Position numbers and translations under genes: made by a program. From assembly GCA_902514875.1 (NCBI GenBank), contig CABXSY010000006.1, forward strand, positions 1 through 61,566: 61,566 bases of DNA. The letters are read 5' to 3'. Origin of the DNA: an uncultured Alphaproteobacteria bacterium (GTDB lineage Bacteria; Pseudomonadota; Alphaproteobacteria; HIMB59; GCA-002718135). Under the pieces are notes generated by a model, which searched no databases, was not told where the DNA came from, and saw nothing but the letters and a program-made list of their open reading frames with translations. Shown here one piece after another: positions 1-61,566 of this stretch (its first letter is position 1; each line of letters starts with the position of its first letter).

Positions 1-1
1 T

Positions 2-595
2 TGTTCAAAAATTGAAGATATTATTAATGATATTCCTTCAAATTATTACTCTCATCTTAATGAATTATTAATTACTGCTGGTGGATCAACCCATTTTGAT
101 ATTGTAGGCGAAAGATTTTCAAAAATTAAACTCAGTGTTCCTATTAAAGTACTATTAAGAAGTGGATGTTATATTACACATGATCACGGACCTTATTTAG
201 ATGCACTTGAAACTGCTAAAAGTGACTCCAGTAGACAATGGGATCAATCTCTTCAACCAGCTCTTGAAATTTGGTCGTATGTACAATCAATACCTGAGAA
301 TAATCTTGCCTTTCTAACTATGGGAAAACGAGATGCTCCTTATGATTCAGGTTTACCAAAACCTATAAAAAGATTTAGACCTGGTGAAGGTTTCGTAGAT
401 ATTGGTGAAGCTGAAATATTTAGCACAAATGATCAACATGCCTTTGTTAAACTTGCTGATAATCATCAATGGCAGGTAGGAGATATGATTTGTTCTGGTA
501 TTTCACATCCATGTACAGCATTTGATAAATGGAAGTTTATTCCAGTTGTTGATGATGACTATAATGTTCTAGATGGAATATTAACTTATTTTTAA
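2..595 (+). CDS. D-threonine aldolase / D-serine dehydratase-like PLP protein, C-terminal part (truncated by window start)
   Basis: Frame 2 is open from base 2 to the stop at 595, extending the listed ORF 320..595 upstream; motifs TAGGSTHFDIVGE, SGCYITHDHGPY and GISHPCTAFDKW are typical of this family. Confidence 0.8.
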   Translation, partial: CSKIEDIINDIPSNYYSHLNELLITAGGSTHFDIVGERFSKIKLSVPIKVLLRSGCYITHDHGPYLDALETAKSDSSRQWDQSLQPALEIWSYVQSIPENNLAFLTMGKRDAPYDSGLPKPIKRFRPGEGFVDIGEAEIFSTNDQHAFVKLADNHQWQVGDMICSGISHPCTAFDKWKFIPVVDDDYNVLDGILTYF

Positions 596-985
596 TTATC
601 CTTCTTGTCTAGTATTTGGTGCATAAGCAACACAATCAAGCTCAAATTTTAAGAAAGTAGGCAACACTTTTACAATTGTACTTCTTGTTGGTAGTGGATC
701 ATTAAAATATTCAGGATATATTTTATTATATTCTTTTAAATCTTTTTGATCAGCAACATATCCTTTCACATTAATAACATGATCTAAGGTCAGACCTGCT
801 TCTTTTAAAATCACTTCTAAATTTTCAATTGAACGTCTCATTTCTTCTTCAAATGTTCCTTCAATTACTGAACCATTTTCTCGATCAACAGATGCTTGCC
901 CTGAAACATATACAAAATCTCCTGCTTTGATTGCTGGGCTAAAAGGTAAAACTGATTTTGCACCAGTGGTTATTATTTTAATCAT
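596..985 (-). CDS. RidA/YjgF family protein
   Basis: 129 aa; AIKAGDFVYVSGQASVD, N-terminal KSVLPFSPA, C-terminal FELDCVAYAP. Confidence 0.88.
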   Translation of the reverse strand: MIKIITTGAKSVLPFSPAIKAGDFVYVSGQASVDRENGSVIEGTFEEEMRRSIENLEVILKEAGLTLDHVINVKGYVADQKDLKEYNKIYPEYFNDPLPTRSTIVKVLPTFLKFELDCVAYAPNTRQEG

Positions 986-1008
986 ATTCTCTCCTTTTTT
1001 AAATTTTT

Positions 1009-1774
1009 TTATAAAAGTGACTCATCCCAATTTAATTGATTAGCTAAAATTCCACCATCGACGTATAACATTTGTCCTGTAATATATTTTGCTTCTTCAG
1101 ATGCTAAAAATACAGCTGCTCCACCAATATCTGATGGCTCCCCAATTCTTCCAAGTGGAATTTGTGAACTGATTACTTTTTTATTATTTCCTTTATTTAA
1201 ACCTGCGCTAGTAAGTGGTGTTTCAAGTATTCCTGGACCAATACCATTAACACGTATGTTCTTTGATGCTAAACTTACAGCCATTGATTTAATCATCATT
1301 AGCACAGCTCCTTTGGAAGTATCATACATTACGCTGTTTTTTTTCAGCTGCTAAGGAGTTAGAGGAACCAATACAAATAATACTAATATTATTTTGATCA
1401 TTTGAAATTTGTTTTACAAATTCTTGAGATGTAAACATATAACCTCTAACATTCAGATTAAATGTTTTATCAAATTTTTCTTCATTAATATTTTCAAAAT
1501 CAGTATCTTGAAAGGTACCAGCATTATTTATAAGAGTATCTATTTTTCCAAGCTTAACTTTTGCTTCTTCAATTAGTCTTTTATTTCCATCAATTGTTGA
1601 TAGATCTGATTGTACAAAATAACACTCAGTCAATTTTTTGAGCTTATCTAAAGCTCTATTATCTTTTTCATGAGAATTAATGACAATTTTTGCTCCTTTT
1701 TTAGCAAATGCCTCTGCAATTCCAAATCCTATACCATGCGTAGATCCAGTTATACATATACATTGATCTTTCAT
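1009..1774 (-). pseudogene. SDR-family oxidoreductase split by a frameshift at an A8 tract (coding strand)
   Basis: ORF 1322..1774 has GxxxGIG (TGSTHGIG) and NNAG; ORF 1009..1329 has YDTSK and the C-terminal YVDGG. Deleting one A in the tract at 1337-1344 joins them as ...LAAEKNSVMYDTSKGA.... Confidence 0.85.
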
Positions 1775-1844
1775 GTTATTTTCCCTAGTTCTTGTTTTTT
1801 CACTATAGTTGTTTTAGGTTTTACCTTAATATTAAATTAAATAT

Positions 1845-3023
1845 ATGCAACACAAACAAAGATTTACAAATGTTACTTTGATAACTCCATATGAAGAAGA
1901 AGATAAAGATCTTCTAATTGATGGCGATAAAATTGTTGATATTTTAAATCCAAATGAAAATATTTCTGATGACTGGAAAATAATTGATGGTCAGAATAAC
2001 TTTATCTTTCCAGGAATGATTGATGTTCTGCAACATGGTTTTTTAAATTATTTGTATGGTCATGCAGAAGAAAATTGTACTGTTGATAATTCTAAAATAC
2101 TGCCATCAGTAGGAGTTACAGGTTTTTTACCTTCAACACCATGCCTACCACCTGAAAAAACTAAAACTTTATTAAATGCATTATCAAATGACATTGACAA
2201 AGCTAAAGAGGGCTCACGTGTTTTAGGAATTCATTCAGAAGGACCTTGTTTTGCATTACCTGGGGCTCATGATCCTAAAAATCTTCGAAATCCTTCTGTA
2301 CCTTTAGCCGAAGAATTATTAGATGTGTGCCAGGGTAAATTAAAAGCTCTTACTTTAGCTCCAGAAATGAACGGCTCAGAAGAATTTATAAAGAGGCTCA
2401 AAAAAGAAAATATTTCAATTCATTTAGGTCACAGTGGAGCCAATCCAATTGATGTTCCTAAATTTGCAGATTGGGGAGTTGATGCTGTAACACATATGTA
2501 TGATGCACTTCCAACTTATCCACCAGATGATACAGGTGTTCATGTATTATCTCTAACTGATGCTTTAATTGCTGAAACACGAATTGCTCTTGGAGTTATA
2601 TGTGACGGTATCCATGTTCATCCTCAACTAGTTGAGCTACTATCTCACTTACCAACTGATAGAGTATTCTTAGAAACAGACTCTGTTAAGGGAGCTGGTT
2701 CTTCAGTTCCTGTTAAGTTTGAATTTTTTCCTGGAAGATGGTGTACAGTAGAAAAAGGGAAAGCTTCTACTTATAATGGTTTATTAGCTGGATCATCATT
2801 AACTTCTATTGAAGCATTGCAAAATTATTTCAAGTTTTCAAAAAAAACTTTATCCCAAGTTGCTATTGCTGCAAGCTTAGTACCAGCAAGAGTTATAGGG
2901 TTAGATAATATTATGGGAAGTATTGAAAAAAATAAATTAGCTGATTTTATTCTTTTACGAAAAGATAACTTGGAGATTAGTGAAACCTATATTGCAGGAA
3001 AATCTGTATATAAAAGTGAATAA
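1845..3023 (+). CDS. nagA: N-acetylglucosamine-6-phosphate deacetylase
   Basis: 392 aa amidohydrolase; FPGMIDVLQHG, GIHSEGPCF, HLGHSGANPID, THMYDALP, DSVKGAG. Confidence 0.85.
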   Translation: MQHKQRFTNVTLITPYEEEDKDLLIDGDKIVDILNPNENISDDWKIIDGQNNFIFPGMIDVLQHGFLNYLYGHAEENCTVDNSKILPSVGVTGFLPSTPCLPPEKTKTLLNALSNDIDKAKEGSRVLGIHSEGPCFALPGAHDPKNLRNPSVPLAEELLDVCQGKLKALTLAPEMNGSEEFIKRLKKENISIHLGHSGANPIDVPKFADWGVDAVTHMYDALPTYPPDDTGVHVLSLTDALIAETRIALGVICDGIHVHPQLVELLSHLPTDRVFLETDSVKGAGSSVPVKFEFFPGRWCTVEKGKASTYNGLLAGSSLTSIEALQNYFKFSKKTLSQVAIAASLVPARVIGLDNIMGSIEKNKLADFILLRKDNLEISETYIAGKSVYKSE

Positions 3024-3481
3024 AAATAATTTAGACCAAAAACTTCGTTACAATGATGGTGGCAATGTTCACATGGATTTTCATGGTGCTACAAATACCA
3101 CAATTGAGTTTATCATTGATAAATATGGTATCGATACCATGAATGATATTTTCAAAAAAGTTGGTAATAATGTTTATAAGAACATCAAAGATCATATTAA
3201 AAAAAGGGAATATCAAAATGCTAGCTAAACATTGGCAGCATTTTTTTGATCGGGAAAATGCTGATTATAATATTTCTATTAATGATGAAGAAATTATTTT
3301 AACGGTTAATCGTTGTACAGCATATGAACATGTAAGAAAGTTGGTTGGAAATGTTTCACCTAACTTTTGTGATCAAACTATTAAAACAAATGAAGCACTA
3401 GCTGAAGACACTCCATACGAAATTAAAACTGAAATTTTAGGAGAAGCAGCATGCAGACAAACTATAAGGAAAAGAGCATGA
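3016..3481 (+). pseudogene. Small conserved protein of unknown function, split by a frameshift at an A7 tract
   Basis: ORF 2980..3228 (likely GTG start at 3016, overlapping the nagA end) and ORF 3143..3481 join as ...KNIKDHIKKGNIKMLAKHWQHFFDREN... if one A is removed from 3199-3205. The 3' end overlaps the next ATG as ATGA. Confidence 0.65.
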
Positions 3482-3978
3482 TACCTAGTGATCATTTTAC
3501 TCGTTTCTATAATGAAGTTTTTAAGTTTCTCGAAGATCAAGGAGAAGAGCATCTAGAGGCTTACTGGTTAGAAATCAGTAAAAACCAAGAAAAACATACT
3601 TTAGAATTATTCAAAGCAAAAGGTTTGAAGGGGATGTATGAATAATGGGATCATATTAGAATTGAAGAAAACTGTGATATGGATTTAAAATTAGATGACG
3701 AAAAATTAGAATTAAGAATGAATGTTTGTCCAAGTCTTAGTAAGGTTTTGGATAATGATGCAGAGCCCATGAAAAGATATTGTGATCATTGTGCTGGTTG
3801 GATTGGGCCACTTATTGATAAAGTAGATCATCATTTAGTTTACGATGTAATTGATCGTAACAAACCTCAATGTGTAGTGAAAATTTTTAAAGATAAAGAA
3901 AAAGCAATTAAAGAAGAAAAAAATGCCAAACTTTTAATGGGATGGCCTAGGAAAAAAAAAAAAAATTTTATTAAATGA
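3478..3978 (+). pseudogene. Conserved Cys-containing protein of unknown function with one in-frame TAA stop
   Basis: ORFs 3451..3645 and 3679..3978 are in the same frame, separated only by TAA at 3643-3645. Start ATG 3478 overlaps the upstream stop (ATGA) and the end overlaps the next start (ATGA), so the operon reads as one gene here. Confidence 0.6.
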
Positions 3979-5093
3979 AAATAGATTCTTCAGGCATCTT
4001 ATGTTCTGCAAAAATTGATTCAAATAAAGCATGCTATACTTTTTCATCATTTGTTTCTCTTATTAATGGATCTATTCTTGCCACTGCAAGAGGTGGAAAT
4101 AATAAAGATTCTGAATTAGAGGGAATAGAGTTTTTTCGATCAGATAATGAAGGTGAGAAATGGTCAGAACCTTGGGAGCCTTTTAAAAATGTTAAAATAG
4201 ATAATCTTAAAGGCAGTCTAAAACTTTGTTATTTAACTGAAATTTCTAATTCTCATATTATTGCATCATTTTTGTGGATTGATCGAACTTCTATTCCAGG
4301 AAAAGAATTATTTAATGCTGATACTGAAGGCTGTCTTCCAATGAAAATTCTAATTGCAGATTCTTATGATAATGGGAATACGTGGTCAAAACTTAGAAAA
4401 GTTCAGCTACCTAAAGACATTGGTCCACCAAGTCTTACCAATCCTATTATGAAATTACCAAATGGAAAATTAATTATGAGTATTGAAAATAATAAAGATT
4501 ATTATGATGAATCAAAATGGTATCAAAAAAATATTTTCATATGTTCTTCTGATAATGGAAAAACATGGTCTAAACCTTATTTAGCAGCAGGTGATGAAAC
4601 TGGAAGAATTTTTAATTGGGATTTAAGATGTGGTGTAAATATAAATGGAACTATTACTTCTTTTGCATGGACATATGACTCGGCAAAAAAAACTTTCCTT
4701 AATATTCATCAAAGAATAAGTAATGATGAAGGTAAAACATGGTCTCAGCCAAAAGATTTAAATATTTCCGATCAACCTTCTCATCCTGCATTATTAAAGG
4801 ATGGTAAGGTAGTGTTAGCATGGGTTGATAGATTTACAAATCAAAGCATAAAAGTAAGAGTATCAGATAATCTCAATGCCCATTTTGATGAAATTTCTGA
4901 GGTAACAATTTTTAATCAAAGAAAAATTAAGCAAAATAGTAAAGAGCTAGGAGGGTTATTAGCTGACATGAATATATGGAGTTTTGGATTGCCCTATGCT
5001 GATGTTTTACAGAGTGGGAAAGTTTTAGTTTTTTATTATGCAGGTAATGATAAAAAAATGGATCTACATTGGATACGTTTAAAATTTGAATAA
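3975..5093 (+). CDS. Sialidase-like (BNR/Asp-box) protein, no signal peptide
   Basis: Asp boxes SDNEGEKWS, DSYDNGNTWS, SSDNGKTWS, SNDEGKTWS; N-terminus MKIDSSGILCSAKID is not a signal peptide. Confidence 0.82.
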   Translation: MKIDSSGILCSAKIDSNKACYTFSSFVSLINGSILATARGGNNKDSELEGIEFFRSDNEGEKWSEPWEPFKNVKIDNLKGSLKLCYLTEISNSHIIASFLWIDRTSIPGKELFNADTEGCLPMKILIADSYDNGNTWSKLRKVQLPKDIGPPSLTNPIMKLPNGKLIMSIENNKDYYDESKWYQKNIFICSSDNGKTWSKPYLAAGDETGRIFNWDLRCGVNINGTITSFAWTYDSAKKTFLNIHQRISNDEGKTWSQPKDLNISDQPSHPALLKDGKVVLAWVDRFTNQSIKVRVSDNLNAHFDEISEVTIFNQRKIKQNSKELGGLLADMNIWSFGLPYADVLQSGKVLVFYYAGNDKKMDLHWIRLKFE

Positions 5094-5097
5094 TATT

Positions 5098-6423
5098 TTA
5101 TGGTAATTGCTTTCTATAAAAAATTAATTGTCTCAAAAAAGTCCTAACTCCCATAGCTCCTTCTTCTCTTATAAGAATAAAAGCATTCATAGATATTGTT
5201 ATAACAAATGCACAAATAACAAATAAAACTTCATAGCTTCCAAGTAATTTGTCAAAAATAATAATCTCATTATTATCTAACCAAACAACTAGATAACCAG
5301 CTAGCACTGTTGTTACTCCTGCTGTTATTCCATCTAAGCTATAAGCAAGTGACATGAATGATTCTTTGTTATTACTTGGTACATAGTTTAGCATGAAAAT
5401 ATAACCTATTGATGCACTGCCCCACATTAAAAATCCAAATAGAAAGAAAATTATTCCAATTACATAACTCAAGTAAGGAGTATCAGAATTTATAAATGGT
5501 AGTGTAAGTAATAATAAAATTTGTAAACTTTGGAATAATACTCTTATACCCCGACAGCCATAACTATCTGTAACTCTTCCAACTACTAAACCACTACACG
5601 TCCCTCCAATTAAAATTAACGTTGATGAAAAAATTAATTCTCCACTTGGAATATTCATTCTAATTTTAAAATAGAGAGTTAAGAAAATAGCTAGTATTGT
5701 AATGACTAAGTATTGTGTTCCTGATGAAACTAAAAATAAGTTAAAATTTTTATCTTTAGTTGCTTTAAGCAAATTTTTTAAATAACCCTGATCATCATCT
5801 CTTCCTTTAATCTTTTCTCCTCCTTTTAATTTTAAAAGGAGTAAAGCTGAAATTAATCCAAGAATTATTGCTATGAAAAAAACTGGGTAAAATCTCTCTA
5901 AACCCTCTCTAGTATCCAGCCATATTTTTATTCCATATGATGCAACTAAAGCAAAGGGTGTACACACAATGCCATTAATACCAATAACTCTGCCTCTTAC
6001 ATCTCTAGGTATAAATTCTTGCATCCAAGGAACAAATGCAGCTTCAGATAATGATCGTAAAATTGAAAACATGAGCATTGCAAAAAATAATAAGTAGAAA
6101 ACAAGTGTTAAATTTTCTTGATAAAATGGGGCAATCAAAAAAATCAGAAGAAAGATATACCTACTAAATAAAGTCCAAATAGATAAAATTTTACTACCAA
6201 AATAAAGAGTTAAAGGGATACTAATTAAAGCTAAAACTTGGCAAAAAGCCATGAGACTACCTAAAATACCAATTCTATCTGGATCTAATCCTAATTCTAC
6301 AGAATATAATGTTAAAGGTGCTGCAACTGTTCCTATAACAGCACACATTTGTAGTGCAGTTGAAAAATGATAATAATTAATTACTTTCATCTTTTCTTTT
6401 TCATTAGATATTAGATTGAACAT
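5098..6423 (-). CDS. MFS transporter
   Basis: 441 aa, about 12 hydrophobic segments; RDVRGRVIGINGI and GRVTDSYGCRG-type loops. Confidence 0.8.
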   Translation of the reverse strand: MFNLISNEKEKMKVINYYHFSTALQMCAVIGTVAAPLTLYSVELGLDPDRIGILGSLMAFCQVLALISIPLTLYFGSKILSIWTLFSRYIFLLIFLIAPFYQENLTLVFYLLFFAMLMFSILRSLSEAAFVPWMQEFIPRDVRGRVIGINGIVCTPFALVASYGIKIWLDTREGLERFYPVFFIAIILGLISALLLLKLKGGEKIKGRDDDQGYLKNLLKATKDKNFNLFLVSSGTQYLVITILAIFLTLYFKIRMNIPSGELIFSSTLILIGGTCSGLVVGRVTDSYGCRGIRVLFQSLQILLLLTLPFINSDTPYLSYVIGIIFFLFGFLMWGSASIGYIFMLNYVPSNNKESFMSLAYSLDGITAGVTTVLAGYLVVWLDNNEIIIFDKLLGSYEVLFVICAFVITISMNAFILIREEGAMGVRTFLRQLIFYRKQLP

Positions 6424-6431
6424 ACTGATGA

Positions 6432-7511
6432 CTATATATTTACGATATATGTTTTAACAATATGTTGGTTATCATGAATGCACCAAAAACAAATTAGTAA
6501 TTCATTATTATTTAAAAGAAGTATTGATGGTTGACCAAACTTAAGTGAGCCAAACTGTTTACTTATGTTAGTATCATCACTTGATAAACCATCTTTAGAA
6601 AACAAATTGATTTCGTCTAAAATTGAAAACTTATTATCTCTTACATCAACTTTTCTTAGAATTAATCCGGTTGGGTTTTCTCTGTGACAATGAATGGTAA
6701 AAATTATATCATCTTTATAAAACATTACATTAGACGCTTGTCCTCTAATTTTAGTATCAATTACAGTATTAAATGTTTTTCCAGCATCATCGGAAATTAC
6801 AACATGGTTGCTAAGATTTTTTTTATTTTTATTGTCATAAGCCCAAAAAATAACAATAATTTTGCTTTTCGTTTCACATAATCGACATTCCCAAGTTGAA
6901 ACATGTCCTTCCTTGGATTTATAAAATTCAGATAGTTTACTCCAATTCTCACCTTCATCATCACTATAAATTATCCATCCTGAATGATCTGACTCTTTTA
7001 AATGGAAAGGTGGCGCTGCTCCTAATATTCTACCTGATCTTAATTGAATACACGGACCTGATATTTCAAGTGGTGTTTCATTGACGTTAAAATTTTTTGG
7101 CATAGACCAACTTTCACCATTATCATTAGAAATACTTATTTTATTATTGAGTGGCAGTATTTCAAATGTATTAGGATTAACAATTGGTGTTAAACTATCT
7201 GGTCTTACAAAAGCATAACCTATTGCGAGCAATTTATTATTTTGTAATAATAGGGGTTTAAGAGATTCTGATTCTTCCTTATTTTTATATATATGATTAT
7301 GTAAAGGTTTTGGTTTAGACCAACTTCTTCCATCATCAAAACTTTTTGAGACAAATGTTCTTTGATCAGCAGAATCAAAAGCTTGCCCAATAGTAAATAA
7401 TGCAATTAAGGAATTATCCTGTAATTTTACTATACCCGGAAAAATACCTTGTTTACTAACGAGTAAAGGATCAGGGTTTTCGTATAGAATTATTTCATCA
7501 ATTATTTTCAT
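6432..7511 (-). CDS. Sialidase-like (BNR/Asp-box) protein, no signal peptide
   Basis: Asp boxes SKSFDDGRSWS, SNDNGESWS, YSDDEGENWS, SDDAGKTF. Confidence 0.82.
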   Translation of the reverse strand: MKIIDEIILYENPDPLLVSKQGIFPGIVKLQDNSLIALFTIGQAFDSADQRTFVSKSFDDGRSWSKPKPLHNHIYKNKEESESLKPLLLQNNKLLAIGYAFVRPDSLTPIVNPNTFEILPLNNKISISNDNGESWSMPKNFNVNETPLEISGPCIQLRSGRILGAAPPFHLKESDHSGWIIYSDDEGENWSKLSEFYKSKEGHVSTWECRLCETKSKIIVIFWAYDNKNKKNLSNHVVISDDAGKTFNTVIDTKIRGQASNVMFYKDDIIFTIHCHRENPTGLILRKVDVRDNKFSILDEINLFSKDGLSSDDTNISKQFGSLKFGQPSILLLNNNELLICFWCIHDNQHIVKTYIVNI

Positions 7512-7541
7512 TTATTTTATACTAATTAAAATTTAATTTCT

Positions 7542-8354
7542 TCACCACTCACTTTCAAATTCATGATGAAATTGAAATCCCTTAACAGGGGTTGCTTCAC
7601 CTCTCGGCATAGGAGCAATAGGATTTAAATAGTGATTTGTTTCACCTCTAGCTATTTGAACAGAAAAAAAAGGCCACTCTGATAAATCTGCTTTAACATT
7701 TGAAGGAGAATATCTTAAAGTAATTCCACATCTAGGATTATTTGAATTGTTTGCATCAGAACCATGTAAAAGAGCATCTGAATGAAGAGAAATTTCACCA
7801 GCTTTTAAATTCATATATACTATTTTTTCTTTATCAATTTGATCATTAGATACTTCTTGGTTTAAATCATAATTTTTATCTTCATTAACTTTATGTAAAA
7901 ATTTTTTTGTTTTATGACTTTCTGATACTATTTTCATTGCTGAATTAGATTTATCTGTATCATATACAGCTAACCAAACTGTAACAGAGTTTGATGGATT
8001 TAAAGGCCAATATTGAGAATCTTGATGCCAAGGAACAACACCTTTACTCTTAGCTGCTTTGTAAAAAAATTGTCCACCCCAAAGGAAAAAATTTTGCCCT
8101 AAAAGATCCTCCACATAATCAAGAATAGCCGGCGTATGTGCTAAATCATAAAATTTTTTACTCGCTTTATGCCACATATTAGTTTTATTTATGTTAACAT
8201 CTCCGGGCAGTCTATTACTTAAATCTAAAAAAAGTTTTTGAAGATCTTTAACACCATCTTGAGAAAATACAGGCAGACCTTTTATATAACCCTTATCTTC
8301 ATACTGTGATATTTCATTATCATTTAATCTTCTAACTAATTTACTAATTTCCAT
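7542..8354 (-). CDS. Phytanoyl-CoA dioxygenase (PhyH) family protein
   Basis: PWHQDSQYWPL (HxD), GEISLHSDALLHGS, RCGITLRY. Confidence 0.85.
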   Translation of the reverse strand: MEISKLVRRLNDNEISQYEDKGYIKGLPVFSQDGVKDLQKLFLDLSNRLPGDVNINKTNMWHKASKKFYDLAHTPAILDYVEDLLGQNFFLWGGQFFYKAAKSKGVVPWHQDSQYWPLNPSNSVTVWLAVYDTDKSNSAMKIVSESHKTKKFLHKVNEDKNYDLNQEVSNDQIDKEKIVYMNLKAGEISLHSDALLHGSDANNSNNPRCGITLRYSPSNVKADLSEWPFFSVQIARGETNHYLNPIAPMPRGEATPVKGFQFHHEFESEW

Positions 8355-9200
8355 TTAGATTTTTTTCATTAATTTTTTAAATTTTTCTAGTTCTTTTTTT
8401 TCGGCATAAACAACATTACTTTTTGATGGAAATTTCTTATTTACTACATCCTTCTGATATTCCTTAAAAGCATCTATCCTATCCTTTTGTAACTTTTCGT
8501 ATGTCTTATTAAAATCTTTATATTTTTTTGCATGTCTAGGTATTGTAGTTGAATTGAAGTGATATCCCAAAATATCTTCACCAAACAAAAATTGAATATC
8601 TGCATATCTGCCTGATCCTATTGAAATAGTCAAAGCTTTGGTGTCTTTTGTTATTTCTTTTAAAACATCCTCCGGTACACATTCGACCTCTATAGCCCAA
8701 GCACCAATTTTTTCTAATTCTTTTATATCATGATAAACTTTAATAGCCTCAGCTGAACTTTTCCCAACTGGTTTCACACCCCCTGTCCACGTTGATTTCA
8801 TTGGAACAAAACCTACGTGCCCTTGAAAAGGGATATTAAAATCACTTAAATATTTAATAAAATTTATATTCCAAGAATTGGTGTGTATAGAGTCTACACC
8901 AATTTCTATTAATTCAAATACCTTCTTCATCATACTTTCTTTGGAAGCATGCTCAGTATATTTTATTCCACACGTTAAAAATGTATTGGGTGCAGCTTCG
9001 CGTATTTCTTTTAAATGATCTACCCCACAAATAATCATATCTATACCAGCAGCTTCAGCAGCTGCAGCTTCTTCAGGAGATACAACATTTATCTGTGTTA
9101 ATTTTTTCTTACCTTTTAAATTTATTAAATCTTTAACAGTATAGTTTCTATAACCAGCTTGATGAGCAAGAGAGTAAACTTTTTTATATTTGTTTTTCAT
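8355..9200 (-). CDS. PanB-like (ketopantoate hydroxymethyltransferase family) protein, copy 2
   Basis: KLTQINVVSPEEAAAAEAAGIDM, GHVGFVPMKSTWTGG, VECVPEDV, ISIGSG, HAKKYKDF. Confidence 0.72.
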   Translation of the reverse strand: MKNKYKKVYSLAHQAGYRNYTVKDLINLKGKKKLTQINVVSPEEAAAAEAAGIDMIICGVDHLKEIREAAPNTFLTCGIKYTEHASKESMMKKVFELIEIGVDSIHTNSWNINFIKYLSDFNIPFQGHVGFVPMKSTWTGGVKPVGKSSAEAIKVYHDIKELEKIGAWAIEVECVPEDVLKEITKDTKALTISIGSGRYADIQFLFGEDILGYHFNSTTIPRHAKKYKDFNKTYEKLQKDRIDAFKEYQKDVVNKKFPSKSNVVYAEKKELEKFKKLMKKI

Positions 9201-9202
9201 AA

Positions 9203-10045
9203 TTAATGTTGTTGTAGAAACTTTCTAAATTTATTTAATTCTTTTTTTTCAATTGAAATTGTATGCTTTTTTGCTGGAAATTTATTTTTTTGAACTTCTG
9301 TTCTATACTTTTTGAAAGCATTAATTCTATCTTTTTGAATATCACTTAATGTTCTATCAAAATTTTTATATTTTTTTGCATGTCTTGGAAAACTTATTTT
9401 ACTCTGCCCTAATATATCTTCTGCAAATAAAAATTGAGCATCCGCAGCTATTCCAGAGCCAATTGAAATAGTAACAAGTGATGTGTGCTTTGTAATAACT
9501 TCTAAAATATTTTCTGGAACGAGTTCTACTTCTATGCCCCATGCACCAGTTTTCTCAATATCCTTTATATCTCTAAATAATTCTGCAGCTTCATTTGCTG
9601 TCTTTCCAAAAGATCTAATGCCACCTATCCATGTTGTTCTTCTCGGAATAAAACCAACATGACTTTGAAACGGAATTCTAAATTTACTTAAATGTGCCAT
9701 CCATTCAAGATTCCAATTTTGACACATTAGTGAATCAGCACCGGCCTCAATTATCTCGAATGCTTTTTTTGTTGCTTCTTTTTTTGACGGGTTCTCAATA
9801 AAAGGTACACCAACAGTCATAAAAGTTTTTGAAGCAGCTTTTCTAATATTTGGAAAATCTTTTCCTGGTCCAGTTAATAATAAATCAATACCAGCTTCTT
9901 CAGCAGCTGCAGCTTCTTCTACTGTAGTAACTCTTACTTGTGTTAGTTTTTGCTTACCTTTTAAATTAATAACATCTCTAACTGTATAATTTCTTAAACC
10001 TAAATCATTATTAATTGAAAATACCCTTTTATATTTTTTTTTCAT
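9203..10045 (-). CDS. PanB-like (ketopantoate hydroxymethyltransferase family) protein, copy 1
   Basis: Paralogue of the neighbouring ORF: RNYTVRDVINLKGKQKLTQ, SHVGFIPRRTTWIGG, VELVPENI, ISIGSG. Confidence 0.72.
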   Translation of the reverse strand: MKKKYKRVFSINNDLGLRNYTVRDVINLKGKQKLTQVRVTTVEEAAAAEEAGIDLLLTGPGKDFPNIRKAASKTFMTVGVPFIENPSKKEATKKAFEIIEAGADSLMCQNWNLEWMAHLSKFRIPFQSHVGFIPRRTTWIGGIRSFGKTANEAAELFRDIKDIEKTGAWGIEVELVPENILEVITKHTSLVTISIGSGIAADAQFLFAEDILGQSKISFPRHAKKYKNFDRTLSDIQKDRINAFKKYRTEVQKNKFPAKKHTISIEKKELNKFRKFLQQH

Positions 10046-10209
10046 TTTTGTTACAGCGTTACATTAAATCATTAAATTAATAAAAATCTATATATTTATT
10101 TTTCCACTGATTTAAAAAAATCTATGTTTTCTCCTAATATTTGTCATATAAAAATAATAGAATTTTCAATAAAAATGTGGTTCATTAGTTCTATTAATAA
10201 GGAGGAATT

Positions 10210-11691
10210 ATGAAAAAATTAATATCAACTATCTTCCTTTCATTAGTTGTAAGTTTATTTACGACTTCATTGAAAGCTGATGGTCATGATTTTACAATTT
10301 TTAATAACTCTGGAATGCTACAATTTGACGGCGGTGGAAGTGATCCAGAAGTTTTAGCCAAAGTTACTGCACATGTTAAAAAACTATCAGGTGTAACACC
10401 TAAGGTTATAGTACCTAATATGCAGGATACTACTGAGCAATTAAACTTATTACTTGCTGGAAGTAATCCTCCTGATTTGTTTCAAGCAAATTGGGATGTA
10501 TATAAATCAACATTGATGCCACTTAATGATCTTTTAGCAAAGCATGGTGATGCTCTTCTTAGATCGATTCCAGAAACTTCATGGAAGTACATGACTGACT
10601 CAGATGGCAACATCATGGGTATTCCAAGAACAGCTGCTACAAGCCCTTACATGACTTGGGTAAGACAAGACATATTAGACCAAGCTGGATTAGAAGTTCC
10701 TAAAACTGTTGAAGAGTTAACAGCATACATGGCTGCTGCTCAAAAGATAAATCCTGATTTTAAAGCGGGTACTAGAGCTTGGTCAGGTAATAAATGGGAA
10801 GAGCCAGCAATGGGATTTGCTGCAGCTTTCACTGGCGCAATGTCAGGAAATGCAGCATTTATTGATCCAAGTGATGGAAGAGTAAAGCCTGTTCCACTTG
10901 CTCCTGGTATTGAAGACTATCTTCGCTTTATGAATGATTGGCACAATAAAGGGTACTGGTATCCAGATAACTGGTCAAAATTTGATGAGTCTGAAGTCTT
11001 TAGAACTTGTAATATGGCAATGTGGAGTGGATGGTATTCACGTGTTACAATTATCGTTCCTAAAGTTGAATCAAATTGTCCTGGTATGAAATATGTGAGA
11101 GCTCCTATTATGGGATCAAAAGGTTGGATGGCTACTACTAGAGCTAGTGGTACACAAGCATATGTCATTAACAAAAAAGCTAAAAATCCAGAAGCGATTA
11201 TGCAATATCTAAATTGGATGTGGAATGATCAGTCTGTTGAAGGCTACGCAACTGGTGTTAATGGTATTGAAGGAGATCATTGGTCTTATGAATCAAAAGG
11301 AATGCCTGCAATAGTTAATACTAAAGATAAAGCTGAAACTAAATATGTTGGTGATTTTGGTTTACCAAACTTTCCTTACGAAGGAAATATGCAGCCAAAT
11401 GATAGTTTATGGGCAACACATTTCAATTATCTTGGAAGTGGTTTGACTAAGCTTGATGACTCTCATCAACCTATTGATTTGTATATGGCTTGGGATAAGG
11501 GAAGAATTGCAGATGAAACTCCAACTCTTGGAGATGTTCATCGAATGATCGCTGAAAATTTCACAGCTTTTTATACTGGTGAAAGATCAATTGATGAATA
11601 CGATGATTTCTTGGCAGAACTAGATGATGCAGGAATGCAAGACTGGATCAATGCTATGACTGCTCAAATGCAAGAATCTTGGGCTAATTAA
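10210..11691 (+). CDS. Extracellular solute-binding protein of a carbohydrate ABC transporter (LplA-like)
   Basis: Signal peptide MKKLISTIFLSLVVSLFTTSLKA; SNPPDLFQANW, GIPRTAATSPYMTWVRQDILDQAGLEVPKTVEEL; followed by LplB/LplC-type permeases; AAGGAGGA RBS. Confidence 0.87.
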   Translation: MKKLISTIFLSLVVSLFTTSLKADGHDFTIFNNSGMLQFDGGGSDPEVLAKVTAHVKKLSGVTPKVIVPNMQDTTEQLNLLLAGSNPPDLFQANWDVYKSTLMPLNDLLAKHGDALLRSIPETSWKYMTDSDGNIMGIPRTAATSPYMTWVRQDILDQAGLEVPKTVEELTAYMAAAQKINPDFKAGTRAWSGNKWEEPAMGFAAAFTGAMSGNAAFIDPSDGRVKPVPLAPGIEDYLRFMNDWHNKGYWYPDNWSKFDESEVFRTCNMAMWSGWYSRVTIIVPKVESNCPGMKYVRAPIMGSKGWMATTRASGTQAYVINKKAKNPEAIMQYLNWMWNDQSVEGYATGVNGIEGDHWSYESKGMPAIVNTKDKAETKYVGDFGLPNFPYEGNMQPNDSLWATHFNYLGSGLTKLDDSHQPIDLYMAWDKGRIADETPTLGDVHRMIAENFTAFYTGERSIDEYDDFLAELDDAGMQDWINAMTAQMQESWAN

Positions 11692-11705
11692 ATTTATCTA
11701 TAAAT

Positions 11706-11730
11706 GAAGACGGGATAATATCCCGTCTTC
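11706..11730 (+). promoter_or_regulatory. Strong hairpin between SBP and permease genes
   Basis: GAAGACGGGAT-AAT-ATCCCGTCTTC, 11-bp perfect stem 15 nt after the SBP stop, no downstream T-run. Confidence 0.75.
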
Positions 11731-11744
11731 AAACAAAAAAATAA

Positions 11745-12647
11745 ATGAAAAAAATTTGGAAATATCGTTTTTATTATTACTTAGCATTACCAGGTTTAAT
11801 TTATTTTGCTATTTTTCATTATGTTCCAATGGGAGGGGCTTTAATTGCCTTTAAAGACATTTCTCCCTTTGATGGTTTAAGGGGTTTCTTTGATGCACCT
11901 TGGGTCGGCTTTAAGCATTTTGAACGTTTTACTTCGTCTGTATATTTTTTAGATGTTATTGAAAACACACTTATAATAAGTGGATTAAAAATCTTATTTG
12001 GTTTCCCTGCACCAATTATTTTAGCGTTACTTTTGAATGAAGTTTTACGAATGAGTTTAAAAAGAATAATGCAAACAATTTCTTATTTACCTCATTTTAT
12101 TTCATGGGTTGTTACAGCAGGAATGATTACTGCTCTTTTAGCAACAAGTGGTGGATTATTAACTGAAACGATAAATGATTTTACAGGATCAAATATAAAT
12201 TTTTTAGGAAACAAGGATTATTTTGTAGGAATATTGGTAACATCTCATGTTTGGAAAACTATTGGGTGGAGTAGTATAATTTATTTAGCTGCAATGAGTT
12301 CTATAGACCCTTCTCTTTATGAGTCAGCAAGAATTGATGGTGCTAATAGATTGCAAATGGCATGGCACATTACACTTCCAAGTATTATGTTTGTAATAGT
12401 TATTATGTTTCTTCTAGAAATTGGTAATTTGTTGGAAGCGGGTTTTGAACAAATCCTTTTGTTGTATTCACCATCTGTTTATAAAGTTGCCGACATCATA
12501 GATACATTTGTTTACCGAGAGGGATTACTAGCATTGAAATATTCTTTTGCTGCTGCTGTAGGTCTATTTAAAGCGGTGATTGCTTTCGTTCTTCTTTATA
12601 CAGCAAATAGATTAGCTAATAGACTTGGTCAAACAGGATTATGGTAA
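11745..12647 (+). CDS. ABC transporter permease (LplB-like)
   Basis: YYYLALPGLIYFAIFHYVPM, ESARIDGANRLQMAWHITLPSI (EAA loop). Confidence 0.87.
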   Translation: MKKIWKYRFYYYLALPGLIYFAIFHYVPMGGALIAFKDISPFDGLRGFFDAPWVGFKHFERFTSSVYFLDVIENTLIISGLKILFGFPAPIILALLLNEVLRMSLKRIMQTISYLPHFISWVVTAGMITALLATSGGLLTETINDFTGSNINFLGNKDYFVGILVTSHVWKTIGWSSIIYLAAMSSIDPSLYESARIDGANRLQMAWHITLPSIMFVIVIMFLLEIGNLLEAGFEQILLLYSPSVYKVADIIDTFVYREGLLALKYSFAAAVGLFKAVIAFVLLYTANRLANRLGQTGLW

Positions 12648-12654
12648 TAAAAGT

Positions 12655-13533
12655 ATGAAGAGTCAGTATAAAACAGAAATATTTTATAATTATATAATTA
12701 TAGGCATACTATTAATTCTAACTCTTTCGTTTCTGCTACCTTTTATTGTAGTTTTATCAACATCACTAATAAGTGAAGCTGAATGGGCTGAAAGAGGTGG
12801 TCATGTTTTGTATCCAAAAAAAATAAGTTTTGTTGCTTATGATATACTCTTTGGAAAAAGTTATGTTTTATTTAATGCCTATCAAATTACTTTTTTAAGA
12901 GTTACGCTTGGTACTTTTTGTAATTTATTATTTACGACTACATTAGCATATGCATTAGCCCAAAGAGATTTACCCTATAGAATACCACTTACTTTTTTTG
13001 TTTTTTTTACAATGGTTTTCAATGGAGGTTTAATCCCGCAATTTCTACTTGTCGATTTTTTAAACTTGCGAAATACAATTTTTGCCCTGTTTGTTCCAAC
13101 TTTAGTTAATGGTTGGTATTTCTTAATTATGCGAAACTTTTTTATGAATATTCCAAAAGATTTAATTGATGCAGCTATAATTGATGGCGCCTCACCAGTT
13201 AGAATTTTAATAAGTGTTGTTCTACCACTGTCTATGCCTGTCATGGCAACAATTGGATTATTTTATGCAGTATATCATTGGAACGAATGGTTTTATGCTT
13301 CAATTTATATTACGGACAATCAACTAAAACCAATGCAAATTATATTACGCGGTTTACTAAATCAAGCTACTATGGAGGGAATGGAAAATATTTCTTTTAT
13401 GGAACAGCCACCACCAGGCGCTTCTTTAAGAGCGGCTTTAATTATTTTTAGTACAGTTCCAATTTTAGTCGTTTATCCATTTATACAAAGATATTTTGTA
13501 AAGGGAATTATGATTGGTGGAGTCAAAGGTTAA
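12655..13533 (+). CDS. ABC transporter permease (LplC/YtcP-like)
   Basis: DAAIIDGASPVRILISVVLPLSMPVMATI (EAA loop), YPFIQRYFVKGIMIGGVKG C-terminus; likely start MKSQY within ORF 12625..13533. Confidence 0.87.
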   Translation: MKSQYKTEIFYNYIIIGILLILTLSFLLPFIVVLSTSLISEAEWAERGGHVLYPKKISFVAYDILFGKSYVLFNAYQITFLRVTLGTFCNLLFTTTLAYALAQRDLPYRIPLTFFVFFTMVFNGGLIPQFLLVDFLNLRNTIFALFVPTLVNGWYFLIMRNFFMNIPKDLIDAAIIDGASPVRILISVVLPLSMPVMATIGLFYAVYHWNEWFYASIYITDNQLKPMQIILRGLLNQATMEGMENISFMEQPPPGASLRAALIIFSTVPILVVYPFIQRYFVKGIMIGGVKG

Positions 13534-13551
13534 TCAACGTGAGGAGGAAAT

Positions 13552-14676
13552 ATGTTTAAAAGTGTTGATATTTTTGAAGCTAGAAAAGAGGGTTACAAAA
13601 CATACAGAGTACCCGGGATAACAGTTTCAAAAAATGATGTAGTTTTAGCAACTGCTGAAAGTAGACCTATTTCAGGAGGTGATTGGGATTTCAATGATGT
13701 GTTTATGAGAAGGAGTTTAGATCAAGCTGAAACTTTTCTTGAGAGACAGCTTGTAGCCAATCATAAAGATATAGGTGATGGCCCTATAAGTAATTTCGTA
13801 ATGATACCAGATATGAATACTGGAAGAATTATTGCTGTTTTTTGTTGGAAGTATTCAAGAGTATTTCGAAAGTATAGTGATGACGATGGGGCAACCTGGA
13901 GTGATCCAGAAGAAATTACAGAGACATTTAATAGATTCCACAATGATTATGATTGGAAAGTTTGTGCTACTGGTCCAGGACATGGAATACAATTAAATAA
14001 TGGTAGAATGATTATACCTGTATGGTTATCTGATGGCTCTGGAACTGAAATGGGTAAAGGTCATTTAGGTCATAGACCTTCTATTATCACTTCTATTCAT
14101 AGTGACGATAATGGTATTACCTGGGAAAGAGGAGATATTGTTTGTCGCCATGATGATAATATTGATGGCACTATTCTAATTAATCCAAGTGAAACTATCC
14201 CCGTTCAATTAGAAGATTCCTCAGTGATGTTAAACATCAGAAGTGAGTCAGAAATTGATAGACGCTTGATAGCTATAAGTCCTGATGGATCTTCAAATTG
14301 GAAAATTAGAGGATTTGATAATGCTTTATTAGAACCAGTCTGTATGGCCAGTATTTTAAAAAGCAATCAACCATCAGAAAATGAATTCAAGGATATAATT
14401 TTTATAAATCCAGATAATTTAGAAAATACAATGATACCTGAAGGACGTAATTTGCGCCACGATAGAAAAAGATTATCTGCAAAGTTAAGTTTTGATGATG
14501 CAAAGACCTGGCCTGTAAATAAAGTTATTGAAGAGGGGCCGTCTGGATATAGTGATGTAGCTCAATTAAGATCAGGAGTATTTATATGTATTTATGAATG
14601 TGAGATTGTAGAAAGAATCTGTGATGATAAATATGTCAGAGTTACGAAATTTGATAAAAACTGGCTTACAAGTTGA
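13552..14676 (+). CDS. Exo-alpha-sialidase family protein, canonical N-terminal motif, no signal peptide
   Basis: YRVPGI (RIP-like motif), ATAESRPISGGDWDFNDVFMRRS, Asp boxes YSDDDGATWS and SDDNGITWE. Confidence 0.85.
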   Translation: MFKSVDIFEARKEGYKTYRVPGITVSKNDVVLATAESRPISGGDWDFNDVFMRRSLDQAETFLERQLVANHKDIGDGPISNFVMIPDMNTGRIIAVFCWKYSRVFRKYSDDDGATWSDPEEITETFNRFHNDYDWKVCATGPGHGIQLNNGRMIIPVWLSDGSGTEMGKGHLGHRPSIITSIHSDDNGITWERGDIVCRHDDNIDGTILINPSETIPVQLEDSSVMLNIRSESEIDRRLIAISPDGSSNWKIRGFDNALLEPVCMASILKSNQPSENEFKDIIFINPDNLENTMIPEGRNLRHDRKRLSAKLSFDDAKTWPVNKVIEEGPSGYSDVAQLRSGVFICIYECEIVERICDDKYVRVTKFDKNWLTS

Positions 14677-14733
14677 GGTATAAATTTTTACTAGATATCT
14701 TTTTAATTTAAGTTACCATAATTAAATAAAATT

Positions 14734-15498
14734 ATGGTAACTTTAAATAATCAGTATTTACAGACTAACTTTGATAGTGATGGTTATATTTCGATTAATC
14801 CATTATTTTCAATTGAAAAAATTGAAGAAATTAAAATTGAATTAACCAGATATATTAAAGAGGTTGCACCAAATGTACCTGATCATCATATTTTTTATGA
14901 AAATAAGGATGACAAAATGAGTATTAAACAGCTTCAGCAAATGTTTAATTATGATGATTATTTTAAAGAATTAATAGAAAACTCTCCTATAAGAGAAGTT
15001 GCAGAAATAGTTTTACGTGAAAAAGCAGAACCTAAAAATTTACAATTTTTTAATAAACCACCAGGAATAGGAAAACCAACTCCACCACATCAAGATGGTT
15101 ATTACTTTATGTTAAAAAAACATAATGCTGTTACTTGTTGGCTAGCACTAGAGAAAGTTGATGAAGAAAATGGATGTATCCACTATGTAAGAGGGTCTCA
15201 TAAATTAGAATATAGACCACATGGGAGATCAAATGTTTTAGGTTTTTCTCAAGGTATAACAGATTTTGGTAATGAAGAAGATAAAAAAAATACAGTTGCA
15301 TTTCCTGGAGATCCAGGAACATTTTTAATACATAACTCAAAAACAATTCACTGGGCAGAAGGTAATAAATCTCGAACTAGGACTAGAAAAGCATTAGGAT
15401 TTATTTATTATGGAGAAAGTGCAGAAATAAATCAAGAAGCACATGATGCTTATCAAGAAAAACTAAAAAAAGAAATGAAAGAAAAAAATTTAATATGA
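14734..15498 (+). CDS. Phytanoyl-CoA dioxygenase (PhyH) family protein
   Basis: NKPPGIGKPTPPHQDGYYF, CWLALEKVDEENGCIHYVRGSHK, FLIHNSKTIHWAEGN. Confidence 0.9.
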   Translation: MVTLNNQYLQTNFDSDGYISINPLFSIEKIEEIKIELTRYIKEVAPNVPDHHIFYENKDDKMSIKQLQQMFNYDDYFKELIENSPIREVAEIVLREKAEPKNLQFFNKPPGIGKPTPPHQDGYYFMLKKHNAVTCWLALEKVDEENGCIHYVRGSHKLEYRPHGRSNVLGFSQGITDFGNEEDKKNTVAFPGDPGTFLIHNSKTIHWAEGNKSRTRTRKALGFIYYGESAEINQEAHDAYQEKLKKEMKEKNLI

Positions 15499-16274
15499 AT
15501 TTTAATACAAGCTTACCTGAATTGACTGATTTAAAAAAAGTCTATGATGAAAATGGTTATAATCACATACCTCAGCTTTTTTCTAAATCCGATATGGATC
15601 TTATCAACAAAGAATTTAATCGATATATTAAAGATTGTGTTCCAAAAATGAAGGAAGGTGAAGTCTACTACGTAGATAAATCTAATAAAGAAACTCTTAT
15701 GCAAATGCAAAAATTAGAAGATTATGACAGCTTCTTTTATGATTTATTTCACAATAGTAAAATTAAAGAACTTGCTGCTAACGCTTTAGGTGAGGAAGTG
15801 ATTCCTAGAGCTATGGAATATTTTAATAAACCACCAGGTAAAAGTAATCCAACACCACCACATCAAGATGGATATTATTTTAATTTAAATAATGATAAGG
15901 CTGTTACAGGATGGCTTGCTTTAGAAGATGTAGATGATGAAAACGGTTGTATTCATTATGTTAGAGGTTCTCATAAAAAAGAAGGATATAGACCACATGG
16001 TAAATCTGAAATACTAGGTTTTTCCAAAGGTGTTACAGATTTTGGTAGTGAAGAGGATAAAAAAAATACAGTAAAGTTTGAGGGTAAAGCCGGTATGTTT
16101 TTAATGCATCATGCTAAAATTATACACTTTGCAGATCCAAATAAATCAAAGACTAGATCAAGACGAGCTTTTGGTTTTGTTTATCATGGAGTCTCAGCAA
16201 AACATGACAAACATAAAGAAAAAATTGAACAGGAAAAGTTAAAAGCTGAATTAAAATCTCAAAACAAATTATAA
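15495..16274 (+). CDS. Phytanoyl-CoA dioxygenase (PhyH) family protein, tandem paralogue
   Basis: NKPPGKSNPTPPHQDGYYF, GWLALEDVDDENGCIHYVRGSHK; ATGA overlap with the previous gene. Confidence 0.9.
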   Translation: MNFNTSLPELTDLKKVYDENGYNHIPQLFSKSDMDLINKEFNRYIKDCVPKMKEGEVYYVDKSNKETLMQMQKLEDYDSFFYDLFHNSKIKELAANALGEEVIPRAMEYFNKPPGKSNPTPPHQDGYYFNLNNDKAVTGWLALEDVDDENGCIHYVRGSHKKEGYRPHGKSEILGFSKGVTDFGSEEDKKNTVKFEGKAGMFLMHHAKIIHFADPNKSKTRSRRAFGFVYHGVSAKHDKHKEKIEQEKLKAELKSQNKL

Positions 16275-16276
16275 AA

Positions 16277-17197
16277 ATGCATAACAGAAAAGTTTATATT
16301 TCTGGTGAAATTGTTCCTGAAATAGAGGCCAAAATATCTATTTTTGATAGTGCTGTTCTTTTAGGTGATACAGTTACTGAATCGACAAGAACTTTTAATC
16401 ACGTACCATTTAAATTAGACGATCATTTGGAGAGACTTTATAAGTCTTTTAAACTGACACGCATTGATCCTCAAATGACAATAGAGGAAATGAAAAAAGT
16501 AAGTCTCGATTTATTAGAGATTAACAAAGATGAATATAAAGCTAATGAGGATTGCTGGCTTGTACATAATATTTCTCGAGGACATTCAATAACTGGAGGA
16601 AACCCAGCTTTACAAGTCTCCAAACCAACTGTTATGATTTACACCCAGCCTATGAATCTAGTTTTATGGGCACCATTTTATACAAAAGGTTGTCATGCAG
16701 TAACTCCTCCAACAAGAATGGTGCCTTCACAATCATTAGATGCAAGAATTAAGAATAGAAGTCGACTATTTTATACATTAGCTGAAATTGAAGCTAAATT
16801 GGTTGATCCTGATGCTCAAAGTGTCATTCTTGATATTGATGGAAATGTTGCTGAGAATAAAGGTGGAAATATTTTTATCATCAAAGATGGAAAATTAATC
16901 ACACCAACCACTGCAAATTGCTTAGAGGGACTTACAAGAAATTCAACTATGGAAATAGCTCGCTCCTTAGATATAGAAGTAATTGAAGCTGTAATCCAAC
17001 CTTATGATTTAGCTACTGCAGATGAAATGTTTATGACTAGTACGCCATATTCAATTATGCCTGCAACAAAATTTAATGGAATGCCTATTGCTGATGGGAA
17101 AGTAGGACCTGTAACTAAAAGGTTAATTAATGGATGGAGTGATAGAGTAGGCGTAGACATAATTAAGCAAGCAGAAGATCAATTACATAAGCATTAA
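16277..17197 (+). CDS. Class IV (branched-chain/D-amino-acid) aminotransferase-like
   Basis: GEIVPEIEAKISIFDSAVLLGD, LDDHLERL, KNRSRL, VAENKGGNIFIIKDGKLITP, CLEGLTRNS. Confidence 0.87.
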   Translation: MHNRKVYISGEIVPEIEAKISIFDSAVLLGDTVTESTRTFNHVPFKLDDHLERLYKSFKLTRIDPQMTIEEMKKVSLDLLEINKDEYKANEDCWLVHNISRGHSITGGNPALQVSKPTVMIYTQPMNLVLWAPFYTKGCHAVTPPTRMVPSQSLDARIKNRSRLFYTLAEIEAKLVDPDAQSVILDIDGNVAENKGGNIFIIKDGKLITPTTANCLEGLTRNSTMEIARSLDIEVIEAVIQPYDLATADEMFMTSTPYSIMPATKFNGMPIADGKVGPVTKRLINGWSDRVGVDIIKQAEDQLHKH

Positions 17198-17198
17198 A

Positions 17199-18116
17199 AT
17201 GAAACAACTAGAGAAGCCAAAAGGAATTTGGGGAACAATTCTTTTACCTATAAATAATAATCAAATTGATTGGCCTGCATTTGAAGAACAAATTCATATT
17301 TTATGTGATTCTAATGTTTATGGAATCTATACGAATGGAACTGCTGCCGAATGTCATAATCAAACAGAAACTGAGTTTGATAAGCTATCCGAAATAGTTT
17401 CATCTATTGCTTTAAAGAAGAAAAAAAAATTTCAACTTGGATTAAGTCATACTAATCCGAGAATATGTCGTGAAAGAGCAAAGCGTATGGTCAGTCTTAA
17501 ACCAAATGGATTTCAAATAACTCTTCCTGACTGGTGGCCTCCGACATTTAATGAGTCAAAGAATTTTATATTAGGAATGCAAGAAGTGGTCGAAGATGTA
17601 TATATGATTTTATATAATCCACCTCATGCAAAAGTCCTTCTTTCTCTTGAAGAGATTAGTTTATTAAAAAAATCAGTTCCAAATCTTGTAGGAATTAAAT
17701 GTGTAGGCGGTGATGAGCAATGGTATTCAAAAAGAAGAGAATTATTAGATGACTTTTCTGTTTTTGTACCTGGACATACCGTTGTATATGGAAAACCCTT
17801 GGGAGCAAATGGATCCTATTCTAATGTTGCATGTTTAAGCCCAAATGGTGCTGTTAAAATTTGGGATTTGATTGAAAAAGACTATGAAAAAGCAAAAGCA
17901 TTAGAAGCAAAAGTACTAAACTTTATGAAACAATATATTTTACCCTTTGCTAGCAAGCTTTCGAATACTGGTTTAGATAAGTTACTTGCATCTGTTGGTG
18001 ACTGGGGTCCAGTATCGGAAAAAGTTCTTTGGCCATATGACGGGGCAACTGCAGAAGATGTAGAAAAAATAAAAGAACAAGCAAATATTGAGTTAGAAGA
18101 AATACTTAATGTCTAA
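17199..18116 (+). CDS. Dihydrodipicolinate synthase/N-acetylneuraminate lyase superfamily aldolase
   Basis: YGIYTNGTAAECHNQTETEFDKL, YMILYNPPHAKVLLS, LVGIKCVGGDEQWY (Schiff-base Lys). Confidence 0.82.
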   Translation: MKQLEKPKGIWGTILLPINNNQIDWPAFEEQIHILCDSNVYGIYTNGTAAECHNQTETEFDKLSEIVSSIALKKKKKFQLGLSHTNPRICRERAKRMVSLKPNGFQITLPDWWPPTFNESKNFILGMQEVVEDVYMILYNPPHAKVLLSLEEISLLKKSVPNLVGIKCVGGDEQWYSKRRELLDDFSVFVPGHTVVYGKPLGANGSYSNVACLSPNGAVKIWDLIEKDYEKAKALEAKVLNFMKQYILPFASKLSNTGLDKLLASVGDWGPVSEKVLWPYDGATAEDVEKIKEQANIELEEILNV

Positions 18117-19596
18117 AAATATTTTTCTTTCAGGCATATATCATGAAACACATACATTTTTAGGTGAGCCAACTACCTTAAAAGATTTTATTATTTATAA
18201 TGATCAAGAAATAATTAATGAAAACACTGGCAATGGATCTCCAACAGATGGTTTCATAGAATATGCTTCTCAGCAAAAATGGAATATTATTCCAGGCATT
18301 CAAATGTCAGCCAGGCCATCTGGTACAGTAGACGAAGAAACTGAAAATTATTTTAAAACAAATTTCTTTGAAAAGTTAAAATCTTCTAGCAATAACATAG
18401 ATGCAATTTTTTTAGTTCTACATGGAGCTATGGTTAGTAAAAATCACGATGATTTTGAGGGTGATTTTCTTAGGGATATTCAAATTTTTTTATCTAAAGA
18501 AAATATTTCTATTCCAGTTGTGGCAGTTTTAGATTTACATGCAAATGTTTCAGAAAGCATGATTAAGAATAGTACTTGTGTCTATGCGTATAGAAAAAAC
18601 CCACACAGTGATTCAAGAGAAACGGCAGTAAAAGCTGCATCAATTTTAAATGATCTTTTTTTAGATACAAAGGTAGAACAAATACATTTAGGAACAAATT
18701 ATATTCTTCCCCCAACTGGTGTTGGAACAGCAAATGATCCTATGAAAATAATTTTAGAAGAAGCTTTAAGGATAGAGAAAAACGACCCTGAGATTATTTG
18801 TATCAATGTTATGGCAGGATATTCATATGCAGATATTCCGGAATGTGGTTTTAGTATAAATTGTTGTACAAGAGGAAATACTAGTCAGGCAAAAAAATAC
18901 CTCGATAACTTAGTAACTATACTCGAAGCAAAGATTAAAAATGGTTATCCAAAAGAAAATTCATTAGATGAAGCTCTAAAAGAAATTGATAAAATTGCTG
19001 ATATTAAAAAGCCAATATTATTAATTGAACCAGCTGATAATATTGGAGGTGGAACACCAGGTGATGCAACTGATTTATTAGATCGCTTATTACAAACTAA
19101 TCATACTGGCATTGTTGCAATTATAAATGATCCTGAAGCAGCAGATGCTTGTCACAAAGCTCAGATAAATGATGAAATACAATTAAATATTGGTGCAAAA
19201 TTTGATCTATTTCATGGTAAGCCTATCTTAATAAAAGCAAAATTAGACAAAATTTCTGATGGAGCCTTTGAGCTTGAAAATAAAAAATCTCACTTAGCTT
19301 CAATGATGGGAACAAAAATTAATATGGGTCCGTCAGCTGTATTAAAAAATGATCAATTAACCTTATTGTTAACATCAATTAAAACACCACCAATGGATTT
19401 AGGTCAACTAACTTCCCAGGGTATTAATCCTAGAGATGCAAAATTAATAATAATCAAAGCTGCTGTATCTCACAAGGATGCTTACGACCCAATTGCATCT
19501 CAGAGTTTTTATATTGATAGCCAAGGTCTTTGTACAAGTAATTTAAAAAGATTGCCTTTTAAAAAAATTGGAAATAAAATTATATCTTTAGATTAG
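18109..19596 (+). CDS. M81 family metallopeptidase (MlrC-like)
   Basis: GIYHETHTF, FLVLHGAMVSKNHDDFEGDFL, VLDLHANVS, PADNIGGGTPGDATDLL. Confidence 0.87.
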   Translation: MSKNIFLSGIYHETHTFLGEPTTLKDFIIYNDQEIINENTGNGSPTDGFIEYASQQKWNIIPGIQMSARPSGTVDEETENYFKTNFFEKLKSSSNNIDAIFLVLHGAMVSKNHDDFEGDFLRDIQIFLSKENISIPVVAVLDLHANVSESMIKNSTCVYAYRKNPHSDSRETAVKAASILNDLFLDTKVEQIHLGTNYILPPTGVGTANDPMKIILEEALRIEKNDPEIICINVMAGYSYADIPECGFSINCCTRGNTSQAKKYLDNLVTILEAKIKNGYPKENSLDEALKEIDKIADIKKPILLIEPADNIGGGTPGDATDLLDRLLQTNHTGIVAIINDPEAADACHKAQINDEIQLNIGAKFDLFHGKPILIKAKLDKISDGAFELENKKSHLASMMGTKINMGPSAVLKNDQLTLLLTSIKTPPMDLGQLTSQGINPRDAKLIIIKAAVSHKDAYDPIASQSFYIDSQGLCTSNLKRLPFKKIGNKIISLD

Positions 19597-20912
19597 TTTA
19601 ATCGTTTAAAACCATTATGTGCAATAGGGCCTTCTAATAAATCCATAATATTTCTTCCATCCTCGCACTCTTTTATCGTTTGAAAAATAGGACGAATATT
19701 TTCAATGTAACCATCAATGATGTCTTTTGTGTGTGCAGTACAAACATAGACTGCAGTTGCAGCAAGATAACCTTTTTTAAGCATTTCTTGAGTAATAAAT
19801 GTTTTATAGGCCAATGCATTTTCACTTTTAAATGAAAATGTTGTCAGTGCCGCTAATCCACTAATAGTAATTGGAAGATCAAATTCTTTAGACAACTTCA
19901 TCCACTCACTATTTACGTATTCACCAATTTTTGTAATTTTTTCCCATGATTTTTCTTTATCCATAACTTTTAGTGTGGCAAGACCAGCACTAGATCCAAT
20001 TCGTTCAGTCCAAAAGGTGCTACTTATAAAAGATTTTTCTGCTGCTTGCATAACCTCTCTTTTACCAAGGACTGCAGTTACAGCATATCCATTTCCAAGA
20101 GCTTTTCCAAACATTGCGACGTCAGGCTCAACATCATAAAGCATATGTAAACCACCATAATTTTTTCTAAATCCTGATGTACATTCATCAAAAACTAAAA
20201 CAATATTATTATCATTTGCTAATTTTCTTACTCGTTGCAAAAAATTATTTTCTGGTTCTTTGTTTCGGTAAACTTCCATTTTGATAACACCAATATTTTT
20301 AGTTTTGACTAAGTTTTCTAGTTTATCAAAATTATTATACTCAAACGGATATACACTTCCTTTGAGATTTTGTGGTACACCATGAGGATCTAAACCTGGT
20401 AGCAGGTGACCATCTAACCCTTTTGAGTCAGATAAATTTGAAGCTAAATACCAATCATGCCAGCCATGATATCCGCAAAATGCTACATTATCTCTTCCAG
20501 ATGCAGCTCTTGAAAGACGAATAGCGACTGAATTAGCTTCACCTCCTGATCTTGCAAATCTAGCCATATCAGCCCATGGATGTAGCTCAACTAATCTTTC
20601 CGTGAGTTCAACTTCTTCTGGAGCATTAAGAGAGGACATATTACCATTTCCGACTGTTTCTTTGACAGCTTCATCGACTTCTGGATGACTATAGCCAAGT
20701 GAATTAGTTCCTGGCATCATTAAAGTATCTATATATTTATTTCCATCGAGATCCCATACTTCACAACCTCTTGTTTTAGTAAAATAAGCAGGCCAATGTT
20801 CAGGTAAAAACATTTCAGGTCTTTTTGATAAAAGCATATTACCACCAGCAACAATTTGCTTTGCTTTTGAATATAATTTTTGTCCTTTTCCCATTCTAAT
20901 TAACCTATGCAA
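19593..20912 (-). CDS. Class III aminotransferase (glutamate-1-semialdehyde aminomutase-like)
   Basis: SGGEANSVAIRLSRAASGRDNVAFCGYHGWHDW, VLVFDECTSGFRKNYGG, MFGKALGNGYAVTAVLGK. Confidence 0.87.
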   Translation of the reverse strand: MHRLIRMGKGQKLYSKAKQIVAGGNMLLSKRPEMFLPEHWPAYFTKTRGCEVWDLDGNKYIDTLMMPGTNSLGYSHPEVDEAVKETVGNGNMSSLNAPEEVELTERLVELHPWADMARFARSGGEANSVAIRLSRAASGRDNVAFCGYHGWHDWYLASNLSDSKGLDGHLLPGLDPHGVPQNLKGSVYPFEYNNFDKLENLVKTKNIGVIKMEVYRNKEPENNFLQRVRKLANDNNIVLVFDECTSGFRKNYGGLHMLYDVEPDVAMFGKALGNGYAVTAVLGKREVMQAAEKSFISSTFWTERIGSSAGLATLKVMDKEKSWEKITKIGEYVNSEWMKLSKEFDLPITISGLAALTTFSFKSENALAYKTFITQEMLKKGYLAATAVYVCTAHTKDIIDGYIENIRPIFQTIKECEDGRNIMDLLEGPIAHNGFKRLN

Positions 20913-20944
20913 TTTTCATTAAAAGCACAATCAGTTTCTTGTGT

Positions 20945-21826
20945 TTATAGCAAAACACCCATTTTTGCTGCTTTTACTCCAAGAGATGACTTTACTACTT
21001 TTACGTGAAACAATTTAGGTTCTTTTTTCAAATTTTTTTTTACGAGCTCTACATAACCTTGTGCCATTCCAATACTCCCACCAAGTATAATTATATCTAT
21101 ATCAAATATAGCTTTCAAATTTGCACACAGTTCTGAGACAGATTTGGCAGATAGATCGATTATTTCTTTTGCCCATTTTTTATTTTGTAGACTAAGCTTA
21201 AAAATTTCTTTAGCACTAATATTTTTATGACCTTTTTGTCTAGCAATTTTACTCATTGCTTTACCAGAAGCGATACTTTCAAAAGTTCCAATTCTACCAC
21301 TCCCACATTTTGTTTTTGCTAACGTTGAAGTTGTAAATCCTAAATGTCCTGCTAATCCATTTTCTGAGAGAAGAGGTATATTATTTAAAATTACACCAAC
21401 TCCTATACCACTTGAAATTGTAATATATCCCAAACGTTTGTATTTATAACCTTTTCCATAATTTGCTTCTCCTAAAGCTGCAGCAGTTGCATCATTTATT
21501 ATTGTAGCAGCTGTATTAAATTTTTTTTCTATAAGCTTTTTAAGAGGTATTTTGAAAGTTCCTAAATTTTCTTTATTTACTGGGTACCAATTTCCGTATT
21601 GGTCAACCCTACCTGTAATAGCAATACCTATTATTTTAGATTTAGATATGTTTAAGTTTTTAATATTTTTTTCAATTTGTTGAATGTAATTATTTGCTAT
21701 TTTATTTATTGAAGTTGGCTCAGTAATAGTTTTTTTAAACTTTCCTTTAATTATTTGAGATACTGATATCTTAGTTGCTCCAAAATCAATTGCGATACCT
21801 GATTTGTTAAATATTTTTTTATTCAT
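20945..21826 (-). CDS. nanK: ROK-family kinase, predicted N-acetylmannosamine kinase
   Basis: IAIDFGATKISVSQI, GIAITGRVD, NDATAAALGEANYGKGY, TISSGIGVGV, downstream of nanE. Confidence 0.82.
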   Translation of the reverse strand: MNKKIFNKSGIAIDFGATKISVSQIIKGKFKKTITEPTSINKIANNYIQQIEKNIKNLNISKSKIIGIAITGRVDQYGNWYPVNKENLGTFKIPLKKLIEKKFNTAATIINDATAAALGEANYGKGYKYKRLGYITISSGIGVGVILNNIPLLSENGLAGHLGFTTSTLAKTKCGSGRIGTFESIASGKAMSKIARQKGHKNISAKEIFKLSLQNKKWAKEIIDLSAKSVSELCANLKAIFDIDIIILGGSIGMAQGYVELVKKNLKKEPKLFHVKVVKSSLGVKAAKMGVLL

Positions 21827-21827
21827 T

Positions 21828-22502
21828 TTAATTTTTAATTTTTTTCACAAACCAACTCGTAATATTATCAATACGCGTAATAGCACTTCCAATTGTAACT
21901 GCATCTGCTCCTGCTTGTATAGCTTTCTTTGCAAGCTCTGGAGAGTTGTAACGCCCTTCAGCCATTACAAAGCAATTAAGTTTTTTAAATTCTTTAACTA
22001 ATTTTATATTTGGTTTATCCGTATCTTTCACTTTTTTACCAACATAGCCGGCAAGTGTTGTTCCAATGATATCCGCACCCTCTAAAACAGCATTTTTAGC
22101 ATCATCTAGATTTGAACAGTCTGCCATAGCTAAACGATTTGCTTTTTTAATTTTTAAAATAATTTCTTTTGTTGGAAAAGGTCTTTTCCTCTTTGTGGCA
22201 TCATAAGCTATTATATCTGCACCACTATTAATAATTTTATCAACATCCTTTAAGAGAGGCGTAATTCTAACTTTATAGTTATCTAAGTCATTTTTTATTA
22301 TGCCAATGATTGGTAAAGAAATATTTTTTTTGACTGCTCGTATATTTTTTTCTCCTTCAATTCGTACACCACCACAACCTCCTATAATTGCAGCTTTTGC
22401 CATTGAAACAACAATAGAAGTCTTGTCTTGAGGCCCACCCTCATTAGGTTGACATGATACAATAATTTTATTTTTTAATTTTTTTAAAATATTTTTTTTC
22501 AC
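21828..22502 (-). CDS. nanE: N-acylglucosamine-6-phosphate 2-epimerase
   Basis: AAIIGGCGGVRIEGEKNIRAVK, PIIGIIKND, ADIIAYDATKRKRP, VMAEGRYNSPELAKKAIQAGADAVTIGSAITR. Confidence 0.9.
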   Translation of the reverse strand: MKKNILKKLKNKIIVSCQPNEGGPQDKTSIVVSMAKAAIIGGCGGVRIEGEKNIRAVKKNISLPIIGIIKNDLDNYKVRITPLLKDVDKIINSGADIIAYDATKRKRPFPTKEIILKIKKANRLAMADCSNLDDAKNAVLEGADIIGTTLAGYVGKKVKDTDKPNIKLVKEFKKLNCFVMAEGRYNSPELAKKAIQAGADAVTIGSAITRIDNITSWFVKKIKN

Positions 22503-22510
22503 AAAGTTAA

Positions 22511-23440
22511 TTATATTGCTTTTAAAAATTTTATTTCTGAAAGATCATTTTCCGACATTAATTTTTTTAAATCATCTTTTATTCCCTTTTCTATCTCTGT
22601 ATTGACAATACTTGAAAAAGGTTTCCTTACATACCCTGAATCAATTCCCATCCAACTTAATCCCATTTTAATAAATGGATAACCTGATTTTTTTAAAGCA
22701 TATAAAATGATCATATTGACTTTATCTTGTAATTTTTTTGCCTCAACAACATTACCATTTTTCATATTTTCAAAAATTCCTACAAACATTTCTGGCATTA
22801 AATTATAAAATGATCCAATCATACCATCAGCACCTGATATCAGACCAGACACAGCCATTTCATCCATGCCAGAATAAATTTTAAAATATGCTCCTATTTC
22901 TTTTTTTATTTTCTCAAAATTAAAATGAGTTGCTGCCGTATATTTAACTCCTTTAATATTATCTATAGCGGCCAGTCTTTTTAACATATCAATGTCCATC
23001 AAATTTGCGTGACTAATGTTATATATAATAATTGGCAAATGTGAGGATTGAGCTATGTCACTATAATAGTTATAAATCTCTTCATTAGAAAAATTGTAAT
23101 AGAAAGGTGGCAATGCTGATAATGCATCGACTCCAGCATGAGTGGCATATTTTGCTAGATCAGTTGTAATTTTAGTTCCTATAGATCCAACATGTGCAAT
23201 AACAGGAACTCTTCCATTTACTTCCTCAACAATAATATCGAGCACTTCTTTTTTTTCTTCTGGTGACATTAAAAAAGTTTCACCTGTACTACCAGTTACG
23301 TACAAGCCATTTACATTTTCATCAATCAAATGATTTATTATTTTTCTTAAACCTTCCTTGTTAATAGTTTCATCTTTATTAATGGATGTGATCATAGCAG
23401 GCATAACACCATTCAGATCTTTTGGATCGTATTTAGTCAT
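22511..23440 (-). CDS. nanA: N-acetylneuraminate lyase
   Basis: NGLYVTGSTGETFLMSPEEK, IKGVKYTAATHFNFE, YSGMDEM, GADGMIGSFYNLMPE. Confidence 0.87.
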   Translation of the reverse strand: MTKYDPKDLNGVMPAMITSINKDETINKEGLRKIINHLIDENVNGLYVTGSTGETFLMSPEEKKEVLDIIVEEVNGRVPVIAHVGSIGTKITTDLAKYATHAGVDALSALPPFYYNFSNEEIYNYYSDIAQSSHLPIIIYNISHANLMDIDMLKRLAAIDNIKGVKYTAATHFNFEKIKKEIGAYFKIYSGMDEMAVSGLISGADGMIGSFYNLMPEMFVGIFENMKNGNVVEAKKLQDKVNMIILYALKKSGYPFIKMGLSWMGIDSGYVRKPFSSIVNTEIEKGIKDDLKKLMSENDLSEIKFLKAI

Positions 23441-24462
23441 TACTTACTTATTTCAGGTAAATCGATCAAATGGCAGGATGCATAATGTTCATTACCATTT
23501 GTAGAATATTTTTTTAATGTTGGAACTTCAGTTTTACAAATATCTTTTGCTTTAGGACAACGAGGATGAAAAGGACAACCCTTAGGTGGATTTACTGGAC
23601 TTGGTACATCTCCTTCTAAAACAATTCTCTTAGTTTTCTTATCAAGATCGGCAACTGGTATTGCTGATATTAAAGCTTCAGAGTAGGGGTGAAGAGTATT
23701 TTTATAAAGATCTTCAGAATCACAAAGTTCTACAATTCTTCCTAAATACATAACAGCAATTCTATCACATAAATATTCAGTCACACTTAGATCATGCGTA
23801 ATAAATAGATAAGTTAAATTATTATCTTTTTTTAGCTGCATTAATAATTGTAAAACTTGAGCCTGAATTGAAACATCTAATGCACTGACGGCCTCATCAC
23901 ATACAATCAATTCAGGATCTAAACATAAAGCTCTTACAATTCCAATTCGTTGTCTTTGACCTCCCGAAAACTCATGAGGATATCGATCCATATATTCTCT
24001 ACGCATATTTACTGCTTCTAATAGGTCACCTATTATTTTTCTTCTTTCTTCTTTTGAATTAACTCCAAATTTTTTTAAAGGATCTTGAAGAGATCCAAAA
24101 ATAGTAAAAGAAGGATTAAGAGAGGAATGTGGATCTTGAAAAACAATCTGAAGTTTTTTTCGAAAAGGATCCATATCTTTTTTTTCTAAAGATGTTAGTT
24201 CTGTTTCATCATTTTCTTTTGAAACATATGTTACTTTACCATTTGTTGGCTCAACCAATCTTAAGATTGCTTTACCAAGCGTAGTTTTACCACAACCACT
24301 TTCTCCGGCCAGACCTAACACTTCACCGCGATAAATATCTAAATCAACTCCGTCGACCGCCATTACATGTCCAACAGTTCGATTAAAGACGCCTGCTTTT
24401 ACGGGAAAGTAGACTTTAAAGTCGCGTAATTTAAGAATCTCTTTTTTCATTATACTTTTCAA
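23440..24462 (-). CDS. Oligopeptide-type ABC transporter ATPase (DppF/OppF-like)
   Basis: GESGCGKTTLGKAILRL, FSGGQRQRIGIVRAL, CDEAVSALDVSIQAQ, GCPFHPRCPKA. Confidence 0.93.
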   Translation of the reverse strand: MKSIMKKEILKLRDFKVYFPVKAGVFNRTVGHVMAVDGVDLDIYRGEVLGLAGESGCGKTTLGKAILRLVEPTNGKVTYVSKENDETELTSLEKKDMDPFRKKLQIVFQDPHSSLNPSFTIFGSLQDPLKKFGVNSKEERRKIIGDLLEAVNMRREYMDRYPHEFSGGQRQRIGIVRALCLDPELIVCDEAVSALDVSIQAQVLQLLMQLKKDNNLTYLFITHDLSVTEYLCDRIAVMYLGRIVELCDSEDLYKNTLHPYSEALISAIPVADLDKKTKRIVLEGDVPSPVNPPKGCPFHPRCPKAKDICKTEVPTLKKYSTNGNEHYASCHLIDLPEISK

Positions 24463-25459
24463 AAAATTGTTCGTACTTATGACATCTTATTTCATGAGTT
24501 TTATTTATTTGTATAATTTCAGGCATCACATCACAACTTTCTGTTTGCCAATTACAACGTGGTGCAAACTGGCATCCAATAGGCCTATTATATGGATCAG
24601 GTGTTGATCCTTTTATAGGATTTATATCTTGATTCTTTCCTCTACCAAGAACTGGAACAGATTCTAATAATGCTTTTGTGTAGGGGTGTGTAGGTCGTCT
24701 TAAAACATCATCAGCAGTACCTGCTTCGACAATATTTCCCATATACATAACGGCAACATTGTCCGCTAATTCAGCAACAACACCCATATCATGGGTAATG
24801 AGAATGATGGCCGTATCATTTTCCTCTTTAAGTTTTTCCATCAATTCAAATATTTGAGCTTGAATTGTAACATCTAGAGCTGTTGTAGGTTCATCGGCAA
24901 TTAATATTTTTGGATTACATGCCATCGCCATTGCAATCATAGCTCTTTGTCTCATCCCACCAGAATAACTATGCGGATATTCATCTACTCTTTTTTCAGG
25001 CAACGGAATCCCCATATCATTCAAAAGAGAAATACTTTTTTCTCTTATTTCTTTTCGATTAAGGCTAGTGTGATATTTTAAATTTTCACTTATTTGAAAA
25101 CCAACTGTATAAACTGGATTTAACGCAGTCATTGGATCTTGAAAAATCATTGCGATATCAGAACCTCTGATATTTCTCATTTCTTTTCCATTCTTTTCTA
25201 ACTTTTCAATATTGACGGTTTTATCATCCTTACGAAAAATAATTTCACCTTCTTCAATTCTTGATAAAGTTGGAAGAAGTTGCATAATAGTTGCTGCAGT
25301 CACACTTTTTCCGCATCCACTTTCTCCAACAATACAAAGTGTTTTACCTTTTTCAACATCAAAGGAAACACCGTTCACTGCTTTATTACATCTATTATTA
25401 GTGTAGAAGAATGTTTTGAGATTTTTAACTGATAAAGCTATATTATTTTTATCTGTCAT
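24431..25459 (-). CDS. Oligopeptide-type ABC transporter ATPase (DppD/OppD-like)
   Basis: GESGCGKSVTAATIMQLL, YSGGMRQRAMIAMAM, ADEPTTALDVTIQAQ, IGCQFAPRCNW. Confidence 0.93.
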   Translation of the reverse strand: MTDKNNIALSVKNLKTFFYTNNRCNKAVNGVSFDVEKGKTLCIVGESGCGKSVTAATIMQLLPTLSRIEEGEIIFRKDDKTVNIEKLEKNGKEMRNIRGSDIAMIFQDPMTALNPVYTVGFQISENLKYHTSLNRKEIREKSISLLNDMGIPLPEKRVDEYPHSYSGGMRQRAMIAMAMACNPKILIADEPTTALDVTIQAQIFELMEKLKEENDTAIILITHDMGVVAELADNVAVMYMGNIVEAGTADDVLRRPTHPYTKALLESVPVLGRGKNQDINPIKGSTPDPYNRPIGCQFAPRCNWQTESCDVMPEIIQINKTHEIRCHKYEQFFEKYNEKRDS

Positions 25460-25460
25460 A

Positions 25461-26375
25461 CTATCCTTGTTGCGATGGATCTGTTGAATCTCTCAGACCA
25501 TCTCCTATAAAGTTAACACAAAGTACAAATACTGAAATTACTATTCCAACCGGTCCCCACATCCACCAATAGTTTTGTAAAACTAAAATATCTTGAGCAA
25601 CATTGAGAATATTTCCCCATGTTGGAATATTTAAGGGGACTCCTAGTCCTAGGAAACTTAAACCAGCTTCTGTTAAAATAAACATAGCCGTCGAAAGAGT
25701 TATATTAACCATTATAGGACTTAAAGCATTTGGTAACATATGTTTGTAGCAAATGGTAAAGGTCGATAGCCCAAAACTTCTCAGAGCTTGAACATATTCT
25801 TCCTCACGTAATGATAACATTCGCGCTCTAGCAAGTCTATACATCCCTCCCCATCCTGTAAGAATAAATATTGCCATAAGATTAAATAAACTTTGACCCG
25901 TGATTGATACCAACAATAAAACTAATATTATTTGAGGGAACGACATAAATATTTCAGAAACCCTAAGAGCAATTACATCTATCCAGCCACCTTTATAACC
26001 TGCATAGCAACCAACAGCGATGCCAACTACTGCAGATAATATAGCGCTTCCTAAACCGATAAAAATTGAAACTCTTCCACCAAATAAAACTCTCGTAAAA
26101 ACATCACGCCCTGTACTATCTGTACCAAACCAATGATCAAAAGATGGCGCTTGCCTCATTGAGCGAAGATCAACACGCATAGGATCGTATGGTGACAGTA
26201 ATGGTGCAAATAAAGAGGCTAAAATAATTATAGTAAAAATAATTAGACCAACAACTGCTAGGCGGTTATTCAAAAATTTACTGACTATCCTGCTTCTTTT
26301 TTTGACAGAAAATGTTTTTTCTTCTTCACGTTTTCTTATTTGATCAAATTTTTTATCTAAAGATGTTTGTGCCAT
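25461..26375 (-). CDS. ABC transporter permease (DppC-like)
   Basis: NRLAVVGLIIFTIIILASLFAPLLSPYDP, HWFGTDSTGRDVFTRVLFGGRVS, FLGLGVPLNIPTWGNIL. Confidence 0.93.
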   Translation of the reverse strand: MAQTSLDKKFDQIRKREEEKTFSVKKRSRIVSKFLNNRLAVVGLIIFTIIILASLFAPLLSPYDPMRVDLRSMRQAPSFDHWFGTDSTGRDVFTRVLFGGRVSIFIGLGSAILSAVVGIAVGCYAGYKGGWIDVIALRVSEIFMSFPQIILVLLLVSITGQSLFNLMAIFILTGWGGMYRLARARMLSLREEEYVQALRSFGLSTFTICYKHMLPNALSPIMVNITLSTAMFILTEAGLSFLGLGVPLNIPTWGNILNVAQDILVLQNYWWMWGPVGIVISVFVLCVNFIGDGLRDSTDPSQQG

Positions 26376-27340
26376 TAGTTTTTACCCAATCTTACCCTTG
26401 GATCAATTAATGCTGTCAATACATCTATAACTAAGCTTGCTGTAAGAACTACAAATACATACATTAAAGATATTGTCATAACTAATGGATAATCTGATCC
26501 ACGAACAGATCGAATGAACATGCTACCAATTCCAGGCCATTGGTAAACCTGTTCTATAATAGTTGAACCACCAATAAGTAAAGGTAAACGAAAGCCAATT
26601 AAAACTACGACTGGTGTTAAAGCAACTCTAAATCCATGTAAGATATTTACTCTCCACTCTGGCATGCCTTTTGATCGAGCTGTTGTAATAAATTCTCTTG
26701 CAAGAACATCTAACATAGATGAACGTGCATAACGCATTGCTCCAGCGGTCATCATTAATGCTAATACTAAGGATGGGAGAACTATATTTGGAATTCTATC
26801 CCACACTGTTTCGTAATGTGGCATGAGTCTTCCTCCAACAGGAAGCCATTTTAATTCAATAGCAAATAATAGAATTGCAACTAACCCAAAGAAAAATTCT
26901 GGTATTGAAACTCCAGCCATTCCAGCAACTGTAAGAGAATTATCAGTTCCAGAACCTCTTTTAAGTGCGCTAATAACACCTAAAGAACAACCTAAAATGG
27001 TTGAGAAAAACAAAGCAACCAATGATAGTTCCAAAGTAGCGGGAACTGTTTTTGCCATTATCGTAGAAATAGCAACTCCACCAGCCATGGAGTAACCCAT
27101 GTCCCCTTGAACCATACTGGTTAACCAAATCCAATATCTTGTTATGAAACTTTGATTAAGGCCGTAAGCTTCACGCATTGCATCAAGTTGTTCAGCAGTT
27201 ATTGTTGAAGCAAGTTCCGGGCTAATCATATGTGATACAGCATCACCTGGAGATAATTCTAATCCTGAATAAACAAGAAAACTTATGACAAAAAGCATGG
27301 GAAAGAAAATAAACAAGCGTTGAGCAATGTAAGTTGTCAT
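26375..27340 (-). CDS. ABC transporter permease (DppB-like)
   Basis: YIAQRLFIFFPMLFVISFLVYSGLELSPGD, FITTARSKGMPEWRVNILHGFRVALTPVV. Confidence 0.93.
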   Translation of the reverse strand: MTTYIAQRLFIFFPMLFVISFLVYSGLELSPGDAVSHMISPELASTITAEQLDAMREAYGLNQSFITRYWIWLTSMVQGDMGYSMAGGVAISTIMAKTVPATLELSLVALFFSTILGCSLGVISALKRGSGTDNSLTVAGMAGVSIPEFFFGLVAILLFAIELKWLPVGGRLMPHYETVWDRIPNIVLPSLVLALMMTAGAMRYARSSMLDVLAREFITTARSKGMPEWRVNILHGFRVALTPVVVLIGFRLPLLIGGSTIIEQVYQWPGIGSMFIRSVRGSDYPLVMTISLMYVFVVLTASLVIDVLTALIDPRVRLGKN

Positions 27341-27365
27341 TATTACTTCCCGTTAATAAAAATAA

Positions 27366-27391
27366 AAAGCTGAGGCTAATGCCTCAGCTTT
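27366..27391 (-). promoter_or_regulatory. Strong hairpin (attenuator/terminator-like) between SBP and permease genes
   Basis: AAAGCTGAGGC-loop-GCCTCAGCTTT, 11-bp perfect stem followed on the minus strand by TTTTTATTTTTATT. Confidence 0.78.
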
Positions 27392-27405
27392 AATGATTAA
27401 TTTAA

Positions 27406-29013
27406 CTATGGTTTTGGATACTGCATAATCCACATCATACGAGTATAAGGGATATCAACAGCTTTAGTTCCCATGTTATCCATGCCATCTAATGCAGCAA
27501 CATCAGCTACGTTTTTAGTAAAGCCGTAGTCCATTTTTCCTGCAGCAGCATTTTTAATTAAGTTACCATCACCATCATAACTTGGGTAAGCAATGATATC
27601 AAAACCAGCTTTACCGCCATGATAGCCGTCAAAAGGTTCGAACTTCGCAAAGTCGTTCATTTTAACTTCAGTAATTTTGAATGCTCCAGATCCTATTGGC
27701 ATTTGCCAGAAATCACTTTGTTGGAATTTCAAAGGATCAACATCCCCTAATAAGTGCTTAGGTAAAATAGCAAATTGAGTGAAAGTAGTTAAGATGTTAG
27801 GATCAATTTTTGTTAATTCTAACGAAATAACTCTATCTTCAATATTGTATTTAATACCAGAAACATCATTAGTTGAGCCGTCTTTAAATGCATCAGCACC
27901 TTTGATTGATCCAACTGTGTTTCCAATTAGGGCGTGCATTTGAGGTGCTTTCATAGCAGTACGAATACTCCATGCCACATCCTCAACAGTTACATCGTTT
28001 CCATCATGGAAAGTAAGACCATCTTTAAGTTTAAATGATAAACTTAAACCATCAGAAGATAACTCATAGCTTTCACAAGCTGAACATCCAACTGGTTGTA
28101 ACGCACCATCAGCAACTAAAAGTCTATCGAATACAACTTTGTTGTGTATCCATAAACCTAGGTTGTACCAAGGTTGTTCAAAGAATTCAACTGGACCAGT
28201 GTTAGTTTGTAATGTACCACCACTTACGTTCCAATCAGTAATTCCCCAGTTATAGTTATACTGAGCGTTACCATATGATCCACCATTTCTATCAACTTTA
28301 TTACTCTCATAGATGAATAATTTTTGATAGTATAATGGACAAATGTTAACTTGCTCCATTTGATATTCTTGTATTTCAAAGAAAGCAGGTTTTAGGACTT
28401 CCGGATCTGCACTTGAATTAATATTTTCAATTAGTGCATCCATTTTTGGATCACCAGGTGTTTGTGGGTTAAGACCTGTTTTAAAAGTATTGTAATACTC
28501 TTGCATTGCAATTGCTGCACGAGCACCATAACCTAAGTCATAGTCAACAGCAGCTGGTCCATTCACACCATCATCAGGAACTGAATTAAGTTGCGCACCA
28601 ACATCACCTTGTAATAGACGGTAAGTCATTTTCACACCAACATCAGCAAAGTAAGCTTGAATTGCTGCCATGAAGTCAGCTGTTAGCTGATCACCATAGT
28701 AAAATACCATATCAAGTTCTCTATTTGAGTCCCAATTAGCTTCTGCTAACAGTTGACGAGCCTTTTCAGGATTGTAACTGTAATCAGGTAAATTTGGAGA
28801 CTTCATTGGACCGTTTGGTAATAAACTATCCGCCATTATGATTTGATCTTCAAATAATGTTTCACCGATTGTTTTCATGTCGATAGCCATACATAGAGCT
28901 TGTCTGACACGAGGATCGGATAATTGGTTACTATTTGTAGGTTGAGCAGATACTGATGAAATAAACATCAGATGAGCCAACACTGCAACTATAACCACAT
29001 ATAGTTTTTTCAT
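27406..29013 (-). CDS. Family-5 (Dpp/Sat-like) solute-binding protein with apparent circular permutation
   Basis: Start MKKLYVVIVAVLAHLMFISSVSA at 29013 with AGGAGG RBS. Family-5 C-terminal half (LSDPRVRQALCMAIDMKTI...PEKARQLLAEA) comes first, then the N-terminal half (GGTLQTNTGPVEFFEQPW...SYELSSDGLSLSFKLKDGLTFHDGNDVTVEDVAWSIR...ILPKHLLGD...GSGAFKI). Confidence 0.88.
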   Translation of the reverse strand: MKKLYVVIVAVLAHLMFISSVSAQPTNSNQLSDPRVRQALCMAIDMKTIGETLFEDQIIMADSLLPNGPMKSPNLPDYSYNPEKARQLLAEANWDSNRELDMVFYYGDQLTADFMAAIQAYFADVGVKMTYRLLQGDVGAQLNSVPDDGVNGPAAVDYDLGYGARAAIAMQEYYNTFKTGLNPQTPGDPKMDALIENINSSADPEVLKPAFFEIQEYQMEQVNICPLYYQKLFIYESNKVDRNGGSYGNAQYNYNWGITDWNVSGGTLQTNTGPVEFFEQPWYNLGLWIHNKVVFDRLLVADGALQPVGCSACESYELSSDGLSLSFKLKDGLTFHDGNDVTVEDVAWSIRTAMKAPQMHALIGNTVGSIKGADAFKDGSTNDVSGIKYNIEDRVISLELTKIDPNILTTFTQFAILPKHLLGDVDPLKFQQSDFWQMPIGSGAFKITEVKMNDFAKFEPFDGYHGGKAGFDIIAYPSYDGDGNLIKNAAAGKMDYGFTKNVADVAALDGMDNMGTKAVDIPYTRMMWIMQYPKP

Positions 29014-29145
29014 ATTTCCTCCTCTTGAGTAAAATATACTACTAGCTAGCATATAATTTCCATATAAACATAATGTTAACCTTTAAACAAGGCATAAAAT
29101 TACACAGATATAAAATGATTAACTTATTGAAATTATTAATAAAAA

Positions 29146-30132
29146 TTAGTTTTTTACACTAACTCTTTTAAGCATTTTTTCATGCATTTCCTTAGATCCA
29201 TCATGATATGTTCCAAACCATTGATCGAAAGGTATCATCAGATTTCCATAATTTACTTCAAAGTATTTATGATGAAGATAATGATTATAATTACTGAGAT
29301 CTATTGCTCTTTTATCATTAATCATCATTTGTTTAAATCCTATGTGACCGTTTGCCGATCCTAAACCTGCATGAAATAAATGATAAGTAGCATGTAGTGG
29401 ATGTGAGAGTATCACCCAATGAATAATAACACCGGAGAAATATAATAAATGTTCAATAGGATGCATGGAAAGGCTAGACCAAGGTCCAGGATTAACATTT
29501 CGATGATGAACAGAATGAGCAATTTTGTACATAAATTTAAAATGCAAGAATCGATGAATTAAGTAAAAGTGAGCATCTCTGAATGCCGGAATTAGTAAAA
29601 GAATAATAAAGAAATAAATGGGAGCTTCACTGAATTGAACAAAAGGTACCAAACCAGAAGCATAAAACCAAAAAGATAAAACTTCGTAAGCTGTCCAAAT
29701 AGGAACACCCCAAAACAAACTCCAAAATAAATTATCAAATATTTGTTTATTAAATGTAAAAATCTTTTGAATTTTTTCAGGCCAGTTTGGATTAAATTTA
29801 AATTTTATTCCCTGAGATTTTTTTACGTAAAGAGGTAAATGTATTAAACTAAAAAAGATCGTACCTATTACATAGTTCCGAATTAAAATTTCAGAAATCC
29901 AACCTGGCGAAAGATTTTTCATTTCGGAAAGCGCAGGGGTAAAAAAATAGTAAGCGATAAATGCAACAGCTAAGTACACAAGATTCCAAGAAAAAATATA
30001 TGAAAAGATAAACCAGTCCAAAATTTTTTTTAAATTAAAAGGAAATATCCATATAGGATTTTTGTCAGCCGCTTCTTTTGGCACGAAGTGACCTCTTTTA
30101 TCCCTATATCCAAAATTTTCTTCTTTAATCAT
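29146..30132 (-). CDS. Sterol desaturase / fatty acid hydroxylase superfamily protein
   Basis: HFYLIHRFLHF, HSVHHRN, HYLHHKYFEVNYG histidine boxes; multiple TM. Confidence 0.88.
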   Translation of the reverse strand: MIKEENFGYRDKRGHFVPKEAADKNPIWIFPFNLKKILDWFIFSYIFSWNLVYLAVAFIAYYFFTPALSEMKNLSPGWISEILIRNYVIGTIFFSLIHLPLYVKKSQGIKFKFNPNWPEKIQKIFTFNKQIFDNLFWSLFWGVPIWTAYEVLSFWFYASGLVPFVQFSEAPIYFFIILLLIPAFRDAHFYLIHRFLHFKFMYKIAHSVHHRNVNPGPWSSLSMHPIEHLLYFSGVIIHWVILSHPLHATYHLFHAGLGSANGHIGFKQMMINDKRAIDLSNYNHYLHHKYFEVNYGNLMIPFDQWFGTYHDGSKEMHEKMLKRVSVKN

Positions 30133-30188
30133 CTTATGTAATTTTTTACTATATTTACTATTTAATGCAATATTTTGATAATACCATT

Positions 30189-31757
30189 TTAACTCAGCTT
30201 AAATTCTTTTTTAAATTCACTAATTGTTAATACCTCATTAACTGGTTTGTCCCAACGAATACGGTGTATTCTTGGGAATCTCATAGCTACACCTGACTTA
30301 TGTCTAGTACTCGGAAATACATCATCAAAAGCTACTTCCAATATAATTTCTTTTTTTACTTCTCTTACGGGGCCAAATTTATTGATAGTATTGTTCCTAA
30401 TGAATTTATCTAATACTAATAATTCTTTGTCAGTGTAACCGGAATACGCCTTTCCTATTGGAACTAATTCATTTTCTTTCCAAACACCAAAAGTAAAATC
30501 AGAATAATACGATGATCTTTTGCCGTGCCCTCGTTGTGCATACATTAAAATTGCATCAACTAGTTTTGGATTTTTTTTCCATTTATACCAATAACCCTTT
30601 TTTCTTCCTGGTAAATATTCACTATTTTTAAGTTTAATCATGACACCTTCATTTAAATCACCATGAAAATTATTTTTATATTTAGTTAATTCTTCCCAAG
30701 TTGAAAAATTAATGATGAAAGATAAATCAATTTGATTAGTTTTATTTTCTTTTTGAAATTTTTCTAAATATTTTCTTCTTTCAAAAAGAGATAATTTTCT
30801 TAAATCTTTTCCTTTATAAAAAAGGATATCATAAGCTCGTATGAAAACAGGAAACTTTTTTTGAAGATCTTTCGATGCTTTTTTTCTATTTAACCTTTGT
30901 TGTAGATCATTAAAACCTGACGGCTTAAAACTTCTACCTGCAAGTAATTCCCCGTCAATAACAGCATCACCTTTTGTAGTTTCAATTATTTCTGGGAATG
31001 CAGATGATATATTATCACCTGTTCTTGAATATAGTGAAACACTCTTTGATGCAACCATAAGCTGAACTCTAATTCCATCCCATTTATATTCTGCTTGAAA
31101 TTCATTTGCGTCTAATCTTTTAAAATCTTTTTCCTCATCAATAGGATTAGCAAGCATCATGGGATGAAATAATTTTCTAAAATCTATTTTTGGCTTTGAT
31201 GTTTCATTTTTTAACCATTGAAATAAATTTTCATAAGGAAATTCTAGACCATGCCAAATTTCTTCAATCTCATTTACAGATTTGTTATATAGATCAGCTA
31301 GAGCAGTTTTTACTAATCTTTCAGAGACTCCAATTCGCAGCCCACCCGTACAAATCTTTATTAGTGTCCACCTTTCATTATTAGATAGTCGACTCAAAAT
31401 TTTACTAAACTCTGTATTAATTTCAGACTTTTCAATTTTTTTTATATTTTCTATTAAGTTAGACAAATTTTCTGACTTACCTTCTTTTTTTGTTGGCCAA
31501 ATTAATGATATTGTTTCAGCTAAATCCCCAACATAGTCGTATGAGTAATCAAATAAATGTTGATCTACTTGTTCATAGACAAGCTCTCTGAGTTTAGATG
31601 CTTTAATAAATTGAAATGATAGTTGGTTAGATAAAATTGCAAGAGCATATGCACGGTTGATATCAAGTGTTTTAAAATAATCTTGAAGTAATTTAATTTT
31701 AGTATTTCGACTTGGTGTTAAAATCAAATTGTGAAGTAAAGAAGAAAATTTTTTCAT
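30189..31757 (-). CDS. ATP-dependent DNA ligase
   Basis: EYKWDGIRVQLM (adenylation Lys motif), GDAVIDGELLAG, EGVMIKLKNSEYLPGRKKGYWYKWK; adjacent to ligase-associated exonuclease/helicase genes. Confidence 0.93.
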   Translation of the reverse strand: MKKFSSLLHNLILTPSRNTKIKLLQDYFKTLDINRAYALAILSNQLSFQFIKASKLRELVYEQVDQHLFDYSYDYVGDLAETISLIWPTKKEGKSENLSNLIENIKKIEKSEINTEFSKILSRLSNNERWTLIKICTGGLRIGVSERLVKTALADLYNKSVNEIEEIWHGLEFPYENLFQWLKNETSKPKIDFRKLFHPMMLANPIDEEKDFKRLDANEFQAEYKWDGIRVQLMVASKSVSLYSRTGDNISSAFPEIIETTKGDAVIDGELLAGRSFKPSGFNDLQQRLNRKKASKDLQKKFPVFIRAYDILFYKGKDLRKLSLFERRKYLEKFQKENKTNQIDLSFIINFSTWEELTKYKNNFHGDLNEGVMIKLKNSEYLPGRKKGYWYKWKKNPKLVDAILMYAQRGHGKRSSYYSDFTFGVWKENELVPIGKAYSGYTDKELLVLDKFIRNNTINKFGPVREVKKEIILEVAFDDVFPSTRHKSGVAMRFPRIHRIRWDKPVNEVLTISEFKKEFKLS

Positions 31758-32743
31758 TCAATTTCCTCATCACTTCTTCCTTGGATGGATAGGGGCTTTG
31801 AAACAAGATTTTGTTGCTTACAATAATAAACCAATGCATCTTCCTGACCATGTGTAATAAGAATATTTTTTGCTTTTGATTTATTAATTGTATCTAGTAA
31901 TTCATTCCAATCGCTATGATCACTAATAACTAATGGAAGTTCAATACCTTGTTGTTTTGCTCTTTGCTTAACTGTCATCCATCCACTTGCCATGCAAATA
32001 ATAGGGTTAGGAAACCGTCTTGACCAACGGTCTTTTAACGCTGATGGAGGGGCAATAATTATTTTGCCTTCATAAAAATTCTTATCTTTTGAAGAAACTT
32101 TTTCAAATTTTCCAATATTAATTTTTTCTTTTGAATAATATTCACACAACTTTTTTAGAGATCCATGAATATAAATTGTTTTATTATAATTCTGCTGGCG
32201 TAAAAGATTCATTACTCTTTGTGCTTTGCCAAGTGCATAAGCACCAACGATATGACAATTATGTTTATTTATTTTTACTGATTGAATAAGTTTTTGAATT
32301 TCATCGTTGGGATTTGGATGTTGAAATATGGGTAAGCCAAATGTTGCTTCAGTAATTAAAGTATCACATTTAATAAGTTTGAAATTTTTACACGTTTCAT
32401 CTTTTCCTACTTTATAATCACCTGTGATGACTAAACGATGATTATCTTTCTCAATTAATACTTGAGCACTCCCCAAAATATGTCCCGCAGGGTAGAGTGT
32501 AAAATTAAAGTTTTTAATCGAGTATTTTTGACCGTATCTAAGAGTTGTAAATTTCTTCGCACATTTATCTCCGTAGCGAATTTTCATTATGTCTATGGTC
32601 TGCCTAGTGGCAATAACATGGTTATGTCCAAATCGAGCATGATCTGCGTGACCATGTGTAATAATTGCTGTTTTTTTCGGCAATATTGGATCTATATGTA
32701 GATTTATATCTTTGATAAATAGTTGATGGTTAATGAAATCCAT
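31754..32743 (-). CDS. Ligase-associated DNA exonuclease (MBL-fold)
   Basis: ITHGHADHARFGH, YPAGHILGSAQVLIE, VITGDYKVGKDETC, SGWMTVKQRAKQQGIELPLVISDHSDWNEL. Confidence 0.9.
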   Translation of the reverse strand: MDFINHQLFIKDINLHIDPILPKKTAIITHGHADHARFGHNHVIATRQTIDIMKIRYGDKCAKKFTTLRYGQKYSIKNFNFTLYPAGHILGSAQVLIEKDNHRLVITGDYKVGKDETCKNFKLIKCDTLITEATFGLPIFQHPNPNDEIQKLIQSVKINKHNCHIVGAYALGKAQRVMNLLRQQNYNKTIYIHGSLKKLCEYYSKEKINIGKFEKVSSKDKNFYEGKIIIAPPSALKDRWSRRFPNPIICMASGWMTVKQRAKQQGIELPLVISDHSDWNELLDTINKSKAKNILITHGQEDALVYYCKQQNLVSKPLSIQGRSDEEIE

Positions 32744-35178
32744 ATGAATATAAATAAATCGAATCCCTTATTATTACACCCCCTAAACAAGTGGATGAAG
32801 AAAAAAAAATGGTCCTGGTTTCCTCATCAAATTCAAACGTTTCAATATGTTCGAAGCGGATCTGATGTTGTTGTATTTGCTCCAACTGGTGCTGGTAAAA
32901 CGTTAACAGGATTTATTAACCCAATAGATGATTTAATAAAATTAAAAAAATTTAAAGGTCTTCACACCCTCTATGTTTCTCCATTAAAATCTCTTGCAAA
33001 CGATATTGTGAGAAATTTAGAGAAACCTATTAAGGATCTTAATTTAAATATTTCATTTCAAGTAAGAACAGGTGACACAACACCATATAAAAAACAAAAA
33101 CAAAAACAAAAACCTCCTAACATTATTATTACAACTCCAGAGTCACTTGCATTATTAAATTCGTATGAGAATGCGAAAGAATTTTTTCACAATCTAAAAT
33201 ATATAATTATTGATGAGATACACACTTTTTTGGATAATAAGAGAGCTGACCTTCTAAGCTTAAATATTGAAAGATTACAAATTTTCTCTCCAAATTTACA
33301 ACGAATAGGGTTGTCAGCAACTCTCAAAAATAAACAAGATGCCAAAAAATGGCTTTGTCGTAAAAAACCAAAAATAGTTTCTTATGAAAATTCAGTTTTA
33401 CCTAAAATTAAAATACTAGAATCAAAAGAACGTATTCCTTGGTCTGGGCATATGGCTACGTATTCTATTAATGAAATCTATAAAGAAATAATGAAATCAA
33501 AATTAACTATTATTTTTGTTAATACGAGGGCACAAGCTGAATATATGTTTAAAAACTTATGGCTAATTAATAAGAAAAAATTAAAAATAGCTGTTCACCA
33601 CGGTTCATTAGAAAAAAAACTTACGTTTAAAAGTAGAAAATAATCTTAGTAAAGGATTAGTTGACTGTGTTGTTGCGACCTCTTCTTTAGAGCTTGGATT
33701 AGATTATGGAGATGTAGAAAAAATTATTCAAGTTGGAGCACCAAAAGGAATTAACAGATTATTACAGCGCGTGGGAAGATCAAATCATAATTTAAACACT
33801 CCTTCAAAAGCAATTTTAGTACCAACTAATCGTTTTGAGTTTATTGAAGCAAAGGCTGCTATTGAAGAAATTAAAAAAAATAACTTAGATAAAATTGATT
33901 TGAAAGAGGGAAGTTTTGACGTTGTGGCTCAACATATTTTTGCAACGGCTTGTGCGGGGCAATTTGATGTTAATGATCTATATGTAGAAATTATAAAAGC
34001 ATATCCATATAAAAATTTAAATTTTAGTGATTTCAAGAAATTAATCAATCTCATACAAGATGGTGGATACGTTTTAAAAAATTATGATCAATTTAAGAGA
34101 ATCTTCCAATTGAGAGAAAATAAAAATATTTATAAGCTAGTAAATAGAAGAGAAACACGAAAATACCGCATGAATGTTGGAACAATAATTGAAAATCCAA
34201 TGCTAAAAATAAAACTTGGAACAAAAACGCTAGGGAACATAGAAGAAGTTTTTATTCAAAATCTTTCTCAAGGTGATTCATTTATATTTGCTGGTCGAGT
34301 ATTGGAGTTCCAATCAATGAAAAATAATTTAGTACAAGTTAAAAGAAGTAAATCATTAATTTCAAAAATTCCATCTTATTCAGGTGGCAGAATGCCATTA
34401 TCAACAAATTTGGCTAACTCAGTTAGGGCTTTATTGGCAAAGAGTAATATGTGGGATTTATATCCAGCTCAAATTACAGAATGGTTAAAAAGACAAAAAG
34501 AAATATCAAAAATTCCAAAAAAAGATGAATTTCTAGTAGAACAATTCCCTCGGAAAAAAAATGTTTTATACCGTTATCTATACTTTTGCAGGATGGCATG
34601 CCAATCAAACACTAGGCTTTTTATTGCTAAGAGGCTTTAAGGAATTTGATTATAAACCTTTAGGTTTTGTTGCGAATGATTATGCTATTGTTTTGTGGTC
34701 TTTGAAAGAAGTTAAAGATATTAAAAATATTCTAAATATAAAATTATTGCATAAACATTTAGATAATTATCTTGAAGAAACTTCAATAGTTAAAAGATTA
34801 TTTAGAGATAATGCAATTATATCTTGTTTAATAGAAAGAAGGTTGCCTGGAATGGAAAAAACAGGGAAGCAAGTTTTATTTAGTTCTGATCTGATTTATA
34901 CAGTTCTCAAAAAAAATGAACCAGACCATATTTTACTACAATCATCTTATGATGATGCAAAAAAAAATATGATAGATTATGATAGACTAAGAGAAATCTT
35001 AAAAAAAATTGATAAAAAAATTATATTAAAGAAACTTAGAAGTATATCACCTTTAGCTGTTCCAATTATTCTTGAAATAAATAGAGAAAATTTATCAAAA
35101 AAGGAAACTGATGAATATATTTTAGAGGATTTAGAAAATGAAATATTAAAAGAGGCAAATGTACTATCAATTAATTAA
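32723..35178 (+). pseudogene. Ligase-associated Lhr-like DEXH helicase, interrupted by two A8-tract frameshifts
   Basis: FAPTGAGKTLTGF, IIDEIHTF, IGLSATL; removing one A at 33612-33619 yields HHGSLEKNLRLKVENNLSKGLVDCVVATSSLELGLDYGDV, and one A at 34554-34561 yields EQFPRKKMFYTVIYTFAGWHANQTLGFLLLRGF. Confidence 0.88.
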
Positions 35179-35812
35179 TTTTGGTGATGAAGAATTTTAT
35201 GCTTACCCAAATAAATCTCTTTATTGGAAAAGACTAAATACCCTGATTGTATCAGATTTACATATTGGAAAATCTATTAGTTATGCAAAGAATAAGCAAT
35301 TCTTACCTCCATATGATACCAAAGAAATATTAAACAAACTTTTTGTTAGTTTAGATAAGATTAAACCAAGCAATTTAATTATAGTTGGAGATTTGTTACA
35401 CGACGTTTTTTCAACTTTGAGTTTAAAAGATCAAGATCATAAAAACATTACTAAATATATGGAAAATACTGATTTCATATGGATCAAGGGTAATCATGAT
35501 AAAAATATACAAATTGAAGGTTTTAAAAATTTTACAAATTATGAAATTGATAAATTTTTATTTACGCACATACCTATTGAAACACCCTTATTTCAAATTT
35601 GTGGTCACTATCATCCAAAAGTAAAAATTGTACACAGAGGGAAAACTATTTTTAAAACATCTTTTGTGCATAATGAAAAAATATTCATTTTACCAAGTTT
35701 TGGAATTTTAACAGGTGGGTTGGATATCAATTCTAAGGAAATAAGCGATGTATTGGGTAAGAAAAATTTGAATATTTATCCTGTGGGACAGGATAAAGTC
35801 TATAAACTATAA
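35159..35812 (+). CDS. pdeM: Ligase-associated DNA damage response metallophosphoesterase
   Basis: LIVSDLHIGKS, VGDLLHDV, IKGNHDKN, CGHYHPKV; last member of the ligase cluster. Confidence 0.88.
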   Translation: MYYQLINFGDEEFYAYPNKSLYWKRLNTLIVSDLHIGKSISYAKNKQFLPPYDTKEILNKLFVSLDKIKPSNLIIVGDLLHDVFSTLSLKDQDHKNITKYMENTDFIWIKGNHDKNIQIEGFKNFTNYEIDKFLFTHIPIETPLFQICGHYHPKVKIVHRGKTIFKTSFVHNEKIFILPSFGILTGGLDINSKEISDVLGKKNLNIYPVGQDKVYKL

Positions 35813-36228
35813 TTAAAGTAGTTGTTAATTACGATGCCAATTAAAATAATAAAATTCAATACAAATAATAAAACTGAAACTAAATGCATATATTTAAAAC
35901 TTGAAGATGCTTTTTTATCACCTTCTAATTCTTTATCTCTAAAATCATTAATTTTAGGCGTTAGATAATTTCTATTAATAATAAAACTAATAGCAACTAT
36001 TATTAGCAAAATAGAATTTAAAATAATACCTGATAAAAAACTAAATATTAAAGATGAAACAGCTATTATAAATCCAAATAAAAACATTCTAGGAAAAATT
36101 GTTCTTAAAAATTTACTACTAGCATTAATGCTTAAAGTAGCAAAAACTGAGGGTGAGACAACAGCCATAAAAAAAATCATAGCGCCAAGTAAAATAGTTA
36201 CTAAAAAATTTATAAAAAAAATTATCAT
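35800..36228 (-). CDS. DUF4149-like membrane protein
   Basis: 142 aa, 4 TM; FMAVVSPSVFATL, KFLRTIFPRMF. Confidence 0.7.
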   Translation of the reverse strand: MIIFFINFLVTILLGAMIFFMAVVSPSVFATLSINASSKFLRTIFPRMFLFGFIIAVSSLIFSFLSGIILNSILLIIVAISFIINRNYLTPKINDFRDKELEGDKKASSSFKYMHLVSVLLFVLNFIILIGIVINNYFNYSL

Positions 36229-36605
36229 TATCTTCTAATATATCCATCTAAACTAAATTTTTTTGGTCCATTTATCAGTAGAATAAAAAATCCTCCAGCT
36301 AAAGCAATATTTTTTAAAAAATTTGTAAGAGTTATTGGATCTGAAAAATCTCTTAGAAAAATTACCGCTGTTGCAATACAAAAACTGGCAAAAATAAATG
36401 AGGTTATTTTTACTTGGTACCCTATAATTAGAAAAATAGGACCAACTAATTCTAGAATAATTGCTGGATAAATAAATACTCCTGGCAAGCCATACATTTC
36501 CATCCATCCAATCGTTCCTTCAATGTTATTAATTTTTGAATAACCATTTATTAAGAAAACTAAGGAAAGAAAAATTCTTGAAATAAGATCTAATATATTA
36601 ACCAT
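36228..36605 (-). CDS. DoxX family membrane protein
   Basis: LISRIFLSLVFLINGYSKI, FIYPAIILELVGPIFLIIGY, KNIALAGGFFILL. Confidence 0.83.
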   Translation of the reverse strand: MVNILDLISRIFLSLVFLINGYSKINNIEGTIGWMEMYGLPGVFIYPAIILELVGPIFLIIGYQVKITSFIFASFCIATAVIFLRDFSDPITLTNFLKNIALAGGFFILLINGPKKFSLDGYIRR

Positions 36606-36643
36606 ACTCTCTTATAAGCTTTATTTGTTTTTAAATATTTAAT

Positions 36644-36670
36644 AAAAAAAAGCCCATGACAATGGGCCTT
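36644..36670 (-). terminator. Rho-independent terminator of the TPR gene
   Basis: Minus strand AAGGCCCATTGTCATGGGCTTTTTTTT. Confidence 0.82.
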
Positions 36671-36696
36671 ATTAATCTTTTTTTAAATAACACTAA

Positions 36697-37164
36697 TTAC
36701 GAATTATCTATAGCTTTTTTAAGTTTTGTATATTCCATAGAATTAGTTCCAGCTAAAGTTTCTAATTTTGACAACATTTCATTTGCCTTATTCATTTTTC
36801 CAAGCGTAATATAAAGTTCACCAAGGTATTCATGAACACCTAGATGTTCAGGATTTGCTTCTAATGCAATTTGATATGCATCGAATGCTTTGTCTAAATT
36901 TGGTTCACTATGTTTTCTATAGCTAAATCCAAGCAAATTATACACATCAGCTTTTTTATCACCAAGATCTTTACGCTTAGCCATTTTTTCAAGCAATTTG
37001 ATCGATTTATCAAATTTTTTGTAATAGACTAATTCGTACGCTTTATCGTAAAGCTTAATAACTTGTTCACCTGCAGACATACTTGAACTACTGTCGTCAG
37101 AACTTGCAGCAGCAAATACACCAGAACTAATAAATAATAATGTAAGTAATATTTTAATCATCAA
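36697..37164 (-). CDS. Secreted tetratricopeptide-repeat protein
   Basis: Signal peptide; DVYNLLGFSYRKHSEPNLDKAFDAYQIALEANPEHLGVHEYLGELYITLGKMNKA. Confidence 0.83.
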   Translation of the reverse strand: MMIKILLTLLFISSGVFAAASSDDSSSSMSAGEQVIKLYDKAYELVYYKKFDKSIKLLEKMAKRKDLGDKKADVYNLLGFSYRKHSEPNLDKAFDAYQIALEANPEHLGVHEYLGELYITLGKMNKANEMLSKLETLAGTNSMEYTKLKKAIDNS

Positions 37165-37218
37165 AATTAAATATGTTTGTTTAAACTAATTTCAATATTC
37201 GTTTGTGAATTAATATAA

Positions 37219-37677
37219 TTAGTGGCAGGCAATATTATATTTTTTTAGTCTGTAATAATTATATGGCCAAGGGGTTAGATAGCCTACAAGAAGCATTATA
37301 GGTATTACCCACCATACAAGTTTAGCGCCACCCATAATGATCCAGTCAACTGCATTCATAGCTATTTCCATAGATACCATTGAAATTAAACTCATTCCTA
37401 TGGCTGTTTTAAAAGCTTTGCTGATAATCATTTGTCTTGATAAAACAACAGTCTCTAAAATGATGCTAGTAATAATACCATTAATGATTGCTAGGATCAT
37501 AATATAAAGAGTAGGCCAAGGAATGCCAGCTAATTGAAAATAGAGTATGGTTCCAAAATCGCCAATACTACATCCTAGCAAACACCAAGCAGTATTTTTA
37601 GCACTTTTTCTCCATGTATGTTTACATTTCCAATGAAAACGTGGAGCTGGTTTTTTTAATGTTTCGGCAACAGACAT
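37219..37677 (-). CDS. DUF4396-like membrane protein
   Basis: HTWRKSAKNTAWCLLGCSIGDFGTI, EIAMNAVDW, YLTPWPYNYYRLKKY. Confidence 0.75.
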   Translation of the reverse strand: MSVAETLKKPAPRFHWKCKHTWRKSAKNTAWCLLGCSIGDFGTILYFQLAGIPWPTLYIMILAIINGIITSIILETVVLSRQMIISKAFKTAIGMSLISMVSMEIAMNAVDWIIMGGAKLVWWVIPIMLLVGYLTPWPYNYYRLKKYNIACH

Positions 37678-37682
37678 TTAAA

Positions 37683-39116
37683 TTATATACCTTGCTTAAA
37701 TTCCAGAGTATTATTTATATCATTAATTTCATAACTATCAATTGTACCATTAGTCCATTTGATTGTTATATTTTTAATTACTTCACCTTCACGTAATCCA
37801 TAATGCGCTACTGGTTCCATTTGACATAAATATCCTGAGCCAGCATCAATAGTTTTGGAATGATTTCTTAAATTTGTATGTAAAGTAACTGTAGCACCTC
37901 TAGCTGGAGCGCCAAAGGTGTTTAGAGGTTTGATTCTAATATAGTTTGTATTCGATACATTTGCTTTAAAGAGACTGAGTGGCTGAGCTCCAGATTCACC
38001 GTGAGAAATAAGTAATTCTAAAATTCCATCTCCATCAATATCAGCAACAGCTGCACCAGTTCCTAGACCTTGTGCTTCAAGTGCTTCATCTAATTTGATT
38101 TCTTCTAAATTTCCTTCATCAAGAATACGAAAGAGTTTATTTGGCTGACCTATATTATTTAAAAAAATTTCATCATAACCATCATTATCGAAATCAGCTG
38201 ATATAACTGTTCGTATTCTACTAGGTGATCTAAAATCTAATGAAGACATATCGAGAAATGATTCTTTTTGTTTTACAAAAATTCGATGATAACCTTCCCA
38301 GTTACTTGTTATAATATCAAGTTCACCTCTATATAAAAAATCAGTTAAAGCAGTTCCACGACCATTTTGAAAAGTATCTTGTACATTTTTTTCCATAGCA
38401 ACATCATTAAAATTACCATTAATATTTTTATATAAAAAATTTGGACCTCTCTCATTAGCTGCAAATATATCCATGTTATCAGAAACTATATGTCCTGAAA
38501 CTACAGCTCTTCCCCCTGTGATTTGATTTATACCAAGAATTGATGCTAAGTCTTTTACTTCATTTTCTTCAATTTCATAAAATCTAGTAGGCCCTCCATA
38601 ATTAGCAACATATATACCGTATTTTCCTGAGCCATTTCTGTCTACACAAACAACTGATCTCCCTGCAGTCAAATTTAAATTTTCTAAATTTTTTTCTAAT
38701 TCAAAATAATCGAAAATGTTATTATTGTTATTATCCAATAATCTATCAGAGTATTTTTTTTCTCCACTATACGTATCAGTATTTAAGAAATAAATTTCTT
38801 CAAAACCATCCTGATCTATATCGCAAGCAGATACACCAATAGTATTTCTATCTTCATCAGCGAATAAAGGATTTTGTATTGTATTAATTAGTTTTCCATT
38901 TTTATAACTAAGAGCTAGATTAGAGTAACCAAAGCCTGCAACAATAAATTCATAATTTCCATCTTTATCAAAGTCAGTTACTGAAATCCCATAACTCAAG
39001 CGATCGTTATTATTTTCAATTATATTTGAAATATTAGAAAAAAATTCTGCCTTAGCCATACTAGATATTAAAAATATTAAAATAAAAACTAACTTACTCA
39101 TTTCAAGTATTTTCAA
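37683..39116 (-). CDS. FG-GAP/VCBS-repeat protein with C-terminal ASPIC/UnbV (CRTAC1-like) domain
   Basis: DFDKDGNYEF, DIDQDGFEEIYF, DFDNDGYDEIFLNN, DIDGDGILELLISHGES repeats; signal peptide. Confidence 0.87.
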   Translation of the reverse strand: MKILEMSKLVFILIFLISSMAKAEFFSNISNIIENNNDRLSYGISVTDFDKDGNYEFIVAGFGYSNLALSYKNGKLINTIQNPLFADEDRNTIGVSACDIDQDGFEEIYFLNTDTYSGEKKYSDRLLDNNNNNIFDYFELEKNLENLNLTAGRSVVCVDRNGSGKYGIYVANYGGPTRFYEIEENEVKDLASILGINQITGGRAVVSGHIVSDNMDIFAANERGPNFLYKNINGNFNDVAMEKNVQDTFQNGRGTALTDFLYRGELDIITSNWEGYHRIFVKQKESFLDMSSLDFRSPSRIRTVISADFDNDGYDEIFLNNIGQPNKLFRILDEGNLEEIKLDEALEAQGLGTGAAVADIDGDGILELLISHGESGAQPLSLFKANVSNTNYIRIKPLNTFGAPARGATVTLHTNLRNHSKTIDAGSGYLCQMEPVAHYGLREGEVIKNITIKWTNGTIDSYEINDINNTLEFKQGI

Positions 39117-39802
39117 TTTGCCAATCTAATAAAAATGTCGCCCATTCCAAAATTAAGTTCTTCAAGAGGCATACTATTTCTAGCTTCGCACATAGGACCA
39201 GTGATCTGGTCATTTTTTATATAATCTATATCGTAAGCATCACATATTTTTGCATTATGCAATACACCAATAACAAGTTTGTTATCTACTGAGTATGTAT
39301 AATCTTTATTTAATTCATTACCTTCACAAAAATAATCTCTATTTACAAGTTCGGGAAAATCATTTTTGTTGCATGGATTATTAATAACGATTGTATAGAT
39401 GTCTTTGGATTGATCTTTAAAATCAATGTTGATTTTTTTTGTTTCTGAATATTTCATTACATCGCATAAGCAAGGCCAACAACATTTATAATATTGACCA
39501 CAAATTTTTTCATTGTTTTCTATATTATTAAGAAAAATCTCATCTGGCTGAGCATCTGGAGGAATTAGAGAACCTGAAACAGCACAGTATAACTTGTTAA
39601 ATTGCATAAACTCTTCATATTCTAAGTTTTGATCTAAAATATATTTAAAAAATCTTGGGCCAGCTGCATTTCTGTTTCCATCAGGAAAAATAGCTGACCA
39701 ATCATTAACAAGTCTTTCGTACATTTTTTCTGTATTAGCATTGACCTGAGAAACGGGTATAAATATTTGTAAGAATATCATTATAGTTAGTAATTTTCGC
39801 AT
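39113..39802 (-). CDS. Secreted cysteine-rich protein of unknown function
   Basis: Signal peptide MRKLLTIMIFLQIFIPVSQVNA; CGQYYKCCWPCLCDVMKYSE; ATGA overlap with the FG-GAP gene. Confidence 0.7.
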   Translation of the reverse strand: MRKLLTIMIFLQIFIPVSQVNANTEKMYERLVNDWSAIFPDGNRNAAGPRFFKYILDQNLEYEEFMQFNKLYCAVSGSLIPPDAQPDEIFLNNIENNEKICGQYYKCCWPCLCDVMKYSETKKINIDFKDQSKDIYTIVINNPCNKNDFPELVNRDYFCEGNELNKDYTYSVDNKLVIGVLHNAKICDAYDIDYIKNDQITGPMCEARNSMPLEELNFGMGDIFIRLAN

Positions 39803-39965
39803 AAAAATTTAAATAGGCTTAGCTTTAAAAATGTAAATCCCTAGTTTTGAATCATTCTTGAATCAGTACGGATTACTTTTTCTGCATTTTATTACTTTTT
39901 ATGGTATTGTCGCACTCGAAGAATTTGACATATTTTGTGCTAAATACTAGAGAGTGATCATAATT

Positions 39966-40040
39966 TGGGGCGTCGCCAAGCGGTAAGGCACCGGTTTTTG
40001 GAGTCGGCATTCGTAGGTTCGAATCCTACCGCCCCAGCCA
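39966..40040 (+). tRNA. tRNA-Gln (anticodon TTG), CCA encoded
   Basis: TGGGGCG-TC-GCCAAGCGGTAAGGC-A-CCGGTTTTTGGAGTCGG-CATTC-GTAGGTTCGAATCCTAC-CGCCCCA-GCCA folds as a full cloverleaf. Confidence 0.95.
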
Positions 40041-40153
40041 ATATTTCTGTGAACATTCCTGAATTGTAAGTTTTCGCGACAAATACTCGACACTTAGAGA
40101 GAAAACTAATTTTTAAATAATTAAAAAATAAGTTATTATTGCTTTTAATAATT

Positions 40154-40897
40154 ATGAATAAATTTATTTTTATTTTGTCAATTTTAATATTTAATCAAGT
40201 TTTTGCCAAGTGTGACACAGCAGAAATACTAATTATTGATGATCCTAAAGATGTGGTTGAGGTTGATCCATCAACTTTAAGGCTTAGTTTTTATGATGAA
40301 AAATTAAATGAAGCTAACGTAAAAGGTTATAAAGCATTTTCTAAAAATGGTGGTAATTTAGGAATTGGAGCAATCGAAATTGAACAATTAATATTTGATG
40401 TAGTTGATGATGAAAATATTAAACTTTGTGCTGGCTTAAGTTATGCTAGAGTTTTTAATACAACCTCTGTTGGTTTTGATTTAGCAATAGGAAATAGTCA
40501 AGTCAGAAGTGAAAAAGCTTTTGAATTATGCCCTCCTTTAAATTACGAAAAAGAGTTACCTTACTTTGATCATATTTGTAATGTTCATGAAGGTGACGGT
40601 AAGTTTTACAATTTAAGTAAAAAAAATAAAGGCACAAAAGGTAATGCAAGCAATGCTGTAATATACAGCACTGCAGATTTTAAACATAAAAATGGAAGTG
40701 AATTAAGTTGTGTGGCCCTTTCGACAATGTTAGAGTCAAATTATCCAGGGTACTATTTAACCTATATTAATGGATCCTTTTGCACATCTGATAATAATTA
40801 TTTAAGTAAAGAAAAAATTAAATCACTAGCAAAAAGTATTGGTGTTTACGGTACAGCAGATCCTCCAATGGGTATGAGATTAAATTTTCACAAATAA
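40154..40897 (+). CDS. Secreted protein of unknown function
   Basis: Signal peptide MNKFIFILSILIFNQVFA; several Cys; sole ORF between tRNA-Gln and its partial copy. Confidence 0.65.
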   Translation: MNKFIFILSILIFNQVFAKCDTAEILIIDDPKDVVEVDPSTLRLSFYDEKLNEANVKGYKAFSKNGGNLGIGAIEIEQLIFDVVDDENIKLCAGLSYARVFNTTSVGFDLAIGNSQVRSEKAFELCPPLNYEKELPYFDHICNVHEGDGKFYNLSKKNKGTKGNASNAVIYSTADFKHKNGSELSCVALSTMLESNYPGYYLTYINGSFCTSDNNYLSKEKIKSLAKSIGVYGTADPPMGMRLNFHK

Positions 40898-41014
40898 TAA
40901 AATATTAAATTTTGGCTTCATTTTGGCGGCACTTACAAGGTCATTTTTGAAAATTTTAGAAAAATTAATCTAAGTAATCTGGAAATTTATAAATCTAATT
41001 GCTATCTTACGTCC

Positions 41015-41059
41015 TTTTGGAGTCGGCATTCGTAGGTTCTCAACCTACCGCTCTAGCCA
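41015..41059 (+). repeat. Partial duplicate of the tRNA-Gln 3' half (relic att site)
   Basis: TTTTGGAGTCGGCATTCGTAGGTTC (25 bp) identical to the tRNA, then degenerate TCAACCTACCGCTCTAGCCA vs GAATCCTACCGCCCCAGCCA. Confidence 0.92.
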
Positions 41060-41081
41060 ATCGATAATATTTTTTAAATAA

Positions 41082-41939
41082 TTAATTTGCAAAATAAGTT
41101 TTTTTTAATGATGTTAAGATCAACTGGTTGATTTTTCTCATTCCTTTTTCATTTAAATGGCAATTGTCATATCTGTATGTTAATCCAATAAACTTATCAG
41201 TGGAGCCAATATAATTTATATCTAATTTATTTGATATTTCGTTTTGACTTTTCACAACTAAATGATTGCTTGCCCCTTTACAATATGTTGTACCACTAAT
41301 ATAAATTTTTGTTGATGGTAAATCATTTTTTAAAGTATTTATCCATGTAGTAAGATTATTATTGAAAACATTAATATCTGTTTGAACATCGCTTTCACCT
41401 TGTATCCAAATTAAAATATCTGGATTTTTATAAATTTTTTTTAAACTATTTAAATTGTCTTTATAAAACTGAAATAAATTATTTTTATCCAACCAGTGAT
41501 TAACTTTTGTACCTCCAATACCAAAAGTTGATAATACAATTTTCTTATTTAAATTTTCAAGTTCCTGCGCAAGAGGTATCCAAATACTTCCTTTGTCTCC
41601 TTCGGCACCTAGTAGTGGGTCTTTTGCAATATAACATTTACCATTATAAAAATTAAAAATATTATTAGATGTACTCTTGGAATTATAATCTACCGAATTG
41701 GCACTATTAGATTGACCAAACCCAATGATTACCAAAGCCTCTTCTGGTTTTGGGCAATCAACTTCAGTTTTTTCAGTTATGTTAGAGGATACAACAAAAA
41801 TTTTTTTTGGAATTTGGATATTATCTGGAAAAAAATTATTTAATATGAATTTATTAATTGGAAAAAATTTATAATTGTGAGCCTGATATCCTAAAAAAAA
41901 GAATATAATAAATGATAAGAAAATTTTAAAATAAGACAT
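41082..41939 (-). CDS. SASA/SGNH-type carbohydrate esterase-like protein
   Basis: VIIGFGQSNSANS, STFGIGGTKVNHWL, ILIWIQGESDVQTD, CHLNEKG. Confidence 0.75.
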   Translation of the reverse strand: MSYFKIFLSFIIFFFLGYQAHNYKFFPINKFILNNFFPDNIQIPKKIFVVSSNITEKTEVDCPKPEEALVIIGFGQSNSANSVDYNSKSTSNNIFNFYNGKCYIAKDPLLGAEGDKGSIWIPLAQELENLNKKIVLSTFGIGGTKVNHWLDKNNLFQFYKDNLNSLKKIYKNPDILIWIQGESDVQTDINVFNNNLTTWINTLKNDLPSTKIYISGTTYCKGASNHLVVKSQNEISNKLDINYIGSTDKFIGLTYRYDNCHLNEKGMRKINQLILTSLKKTYFAN

Positions 41940-41966
41940 AGGTATTAAATATTATTTTTAAAATCA

Positions 41967-43949
41967 TCATTGAAGATTTTTTTTAAGCATTTTTCCTAAT
42001 TTTGTACTAGCCTCGTTTCTCAAATGTCCATTATCGTCTAGAAAAACTCTAGTGTCGCCAATTAAGGCATTACATATGTTATTAGGACATAATAATTCAT
42101 TTAGTGGATATACATTCAAGCCTTCTTTTTTTAATCCATTAATGAATATTTTTTGATTTTGACTTAGTTTATTTATATCACTTAACTTAAAGTTACATGA
42201 TGATCTATTAAAGCCATGGACAATCAGTCTATTTACACATGAAGAAACATCATATTTTGGTTGTGGTGGTGGTGGAAAAATTTTTATGTCAACATCATTA
42301 TGTAATTTATTTGATATGTTATTCAATTTTTTGGCAAATGCGATTGATGCATTTTTAATTTCAATTTCATTCATATTTTCTAAAAATTTAAAACGGCTAC
42401 CTATTACAATCTGTTTAATTGAATTATTATTTAAAATATAATTTATACTTTCTTCATTAAAATTTTTACATTTTTTAATTAAATCATTATCTAGGTTTAA
42501 TCTGTTTTCATAAATATCATCAATAAGAGGGATGCATGAAAAATGAGTAATTTGAGAAAATTTTTTATTTTCAAATTCATTAACAAAATTTATACCATGC
42601 TGTGCAAAGCTATCGCCCCAAATGATATTTTCGGTGAAGAAACTATTAGATTGATTTTTTATTGTAAAACCACAAGACTGATCTATGTTAAGACCATTAT
42701 CACAATTTAAATAACCTATACCTTCATAGATAGGATTGATCCAATTATATCCATAGTACTCATAAGTATTTCCCAATCCTGAAGTTCTTAAATGTAATGA
42801 TCCCCAAAGAGTATTTATAGATTGTCCTATTATAATAGGTATTATTAAAGAAATAATTGAAAAAACAAAAATTTTTTTTCTAGTAAAATTATTTTTATTC
42901 CTAAATGGACTTTCTATATATTTCCAGCTTACGAAACCAATAAAAAGAGATAAAAGACAGATTGATGTTAAAATTAGATTAGATGGTTTTTCAATTAATA
43001 CTGATTTCGTAAAAACAAATAAAGGCTGATGCCATAAGTAAGCTGAATAACTAATCAATCCTATTCCAACTAGTAGATTAATGCTTAAAAATTTATAAGC
43101 CAATGTTTTTTCATTGGTGAATAAAATAACTAAGCACGTACCAAGTATTGGTACTAATGTATATAAACTTGGAAAGGGCGTATCTTTATCAAAATAAAAA
43201 ATACTAAAAAAAATTAATAATAATCCAAAAAAAGATAAGAAATTATTTTTAAAAGTTTTTTTAGAATTTATATATGCCAGAATGGAGCCAGATAGTAACT
43301 CCCATGCTCTAGAAGGTGTTATATAGAAATTTGCTATTGGCTCATTTCTCCATCCCCATTCACTTATAAAAAGACTAAAAATTAAAAATAAAAATAATAA
43401 GTTTAAAATTATTTTTTTATTAAACTTCCAAAAAAATATTAAAAATAAAGGAAAAATAAAATAAAATTGTTCTTCGATTCCTAAGCTCCAAGTATGTAAT
43501 AATGGCATTTCATCAATTTTTGGAGAAAAATAACCGTCTCCCCCAGCTCTCCAAAAGTAAATATTTGAAAGAAAAAGGCTTACAAATTTTAAACCTCTAG
43601 CAAATTCTAAAATTTGATAAGGAAGCATAAAATACCAAGTAAAAGGTATGCAAAACAAAATCACAACAAATAAAGCTGGAAGAATTCTTCTTGCACGTCT
43701 TTCATAAAAGCTAATCAAATTAAATTCGCTATTCTGAAGATCTTTAAGTATAATTGATGTTATTAAGTATCCACTTATTACAAAAAAAATATCAACTCCA
43801 ATGTATCCACCTTTAAAAACAGAAAAACCAGCATGAAACAGAATTACTGCGAGTACAGCAATTGCCCTTAAACCATCAATTTCTTTTCTGTATTTTAGGT
43901 TATTTTTAAGATGCATATTTATTCTTTTATATTTACTTGTTTGACACAA
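41967..43949 (-). CDS. OafA/YrhL-type acyltransferase with C-terminal SGNH domain
   Basis: YRKEIDGLRAIAVLAVILFHAG, GYIGVDIFFVISGYLIT, ERRARRILPALF, IIWGDSFAQHG. Confidence 0.92.
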   Translation of the reverse strand: MCQTSKYKRINMHLKNNLKYRKEIDGLRAIAVLAVILFHAGFSVFKGGYIGVDIFFVISGYLITSIILKDLQNSEFNLISFYERRARRILPALFVVILFCIPFTWYFMLPYQILEFARGLKFVSLFLSNIYFWRAGGDGYFSPKIDEMPLLHTWSLGIEEQFYFIFPLFLIFFWKFNKKIILNLLFLFLIFSLFISEWGWRNEPIANFYITPSRAWELLSGSILAYINSKKTFKNNFLSFFGLLLIFFSIFYFDKDTPFPSLYTLVPILGTCLVILFTNEKTLAYKFLSINLLVGIGLISYSAYLWHQPLFVFTKSVLIEKPSNLILTSICLLSLFIGFVSWKYIESPFRNKNNFTRKKIFVFSIISLIIPIIIGQSINTLWGSLHLRTSGLGNTYEYYGYNWINPIYEGIGYLNCDNGLNIDQSCGFTIKNQSNSFFTENIIWGDSFAQHGINFVNEFENKKFSQITHFSCIPLIDDIYENRLNLDNDLIKKCKNFNEESINYILNNNSIKQIVIGSRFKFLENMNEIEIKNASIAFAKKLNNISNKLHNDVDIKIFPPPPQPKYDVSSCVNRLIVHGFNRSSCNFKLSDINKLSQNQKIFINGLKKEGLNVYPLNELLCPNNICNALIGDTRVFLDDNGHLRNEASTKLGKMLKKNLQ

Positions 43950-44511
43950 GATAATTTAAGCTTTGCCAATATAAATCTTCAAATTTTTGAAGAAAATTAA
44001 TATTAAAAGATTCTTTATTTTTAACACCCCAAATATTCTTTTTATTTATCCATCCAGAATAATTATTAAATGTAATTGAGCACCAATTAATTTTACATTT
44101 TTCAATAAAAACAATATTTTGTGTACCAATCTTTCCAATAGCATGACCATAAACAGAATTATAAACTTCAACATTTTTTTCTTTTAGTGAAATTATCAAA
44201 CCAGTTCTCTTTCCTGAAATTAAGCTTTTGTGAATCCACCCCACATTATTTTGAACATCTTCAACTTTGCGCCATTCATTATATTCATCTACAACTTTCA
44301 AAGGAAAGTTTTTTGTAATATATTTAATTACTATTGGATAATTTTTACTTGGTCCAACTCTAATGTTTGCTTGATCAGATTTTATTGAAATGTATCTTGG
44401 TATTTCAAGACCTGTTTCTTTGCCAATATCTGCAAAACATACTTTGAAAAAAATTATTATTGAAATGAAAACCGTTATAATTTGCATGCTAATATTTTTA
44501 TAAAGTAGCAT
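43933..44511 (-). CDS. SH3-domain secreted protein
   Basis: Signal peptide; ANIRVGPSKNYPIVIKY, EWRKVEDVQNNVGWIHKSLISGKR, WCSITFNNYSGWINKKNIWG. Confidence 0.85.
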   Translation of the reverse strand: MLLYKNISMQIITVFISIIIFFKVCFADIGKETGLEIPRYISIKSDQANIRVGPSKNYPIVIKYITKNFPLKVVDEYNEWRKVEDVQNNVGWIHKSLISGKRTGLIISLKEKNVEVYNSVYGHAIGKIGTQNIVFIEKCKINWCSITFNNYSGWINKKNIWGVKNKESFNINFLQKFEDLYWQSLNYLVSNK

Positions 44512-44541
44512 AGGATTTACATAAAGTGTATAATATTATAA

Positions 44542-44618
44542 GCGCCTGTAGCTCAATTGGATAGAGCGTATGACTACGGATCATAAGGTTAGGAGTTCGA
44601 CTCTTCTCAGGCGCGCCA
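44542..44618 (+). tRNA. tRNA-Arg (anticodon ACG), CCA encoded
   Basis: GCGCCTG-TA-GCTCAATTGGATAGAGC-G-TATGACTACGGATCATA-AGGTT-AGGAGTTCGACTCTTCT-CAGGCGC-GCCA. Confidence 0.95.
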
Positions 44619-44672
44619 AATAAATAAAAATTTTTACAAAACAATTTAAATATATTAGTTAGATAATGTTGT

Positions 44673-45695
44673 ATGATAATCGACGTAAACTTAGATAAGA
44701 TTAAAGGTGATAAGTATTTCTCTGAACTATTTATTAACGCTAAATTTAATAAACTAAATCTTAATTGTAATATTTTACAAGGTAATTTTTTTTCTGATTC
44801 ATTTCATTATTTTCCCATTACAACAAAAAATGAAACATTTTCATCTTTGTATTTAAGAACATTCAGTAATATAGAACATTTTTATAAACAAAAATTCTTC
44901 GAAAACTTTTCTAATAATAAAAATAAATTAAAAAGCTTTGATGATATATTTGTCCTTGGATCAAATGCAGGAAATAATTATTATTCAAATCTATTAGAAT
45001 TTCTTCCGAGAATTTTTTTTAGTAACAAAAAAAATATTAAGATCGCTATTCATAGAAATTCCTCAAATAAGTTCAGAAAATTTATAGAGGATATATTAAA
45101 AGCTTTAAATGTAGATTTTAATTTCGTTTTCTTAGATGACGATTTTTACTATTTTACCAAATCAGAATTTCCACAATTTATGTACTTGAAAGACTCAATA
45201 AAAATTTTAAAAGAATTTTTAAATCCAAAAAAAAATTTAGACAGTAGCAAAAAAATCTATGTAACTAGGCAAGATTCAAGTTATAGGAAAATTTTCAATG
45301 AAAGTGATGTTATTACTTTACTTAGAGAAAATGGTTACAAGGTTATTAACCCACAATTATATGAGATAGACGAGCAAATAGAAATTTTTTCAAATGCTGA
45401 AAAAATAATAGCTCCTCACGGATCTAGTTTAGCAAACATAACATTTTGTAAACCAGGAACAGAAATTTTTGAAATTACACCATCTTTTAGAGAAAATGAA
45501 AAAATATTTAATGATAGATATGTAAATTTATCATCAATTAATAAACTCAAACATCACAAAATTAAATCTGATACGGTCGATGTCGAAATTCATTCTGATT
45601 TAGCAAAAAAATATATACACCCAAATGTACTAGACCAAAGTAATTATTATAAAAACTTACTTGTTAAAATTAAAGATTTGAAAGAAATTGTTTAA
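44673..45695 (+). CDS. Glycosyltransferase family 61 (DUF563)-like protein
   Basis: KIYVTRQDSSYRKIFNESDVITLLRENGYKVINP, AEKIIAPHGSSLANITFCKPGTEIFEI. Confidence 0.83.
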   Translation: MIIDVNLDKIKGDKYFSELFINAKFNKLNLNCNILQGNFFSDSFHYFPITTKNETFSSLYLRTFSNIEHFYKQKFFENFSNNKNKLKSFDDIFVLGSNAGNNYYSNLLEFLPRIFFSNKKNIKIAIHRNSSNKFRKFIEDILKALNVDFNFVFLDDDFYYFTKSEFPQFMYLKDSIKILKEFLNPKKNLDSSKKIYVTRQDSSYRKIFNESDVITLLRENGYKVINPQLYEIDEQIEIFSNAEKIIAPHGSSLANITFCKPGTEIFEITPSFRENEKIFNDRYVNLSSINKLKHHKIKSDTVDVEIHSDLAKKYIHPNVLDQSNYYKNLLVKIKDLKEIV

Positions 45696-46709
45696 TTAAC
45701 ATTCTTTAAGAAACAGCGGTGTTATTACATTAATACTCATCTCAAATCTGTTACAAATATTAAATTTATCACCATTTTTATCTTTATAACTTGCTAGAAA
45801 ATTTCCTAATAAACTTCTCTTAATAATATTTTCATAAATTTTATAATCATCATAATTGTTTTCTTTTATTATATATTCAATTAATGATCTGTAATTAGCA
45901 ACTCCATCAATTAAAAATTTTTCCTTTGCCTGAGTACTACTATAGATTAATGCACCAATATTATTTCTTATAGTTTTGATCTGAATTTTACGATTTTTTG
46001 AAACTTTTGTTATAAAATCTTCATATATTTCATCTACAATTTTCTGTAAATGCAAGATCTCTTGATCTTTAGGTTTCCTAAATGGATTAAATAAATCCTT
46101 ACTTTGACCTGCATTTTGATTGAAAACTTCAATACCTTTTTCAGTTTCTATCGATTGTCCTAGTAAACCTGATGATAAACTTAATGGTGTATTGTAATAA
46201 TACCAACTTGGTCCACTAACTCCAATACTACCTATAGTTGAGCCATAAGATGCAAATATTTTGTCAGCAGTAGTTGCAATCCAATATCCTCCAGATGCTA
46301 AAATCTCACTTGTAAAAAAATATATTTTTACTTTTGTTTCTTTTTTAAAATTTTTTAAAATATTTTCTAATTCAGCCGTAGCAGTTACAGTACCTCCAGG
46401 TGAATTGATATTTACGAGTAAAATTTTAATATTTAATTCTTTTAATTCTTCTAAATACAACCTGATGTGTTCAGGATTGATATAATCATAAAAATTATTT
46501 TCTAATACATTTCTGGAATTATTAAAAATTGGACCATTCAAATTTATTACACCAATTATATTGTTTGACTTTTGATCTCCCTCAATCATTGTAAACTTAG
46601 ACTCTTGCAAATTATTCGATAAATTAAGTAATATGCTAATAATTAAAAAAAAAACTAGTAGAGCACTAAGAAAGCCAAAAGTTCGAAAAAAAACCCTGAA
46701 AAAGACCAT
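45696..46709 (-). CDS. S49 family peptidase (SppA-like)
   Basis: GVINLNGPI, VNINSPGGTVTATAELENIL, SGGYWIATTADKIFASYGSTIGSIGV. Confidence 0.9.
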   Translation of the reverse strand: MVFFRVFFRTFGFLSALLVFFLIISILLNLSNNLQESKFTMIEGDQKSNNIIGVINLNGPIFNNSRNVLENNFYDYINPEHIRLYLEELKELNIKILLVNINSPGGTVTATAELENILKNFKKETKVKIYFFTSEILASGGYWIATTADKIFASYGSTIGSIGVSGPSWYYYNTPLSLSSGLLGQSIETEKGIEVFNQNAGQSKDLFNPFRKPKDQEILHLQKIVDEIYEDFITKVSKNRKIQIKTIRNNIGALIYSSTQAKEKFLIDGVANYRSLIEYIIKENNYDDYKIYENIIKRSLLGNFLASYKDKNGDKFNICNRFEMSINVITPLFLKEC

Positions 46710-46790
46710 TGTTAAGAAATATCATAACTTTACTTAATTTAAATTTTTTTTTGGTTTGTTCTTGAATAGACTTCAATAATGCTTAAATAA

Positions 46791-46817
46791 CTAGCACTCT
46801 TATAATGGGAGTGCTAA
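46791..46817 (+). promoter_or_regulatory. CIRCE element (HrcA operator) upstream of groES
   Basis: CTAGCACTC-N9-GAGTGCTAA, one mismatch to TTAGCACTC-N9-GAGTGCTAA, with TATAAT inside the spacer. Confidence 0.93.
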
Positions 46818-46859
46818 TAAAAAAACACTAAATTTCAATTAGTTAACAAATGAGGAAAT

Positions 46860-47165
46860 ATGAATTTTAAACCTTTACATGATAGAGTGCTTGTAAAACG
46901 TGTAGACTCTGATGAAAAGACTGCAGGGGGTATAATTATACCTGATACTGCTCAGGAAAAACCAATGGAAGGTGAAGTACTTGAAATAGGCTCTGGCGCA
47001 AGAGATGAAATGGGTAAATTGGTGCCTTTAGATGTAAAAAAAGGCGACAAGATATTATTTGGTAAATGGTCAGGGACTGAAGTAAAAATGAATGGTGCAG
47101 ATTATCTTATTATGAAAGAGTCTGACATCATGGGAATTTTGACTTCAGGTAAGAAAAAAAAATAA
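46860..47165 (+). CDS. groES: Co-chaperonin GroES
   Basis: [40 protein letters not shown]. Confidence 0.98.
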
Positions 47166-47168
47166 TAA

Positions 47169-48851
<1,683 letters not shown>

Positions 48852-48870
48852 TTTTAATTAATGAAATATT

Positions 48871-48902
48871 AAAAAGGGGCAATTTATTTGCCCTTTTTTT
48901 TT
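48871..48902 (+). terminator. Rho-independent terminator of groESL
   Basis: AAAAAGGGGCAA-TTTA-TTTGCCCTTTTTTTTT. Confidence 0.87.
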
Positions 48903-48904
48903 GC

Positions 48905-49441
48905 TTAAATTAGAAGATCGATCTCGTTAGTAATTTTAGAACTATCTGGTTTAGTCATTGATGACCAAGATTTAATCAATTTACCGTTTCTATCAAATAA
49001 ATATTTATAAAAATTCCATTTAGGAGCCTGATTGTATTCATCATCTATCCATGAAAATATAGGGTGAACCTCATCCCCTTTAACATCCATTGGAGAAGAT
49101 GTTACAAAACCAACACCATAGTTAACTAAACATATTTTTTTAATATCTTCAGTATCTGAATATTCTTGATTGAAGGAATTGCTCGTGGTAGCTATTATCG
49201 TCAAATCACTTTTTCTGTAGTTAAGAAATAAATTCTGAAGATCTTCATACTGTGGAGTAAAACCACACCTTGAAGCTGTATTCACTATTAAGATTGGCTT
49301 ACCTGCAAACTTCTCTAAATTTACTTGATTGCCGTCTATATCTTCAAATGAGAAATCGTATAAATTCACTGTTTCATTGGCTAATAAAGTATTCTTTAAG
49401 TTAAGCATAATCAAAAAAACAAGTAAAAATTTAATTTTCAT
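48905..49441 (-). CDS. Glutathione peroxidase family protein (secreted)
   Basis: GKPILIVNTASRCGFTPQYEDLQNL, WNFYKYLFDRNGKLIKSW. Confidence 0.92.
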   Translation of the reverse strand: MKIKFLLVFLIMLNLKNTLLANETVNLYDFSFEDIDGNQVNLEKFAGKPILIVNTASRCGFTPQYEDLQNLFLNYRKSDLTIIATTSNSFNQEYSDTEDIKKICLVNYGVGFVTSSPMDVKGDEVHPIFSWIDDEYNQAPKWNFYKYLFDRNGKLIKSWSSMTKPDSSKITNEIDLLI

Positions 49442-49461
49442 GTTAGTGAGTTATAGATATA

Positions 49462-50604
49462 TTGCTTATGGAATCATTCAATAGCTTTACTGACCTTTTT
49501 TTAGATGTTTGGAATAATGGTGTTTTTGGCATAAATGCTACTGATATCATAGTAAGTCTAGTAATTTTCCTGCTTTTTTATTTACTTAGAAGACTTATAG
49601 CCAGATTTATTCTTAATCGATTATCAAGAATTGTTTCGAAAACATCCAATCAAATTGATGATGCTGTTATTGAAGTACTCGATGGACCATTAAAATTTCT
49701 CCCCGTTGTTTTAGGTTTTTTTATAGCTTCTTCATATTTGGATGTTTCTAATAACAATCAAGATTTTTTAGATTTACTAAATAGATCATTAATTACAATT
49801 TTTATATTCTGGTTACTACATCAATTGATTATACCTTTTTCATTTGTAATAAAAAACTTTGAGTCAAAAATTTCAAAGCCATTAGTTGATTGGACTCTTA
49901 AAGGTTTAAAAATTCTTGTTATTGTGCTTGGTGCTGTCGCAATATTAGAGTTGTGGGGCATAAGAGTAGGGCCAGTAATTGCAGGATTAGGTTTATTTGG
50001 TGTAGCAGTTGCACTTGGTGCTCAAGATTTATTTAAAAATTTAATTAGTGGTATTATGATATTAATGGAAAAAAGATTTACTGTAGGAGATGTAATATTA
50101 GTTTCTGGAGAAGTTGAAGGAGTTGTTGAACAAATTGGATTTAGATCCACACTTGTTAGAAGATTTGACTCAACACCAGTAATGGTACCAAATTATAAAT
50201 TTGCTGAGCAGTCTGTAACTAATTACACGAGAAGACATCATAGACGTATAAGATGGTTAATTGGATTAGAGTATAGAACAACAATCGATCAATTAAAAAA
50301 AATTAGAGATCAGATAAATACATTAATTGAGAGTGATGATAACTTTGCAAAAAATCAAAATGCTAGCTTTTATGTTAGAATAGATAGTTTTTCTGATAGC
50401 TCGATTGATATGTTAGTACAAACATTTACAGTAACAAATGATTGGGCAGAATATTTAAAAATTAAAGAAAATCTTGCTGTAAAAATAATTGAAATTGTTG
50501 AAAATAATGAGGCTGGTTTTGCTTTTCCAAGCCAATCACTTTATGTTGAAAAATTATCTGATGAAAAAACTGAGATTTTTAATCCTCAATCTAAAAAAAA
50601 TTAA
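49462..50604 (+). CDS. Mechanosensitive ion channel (MscS family)
   Basis: AGLGLFGVAVALGAQDLFKNLISGIMILMEKRFTVGDVILV, GVVEQIGFRSTLVRRFD. Confidence 0.92.
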   Translation: MLMESFNSFTDLFLDVWNNGVFGINATDIIVSLVIFLLFYLLRRLIARFILNRLSRIVSKTSNQIDDAVIEVLDGPLKFLPVVLGFFIASSYLDVSNNNQDFLDLLNRSLITIFIFWLLHQLIIPFSFVIKNFESKISKPLVDWTLKGLKILVIVLGAVAILELWGIRVGPVIAGLGLFGVAVALGAQDLFKNLISGIMILMEKRFTVGDVILVSGEVEGVVEQIGFRSTLVRRFDSTPVMVPNYKFAEQSVTNYTRRHHRRIRWLIGLEYRTTIDQLKKIRDQINTLIESDDNFAKNQNASFYVRIDSFSDSSIDMLVQTFTVTNDWAEYLKIKENLAVKIIEIVENNEAGFAFPSQSLYVEKLSDEKTEIFNPQSKKN

Positions 50605-51608
50605 TGAACGAAAGTAATCGTGTAATTTCTGGTTCTCTTTTTATATTAGCTAGTATTGCTGTTGCATTTATACTAAATTTTTCTCAACCAATAATGGTTC
50701 CATTTGTTTTAGCACTTCTTTTAAGGATATTAATTGATCCAATAATTGATTTCCAGACTATAAATCTTCGTGTACACAGATTTATTGCAGTTTTTATAAG
50801 TATTTGTTTAATTGTACTTTTATTCTCAATTATAGTTCCTTTTATTGTTTCTTCTATAGCAACATTCTTGGAGTCTGCAGATGACTATAATCAAAAAGTA
50901 ATCATTTTAATTGAGGCAGTTATAATACAACTGCAACAATTTGAAATTGATATTGATAGAGAAACAATTAGAAATACAATTGCAGAGTTACCCATTACTA
51001 ATTGGGCAGCAACTATATTAAGTAATAGTGCAAATTTTATTTCAAAGTTTCTCTTAGTTGTAATTATAACATTATTTTTATTGTTAGGAACTCCTCCTAA
51101 AAATACCTCAGATGAATGGAATGATATCATTAGATTAGTAAAAAAATATATATTTACTAAATTTTTAACTTCAGCTTTTACAGGCATTGTAGCAGGATTA
51201 ATTTATTGGTTTTTAGGTCTAGAATTAGCCTTCATTTTCGGAAGCTTAACATTTATTTTAAATTTTATTCCAGTCATTGGTTCTGTAATTGCTGTATTAC
51301 TTCCATTACCAATTGCTTTCCTCCAATACAACGATCCAACACTAGTTTTATTAATTATAATTTTACCCACGATTATTCATCAAATAGTAGGAAATTTTAT
51401 AGAACCTAAAATATTTGGTGAGAGTTTTGGATTACATCCAATTACGATTATTTTATCTTTGATTTTCTGGGGAATGATTTGGGGTTTTATTGGAGTTCTT
51501 CTTGCAGCACCTTTAACTGCAATCATCAGAATTTCATTTGAAAGATTTGAAACAACTAAGCAGATTGCTAGATTGCTAGAAGGTAAGATACATATTAAGG
51601 AAAGTTAA
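50604..51608 (+). CDS. AI-2E family transporter / permease
   Basis: FILNFIPVIGSVIAVLLPLPIAFLQ, IVGNFIEPKIFGESFGLHPITIILSLIFWGMIWGFIGVLLAAPL. Confidence 0.92.
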   Translation: MNESNRVISGSLFILASIAVAFILNFSQPIMVPFVLALLLRILIDPIIDFQTINLRVHRFIAVFISICLIVLLFSIIVPFIVSSIATFLESADDYNQKVIILIEAVIIQLQQFEIDIDRETIRNTIAELPITNWAATILSNSANFISKFLLVVIITLFLLLGTPPKNTSDEWNDIIRLVKKYIFTKFLTSAFTGIVAGLIYWFLGLELAFIFGSLTFILNFIPVIGSVIAVLLPLPIAFLQYNDPTLVLLIIILPTIIHQIVGNFIEPKIFGESFGLHPITIILSLIFWGMIWGFIGVLLAAPLTAIIRISFERFETTKQIARLLEGKIHIKES

Positions 51609-52090
51609 CCTAATATTTTTTTACATATATCATAGCTAAACCCAGCTCTTGCCATTTTTGCTAATTTTTTTTCATAACTTTCATTTTTCTCTAATATTTT
51701 CTTTTTCTTAGCAAATATTTTTGCTGACTCTAATTCCCAATTATCATTATCTTGTTTCATTAAATTTAAATTATTCTGAATTTGTGATTTACTTACTCCT
51801 TTTTTTATCAAGTAATTGAAAATAAAATTCTTAGATCTTCCAGAATTTGATAAAGATAAAATTTTAGTTGAACTATATCTATCATCATCAATAAATTTAT
51901 TTTTTTCTAATTTTATTATTATACTTTCAATTATATCTATGAGTTTTCTTTTTTCAAAATTTGTTATTTTTAATCTTAAAATTTTTCTTTTAAGCACACT
52001 GACTAAATTATTCTTTGAGGAATCGTATTTGCTTAAATAATCAATGGCATATTTTAAAAGTTTTTTTTCATTCACTAATCTAATATACAA
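51605..52090 (-). CDS. recX: RecX family regulatory protein
   Basis: ALDYLSKYDSS-type N-terminus, KFIDDDRYSSTKILSLSNSGRSKNFIFNYLIKKGVS, KMARAGFSYDICKKILG. Confidence 0.8.
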   Translation of the reverse strand: MYIRLVNEKKLLKYAIDYLSKYDSSKNNLVSVLKRKILRLKITNFEKRKLIDIIESIIIKLEKNKFIDDDRYSSTKILSLSNSGRSKNFIFNYLIKKGVSKSQIQNNLNLMKQDNDNWELESAKIFAKKKKILEKNESYEKKLAKMARAGFSYDICKKILG

Positions 52091-52123
52091 ATAATTTAAA
52101 TATATTAAAAGAAAACTTCTAAT

Positions 52124-52894
52124 ATGATCTATTATAATTATCTTTGTTTTCTTACATTAGTTAAAAAAGAAGTCTTTAGGTTCTTAAAAGTTGGAATTCA
52201 AACTGTGATTGGGCCAGCTATCAGTTCTTTATTATTTTTAGCAGTGTTTAGTTTAGCCCTTGGCAGATCTGTAAATTCTATAAATGGTATTGATCTTCCT
52301 TATTTTATTGCACCTGGTCTAATAATGATGACTATGTTGCAAAACTCTTTTGCTAATTCGGCATCAAGTATTGGTCAATCAAAGTTTCAAGGAAATATTG
52401 TAGACATATTAATGGCTCCTTTAAATAATGTTGAACTTGCATTTGGCTTTATTATTGGTTCAGTTTGTAGAGGTGTTGTATGTGGTATAGTGACTACCTT
52501 GGGGGTTATGATATTTGTTCCTCTAACTGTTCATTCTTACATTGCTCTATCATTTTTTACTTTAATGGGATGCACAATGATGGGAACTTTGGGAACAATT
52601 GTTGGAATTTGGGCAGACAAATGGGATCAACAACAAGGTATTACTAACTTCATCGTATTGCCTCTAACTTTTTTGTCAGGAACTTTTTATTCAATTTCAA
52701 GACTTCCTGAGTTCTGGCAGACAGTTTCTTCATTTAATCCATTTTTCTATAATATTGATGGTTTCAGATATGCTTTTACTGGTATTTCTGATAGCTCACT
52801 AATTCAAGGATCAATTTTCTTAATGATTATTAATATTATATTAATTTTATTATGCTATTTTATGTTCCGCAAAGGATATAAAATTAAATTTTAA
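52124..52894 (+). CDS. ABC-2 type transporter permease
   Basis: IGPAISSLLFLAVFSLALG, FIAPGLIMMTMLQNSFANSASSIGQSKFQGNIVDILMAPL, PLTFLSGTFYS. Confidence 0.9.
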   Translation: MIYYNYLCFLTLVKKEVFRFLKVGIQTVIGPAISSLLFLAVFSLALGRSVNSINGIDLPYFIAPGLIMMTMLQNSFANSASSIGQSKFQGNIVDILMAPLNNVELAFGFIIGSVCRGVVCGIVTTLGVMIFVPLTVHSYIALSFFTLMGCTMMGTLGTIVGIWADKWDQQQGITNFIVLPLTFLSGTFYSISRLPEFWQTVSSFNPFFYNIDGFRYAFTGISDSSLIQGSIFLMIINIILILLCYFMFRKGYKIKF

Positions 52895-52896
52895 AT

Positions 52897-54075
52897 ATGG
52901 TTAGTAAATTTTTATCAAACGTTATGCCAACTTATGGGAACAAAACTCTTGAATTTACAAAAGGCAAAGGATGTTATTTATACTCTAATCAAAACAAAAA
53001 ATATTTAGATTTTGCAAGTGGAATAGCTGTCAATTCTCTTGGTCATTGTCATCCTAAACTTATAGAGGCGCTTAATCAGCAATCAAAACAACTATGGCAT
53101 GTTTCAAACTTATATAAAATTAAAAAACAGGAACAATTTGCAAAATTACTTTGTAAAAATTCTTTTGCAGACAAAGTCTTTTTTACTAATTCAGGAGCTG
53201 AATCCATTGAATGTGGAATTAAAATAATAAGAGGATATCATTCATATTACAAGACTAACAAAACAGAGATTATTACTTTTGATGGTGCTTTTCATGGAAG
53301 AACTTATGGAGCACTTTCTGCACAAAAAAACGAAAAATACTCAAATGGTTTTGGGCCTATGCTTAAAGGCTTTAAGCAAATCGAATTTAATAATGAAAAA
53401 AAATTAATATCAGCTATAAACAAAAAAACAGCTGGTATTATTATTGAACCAATTCAAGGAGAAGGTGGTATTCGTCCTGCCAATCTAAGTTTTTTAAAAT
53501 TACTAAGAAAAATCTGTAACGAAAAGAAAATCTTACTTTTTTTTGATGAGGTTCAGTGTGGATTTGGAAGATCAGGTAAATTATTTTCACATGAATGGGC
53601 AAAAATAAAACCTGATATTATGTCTGTAGCAAAAGGTATTGGATCGGGTTTTCCACTGGGGGCTTGTATGTCAACAAACAAAGCATGTGTTGCAATGACT
53701 AAAGGAAGTCATGGATCAACTTATGGTGGTAATCCTTTAGCCATGAGTGTAGGTTTGGAAGTTTTAAAAATTGTCTCAAATAAAGCATTTCTTTCAAAAG
53801 TTGATAAGACAGCTAGATATTTCTGGAAAAATTTAAAAAAATTAGAGGTTTCATCTAATATTATTTCAGAGGTTAGAGGTGCAGGACTTTTATTGGGAAT
53901 CAAAACAAATATTAGCAATGTAGATTTTTCTGAACAACTTAAAAAAAATAAATTACTAAATGTACCTGCTGCAGATAATACAGTAAGACTGGCTCCGCCA
54001 CTTATTGTATCATATAAAGAGATTGATAAATCAATTTCTATAATTAAGAAAAGTATGAGAGAACTAACTAAATGA
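52897..54075 (+). CDS. argD: Acetylornithine aminotransferase
   Basis: GKGCYLYSNQNKKYLDFASGIAVNSLGHCHP, FTNSGAESIECGIKIIR, LLFFDEVQCGFGRSGKLF; adjacent to argF. Confidence 0.92.
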   Translation: MVSKFLSNVMPTYGNKTLEFTKGKGCYLYSNQNKKYLDFASGIAVNSLGHCHPKLIEALNQQSKQLWHVSNLYKIKKQEQFAKLLCKNSFADKVFFTNSGAESIECGIKIIRGYHSYYKTNKTEIITFDGAFHGRTYGALSAQKNEKYSNGFGPMLKGFKQIEFNNEKKLISAINKKTAGIIIEPIQGEGGIRPANLSFLKLLRKICNEKKILLFFDEVQCGFGRSGKLFSHEWAKIKPDIMSVAKGIGSGFPLGACMSTNKACVAMTKGSHGSTYGGNPLAMSVGLEVLKIVSNKAFLSKVDKTARYFWKNLKKLEVSSNIISEVRGAGLLLGIKTNISNVDFSEQLKKNKLLNVPAADNTVRLAPPLIVSYKEIDKSISIIKKSMRELTK

Positions 54076-54968
54076 GACATTTTATTGATATTAATAATTT
54101 TAAAAAAAAAGAAATTGATGAAATAATTTCACTTGCTAAAAAAATTAAAAAATATCCAAAAAAATATTCCTCATCTTGTAATGATAAAACCCTAGGTCTA
54201 ATTTTTGAAAAGCAGTCACTAAGAACTAGATTAAGCTTTAATGTGGGAATGCAAAAATTAGGAGGTTCTGTTTTAGAGTTACAAAGTAAAGATATTGGCT
54301 TAGATAATAAAAGAGAAAAAGCCGAAGACGTTCTTAATGTATTAAGTCAATATATTGATTGTGTAATGATAAGAAATAATAATCACAAACAAATAGTAAA
54401 TTTAAGCAAAGAGAATATTTTGCCTATTATAAATGGCTTAACTGAATATAGTCATCCATGTCAAATACTTGGTGACTTTTTAACACTACAAGAGCATCTT
54501 AAAAATATAAAAAATGCTAAAATAGCTTGGATAGGTGATTATAATAATGTCTTACGCTCTCTTATTCATCTGCAAAATATTTATAATTTCAAACTGAATT
54601 TAATAATTCCAAAGGAAATTTTTAAAAATTATAAAAAAGAATTTCAACAATACAAAAATGAAAATTTAAATCATTATTTTGATCCCATATTAGGTACAAA
54701 AAATTCAAATTGTATAATGACGGATGTTTGGGTTTCTATGGGTGAAAAAAATAAAAATAAAAAAAAATATTTTAAAAATTATACCGTAAATAAAAAAATT
54801 ATTAGCAATGCTACAGATAATGTAATATTTATGCACTGCTTACCTGCAAAAAGAGGACAAGAAGTGACATCAGAAGTTCTTGATGGAAAAAATTCTGCTG
54901 TATTAATGCAAGCAAAAAATAGAATGTACATTCAACAAGCTATATTGATTTATGTACTTAAAAAATAG
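54072..54968 (+). CDS. argF: Ornithine carbamoyltransferase
   Basis: IFEKQSLRTRLSFNVGMQKLGG, HPCQILGDFLTLQEH, FMHCLPAKRGQEVTSEVLDG. Confidence 0.95.
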   Translation: MRHFIDINNFKKKEIDEIISLAKKIKKYPKKYSSSCNDKTLGLIFEKQSLRTRLSFNVGMQKLGGSVLELQSKDIGLDNKREKAEDVLNVLSQYIDCVMIRNNNHKQIVNLSKENILPIINGLTEYSHPCQILGDFLTLQEHLKNIKNAKIAWIGDYNNVLRSLIHLQNIYNFKLNLIIPKEIFKNYKKEFQQYKNENLNHYFDPILGTKNSNCIMTDVWVSMGEKNKNKKKYFKNYTVNKKIISNATDNVIFMHCLPAKRGQEVTSEVLDGKNSAVLMQAKNRMYIQQAILIYVLKK

Positions 54969-55524
54969 CTTTACTTTAATTTTGTTTTTGGTGCTATCTT
55001 GTCAACCAGTTGAAATATTAGCGCCAATTGAAATTGATACTTCAAAGCTTGATACTATTTCAATTAATTCAAAAAATATTGAAATTAATAAAAAATATAA
55101 TTCTGTTTTTTCTCAAAATAATATTGAAGAACAAATCCAAAAATCACCAATTGATGTAATTGTAGAATGGCATAACAAAAATATATTAAGAATTGGAAAT
55201 GAAAATAAATTAGTTATTAATATTTTAGATGCATCTATTACAAAAAATGAAATTGATAATGTCGATGCAAAAAAATATGAAGAAAAAACTATATATAAAT
55301 ATGAATTATTTTTTTTAGTCGAATATGAACTCTATGATAACAGTGGTTTTTTAAAGGCAAATACCACTGTTGAAACTACTAGATCTACAACATCTCAAAA
55401 ATATATTTCATTAAATCAAGTTGAAACAATTATTAATGATTTATTAATAACTACTATGAAAGATTATATTAACGAAACAAAAAACCAATTATCTATTTAT
55501 ATGGGTGATTATTTAAGTATTTAG
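54952..55524 (+). CDS. Putative lipoprotein of unknown function
   Basis: MYLKNSFTLILFLVLSCQPVE lipobox-like N-terminus. Confidence 0.7.
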   Translation: MYLKNSFTLILFLVLSCQPVEILAPIEIDTSKLDTISINSKNIEINKKYNSVFSQNNIEEQIQKSPIDVIVEWHNKNILRIGNENKLVINILDASITKNEIDNVDAKKYEEKTIYKYELFFLVEYELYDNSGFLKANTTVETTRSTTSQKYISLNQVETIINDLLITTMKDYINETKNQLSIYMGDYLSI

Positions 55525-56969
55525 CTTCTCCAAAAATTGACAGATAATAGAACTAGTACTGTAAAAATTTCTAGTCTTCCAATAATCATTGTTAGTGACA
55601 ATATCCATTTAGCTCCATTGTCTAATAAAAAATAATTCCCACTAGGTCCTATCATTTCACCTAAACCAGGGCCAACATTTGAAATTGCTGAAGCAGATGC
55701 TGAAAAGGCAGTCAAAAAATCTAAATTGAATAAGCTTAAACTCACTGCTGATAAAATAAATAAAAATATATACATAAAGAAAAAGCCCATAATGGAGTTA
55801 TATGTGTTTTCATTGACTGATTTACCATTAAATCTCATCATCAATACTGCATGTGGTTGAGTGAGTTTCCTTATTTGGGTAATTGCTCCTCTAAATAGTA
55901 TTTGCAATCTAAATATTTTAATTCCCCCTGTGGTTGATCCTGCACACCCACCAATAAACATAATTATCATCATTATTACAATGCCAAAACTTCCCCAATT
56001 GGAAAAGTTACTACTAGTAAAACCGGTGCCAGTTAAAATTGATGTAATATTAAATAAAGCAATTCTAAAAGCAGAAATTGCATCTATAGATTGATTAGTA
56101 ATTAGCCAAATTGTTGTTAACAAAATAACTATAAATAAAATTAAAAAGAATAATTTTATTTGATCATCTTTAAAAATAAATTTTTTTTGATTATGTAAAA
56201 ATTGCAAATACAAGACAAATGGTAAACTGCCTATCAACATAAAAATAATACTTATACTTTCTATTTTAAACGAATTAAAATATGAAAATGATTCATCATA
56301 ATTAGAAAATCCACCAGTTGAAATCGTAGTCATTGCATGAATAATTGAATCAAAACCTTGCATTCCATTTACAAAATACAAAAAAGCACAAATAATTGAA
56401 AGAGATACGTATAGTAGAAATAATTCAATTACAAATCGATTAACTTTAGGAATTGTTTTTTCATAAGGATCATCATGTTCCATATGTAGCAGTTGCATTC
56501 CACCAATTTGTAAAGTTGGCAAAATAGCCATTGCAAGAACAATTATTCCTATTCCCCCAAACCATTGAAGAAGAGATCTCCAAATTAATATACCCTCTGA
56601 TAAGTTTTCTAAATTACTAATAACAGTTGCACCAGTTGTAGTAATTCCACTTACTGACTCAAAAAAAGCATCTGTATATGAAAGGGAAGATGATGAATAA
56701 ACAAATGGAATTGCACCAAAAAGAGATATTACTAACCAAGATGAAATTGTTAACAAAAATGCTTGCCTTATTCCAAGCTTAATATTTTTTTTCCTAAATG
56801 AAAAAAATAAAATTATACCAATAAAAAATGTGATTAAGCTTGAGTAAAAAAATTGTAGCCAATCATAATTACCATAATAAAGATCAAAAAACATAGGTAT
56901 TAACATTGCTACTGCTTCAATACATATCAGTATTCCAATTATATTTAATATCGACCTAAAGTCTCTCAT
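55521..56969 (-). CDS. TrkH family potassium uptake protein
   Basis: ESVSGITTTGATVI, WFGGIGIIVLAMAILP, TISTGGFSNYDES, GGCAGSTTGGIKIFR, NVGPGLGEMIGPSGNY. Confidence 0.95.
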   Translation of the reverse strand: MRDFRSILNIIGILICIEAVAMLIPMFFDLYYGNYDWLQFFYSSLITFFIGIILFFSFRKKNIKLGIRQAFLLTISSWLVISLFGAIPFVYSSSSLSYTDAFFESVSGITTTGATVISNLENLSEGILIWRSLLQWFGGIGIIVLAMAILPTLQIGGMQLLHMEHDDPYEKTIPKVNRFVIELFLLYVSLSIICAFLYFVNGMQGFDSIIHAMTTISTGGFSNYDESFSYFNSFKIESISIIFMLIGSLPFVLYLQFLHNQKKFIFKDDQIKLFFLILFIVILLTTIWLITNQSIDAISAFRIALFNITSILTGTGFTSSNFSNWGSFGIVIMMIIMFIGGCAGSTTGGIKIFRLQILFRGAITQIRKLTQPHAVLMMRFNGKSVNENTYNSIMGFFFMYIFLFILSAVSLSLFNLDFLTAFSASASAISNVGPGLGEMIGPSGNYFLLDNGAKWILSLTMIIGRLEIFTVLVLLSVNFWRS

Positions 56970-56981
56970 TGTATTTGTGAA

Positions 56982-57374
56982 TTAATTTAATTTATTATTT
57001 TCAAATGGTGTATCTAATGAAAACTGAGGTATTTGAACATTAAAAGAATTTCCATCATCGCCTTGCATCTCATAACTTCCTTCCATGAAACCTGAAGAGG
57101 TAGTTAAAGGTGTGCCACTAGTATACTCAAACTTTTCACCTGGATTTAATATAGGTTGTTCGCCTACTACACCTTTACCTCGTACTTCTTGAAGGGTACC
57201 ATTAGCATCAATAATTTTCCAATGTCTGTTTACCAGCTGTACTTTTTCATTACCTTGGTTATCAATTATTACATTATACGCCCATACATAATGCTGATCT
57301 TCAGGCTCAGATTGATCTTCAAGATAATAAGGCTTAACAGTAATATTTATTTTTTTTGTAGTTTTGGAATACAT
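56982..57374 (-). CDS. apaG: ApaG protein
   Basis: VWAYNVIIDNQGNEKVQLVNRHWKIIDANG, VRGKGVVGEQPILNPGEKFEYTSGTPL, GSYEMQGDDG. Confidence 0.95.
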   Translation of the reverse strand: MYSKTTKKINITVKPYYLEDQSEPEDQHYVWAYNVIIDNQGNEKVQLVNRHWKIIDANGTLQEVRGKGVVGEQPILNPGEKFEYTSGTPLTTSSGFMEGSYEMQGDDGNSFNVQIPQFSLDTPFENNKLN

Positions 57375-57414
57375 TGGAAAAAGCTCAATATACCAAAATA
57401 TTTATAAACAAAAG

Positions 57415-58332
57415 TTAATTTGTTTTTTTTATTTCCACTCTTCTATTTGCAGGCTGTTTGGTGTCATCCGGAGTTTCTACAGCTAAAGATTCCTCACCTT
57501 TGCCTAAAATTTTGATACTACTTTGATTAATTCCATAATTAATTAAAATTTCTTTTACAAACTCTGCTCTTTTGACTGATAATGATAAATTATATTTATT
57601 TGTTCCTTTAGTATCAGTATGCCCAACTACAAGATATTCATTAATATCACTTCCATAATTTTTTAAAAATGTTTTTATTTTATCTTTACTAACTTCAGAT
57701 AAATTGAATTGATCAAAATCAAAATAAATTATTTGCATTAATTCTTTATTCTCATTTTTAGTCACAATTGTTACTTCATCTTTTGTTTTATTTTCTAAAT
57801 TATCATCTTTGTTATTTGAAGTTTCCTGCTCATTTTCCTGAGTAGATATTTTTTCATAAATATTATGCATGGCTTTTAAGAAATCATTCTTGCAACTATT
57901 AATATCCCATGTTTGCCAATTTTCCTCCTGTTGCTCTGACCAGCAATCTAACGACGAAATAGCTCTTGCTAAATTAAAAGGATCAATATTTTTAGTATCT
58001 TTATAAATTGTCATAAGACTTTCATATGCAATTTTTATTTCATTAATATTTTCTTCTGGAATTTTCCAATATGAAATTTCTTCTGGATATATTTCATCAG
58101 TTTCTAAACTCTTGAGAGCTTTTTCAGAATATAATTTTGCAGAATTCCAATCGTGCATTTCTTCTGCCTCGAAACTAGCTCTTTTTTTGTATTCGGATAG
58201 TAAGTGTTCTTGAAAGTTTTTTGGTTCTTTATTTTTCATTGTAGATAGTTCTTTATAACTTGCTGAACAACCACCTAAAAAAATTAGTAATGAGATAGTA
58301 GGAAATAATAATTTAAATTTCATAGAGTACAA
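57415..58332 (-). CDS. OmpA-family lipoprotein
   Basis: Lipobox LIFLGGCSASY; C-terminal IYFDFDQFNLS...VVGHTDTKGTNKYNLSLSVKRAEFVKEIL...ANRRVEI. Confidence 0.92.
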   Translation of the reverse strand: MYSMKFKLLFPTISLLIFLGGCSASYKELSTMKNKEPKNFQEHLLSEYKKRASFEAEEMHDWNSAKLYSEKALKSLETDEIYPEEISYWKIPEENINEIKIAYESLMTIYKDTKNIDPFNLARAISSLDCWSEQQEENWQTWDINSCKNDFLKAMHNIYEKISTQENEQETSNNKDDNLENKTKDEVTIVTKNENKELMQIIYFDFDQFNLSEVSKDKIKTFLKNYGSDINEYLVVGHTDTKGTNKYNLSLSVKRAEFVKEILINYGINQSSIKILGKGEESLAVETPDDTKQPANRRVEIKKTN

Positions 58333-58474
58333 ATATCAAAATTTACTGTCAAAACTAAGACAAAATTTTGACCTAATTAAGGTCCACCACTTTTTTTACA
58401 TCACCTACATTTTATTATTGCAGACCATTTAAAGATTAAATACAGAAATAGCATATTTATTTAAGGAGTTTATA

Positions 58475-59806
58475 ATGACTAAACATTCTACGTCGGTGGA
58501 TCAATCGGACAGAAAGGTTCCCTACAATTTAAGACAAAGTGGTCCTACACCAGTCCAAATGCTTATTTCAACCAGAGTGAGAAAATCACCTTATTGGCAT
58601 TTGTCAATGGAGGCGGGATGTTGGAGAGCAACAGTTTATAATAGAATTTACCATCCAAGAGGTTATGTAAAACCTGAAGATGGTGGAGCAATGGTTGAGT
58701 ATGAGGCAATTAAAAATCACGTCACTATGTGGAATGTTGCTGTTGAAAGACAAATACAGGTTAAAGGTCCTGATGCTGAGGCATTTGTTGATTACGTTAT
58801 AACGAGAGATGCTACTAAAATATCTCCAATGAGAGGAAGATATGTAATTCTTTGTAATCAATATGGAGGTGTTTTAAACGACCCCATTCTACTAAGAATA
58901 TCAAAAGACGAATTTTGGTTTTCATTATCTGACTCGGATATTGGTCTCTATTTGCAGGGTGTAAACCATGATAATAGGTTTAATGTTCATATCGATGAAA
59001 TTGATGTTAGCCCGGTTCAAATACAGGGCCCAAAAGCTCATGCTTTAATGAATGATTTAATAGGAGATCAAGTTAAAGTTGATGAAATGCCATTCTACGG
59101 ACTTGCTGCTGCAAAAGTTGGAGGAAGAGATTGCATAATTTCACAAACAGGTTTTTCTGGAGAGGCTGGATTTGAAATATATTTATATGAATCTACTAAA
59201 TATGCTGATGATATGTGGAATGCAGTTTTAGAAGCAGGAAAAAAACATAATCTTATGGTTATAGCGCCTGCTCACCACAGAAGAATTCAAGCAGGGATTC
59301 TATCGTGGGGTCAAGATATGGACAATCAACACAATCCTTTTCAATGCAATTTAGGATATCAAGTATCTCTTTCAGGAAAAGGAGAATGGAATAAAACAAC
59401 TGATTATGTTGGTAAAACTGTTCTTGAAAAAATGAAGGCAGATTTAAAAGATGGAAAAAAACCATATAAACTTCAATTAGTAGGATTAAGTCTAGGTGGG
59501 AAACCTATCGAAGAATATGCTCCTGATTTTTGGCTTGTTTCAGAAGATGGCAATGAACCATGTGGATTTATCACATCTCCTTGGTATCATCCTGAGCAAG
59601 GAAGAAACATTGCTATGGGTTATGTTCCTTTTGATGGGACTCTAAATAAAAATGGTTTTCCTATGGGAAATTATGGTCGTAAATTTAAAGTTCATCTACC
59701 TGATCAATATTCTGACTCACCTGGTGTACCAGTAGATGCAGAAGTTGTTCCAATTCCATTTACTGAATCACATAACGCAAACACAAGAGAAGTAGTAGAT
59801 AAATAA
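58475..59806 (+). CDS. GcvT/DmdA-like aminomethyltransferase-family protein
   Basis: VTMWNVAVERQIQVKGPDAEAFVDYVITRDATKISPMRGRYVILCNQYGGVLNDPI, VQIQGPKAHALM, SQTGFSGEAGFEIYL. Confidence 0.88.
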   Translation: MTKHSTSVDQSDRKVPYNLRQSGPTPVQMLISTRVRKSPYWHLSMEAGCWRATVYNRIYHPRGYVKPEDGGAMVEYEAIKNHVTMWNVAVERQIQVKGPDAEAFVDYVITRDATKISPMRGRYVILCNQYGGVLNDPILLRISKDEFWFSLSDSDIGLYLQGVNHDNRFNVHIDEIDVSPVQIQGPKAHALMNDLIGDQVKVDEMPFYGLAAAKVGGRDCIISQTGFSGEAGFEIYLYESTKYADDMWNAVLEAGKKHNLMVIAPAHHRRIQAGILSWGQDMDNQHNPFQCNLGYQVSLSGKGEWNKTTDYVGKTVLEKMKADLKDGKKPYKLQLVGLSLGGKPIEEYAPDFWLVSEDGNEPCGFITSPWYHPEQGRNIAMGYVPFDGTLNKNGFPMGNYGRKFKVHLPDQYSDSPGVPVDAEVVPIPFTESHNANTREVVDK

Positions 59807-59814
59807 TTTCAATG

Positions 59815-59850
59815 AGAAGCTCTATTTAATAATGGAGCTTCTTTATTTTA
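59815..59850 (+). terminator. Terminator-like hairpin after the GcvT-like gene
   Basis: AGAAGCTC-N12-GAGCTTCT followed by TTATTTTAAT. Confidence 0.7.
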
Positions 59851-60463
59851 ATAAAGCTTTCATTCTATCTATAGAGATATATCCAACAACAAGTTCTTCA
59901 TTAACAAAAAAAGTAGGTGTCCCTCTAGCCCCAGAACCATTAGCTAAAAAAGAACTAAGATTAACAATATTTCTAACTTCATCTTTTGACATATCTATAT
60001 TCAATTTTGCGTTATTAATTTCAAGTTCTTCAATTATTTGTTTTAATTTGGCATTATTCAAATTTCCTTCGACTCCAAATAATGCATTGTGTAGCTCAAT
60101 GCCCTTATTTTGCATATTGGCAGCAACAACCATGTTAGCAAGCAATTTAGAAGATTCACTTAAAACTGGATGCTGTAAAAATATAATTCTAGTATCGTTT
60201 CTTTCACTTGCTATTTGAAGTAATTCAACGTGTACTTTTTTGCAGTATCCACAAAAATAGTCCATAAATTCAATTATAGTATTTTTAGCGTCATCATTAC
60301 CTATTTGAAGAATACCTTGTTCAGGAATAACATCGATTATTTTTAAATGAAAAGGTTTTGACTCATCAAAAAATAGCTCTTTTACTGTTACCTCTGCTTT
60401 GAGTGGAAGACAACTTAACGCAGCTATAATTATCAATAAATATAATTTTTTGAAGTATCTCAT
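59843..60463 (-). CDS. DsbA-family thiol:disulfide protein (secreted)
   Basis: Signal peptide; IIEFMDYFCGYCKKVHVEL (CGYC), NGSGARGTPTFFVNEELVVGYI. Confidence 0.9.
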   Translation of the reverse strand: MRYFKKLYLLIIIAALSCLPLKAEVTVKELFFDESKPFHLKIIDVIPEQGILQIGNDDAKNTIIEFMDYFCGYCKKVHVELLQIASERNDTRIIFLQHPVLSESSKLLANMVVAANMQNKGIELHNALFGVEGNLNNAKLKQIIEELEINNAKLNIDMSKDEVRNIVNLSSFLANGSGARGTPTFFVNEELVVGYISIDRMKALLK

Positions 60464-60517
60464 GATTGACCCACTCTATTTATTATGATTAATGAAGTAC
60501 AGTAATAAATAGTAATA

Positions 60518-61566
60518 ATGAAATCAAAGTCAAAGGTTGTTGTAATTGGTGGAGGTGCTGTAGGCGTAAGTACGCTCTATCATTTAGCTAAAAAAGGTTG
60601 GTCGGATGTTGTTCTAGTTGAAAGAAAAGAGTTAACTTCTGGTTCAACTTGGCATGCTGCAGGATTACTTCCATTATTTAATATGAGTTATTCTGTAGGA
60701 CAATTACATAAATATGCAGTTAAATTATACAAAACTCTTGAAGAAGAGACAGGGCAAAAAGTTGGTTTTAGTGTTGTTTCTAATATTCGTCTTGCAACCA
60801 CACAAGATCGAATGGATGAATATTATCAATATTCAGGTGTAGCTAAAACTATAGGTGTTGATGTTAAATTCTTGACTCCAGAACAAGTAAAAGAAATTTG
60901 GCCACTTTGTAATACTGATGGATTAGTTGGAGCAATACAACACCCAGAGGACGGATATATTCAGCCAGCAGATTTAACTCAAGCACTTGCCAAAGGCGCA
61001 AGAGATAAAGGGGCGGAAATTTATAGAAATACATCTGTTATCGGTATTACAAAAAATAAAAATGATCTGTGGGAAGTAGAAACTGATAAAGGATCAATTG
61101 AATGTGAGCATGTAGTTTCCTGCAGTGGAAATTTTGCAAGACAAACAGGAAAAATGGTTGGACTTGATGTTCCTGTAATACCAGTAGAACATCAATATAT
61201 TGTTACTGATGATCACCCGGAAATTTTAAAAAGAAAAGAGCAAGGTCTTCCTGAAATGGGAGTTTTAAGAGATTCTGATAGTTCATGGTATATGCGTGAA
61301 GAAAGAGGAGGATTGATTCTTGGGCCTTATGAAAAAGGTGCGCCTGTTTGCTACGTTGATGGACCAGATAAAGAATCAGAATTTGAATTATTTCAAGAAG
61401 ATTTAGAACGTATTGAACCTCATATTGAATCCGCTATAAACCGTGTTCCTATCTTTGGGGAGGTTGGTGTAAAGAAAGTTTATAATGGAGCTATTTGTTA
61501 TACTCCTGATGGAAGTCCAATTGTTGGTCCAGCGTGGGGACTTAAAAATTTCTGGTTAAACGAAGG
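60518..61566 (+). CDS. FAD-dependent oxidoreductase (sarcosine/dimethylglycine dehydrogenase-like), truncated at window end
   Basis: MKSKSKVVVIGGGAVGVSTLYHLAKKGWSDVVLVERKELTSGSTWHAAGLLP...; frame open from ATG 60518 to the window end. Confidence 0.9.
   Translation, partial: MKSKSKVVVIGGGAVGVSTLYHLAKKGWSDVVLVERKELTSGSTWHAAGLLPLFNMSYSVGQLHKYAVKLYKTLEEETGQKVGFSVVSNIRLATTQDRMDEYYQYSGVAKTIGVDVKFLTPEQVKEIWPLCNTDGLVGAIQHPEDGYIQPADLTQALAKGARDKGAEIYRNTSVIGITKNKNDLWEVETDKGSIECEHVVSCSGNFARQTGKMVGLDVPVIPVEHQYIVTDDHPEILKRKEQGLPEMGVLRDSDSSWYMREERGGLILGPYEKGAPVCYVDGPDKESEFELFQEDLERIEPHIESAINRVPIFGEVGVKKVYNGAICYTPDGSPIVGPAWGLKNFWLNE

Follow-up and report, generated by a model that had tools for sequence, protein, structure and literature searches.

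Does the reading frame at positions 29013-27406 on the reverse strand of the window (the whole stretch of DNA analysed, 61,566 nucleotides long) encode a binding protein of an ABC importer in which the two halves of the chain have exchanged places, and, if so, is this arrangement genuine, does it serve a working protein, and which ligand may that protein capture? A preliminary description made from the sequence had proposed a circularly permuted family-5 solute-binding protein (SBP) in an operon of the sialic-acid type. Here we follow the gene from its block order through its conservation, operon and relatives to a model of its topology and function.

Block order of the binding protein

The frame is uninterrupted, specifies 535 residues and belongs to family 5 (SBP_bac_5, cluster C). 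Translation begins at the ATG at 29013, just 3' of the ribosome-binding site GAGGAGG (29018-29024, reverse strand), of which GGAGG is kept in orthologues, and ends at the stop codon at 27406-27408; start and end are identical in 10 orthologues. A longer frame of 548 residues is possible from 29052, but the orthologues use the start at 29013 with its GGAGG site. A signal peptide, MKKLYVVIVAVLAHLMFISSVSA (28945-29013, reverse strand), is predicted by eye to be cleaved after VSA and is conserved in the orthologues, so that the mature protein would begin at about 28944. It is followed on the same strand by a normally C-terminal block of 238 residues (28225-28938; PF00496 positions 209-326), which comprises lobe II together with the last segment of lobe I, and then by the normally N-terminal block of 272 residues (27409-28224; PF00496 positions 7-204), which comprises lobe I and ends in YPKP-stop at what is usually a mid-protein position. 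At the fusion (28223-28226, reverse strand) the former C-terminus (TDWNV) passes without a linker into the former mature N-terminus (SGGT), the spanning sequence being NAQYNYNWGITDWNVSGGTLQ.... The open frame, secretion signal and ribosome-binding site noted in the preliminary description are thus all borne out, as is its placement of the N-type block from 28224; its C-type block starts at 28938 and not at about 28941.

The native protein matches PF00496 with 165.2 bits (gathering score 32.4), the only family over the Pfam cut-off, and does so in reversed order: profile positions 7-204 align with its second half and 209-326 with its first. The collinear alignment that would have spoken for an ordinary protein was sought and is not there. 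Once the blocks are swapped in silico, a single match remains, of residues 50-383 to profile positions 7-326 with 176.1 bits; the halves alone score 95.2 and 73.5 bits. Searches of the PDB with phmmer give the same picture, the order of the matches (e.g., to 8upi, AppA 1xoc and DppA) being reversed for the native protein and collinear for the reordered one. The latter aligns end to end with standard-order relatives, SGGT falling at the mature N-terminus typical of the family and TDWNV at its typical C-terminus, so that exchanging the blocks yields an ordinary family member, as had been proposed. The best NCBIfam match is Opp4A with 138.5 bits, far under its cut-off of 650. Hence, the frame encodes a circularly permuted family-5 (PF00496, cluster C) binding protein.

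Distribution, conservation and selection

Scanning the species genomes of GTDB yielded 28 loci with the permuted SBP at 79-98% identity, from single cells and several metagenome-assembled genomes (MAGs); one of these loci is in the record AG-337-I02, a name that PMC8692485 gives to a genus of order HIMB59 (AEGEAN-169 marine group), which is very probably the genus concerned here. Within the family of the window the gene is present in 26 of 110 genomes, all of one genus, 24 of them with a full-length copy and two with fragments at contig ends. An orthologue of dppB occurs in exactly the same 26 genomes. The permuted order is found in every orthologue having both halves, and the standard order in all sampled distant relatives having both; among the records of reading frames, 75 are permuted and 28 (distant relatives) standard, a tally that counts many repeat fetches of the same loci. 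The other family-5 proteins in the window's own genome have the standard order. A standard-order homologue at this locus was looked for across the 110 family genomes, and none was found in the genus; viral contigs yielded no copy of the permuted SBP. Two operon contigs, NYXO01000056.1 ('Euryarchaeota archaeon ARS96') and one from a 'Gammaproteobacteria' MAG, are binned to unrelated taxa, which probably reflects binning contamination in public MAGs.

Across the gene as a whole, pairwise dN/dS is 0.05-0.14 (dS reaches about 1.4); for each block, and for the surroundings of the fusion, it stays under 0.3 in all pairs tested. The reading frame is open in every complete copy. The permuted SBP is thus under strong purifying selection, fusion region included. 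Many carriers are single-cell genomes, in which amplification can create chimeras; the permuted order might on this ground be an artefact of assembly or amplification at 28224. The identical junction recurs, however, in dozens of independent contigs, metagenome bins among them, at 79-98% identity, and purifying selection spans it, which refutes an assembly chimera and leaves the artefact with a negligible probability. Equally negligible is the probability of a decaying gene, for which only the unusual architecture speaks: all complete copies are open, dN/dS is about 0.1, and signal peptide, ribosome-binding site, stem-loop (see below) and operon are all conserved, so that the selection observed refutes this reading as well. 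Taken together with the signal peptide (by eye) and the adjoining Dpp/Opp-type permeases and ATPases, these results support the earlier impression of a functional gene, and the SBP is very probably a natural circular permutation that works.

Operon context and indications for the ligand

The genes downstream, all on the reverse strand, form a cluster whose synteny is conserved among the orthologous loci. A stem-loop with a U-rich tail (27366-27391; z -5.5) lies between the SBP gene and dppB, and its pairing is kept despite sequence changes in five further loci (L021-L025). It is probably a partial terminator or transcript stabiliser, and probably sets an excess of the binding protein over the permeases. 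There follow a DppB/OppB-type permease (26375-27340), an Opp4C-like permease (25461-26375; 336.6 bits against an NCBIfam cut-off of 350), and ATPases of the DppD/OppD (24431-25459) and DppF/OppF (23440-24462) types, assigned like the first permease by NCBIfam. Further downstream lie (i) a NanA-like lyase of the DHDPS family (22511-23440), which exceeds the NCBIfam cut-off for N-acetylneuraminate lyase (PRK04147), (ii) the N-acetylmannosamine-6-phosphate 2-epimerase NanE (21828-22502), likewise over its NCBIfam cut-off, (iii) a NanK-like ROK kinase (20945-21826), which with 210 bits stays under the curated cut-off, and (iv) a class-III aminotransferase (19593-20912), the last gene of the cluster.

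Two types of this operon exist in the genus: nanA-nanE-nanK-aminotransferase in the window and branch A, and nanA-aminotransferase in branch B. The observation covers positions 19593-23440 of the window and the loci L021, L024, L029 and L135; the operon devoid of nanE and nanK is seen in L021, L024 and L029, which carry divergent copies of the SBP, and not in L022. Linkage of the importer to nanA, nanE and nanK together is accordingly a feature of the window and branch A, with nanA alone linked in branch B, while the aminotransferase is kept in both types and nanA is present wherever the contig extends to its position. At the level of genomes, nanE occurs in 24 of the 26 with a permuted SBP vs 3 of the 84 others (Fisher p = 8e-19, uncorrected for shared ancestry). 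The proposal of a sialic-acid-type operon thus stands as far as nanA is concerned and does not extend to nanE and nanK in one branch; the assignment to sialic acid is plausible.

Two other parts of the window deserve mention. A BNR-repeat (PF13088) sialidase-like protein is encoded on the forward strand at 13552-14676, flanked by an apparent pair of sugar ABC permease genes and by two dioxygenase genes, and could release sialic acid. On the reverse strand at 30189-32743, a DNA-ligase-like gene lies beside a metallo-beta-lactamase-like nuclease gene (both read by eye); in one branch of the genus this pair directly precedes the operon.

Relatives and origin

The best plasmid match of the window's Opp4C-like permease (42% identity) led to an operon on a Deinococcus plasmid, in which a standard-order family-5 SBP is accompanied by an exo-alpha-sialidase, NanM, a NanA-type lyase, NanE, a ROK kinase, two permeases and two ATPases. 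Trees of the N-half and of the C-half place the permuted clade beside the Deinococcus SBP and DHDPS-linked alphaproteobacterial SBPs, with weak to moderate SH-like support for this placement (0.35 and 0.78 for the half trees, 0.69 combined). The operon genes of the window, together with the sialic-acid operon of the standard-order SBP in this nearest clade, suggest sialic acid as the ligand, which we regard as likely. Two alphaproteobacterial loci (L146 and L147) carry a standard-order family-5 SBP gene, dppBC, a DHDPS-family gene and dppDF, and represent a form of this type of transporter that is coupled to a lyase.

The standard-order protein closest to the permuted SBP is only about 25% identical overall, and scans of the order, class, phylum and plasmids found no close standard-order parent clearly above about 35% identity; one of the contig scans used the query's own peptides, which a more distant parent would escape. 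Since permuted copies are confined to one genus and all sampled outgroups have the standard order, the permuted state is derived. A single origin from one standard-order gene appears most likely, and under the general model the gene would, most simply, have been duplicated in tandem and the copies fused, after which the outer halves were lost while the signal peptide was kept.

Lobe topology and a working model

SapA, a protein of cluster C, has a domain Ia made up of residues 35-68, 230-312 and 532-561, a domain Ib of residues 69-229 and a domain II of residues 313-531 (PMC8519434). Hence, lobe II is a single stretch inserted in lobe I, and the chain of a standard protein crosses twice between the lobes. 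In the NCBIfam SapA model, which has 547 positions, the permutation break falls at about position 303, and in DppA at about residue 270; sequence alignment thus places it at the first lobe crossing or within some ten residues of it. With the break at about this crossover, the interleaved lobes become consecutive, lobe II preceding lobe I, and are joined by one covalent crossing. As the natural N- and C-termini both belong to lobe I, fusing them would be structurally cheap. Structure prediction with AlphaFold2 was too weak to demonstrate closure of the permuted chain into the three-domain, two-lobe fold of cluster C, both with 12 close orthologues (pLDDT 42) and after the addition of partial standard SBPs, each one half long, taken from viral contigs (pLDDT 57); the Foldseek matches listed for the latter model are family-5 SBPs, over only about 220 columns within one block.

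From these data we infer the following picture of fold, binding, ligand and origin. The old chain ends, which both belong to lobe I, would have been joined and the chain opened at about the first crossing, which would turn lobe II into an N-terminal domain and lobe I into a C-terminal domain connected by a single covalent crossing. The new C-terminal strand, YTRMMWIMQYPKP, should pack in the place that the first crossing takes in a standard protein. The protein would still trap its ligand by Venus-flytrap closure and dock with DppBC; the ligand would be sialic acid (N-acetylneuraminate or a closely related compound), subsequently degraded by NanA, NanE and NanK. Overall, we consider it highly likely that the gene product is a natural circular permutation that serves the downstream DppBCDF-type importer, most likely for sialic acid.

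Three other readings bear on parts of this picture. A functional permuted SBP might bind another 2-keto-3-deoxy sugar acid, an aminosugar or a peptide instead of Neu5Ac, a ligand that the DHDPS-family lyase and the aminotransferase would then process: these two are the constant partners, the operons of L021, L024 and L029 lack nanE and nanK, and the related alphaproteobacterial clusters combine a family-5 SBP transporter with a DHDPS-family gene, with no nanE detected. Yet both NanA and NanE exceed curated cut-offs (for N-acetylneuraminate lyase and NanE), the Deinococcus sister operon is a full sialic-acid cluster, and the branch-B genomes G006 and G057, which harbour L024 and L029, respectively, have another nanE elsewhere (51-52% identical), located in G057 among amino-sugar genes that include a separate transporter (genes read by eye). 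We regard a ligand other than Neu5Ac as unlikely, though a serious contender. That two different SBP genes each contributed one half of the protein is quite improbable; rates do differ between the blocks (e.g., dN/dS 0.07 vs 0.17 in L024) and the half-trees are weakly resolved, but the same neighbouring clade appears in both trees, and the two halves are about equally near the same relatives (23 and 25% identity to Deinococcus, 26 and 29% to Cytobacillus), so that permutation of one gene fits better than a chimera of two. One covalent connection between the lobes instead of two would also permit a domain-swapped dimer or two cut, associating chains; with no linker at the fusion and no positive evidence for either assembly, we hold this to be very improbable.

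Relation to known binding proteins and significance

In the literature covered, one binding protein of an ABC importer is known to be circularly permuted in nature: TpMglB-2 (Tp0684) of Treponema pallidum and relatives, assigned to 'Type Ic / Cluster Bc', for which glucose binding and ligand-induced closing are reported to be retained on the basis of crystal structure and biophysics (PMC4990184). The permuted SBP of the window resembles TpMglB-2 in being a naturally permuted ABC binding protein kept in a clade. However, TpMglB-2 has the cluster B sugar-binding fold, whereas our SBP is of a different family, for which the larger cluster C fold is predicted, and the Pfam search did not detect homology of the cluster B sugar-binding kind (Type Ic / Cluster Bc). 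In TpMglB-2 the first three strands of lobe I are now C-terminal, and the lobes gain a fourth crossing; in our SBP, in contrast, the whole of lobe II has moved to the N-terminus and one crossing is opened. The Deinococcus SBP (CP058535, 3409-4941 of locus L145; also in D. ficus and D. psychrotolerans) shares Pfam family, kind of operon and nearest tree clade with the permuted protein, but has the standard order, is about 24% identical, and belongs to an operon with another gene order and regulator and with sialidase and NanM adjacent. The peptide-binding proteins Opp4A, AppA and DppA likewise share PF00496, with standard order and peptide ligands. SatABCD of Haemophilus ducreyi is a Dpp/Opp-type importer and is not known to be permuted. 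It is likewise an ABC importer for sialic acid with linkage to Nan clusters, and SatB has served as a search seed (PMC2693436).

A search of open-licence papers found no permuted family-5 or cluster C SBP, and the AEGEAN-169 genome paper (PMC10308909) contains no words starting with neuramin- or permut-. The preliminary statement that no natural permutation was known in this family therefore stands within the open-licence literature; among ABC binding proteins in general, TpMglB-2 is such a case. As judged from that literature, the permuted SBP would be the first natural permutation in the large family-5 class. One might further speculate that the permutation is itself an adaptation, with a single covalent hinge altering opening and closing (or enabling a swapped-dimer assembly) so as to give distinct transport, and that it defines a 'cluster Cc' of family-5 binding proteins with permuted chains, but we consider this doubtful.

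Engineers of biosensors favour the circular permutation of binding proteins, but natural, selected cases are rare. The permuted SBP (i) allows one to ask, in a protein shaped by nature, how many covalent links between its lobes a Venus flytrap requires, and (ii) provides a ready scaffold for a probable sialic-acid sensor, its termini lying approximately at the lobe hinge. A pathway of sialic-acid uptake is also indicated in a marine alphaproteobacterial genus, where a plain family search would report a peptide transporter only.
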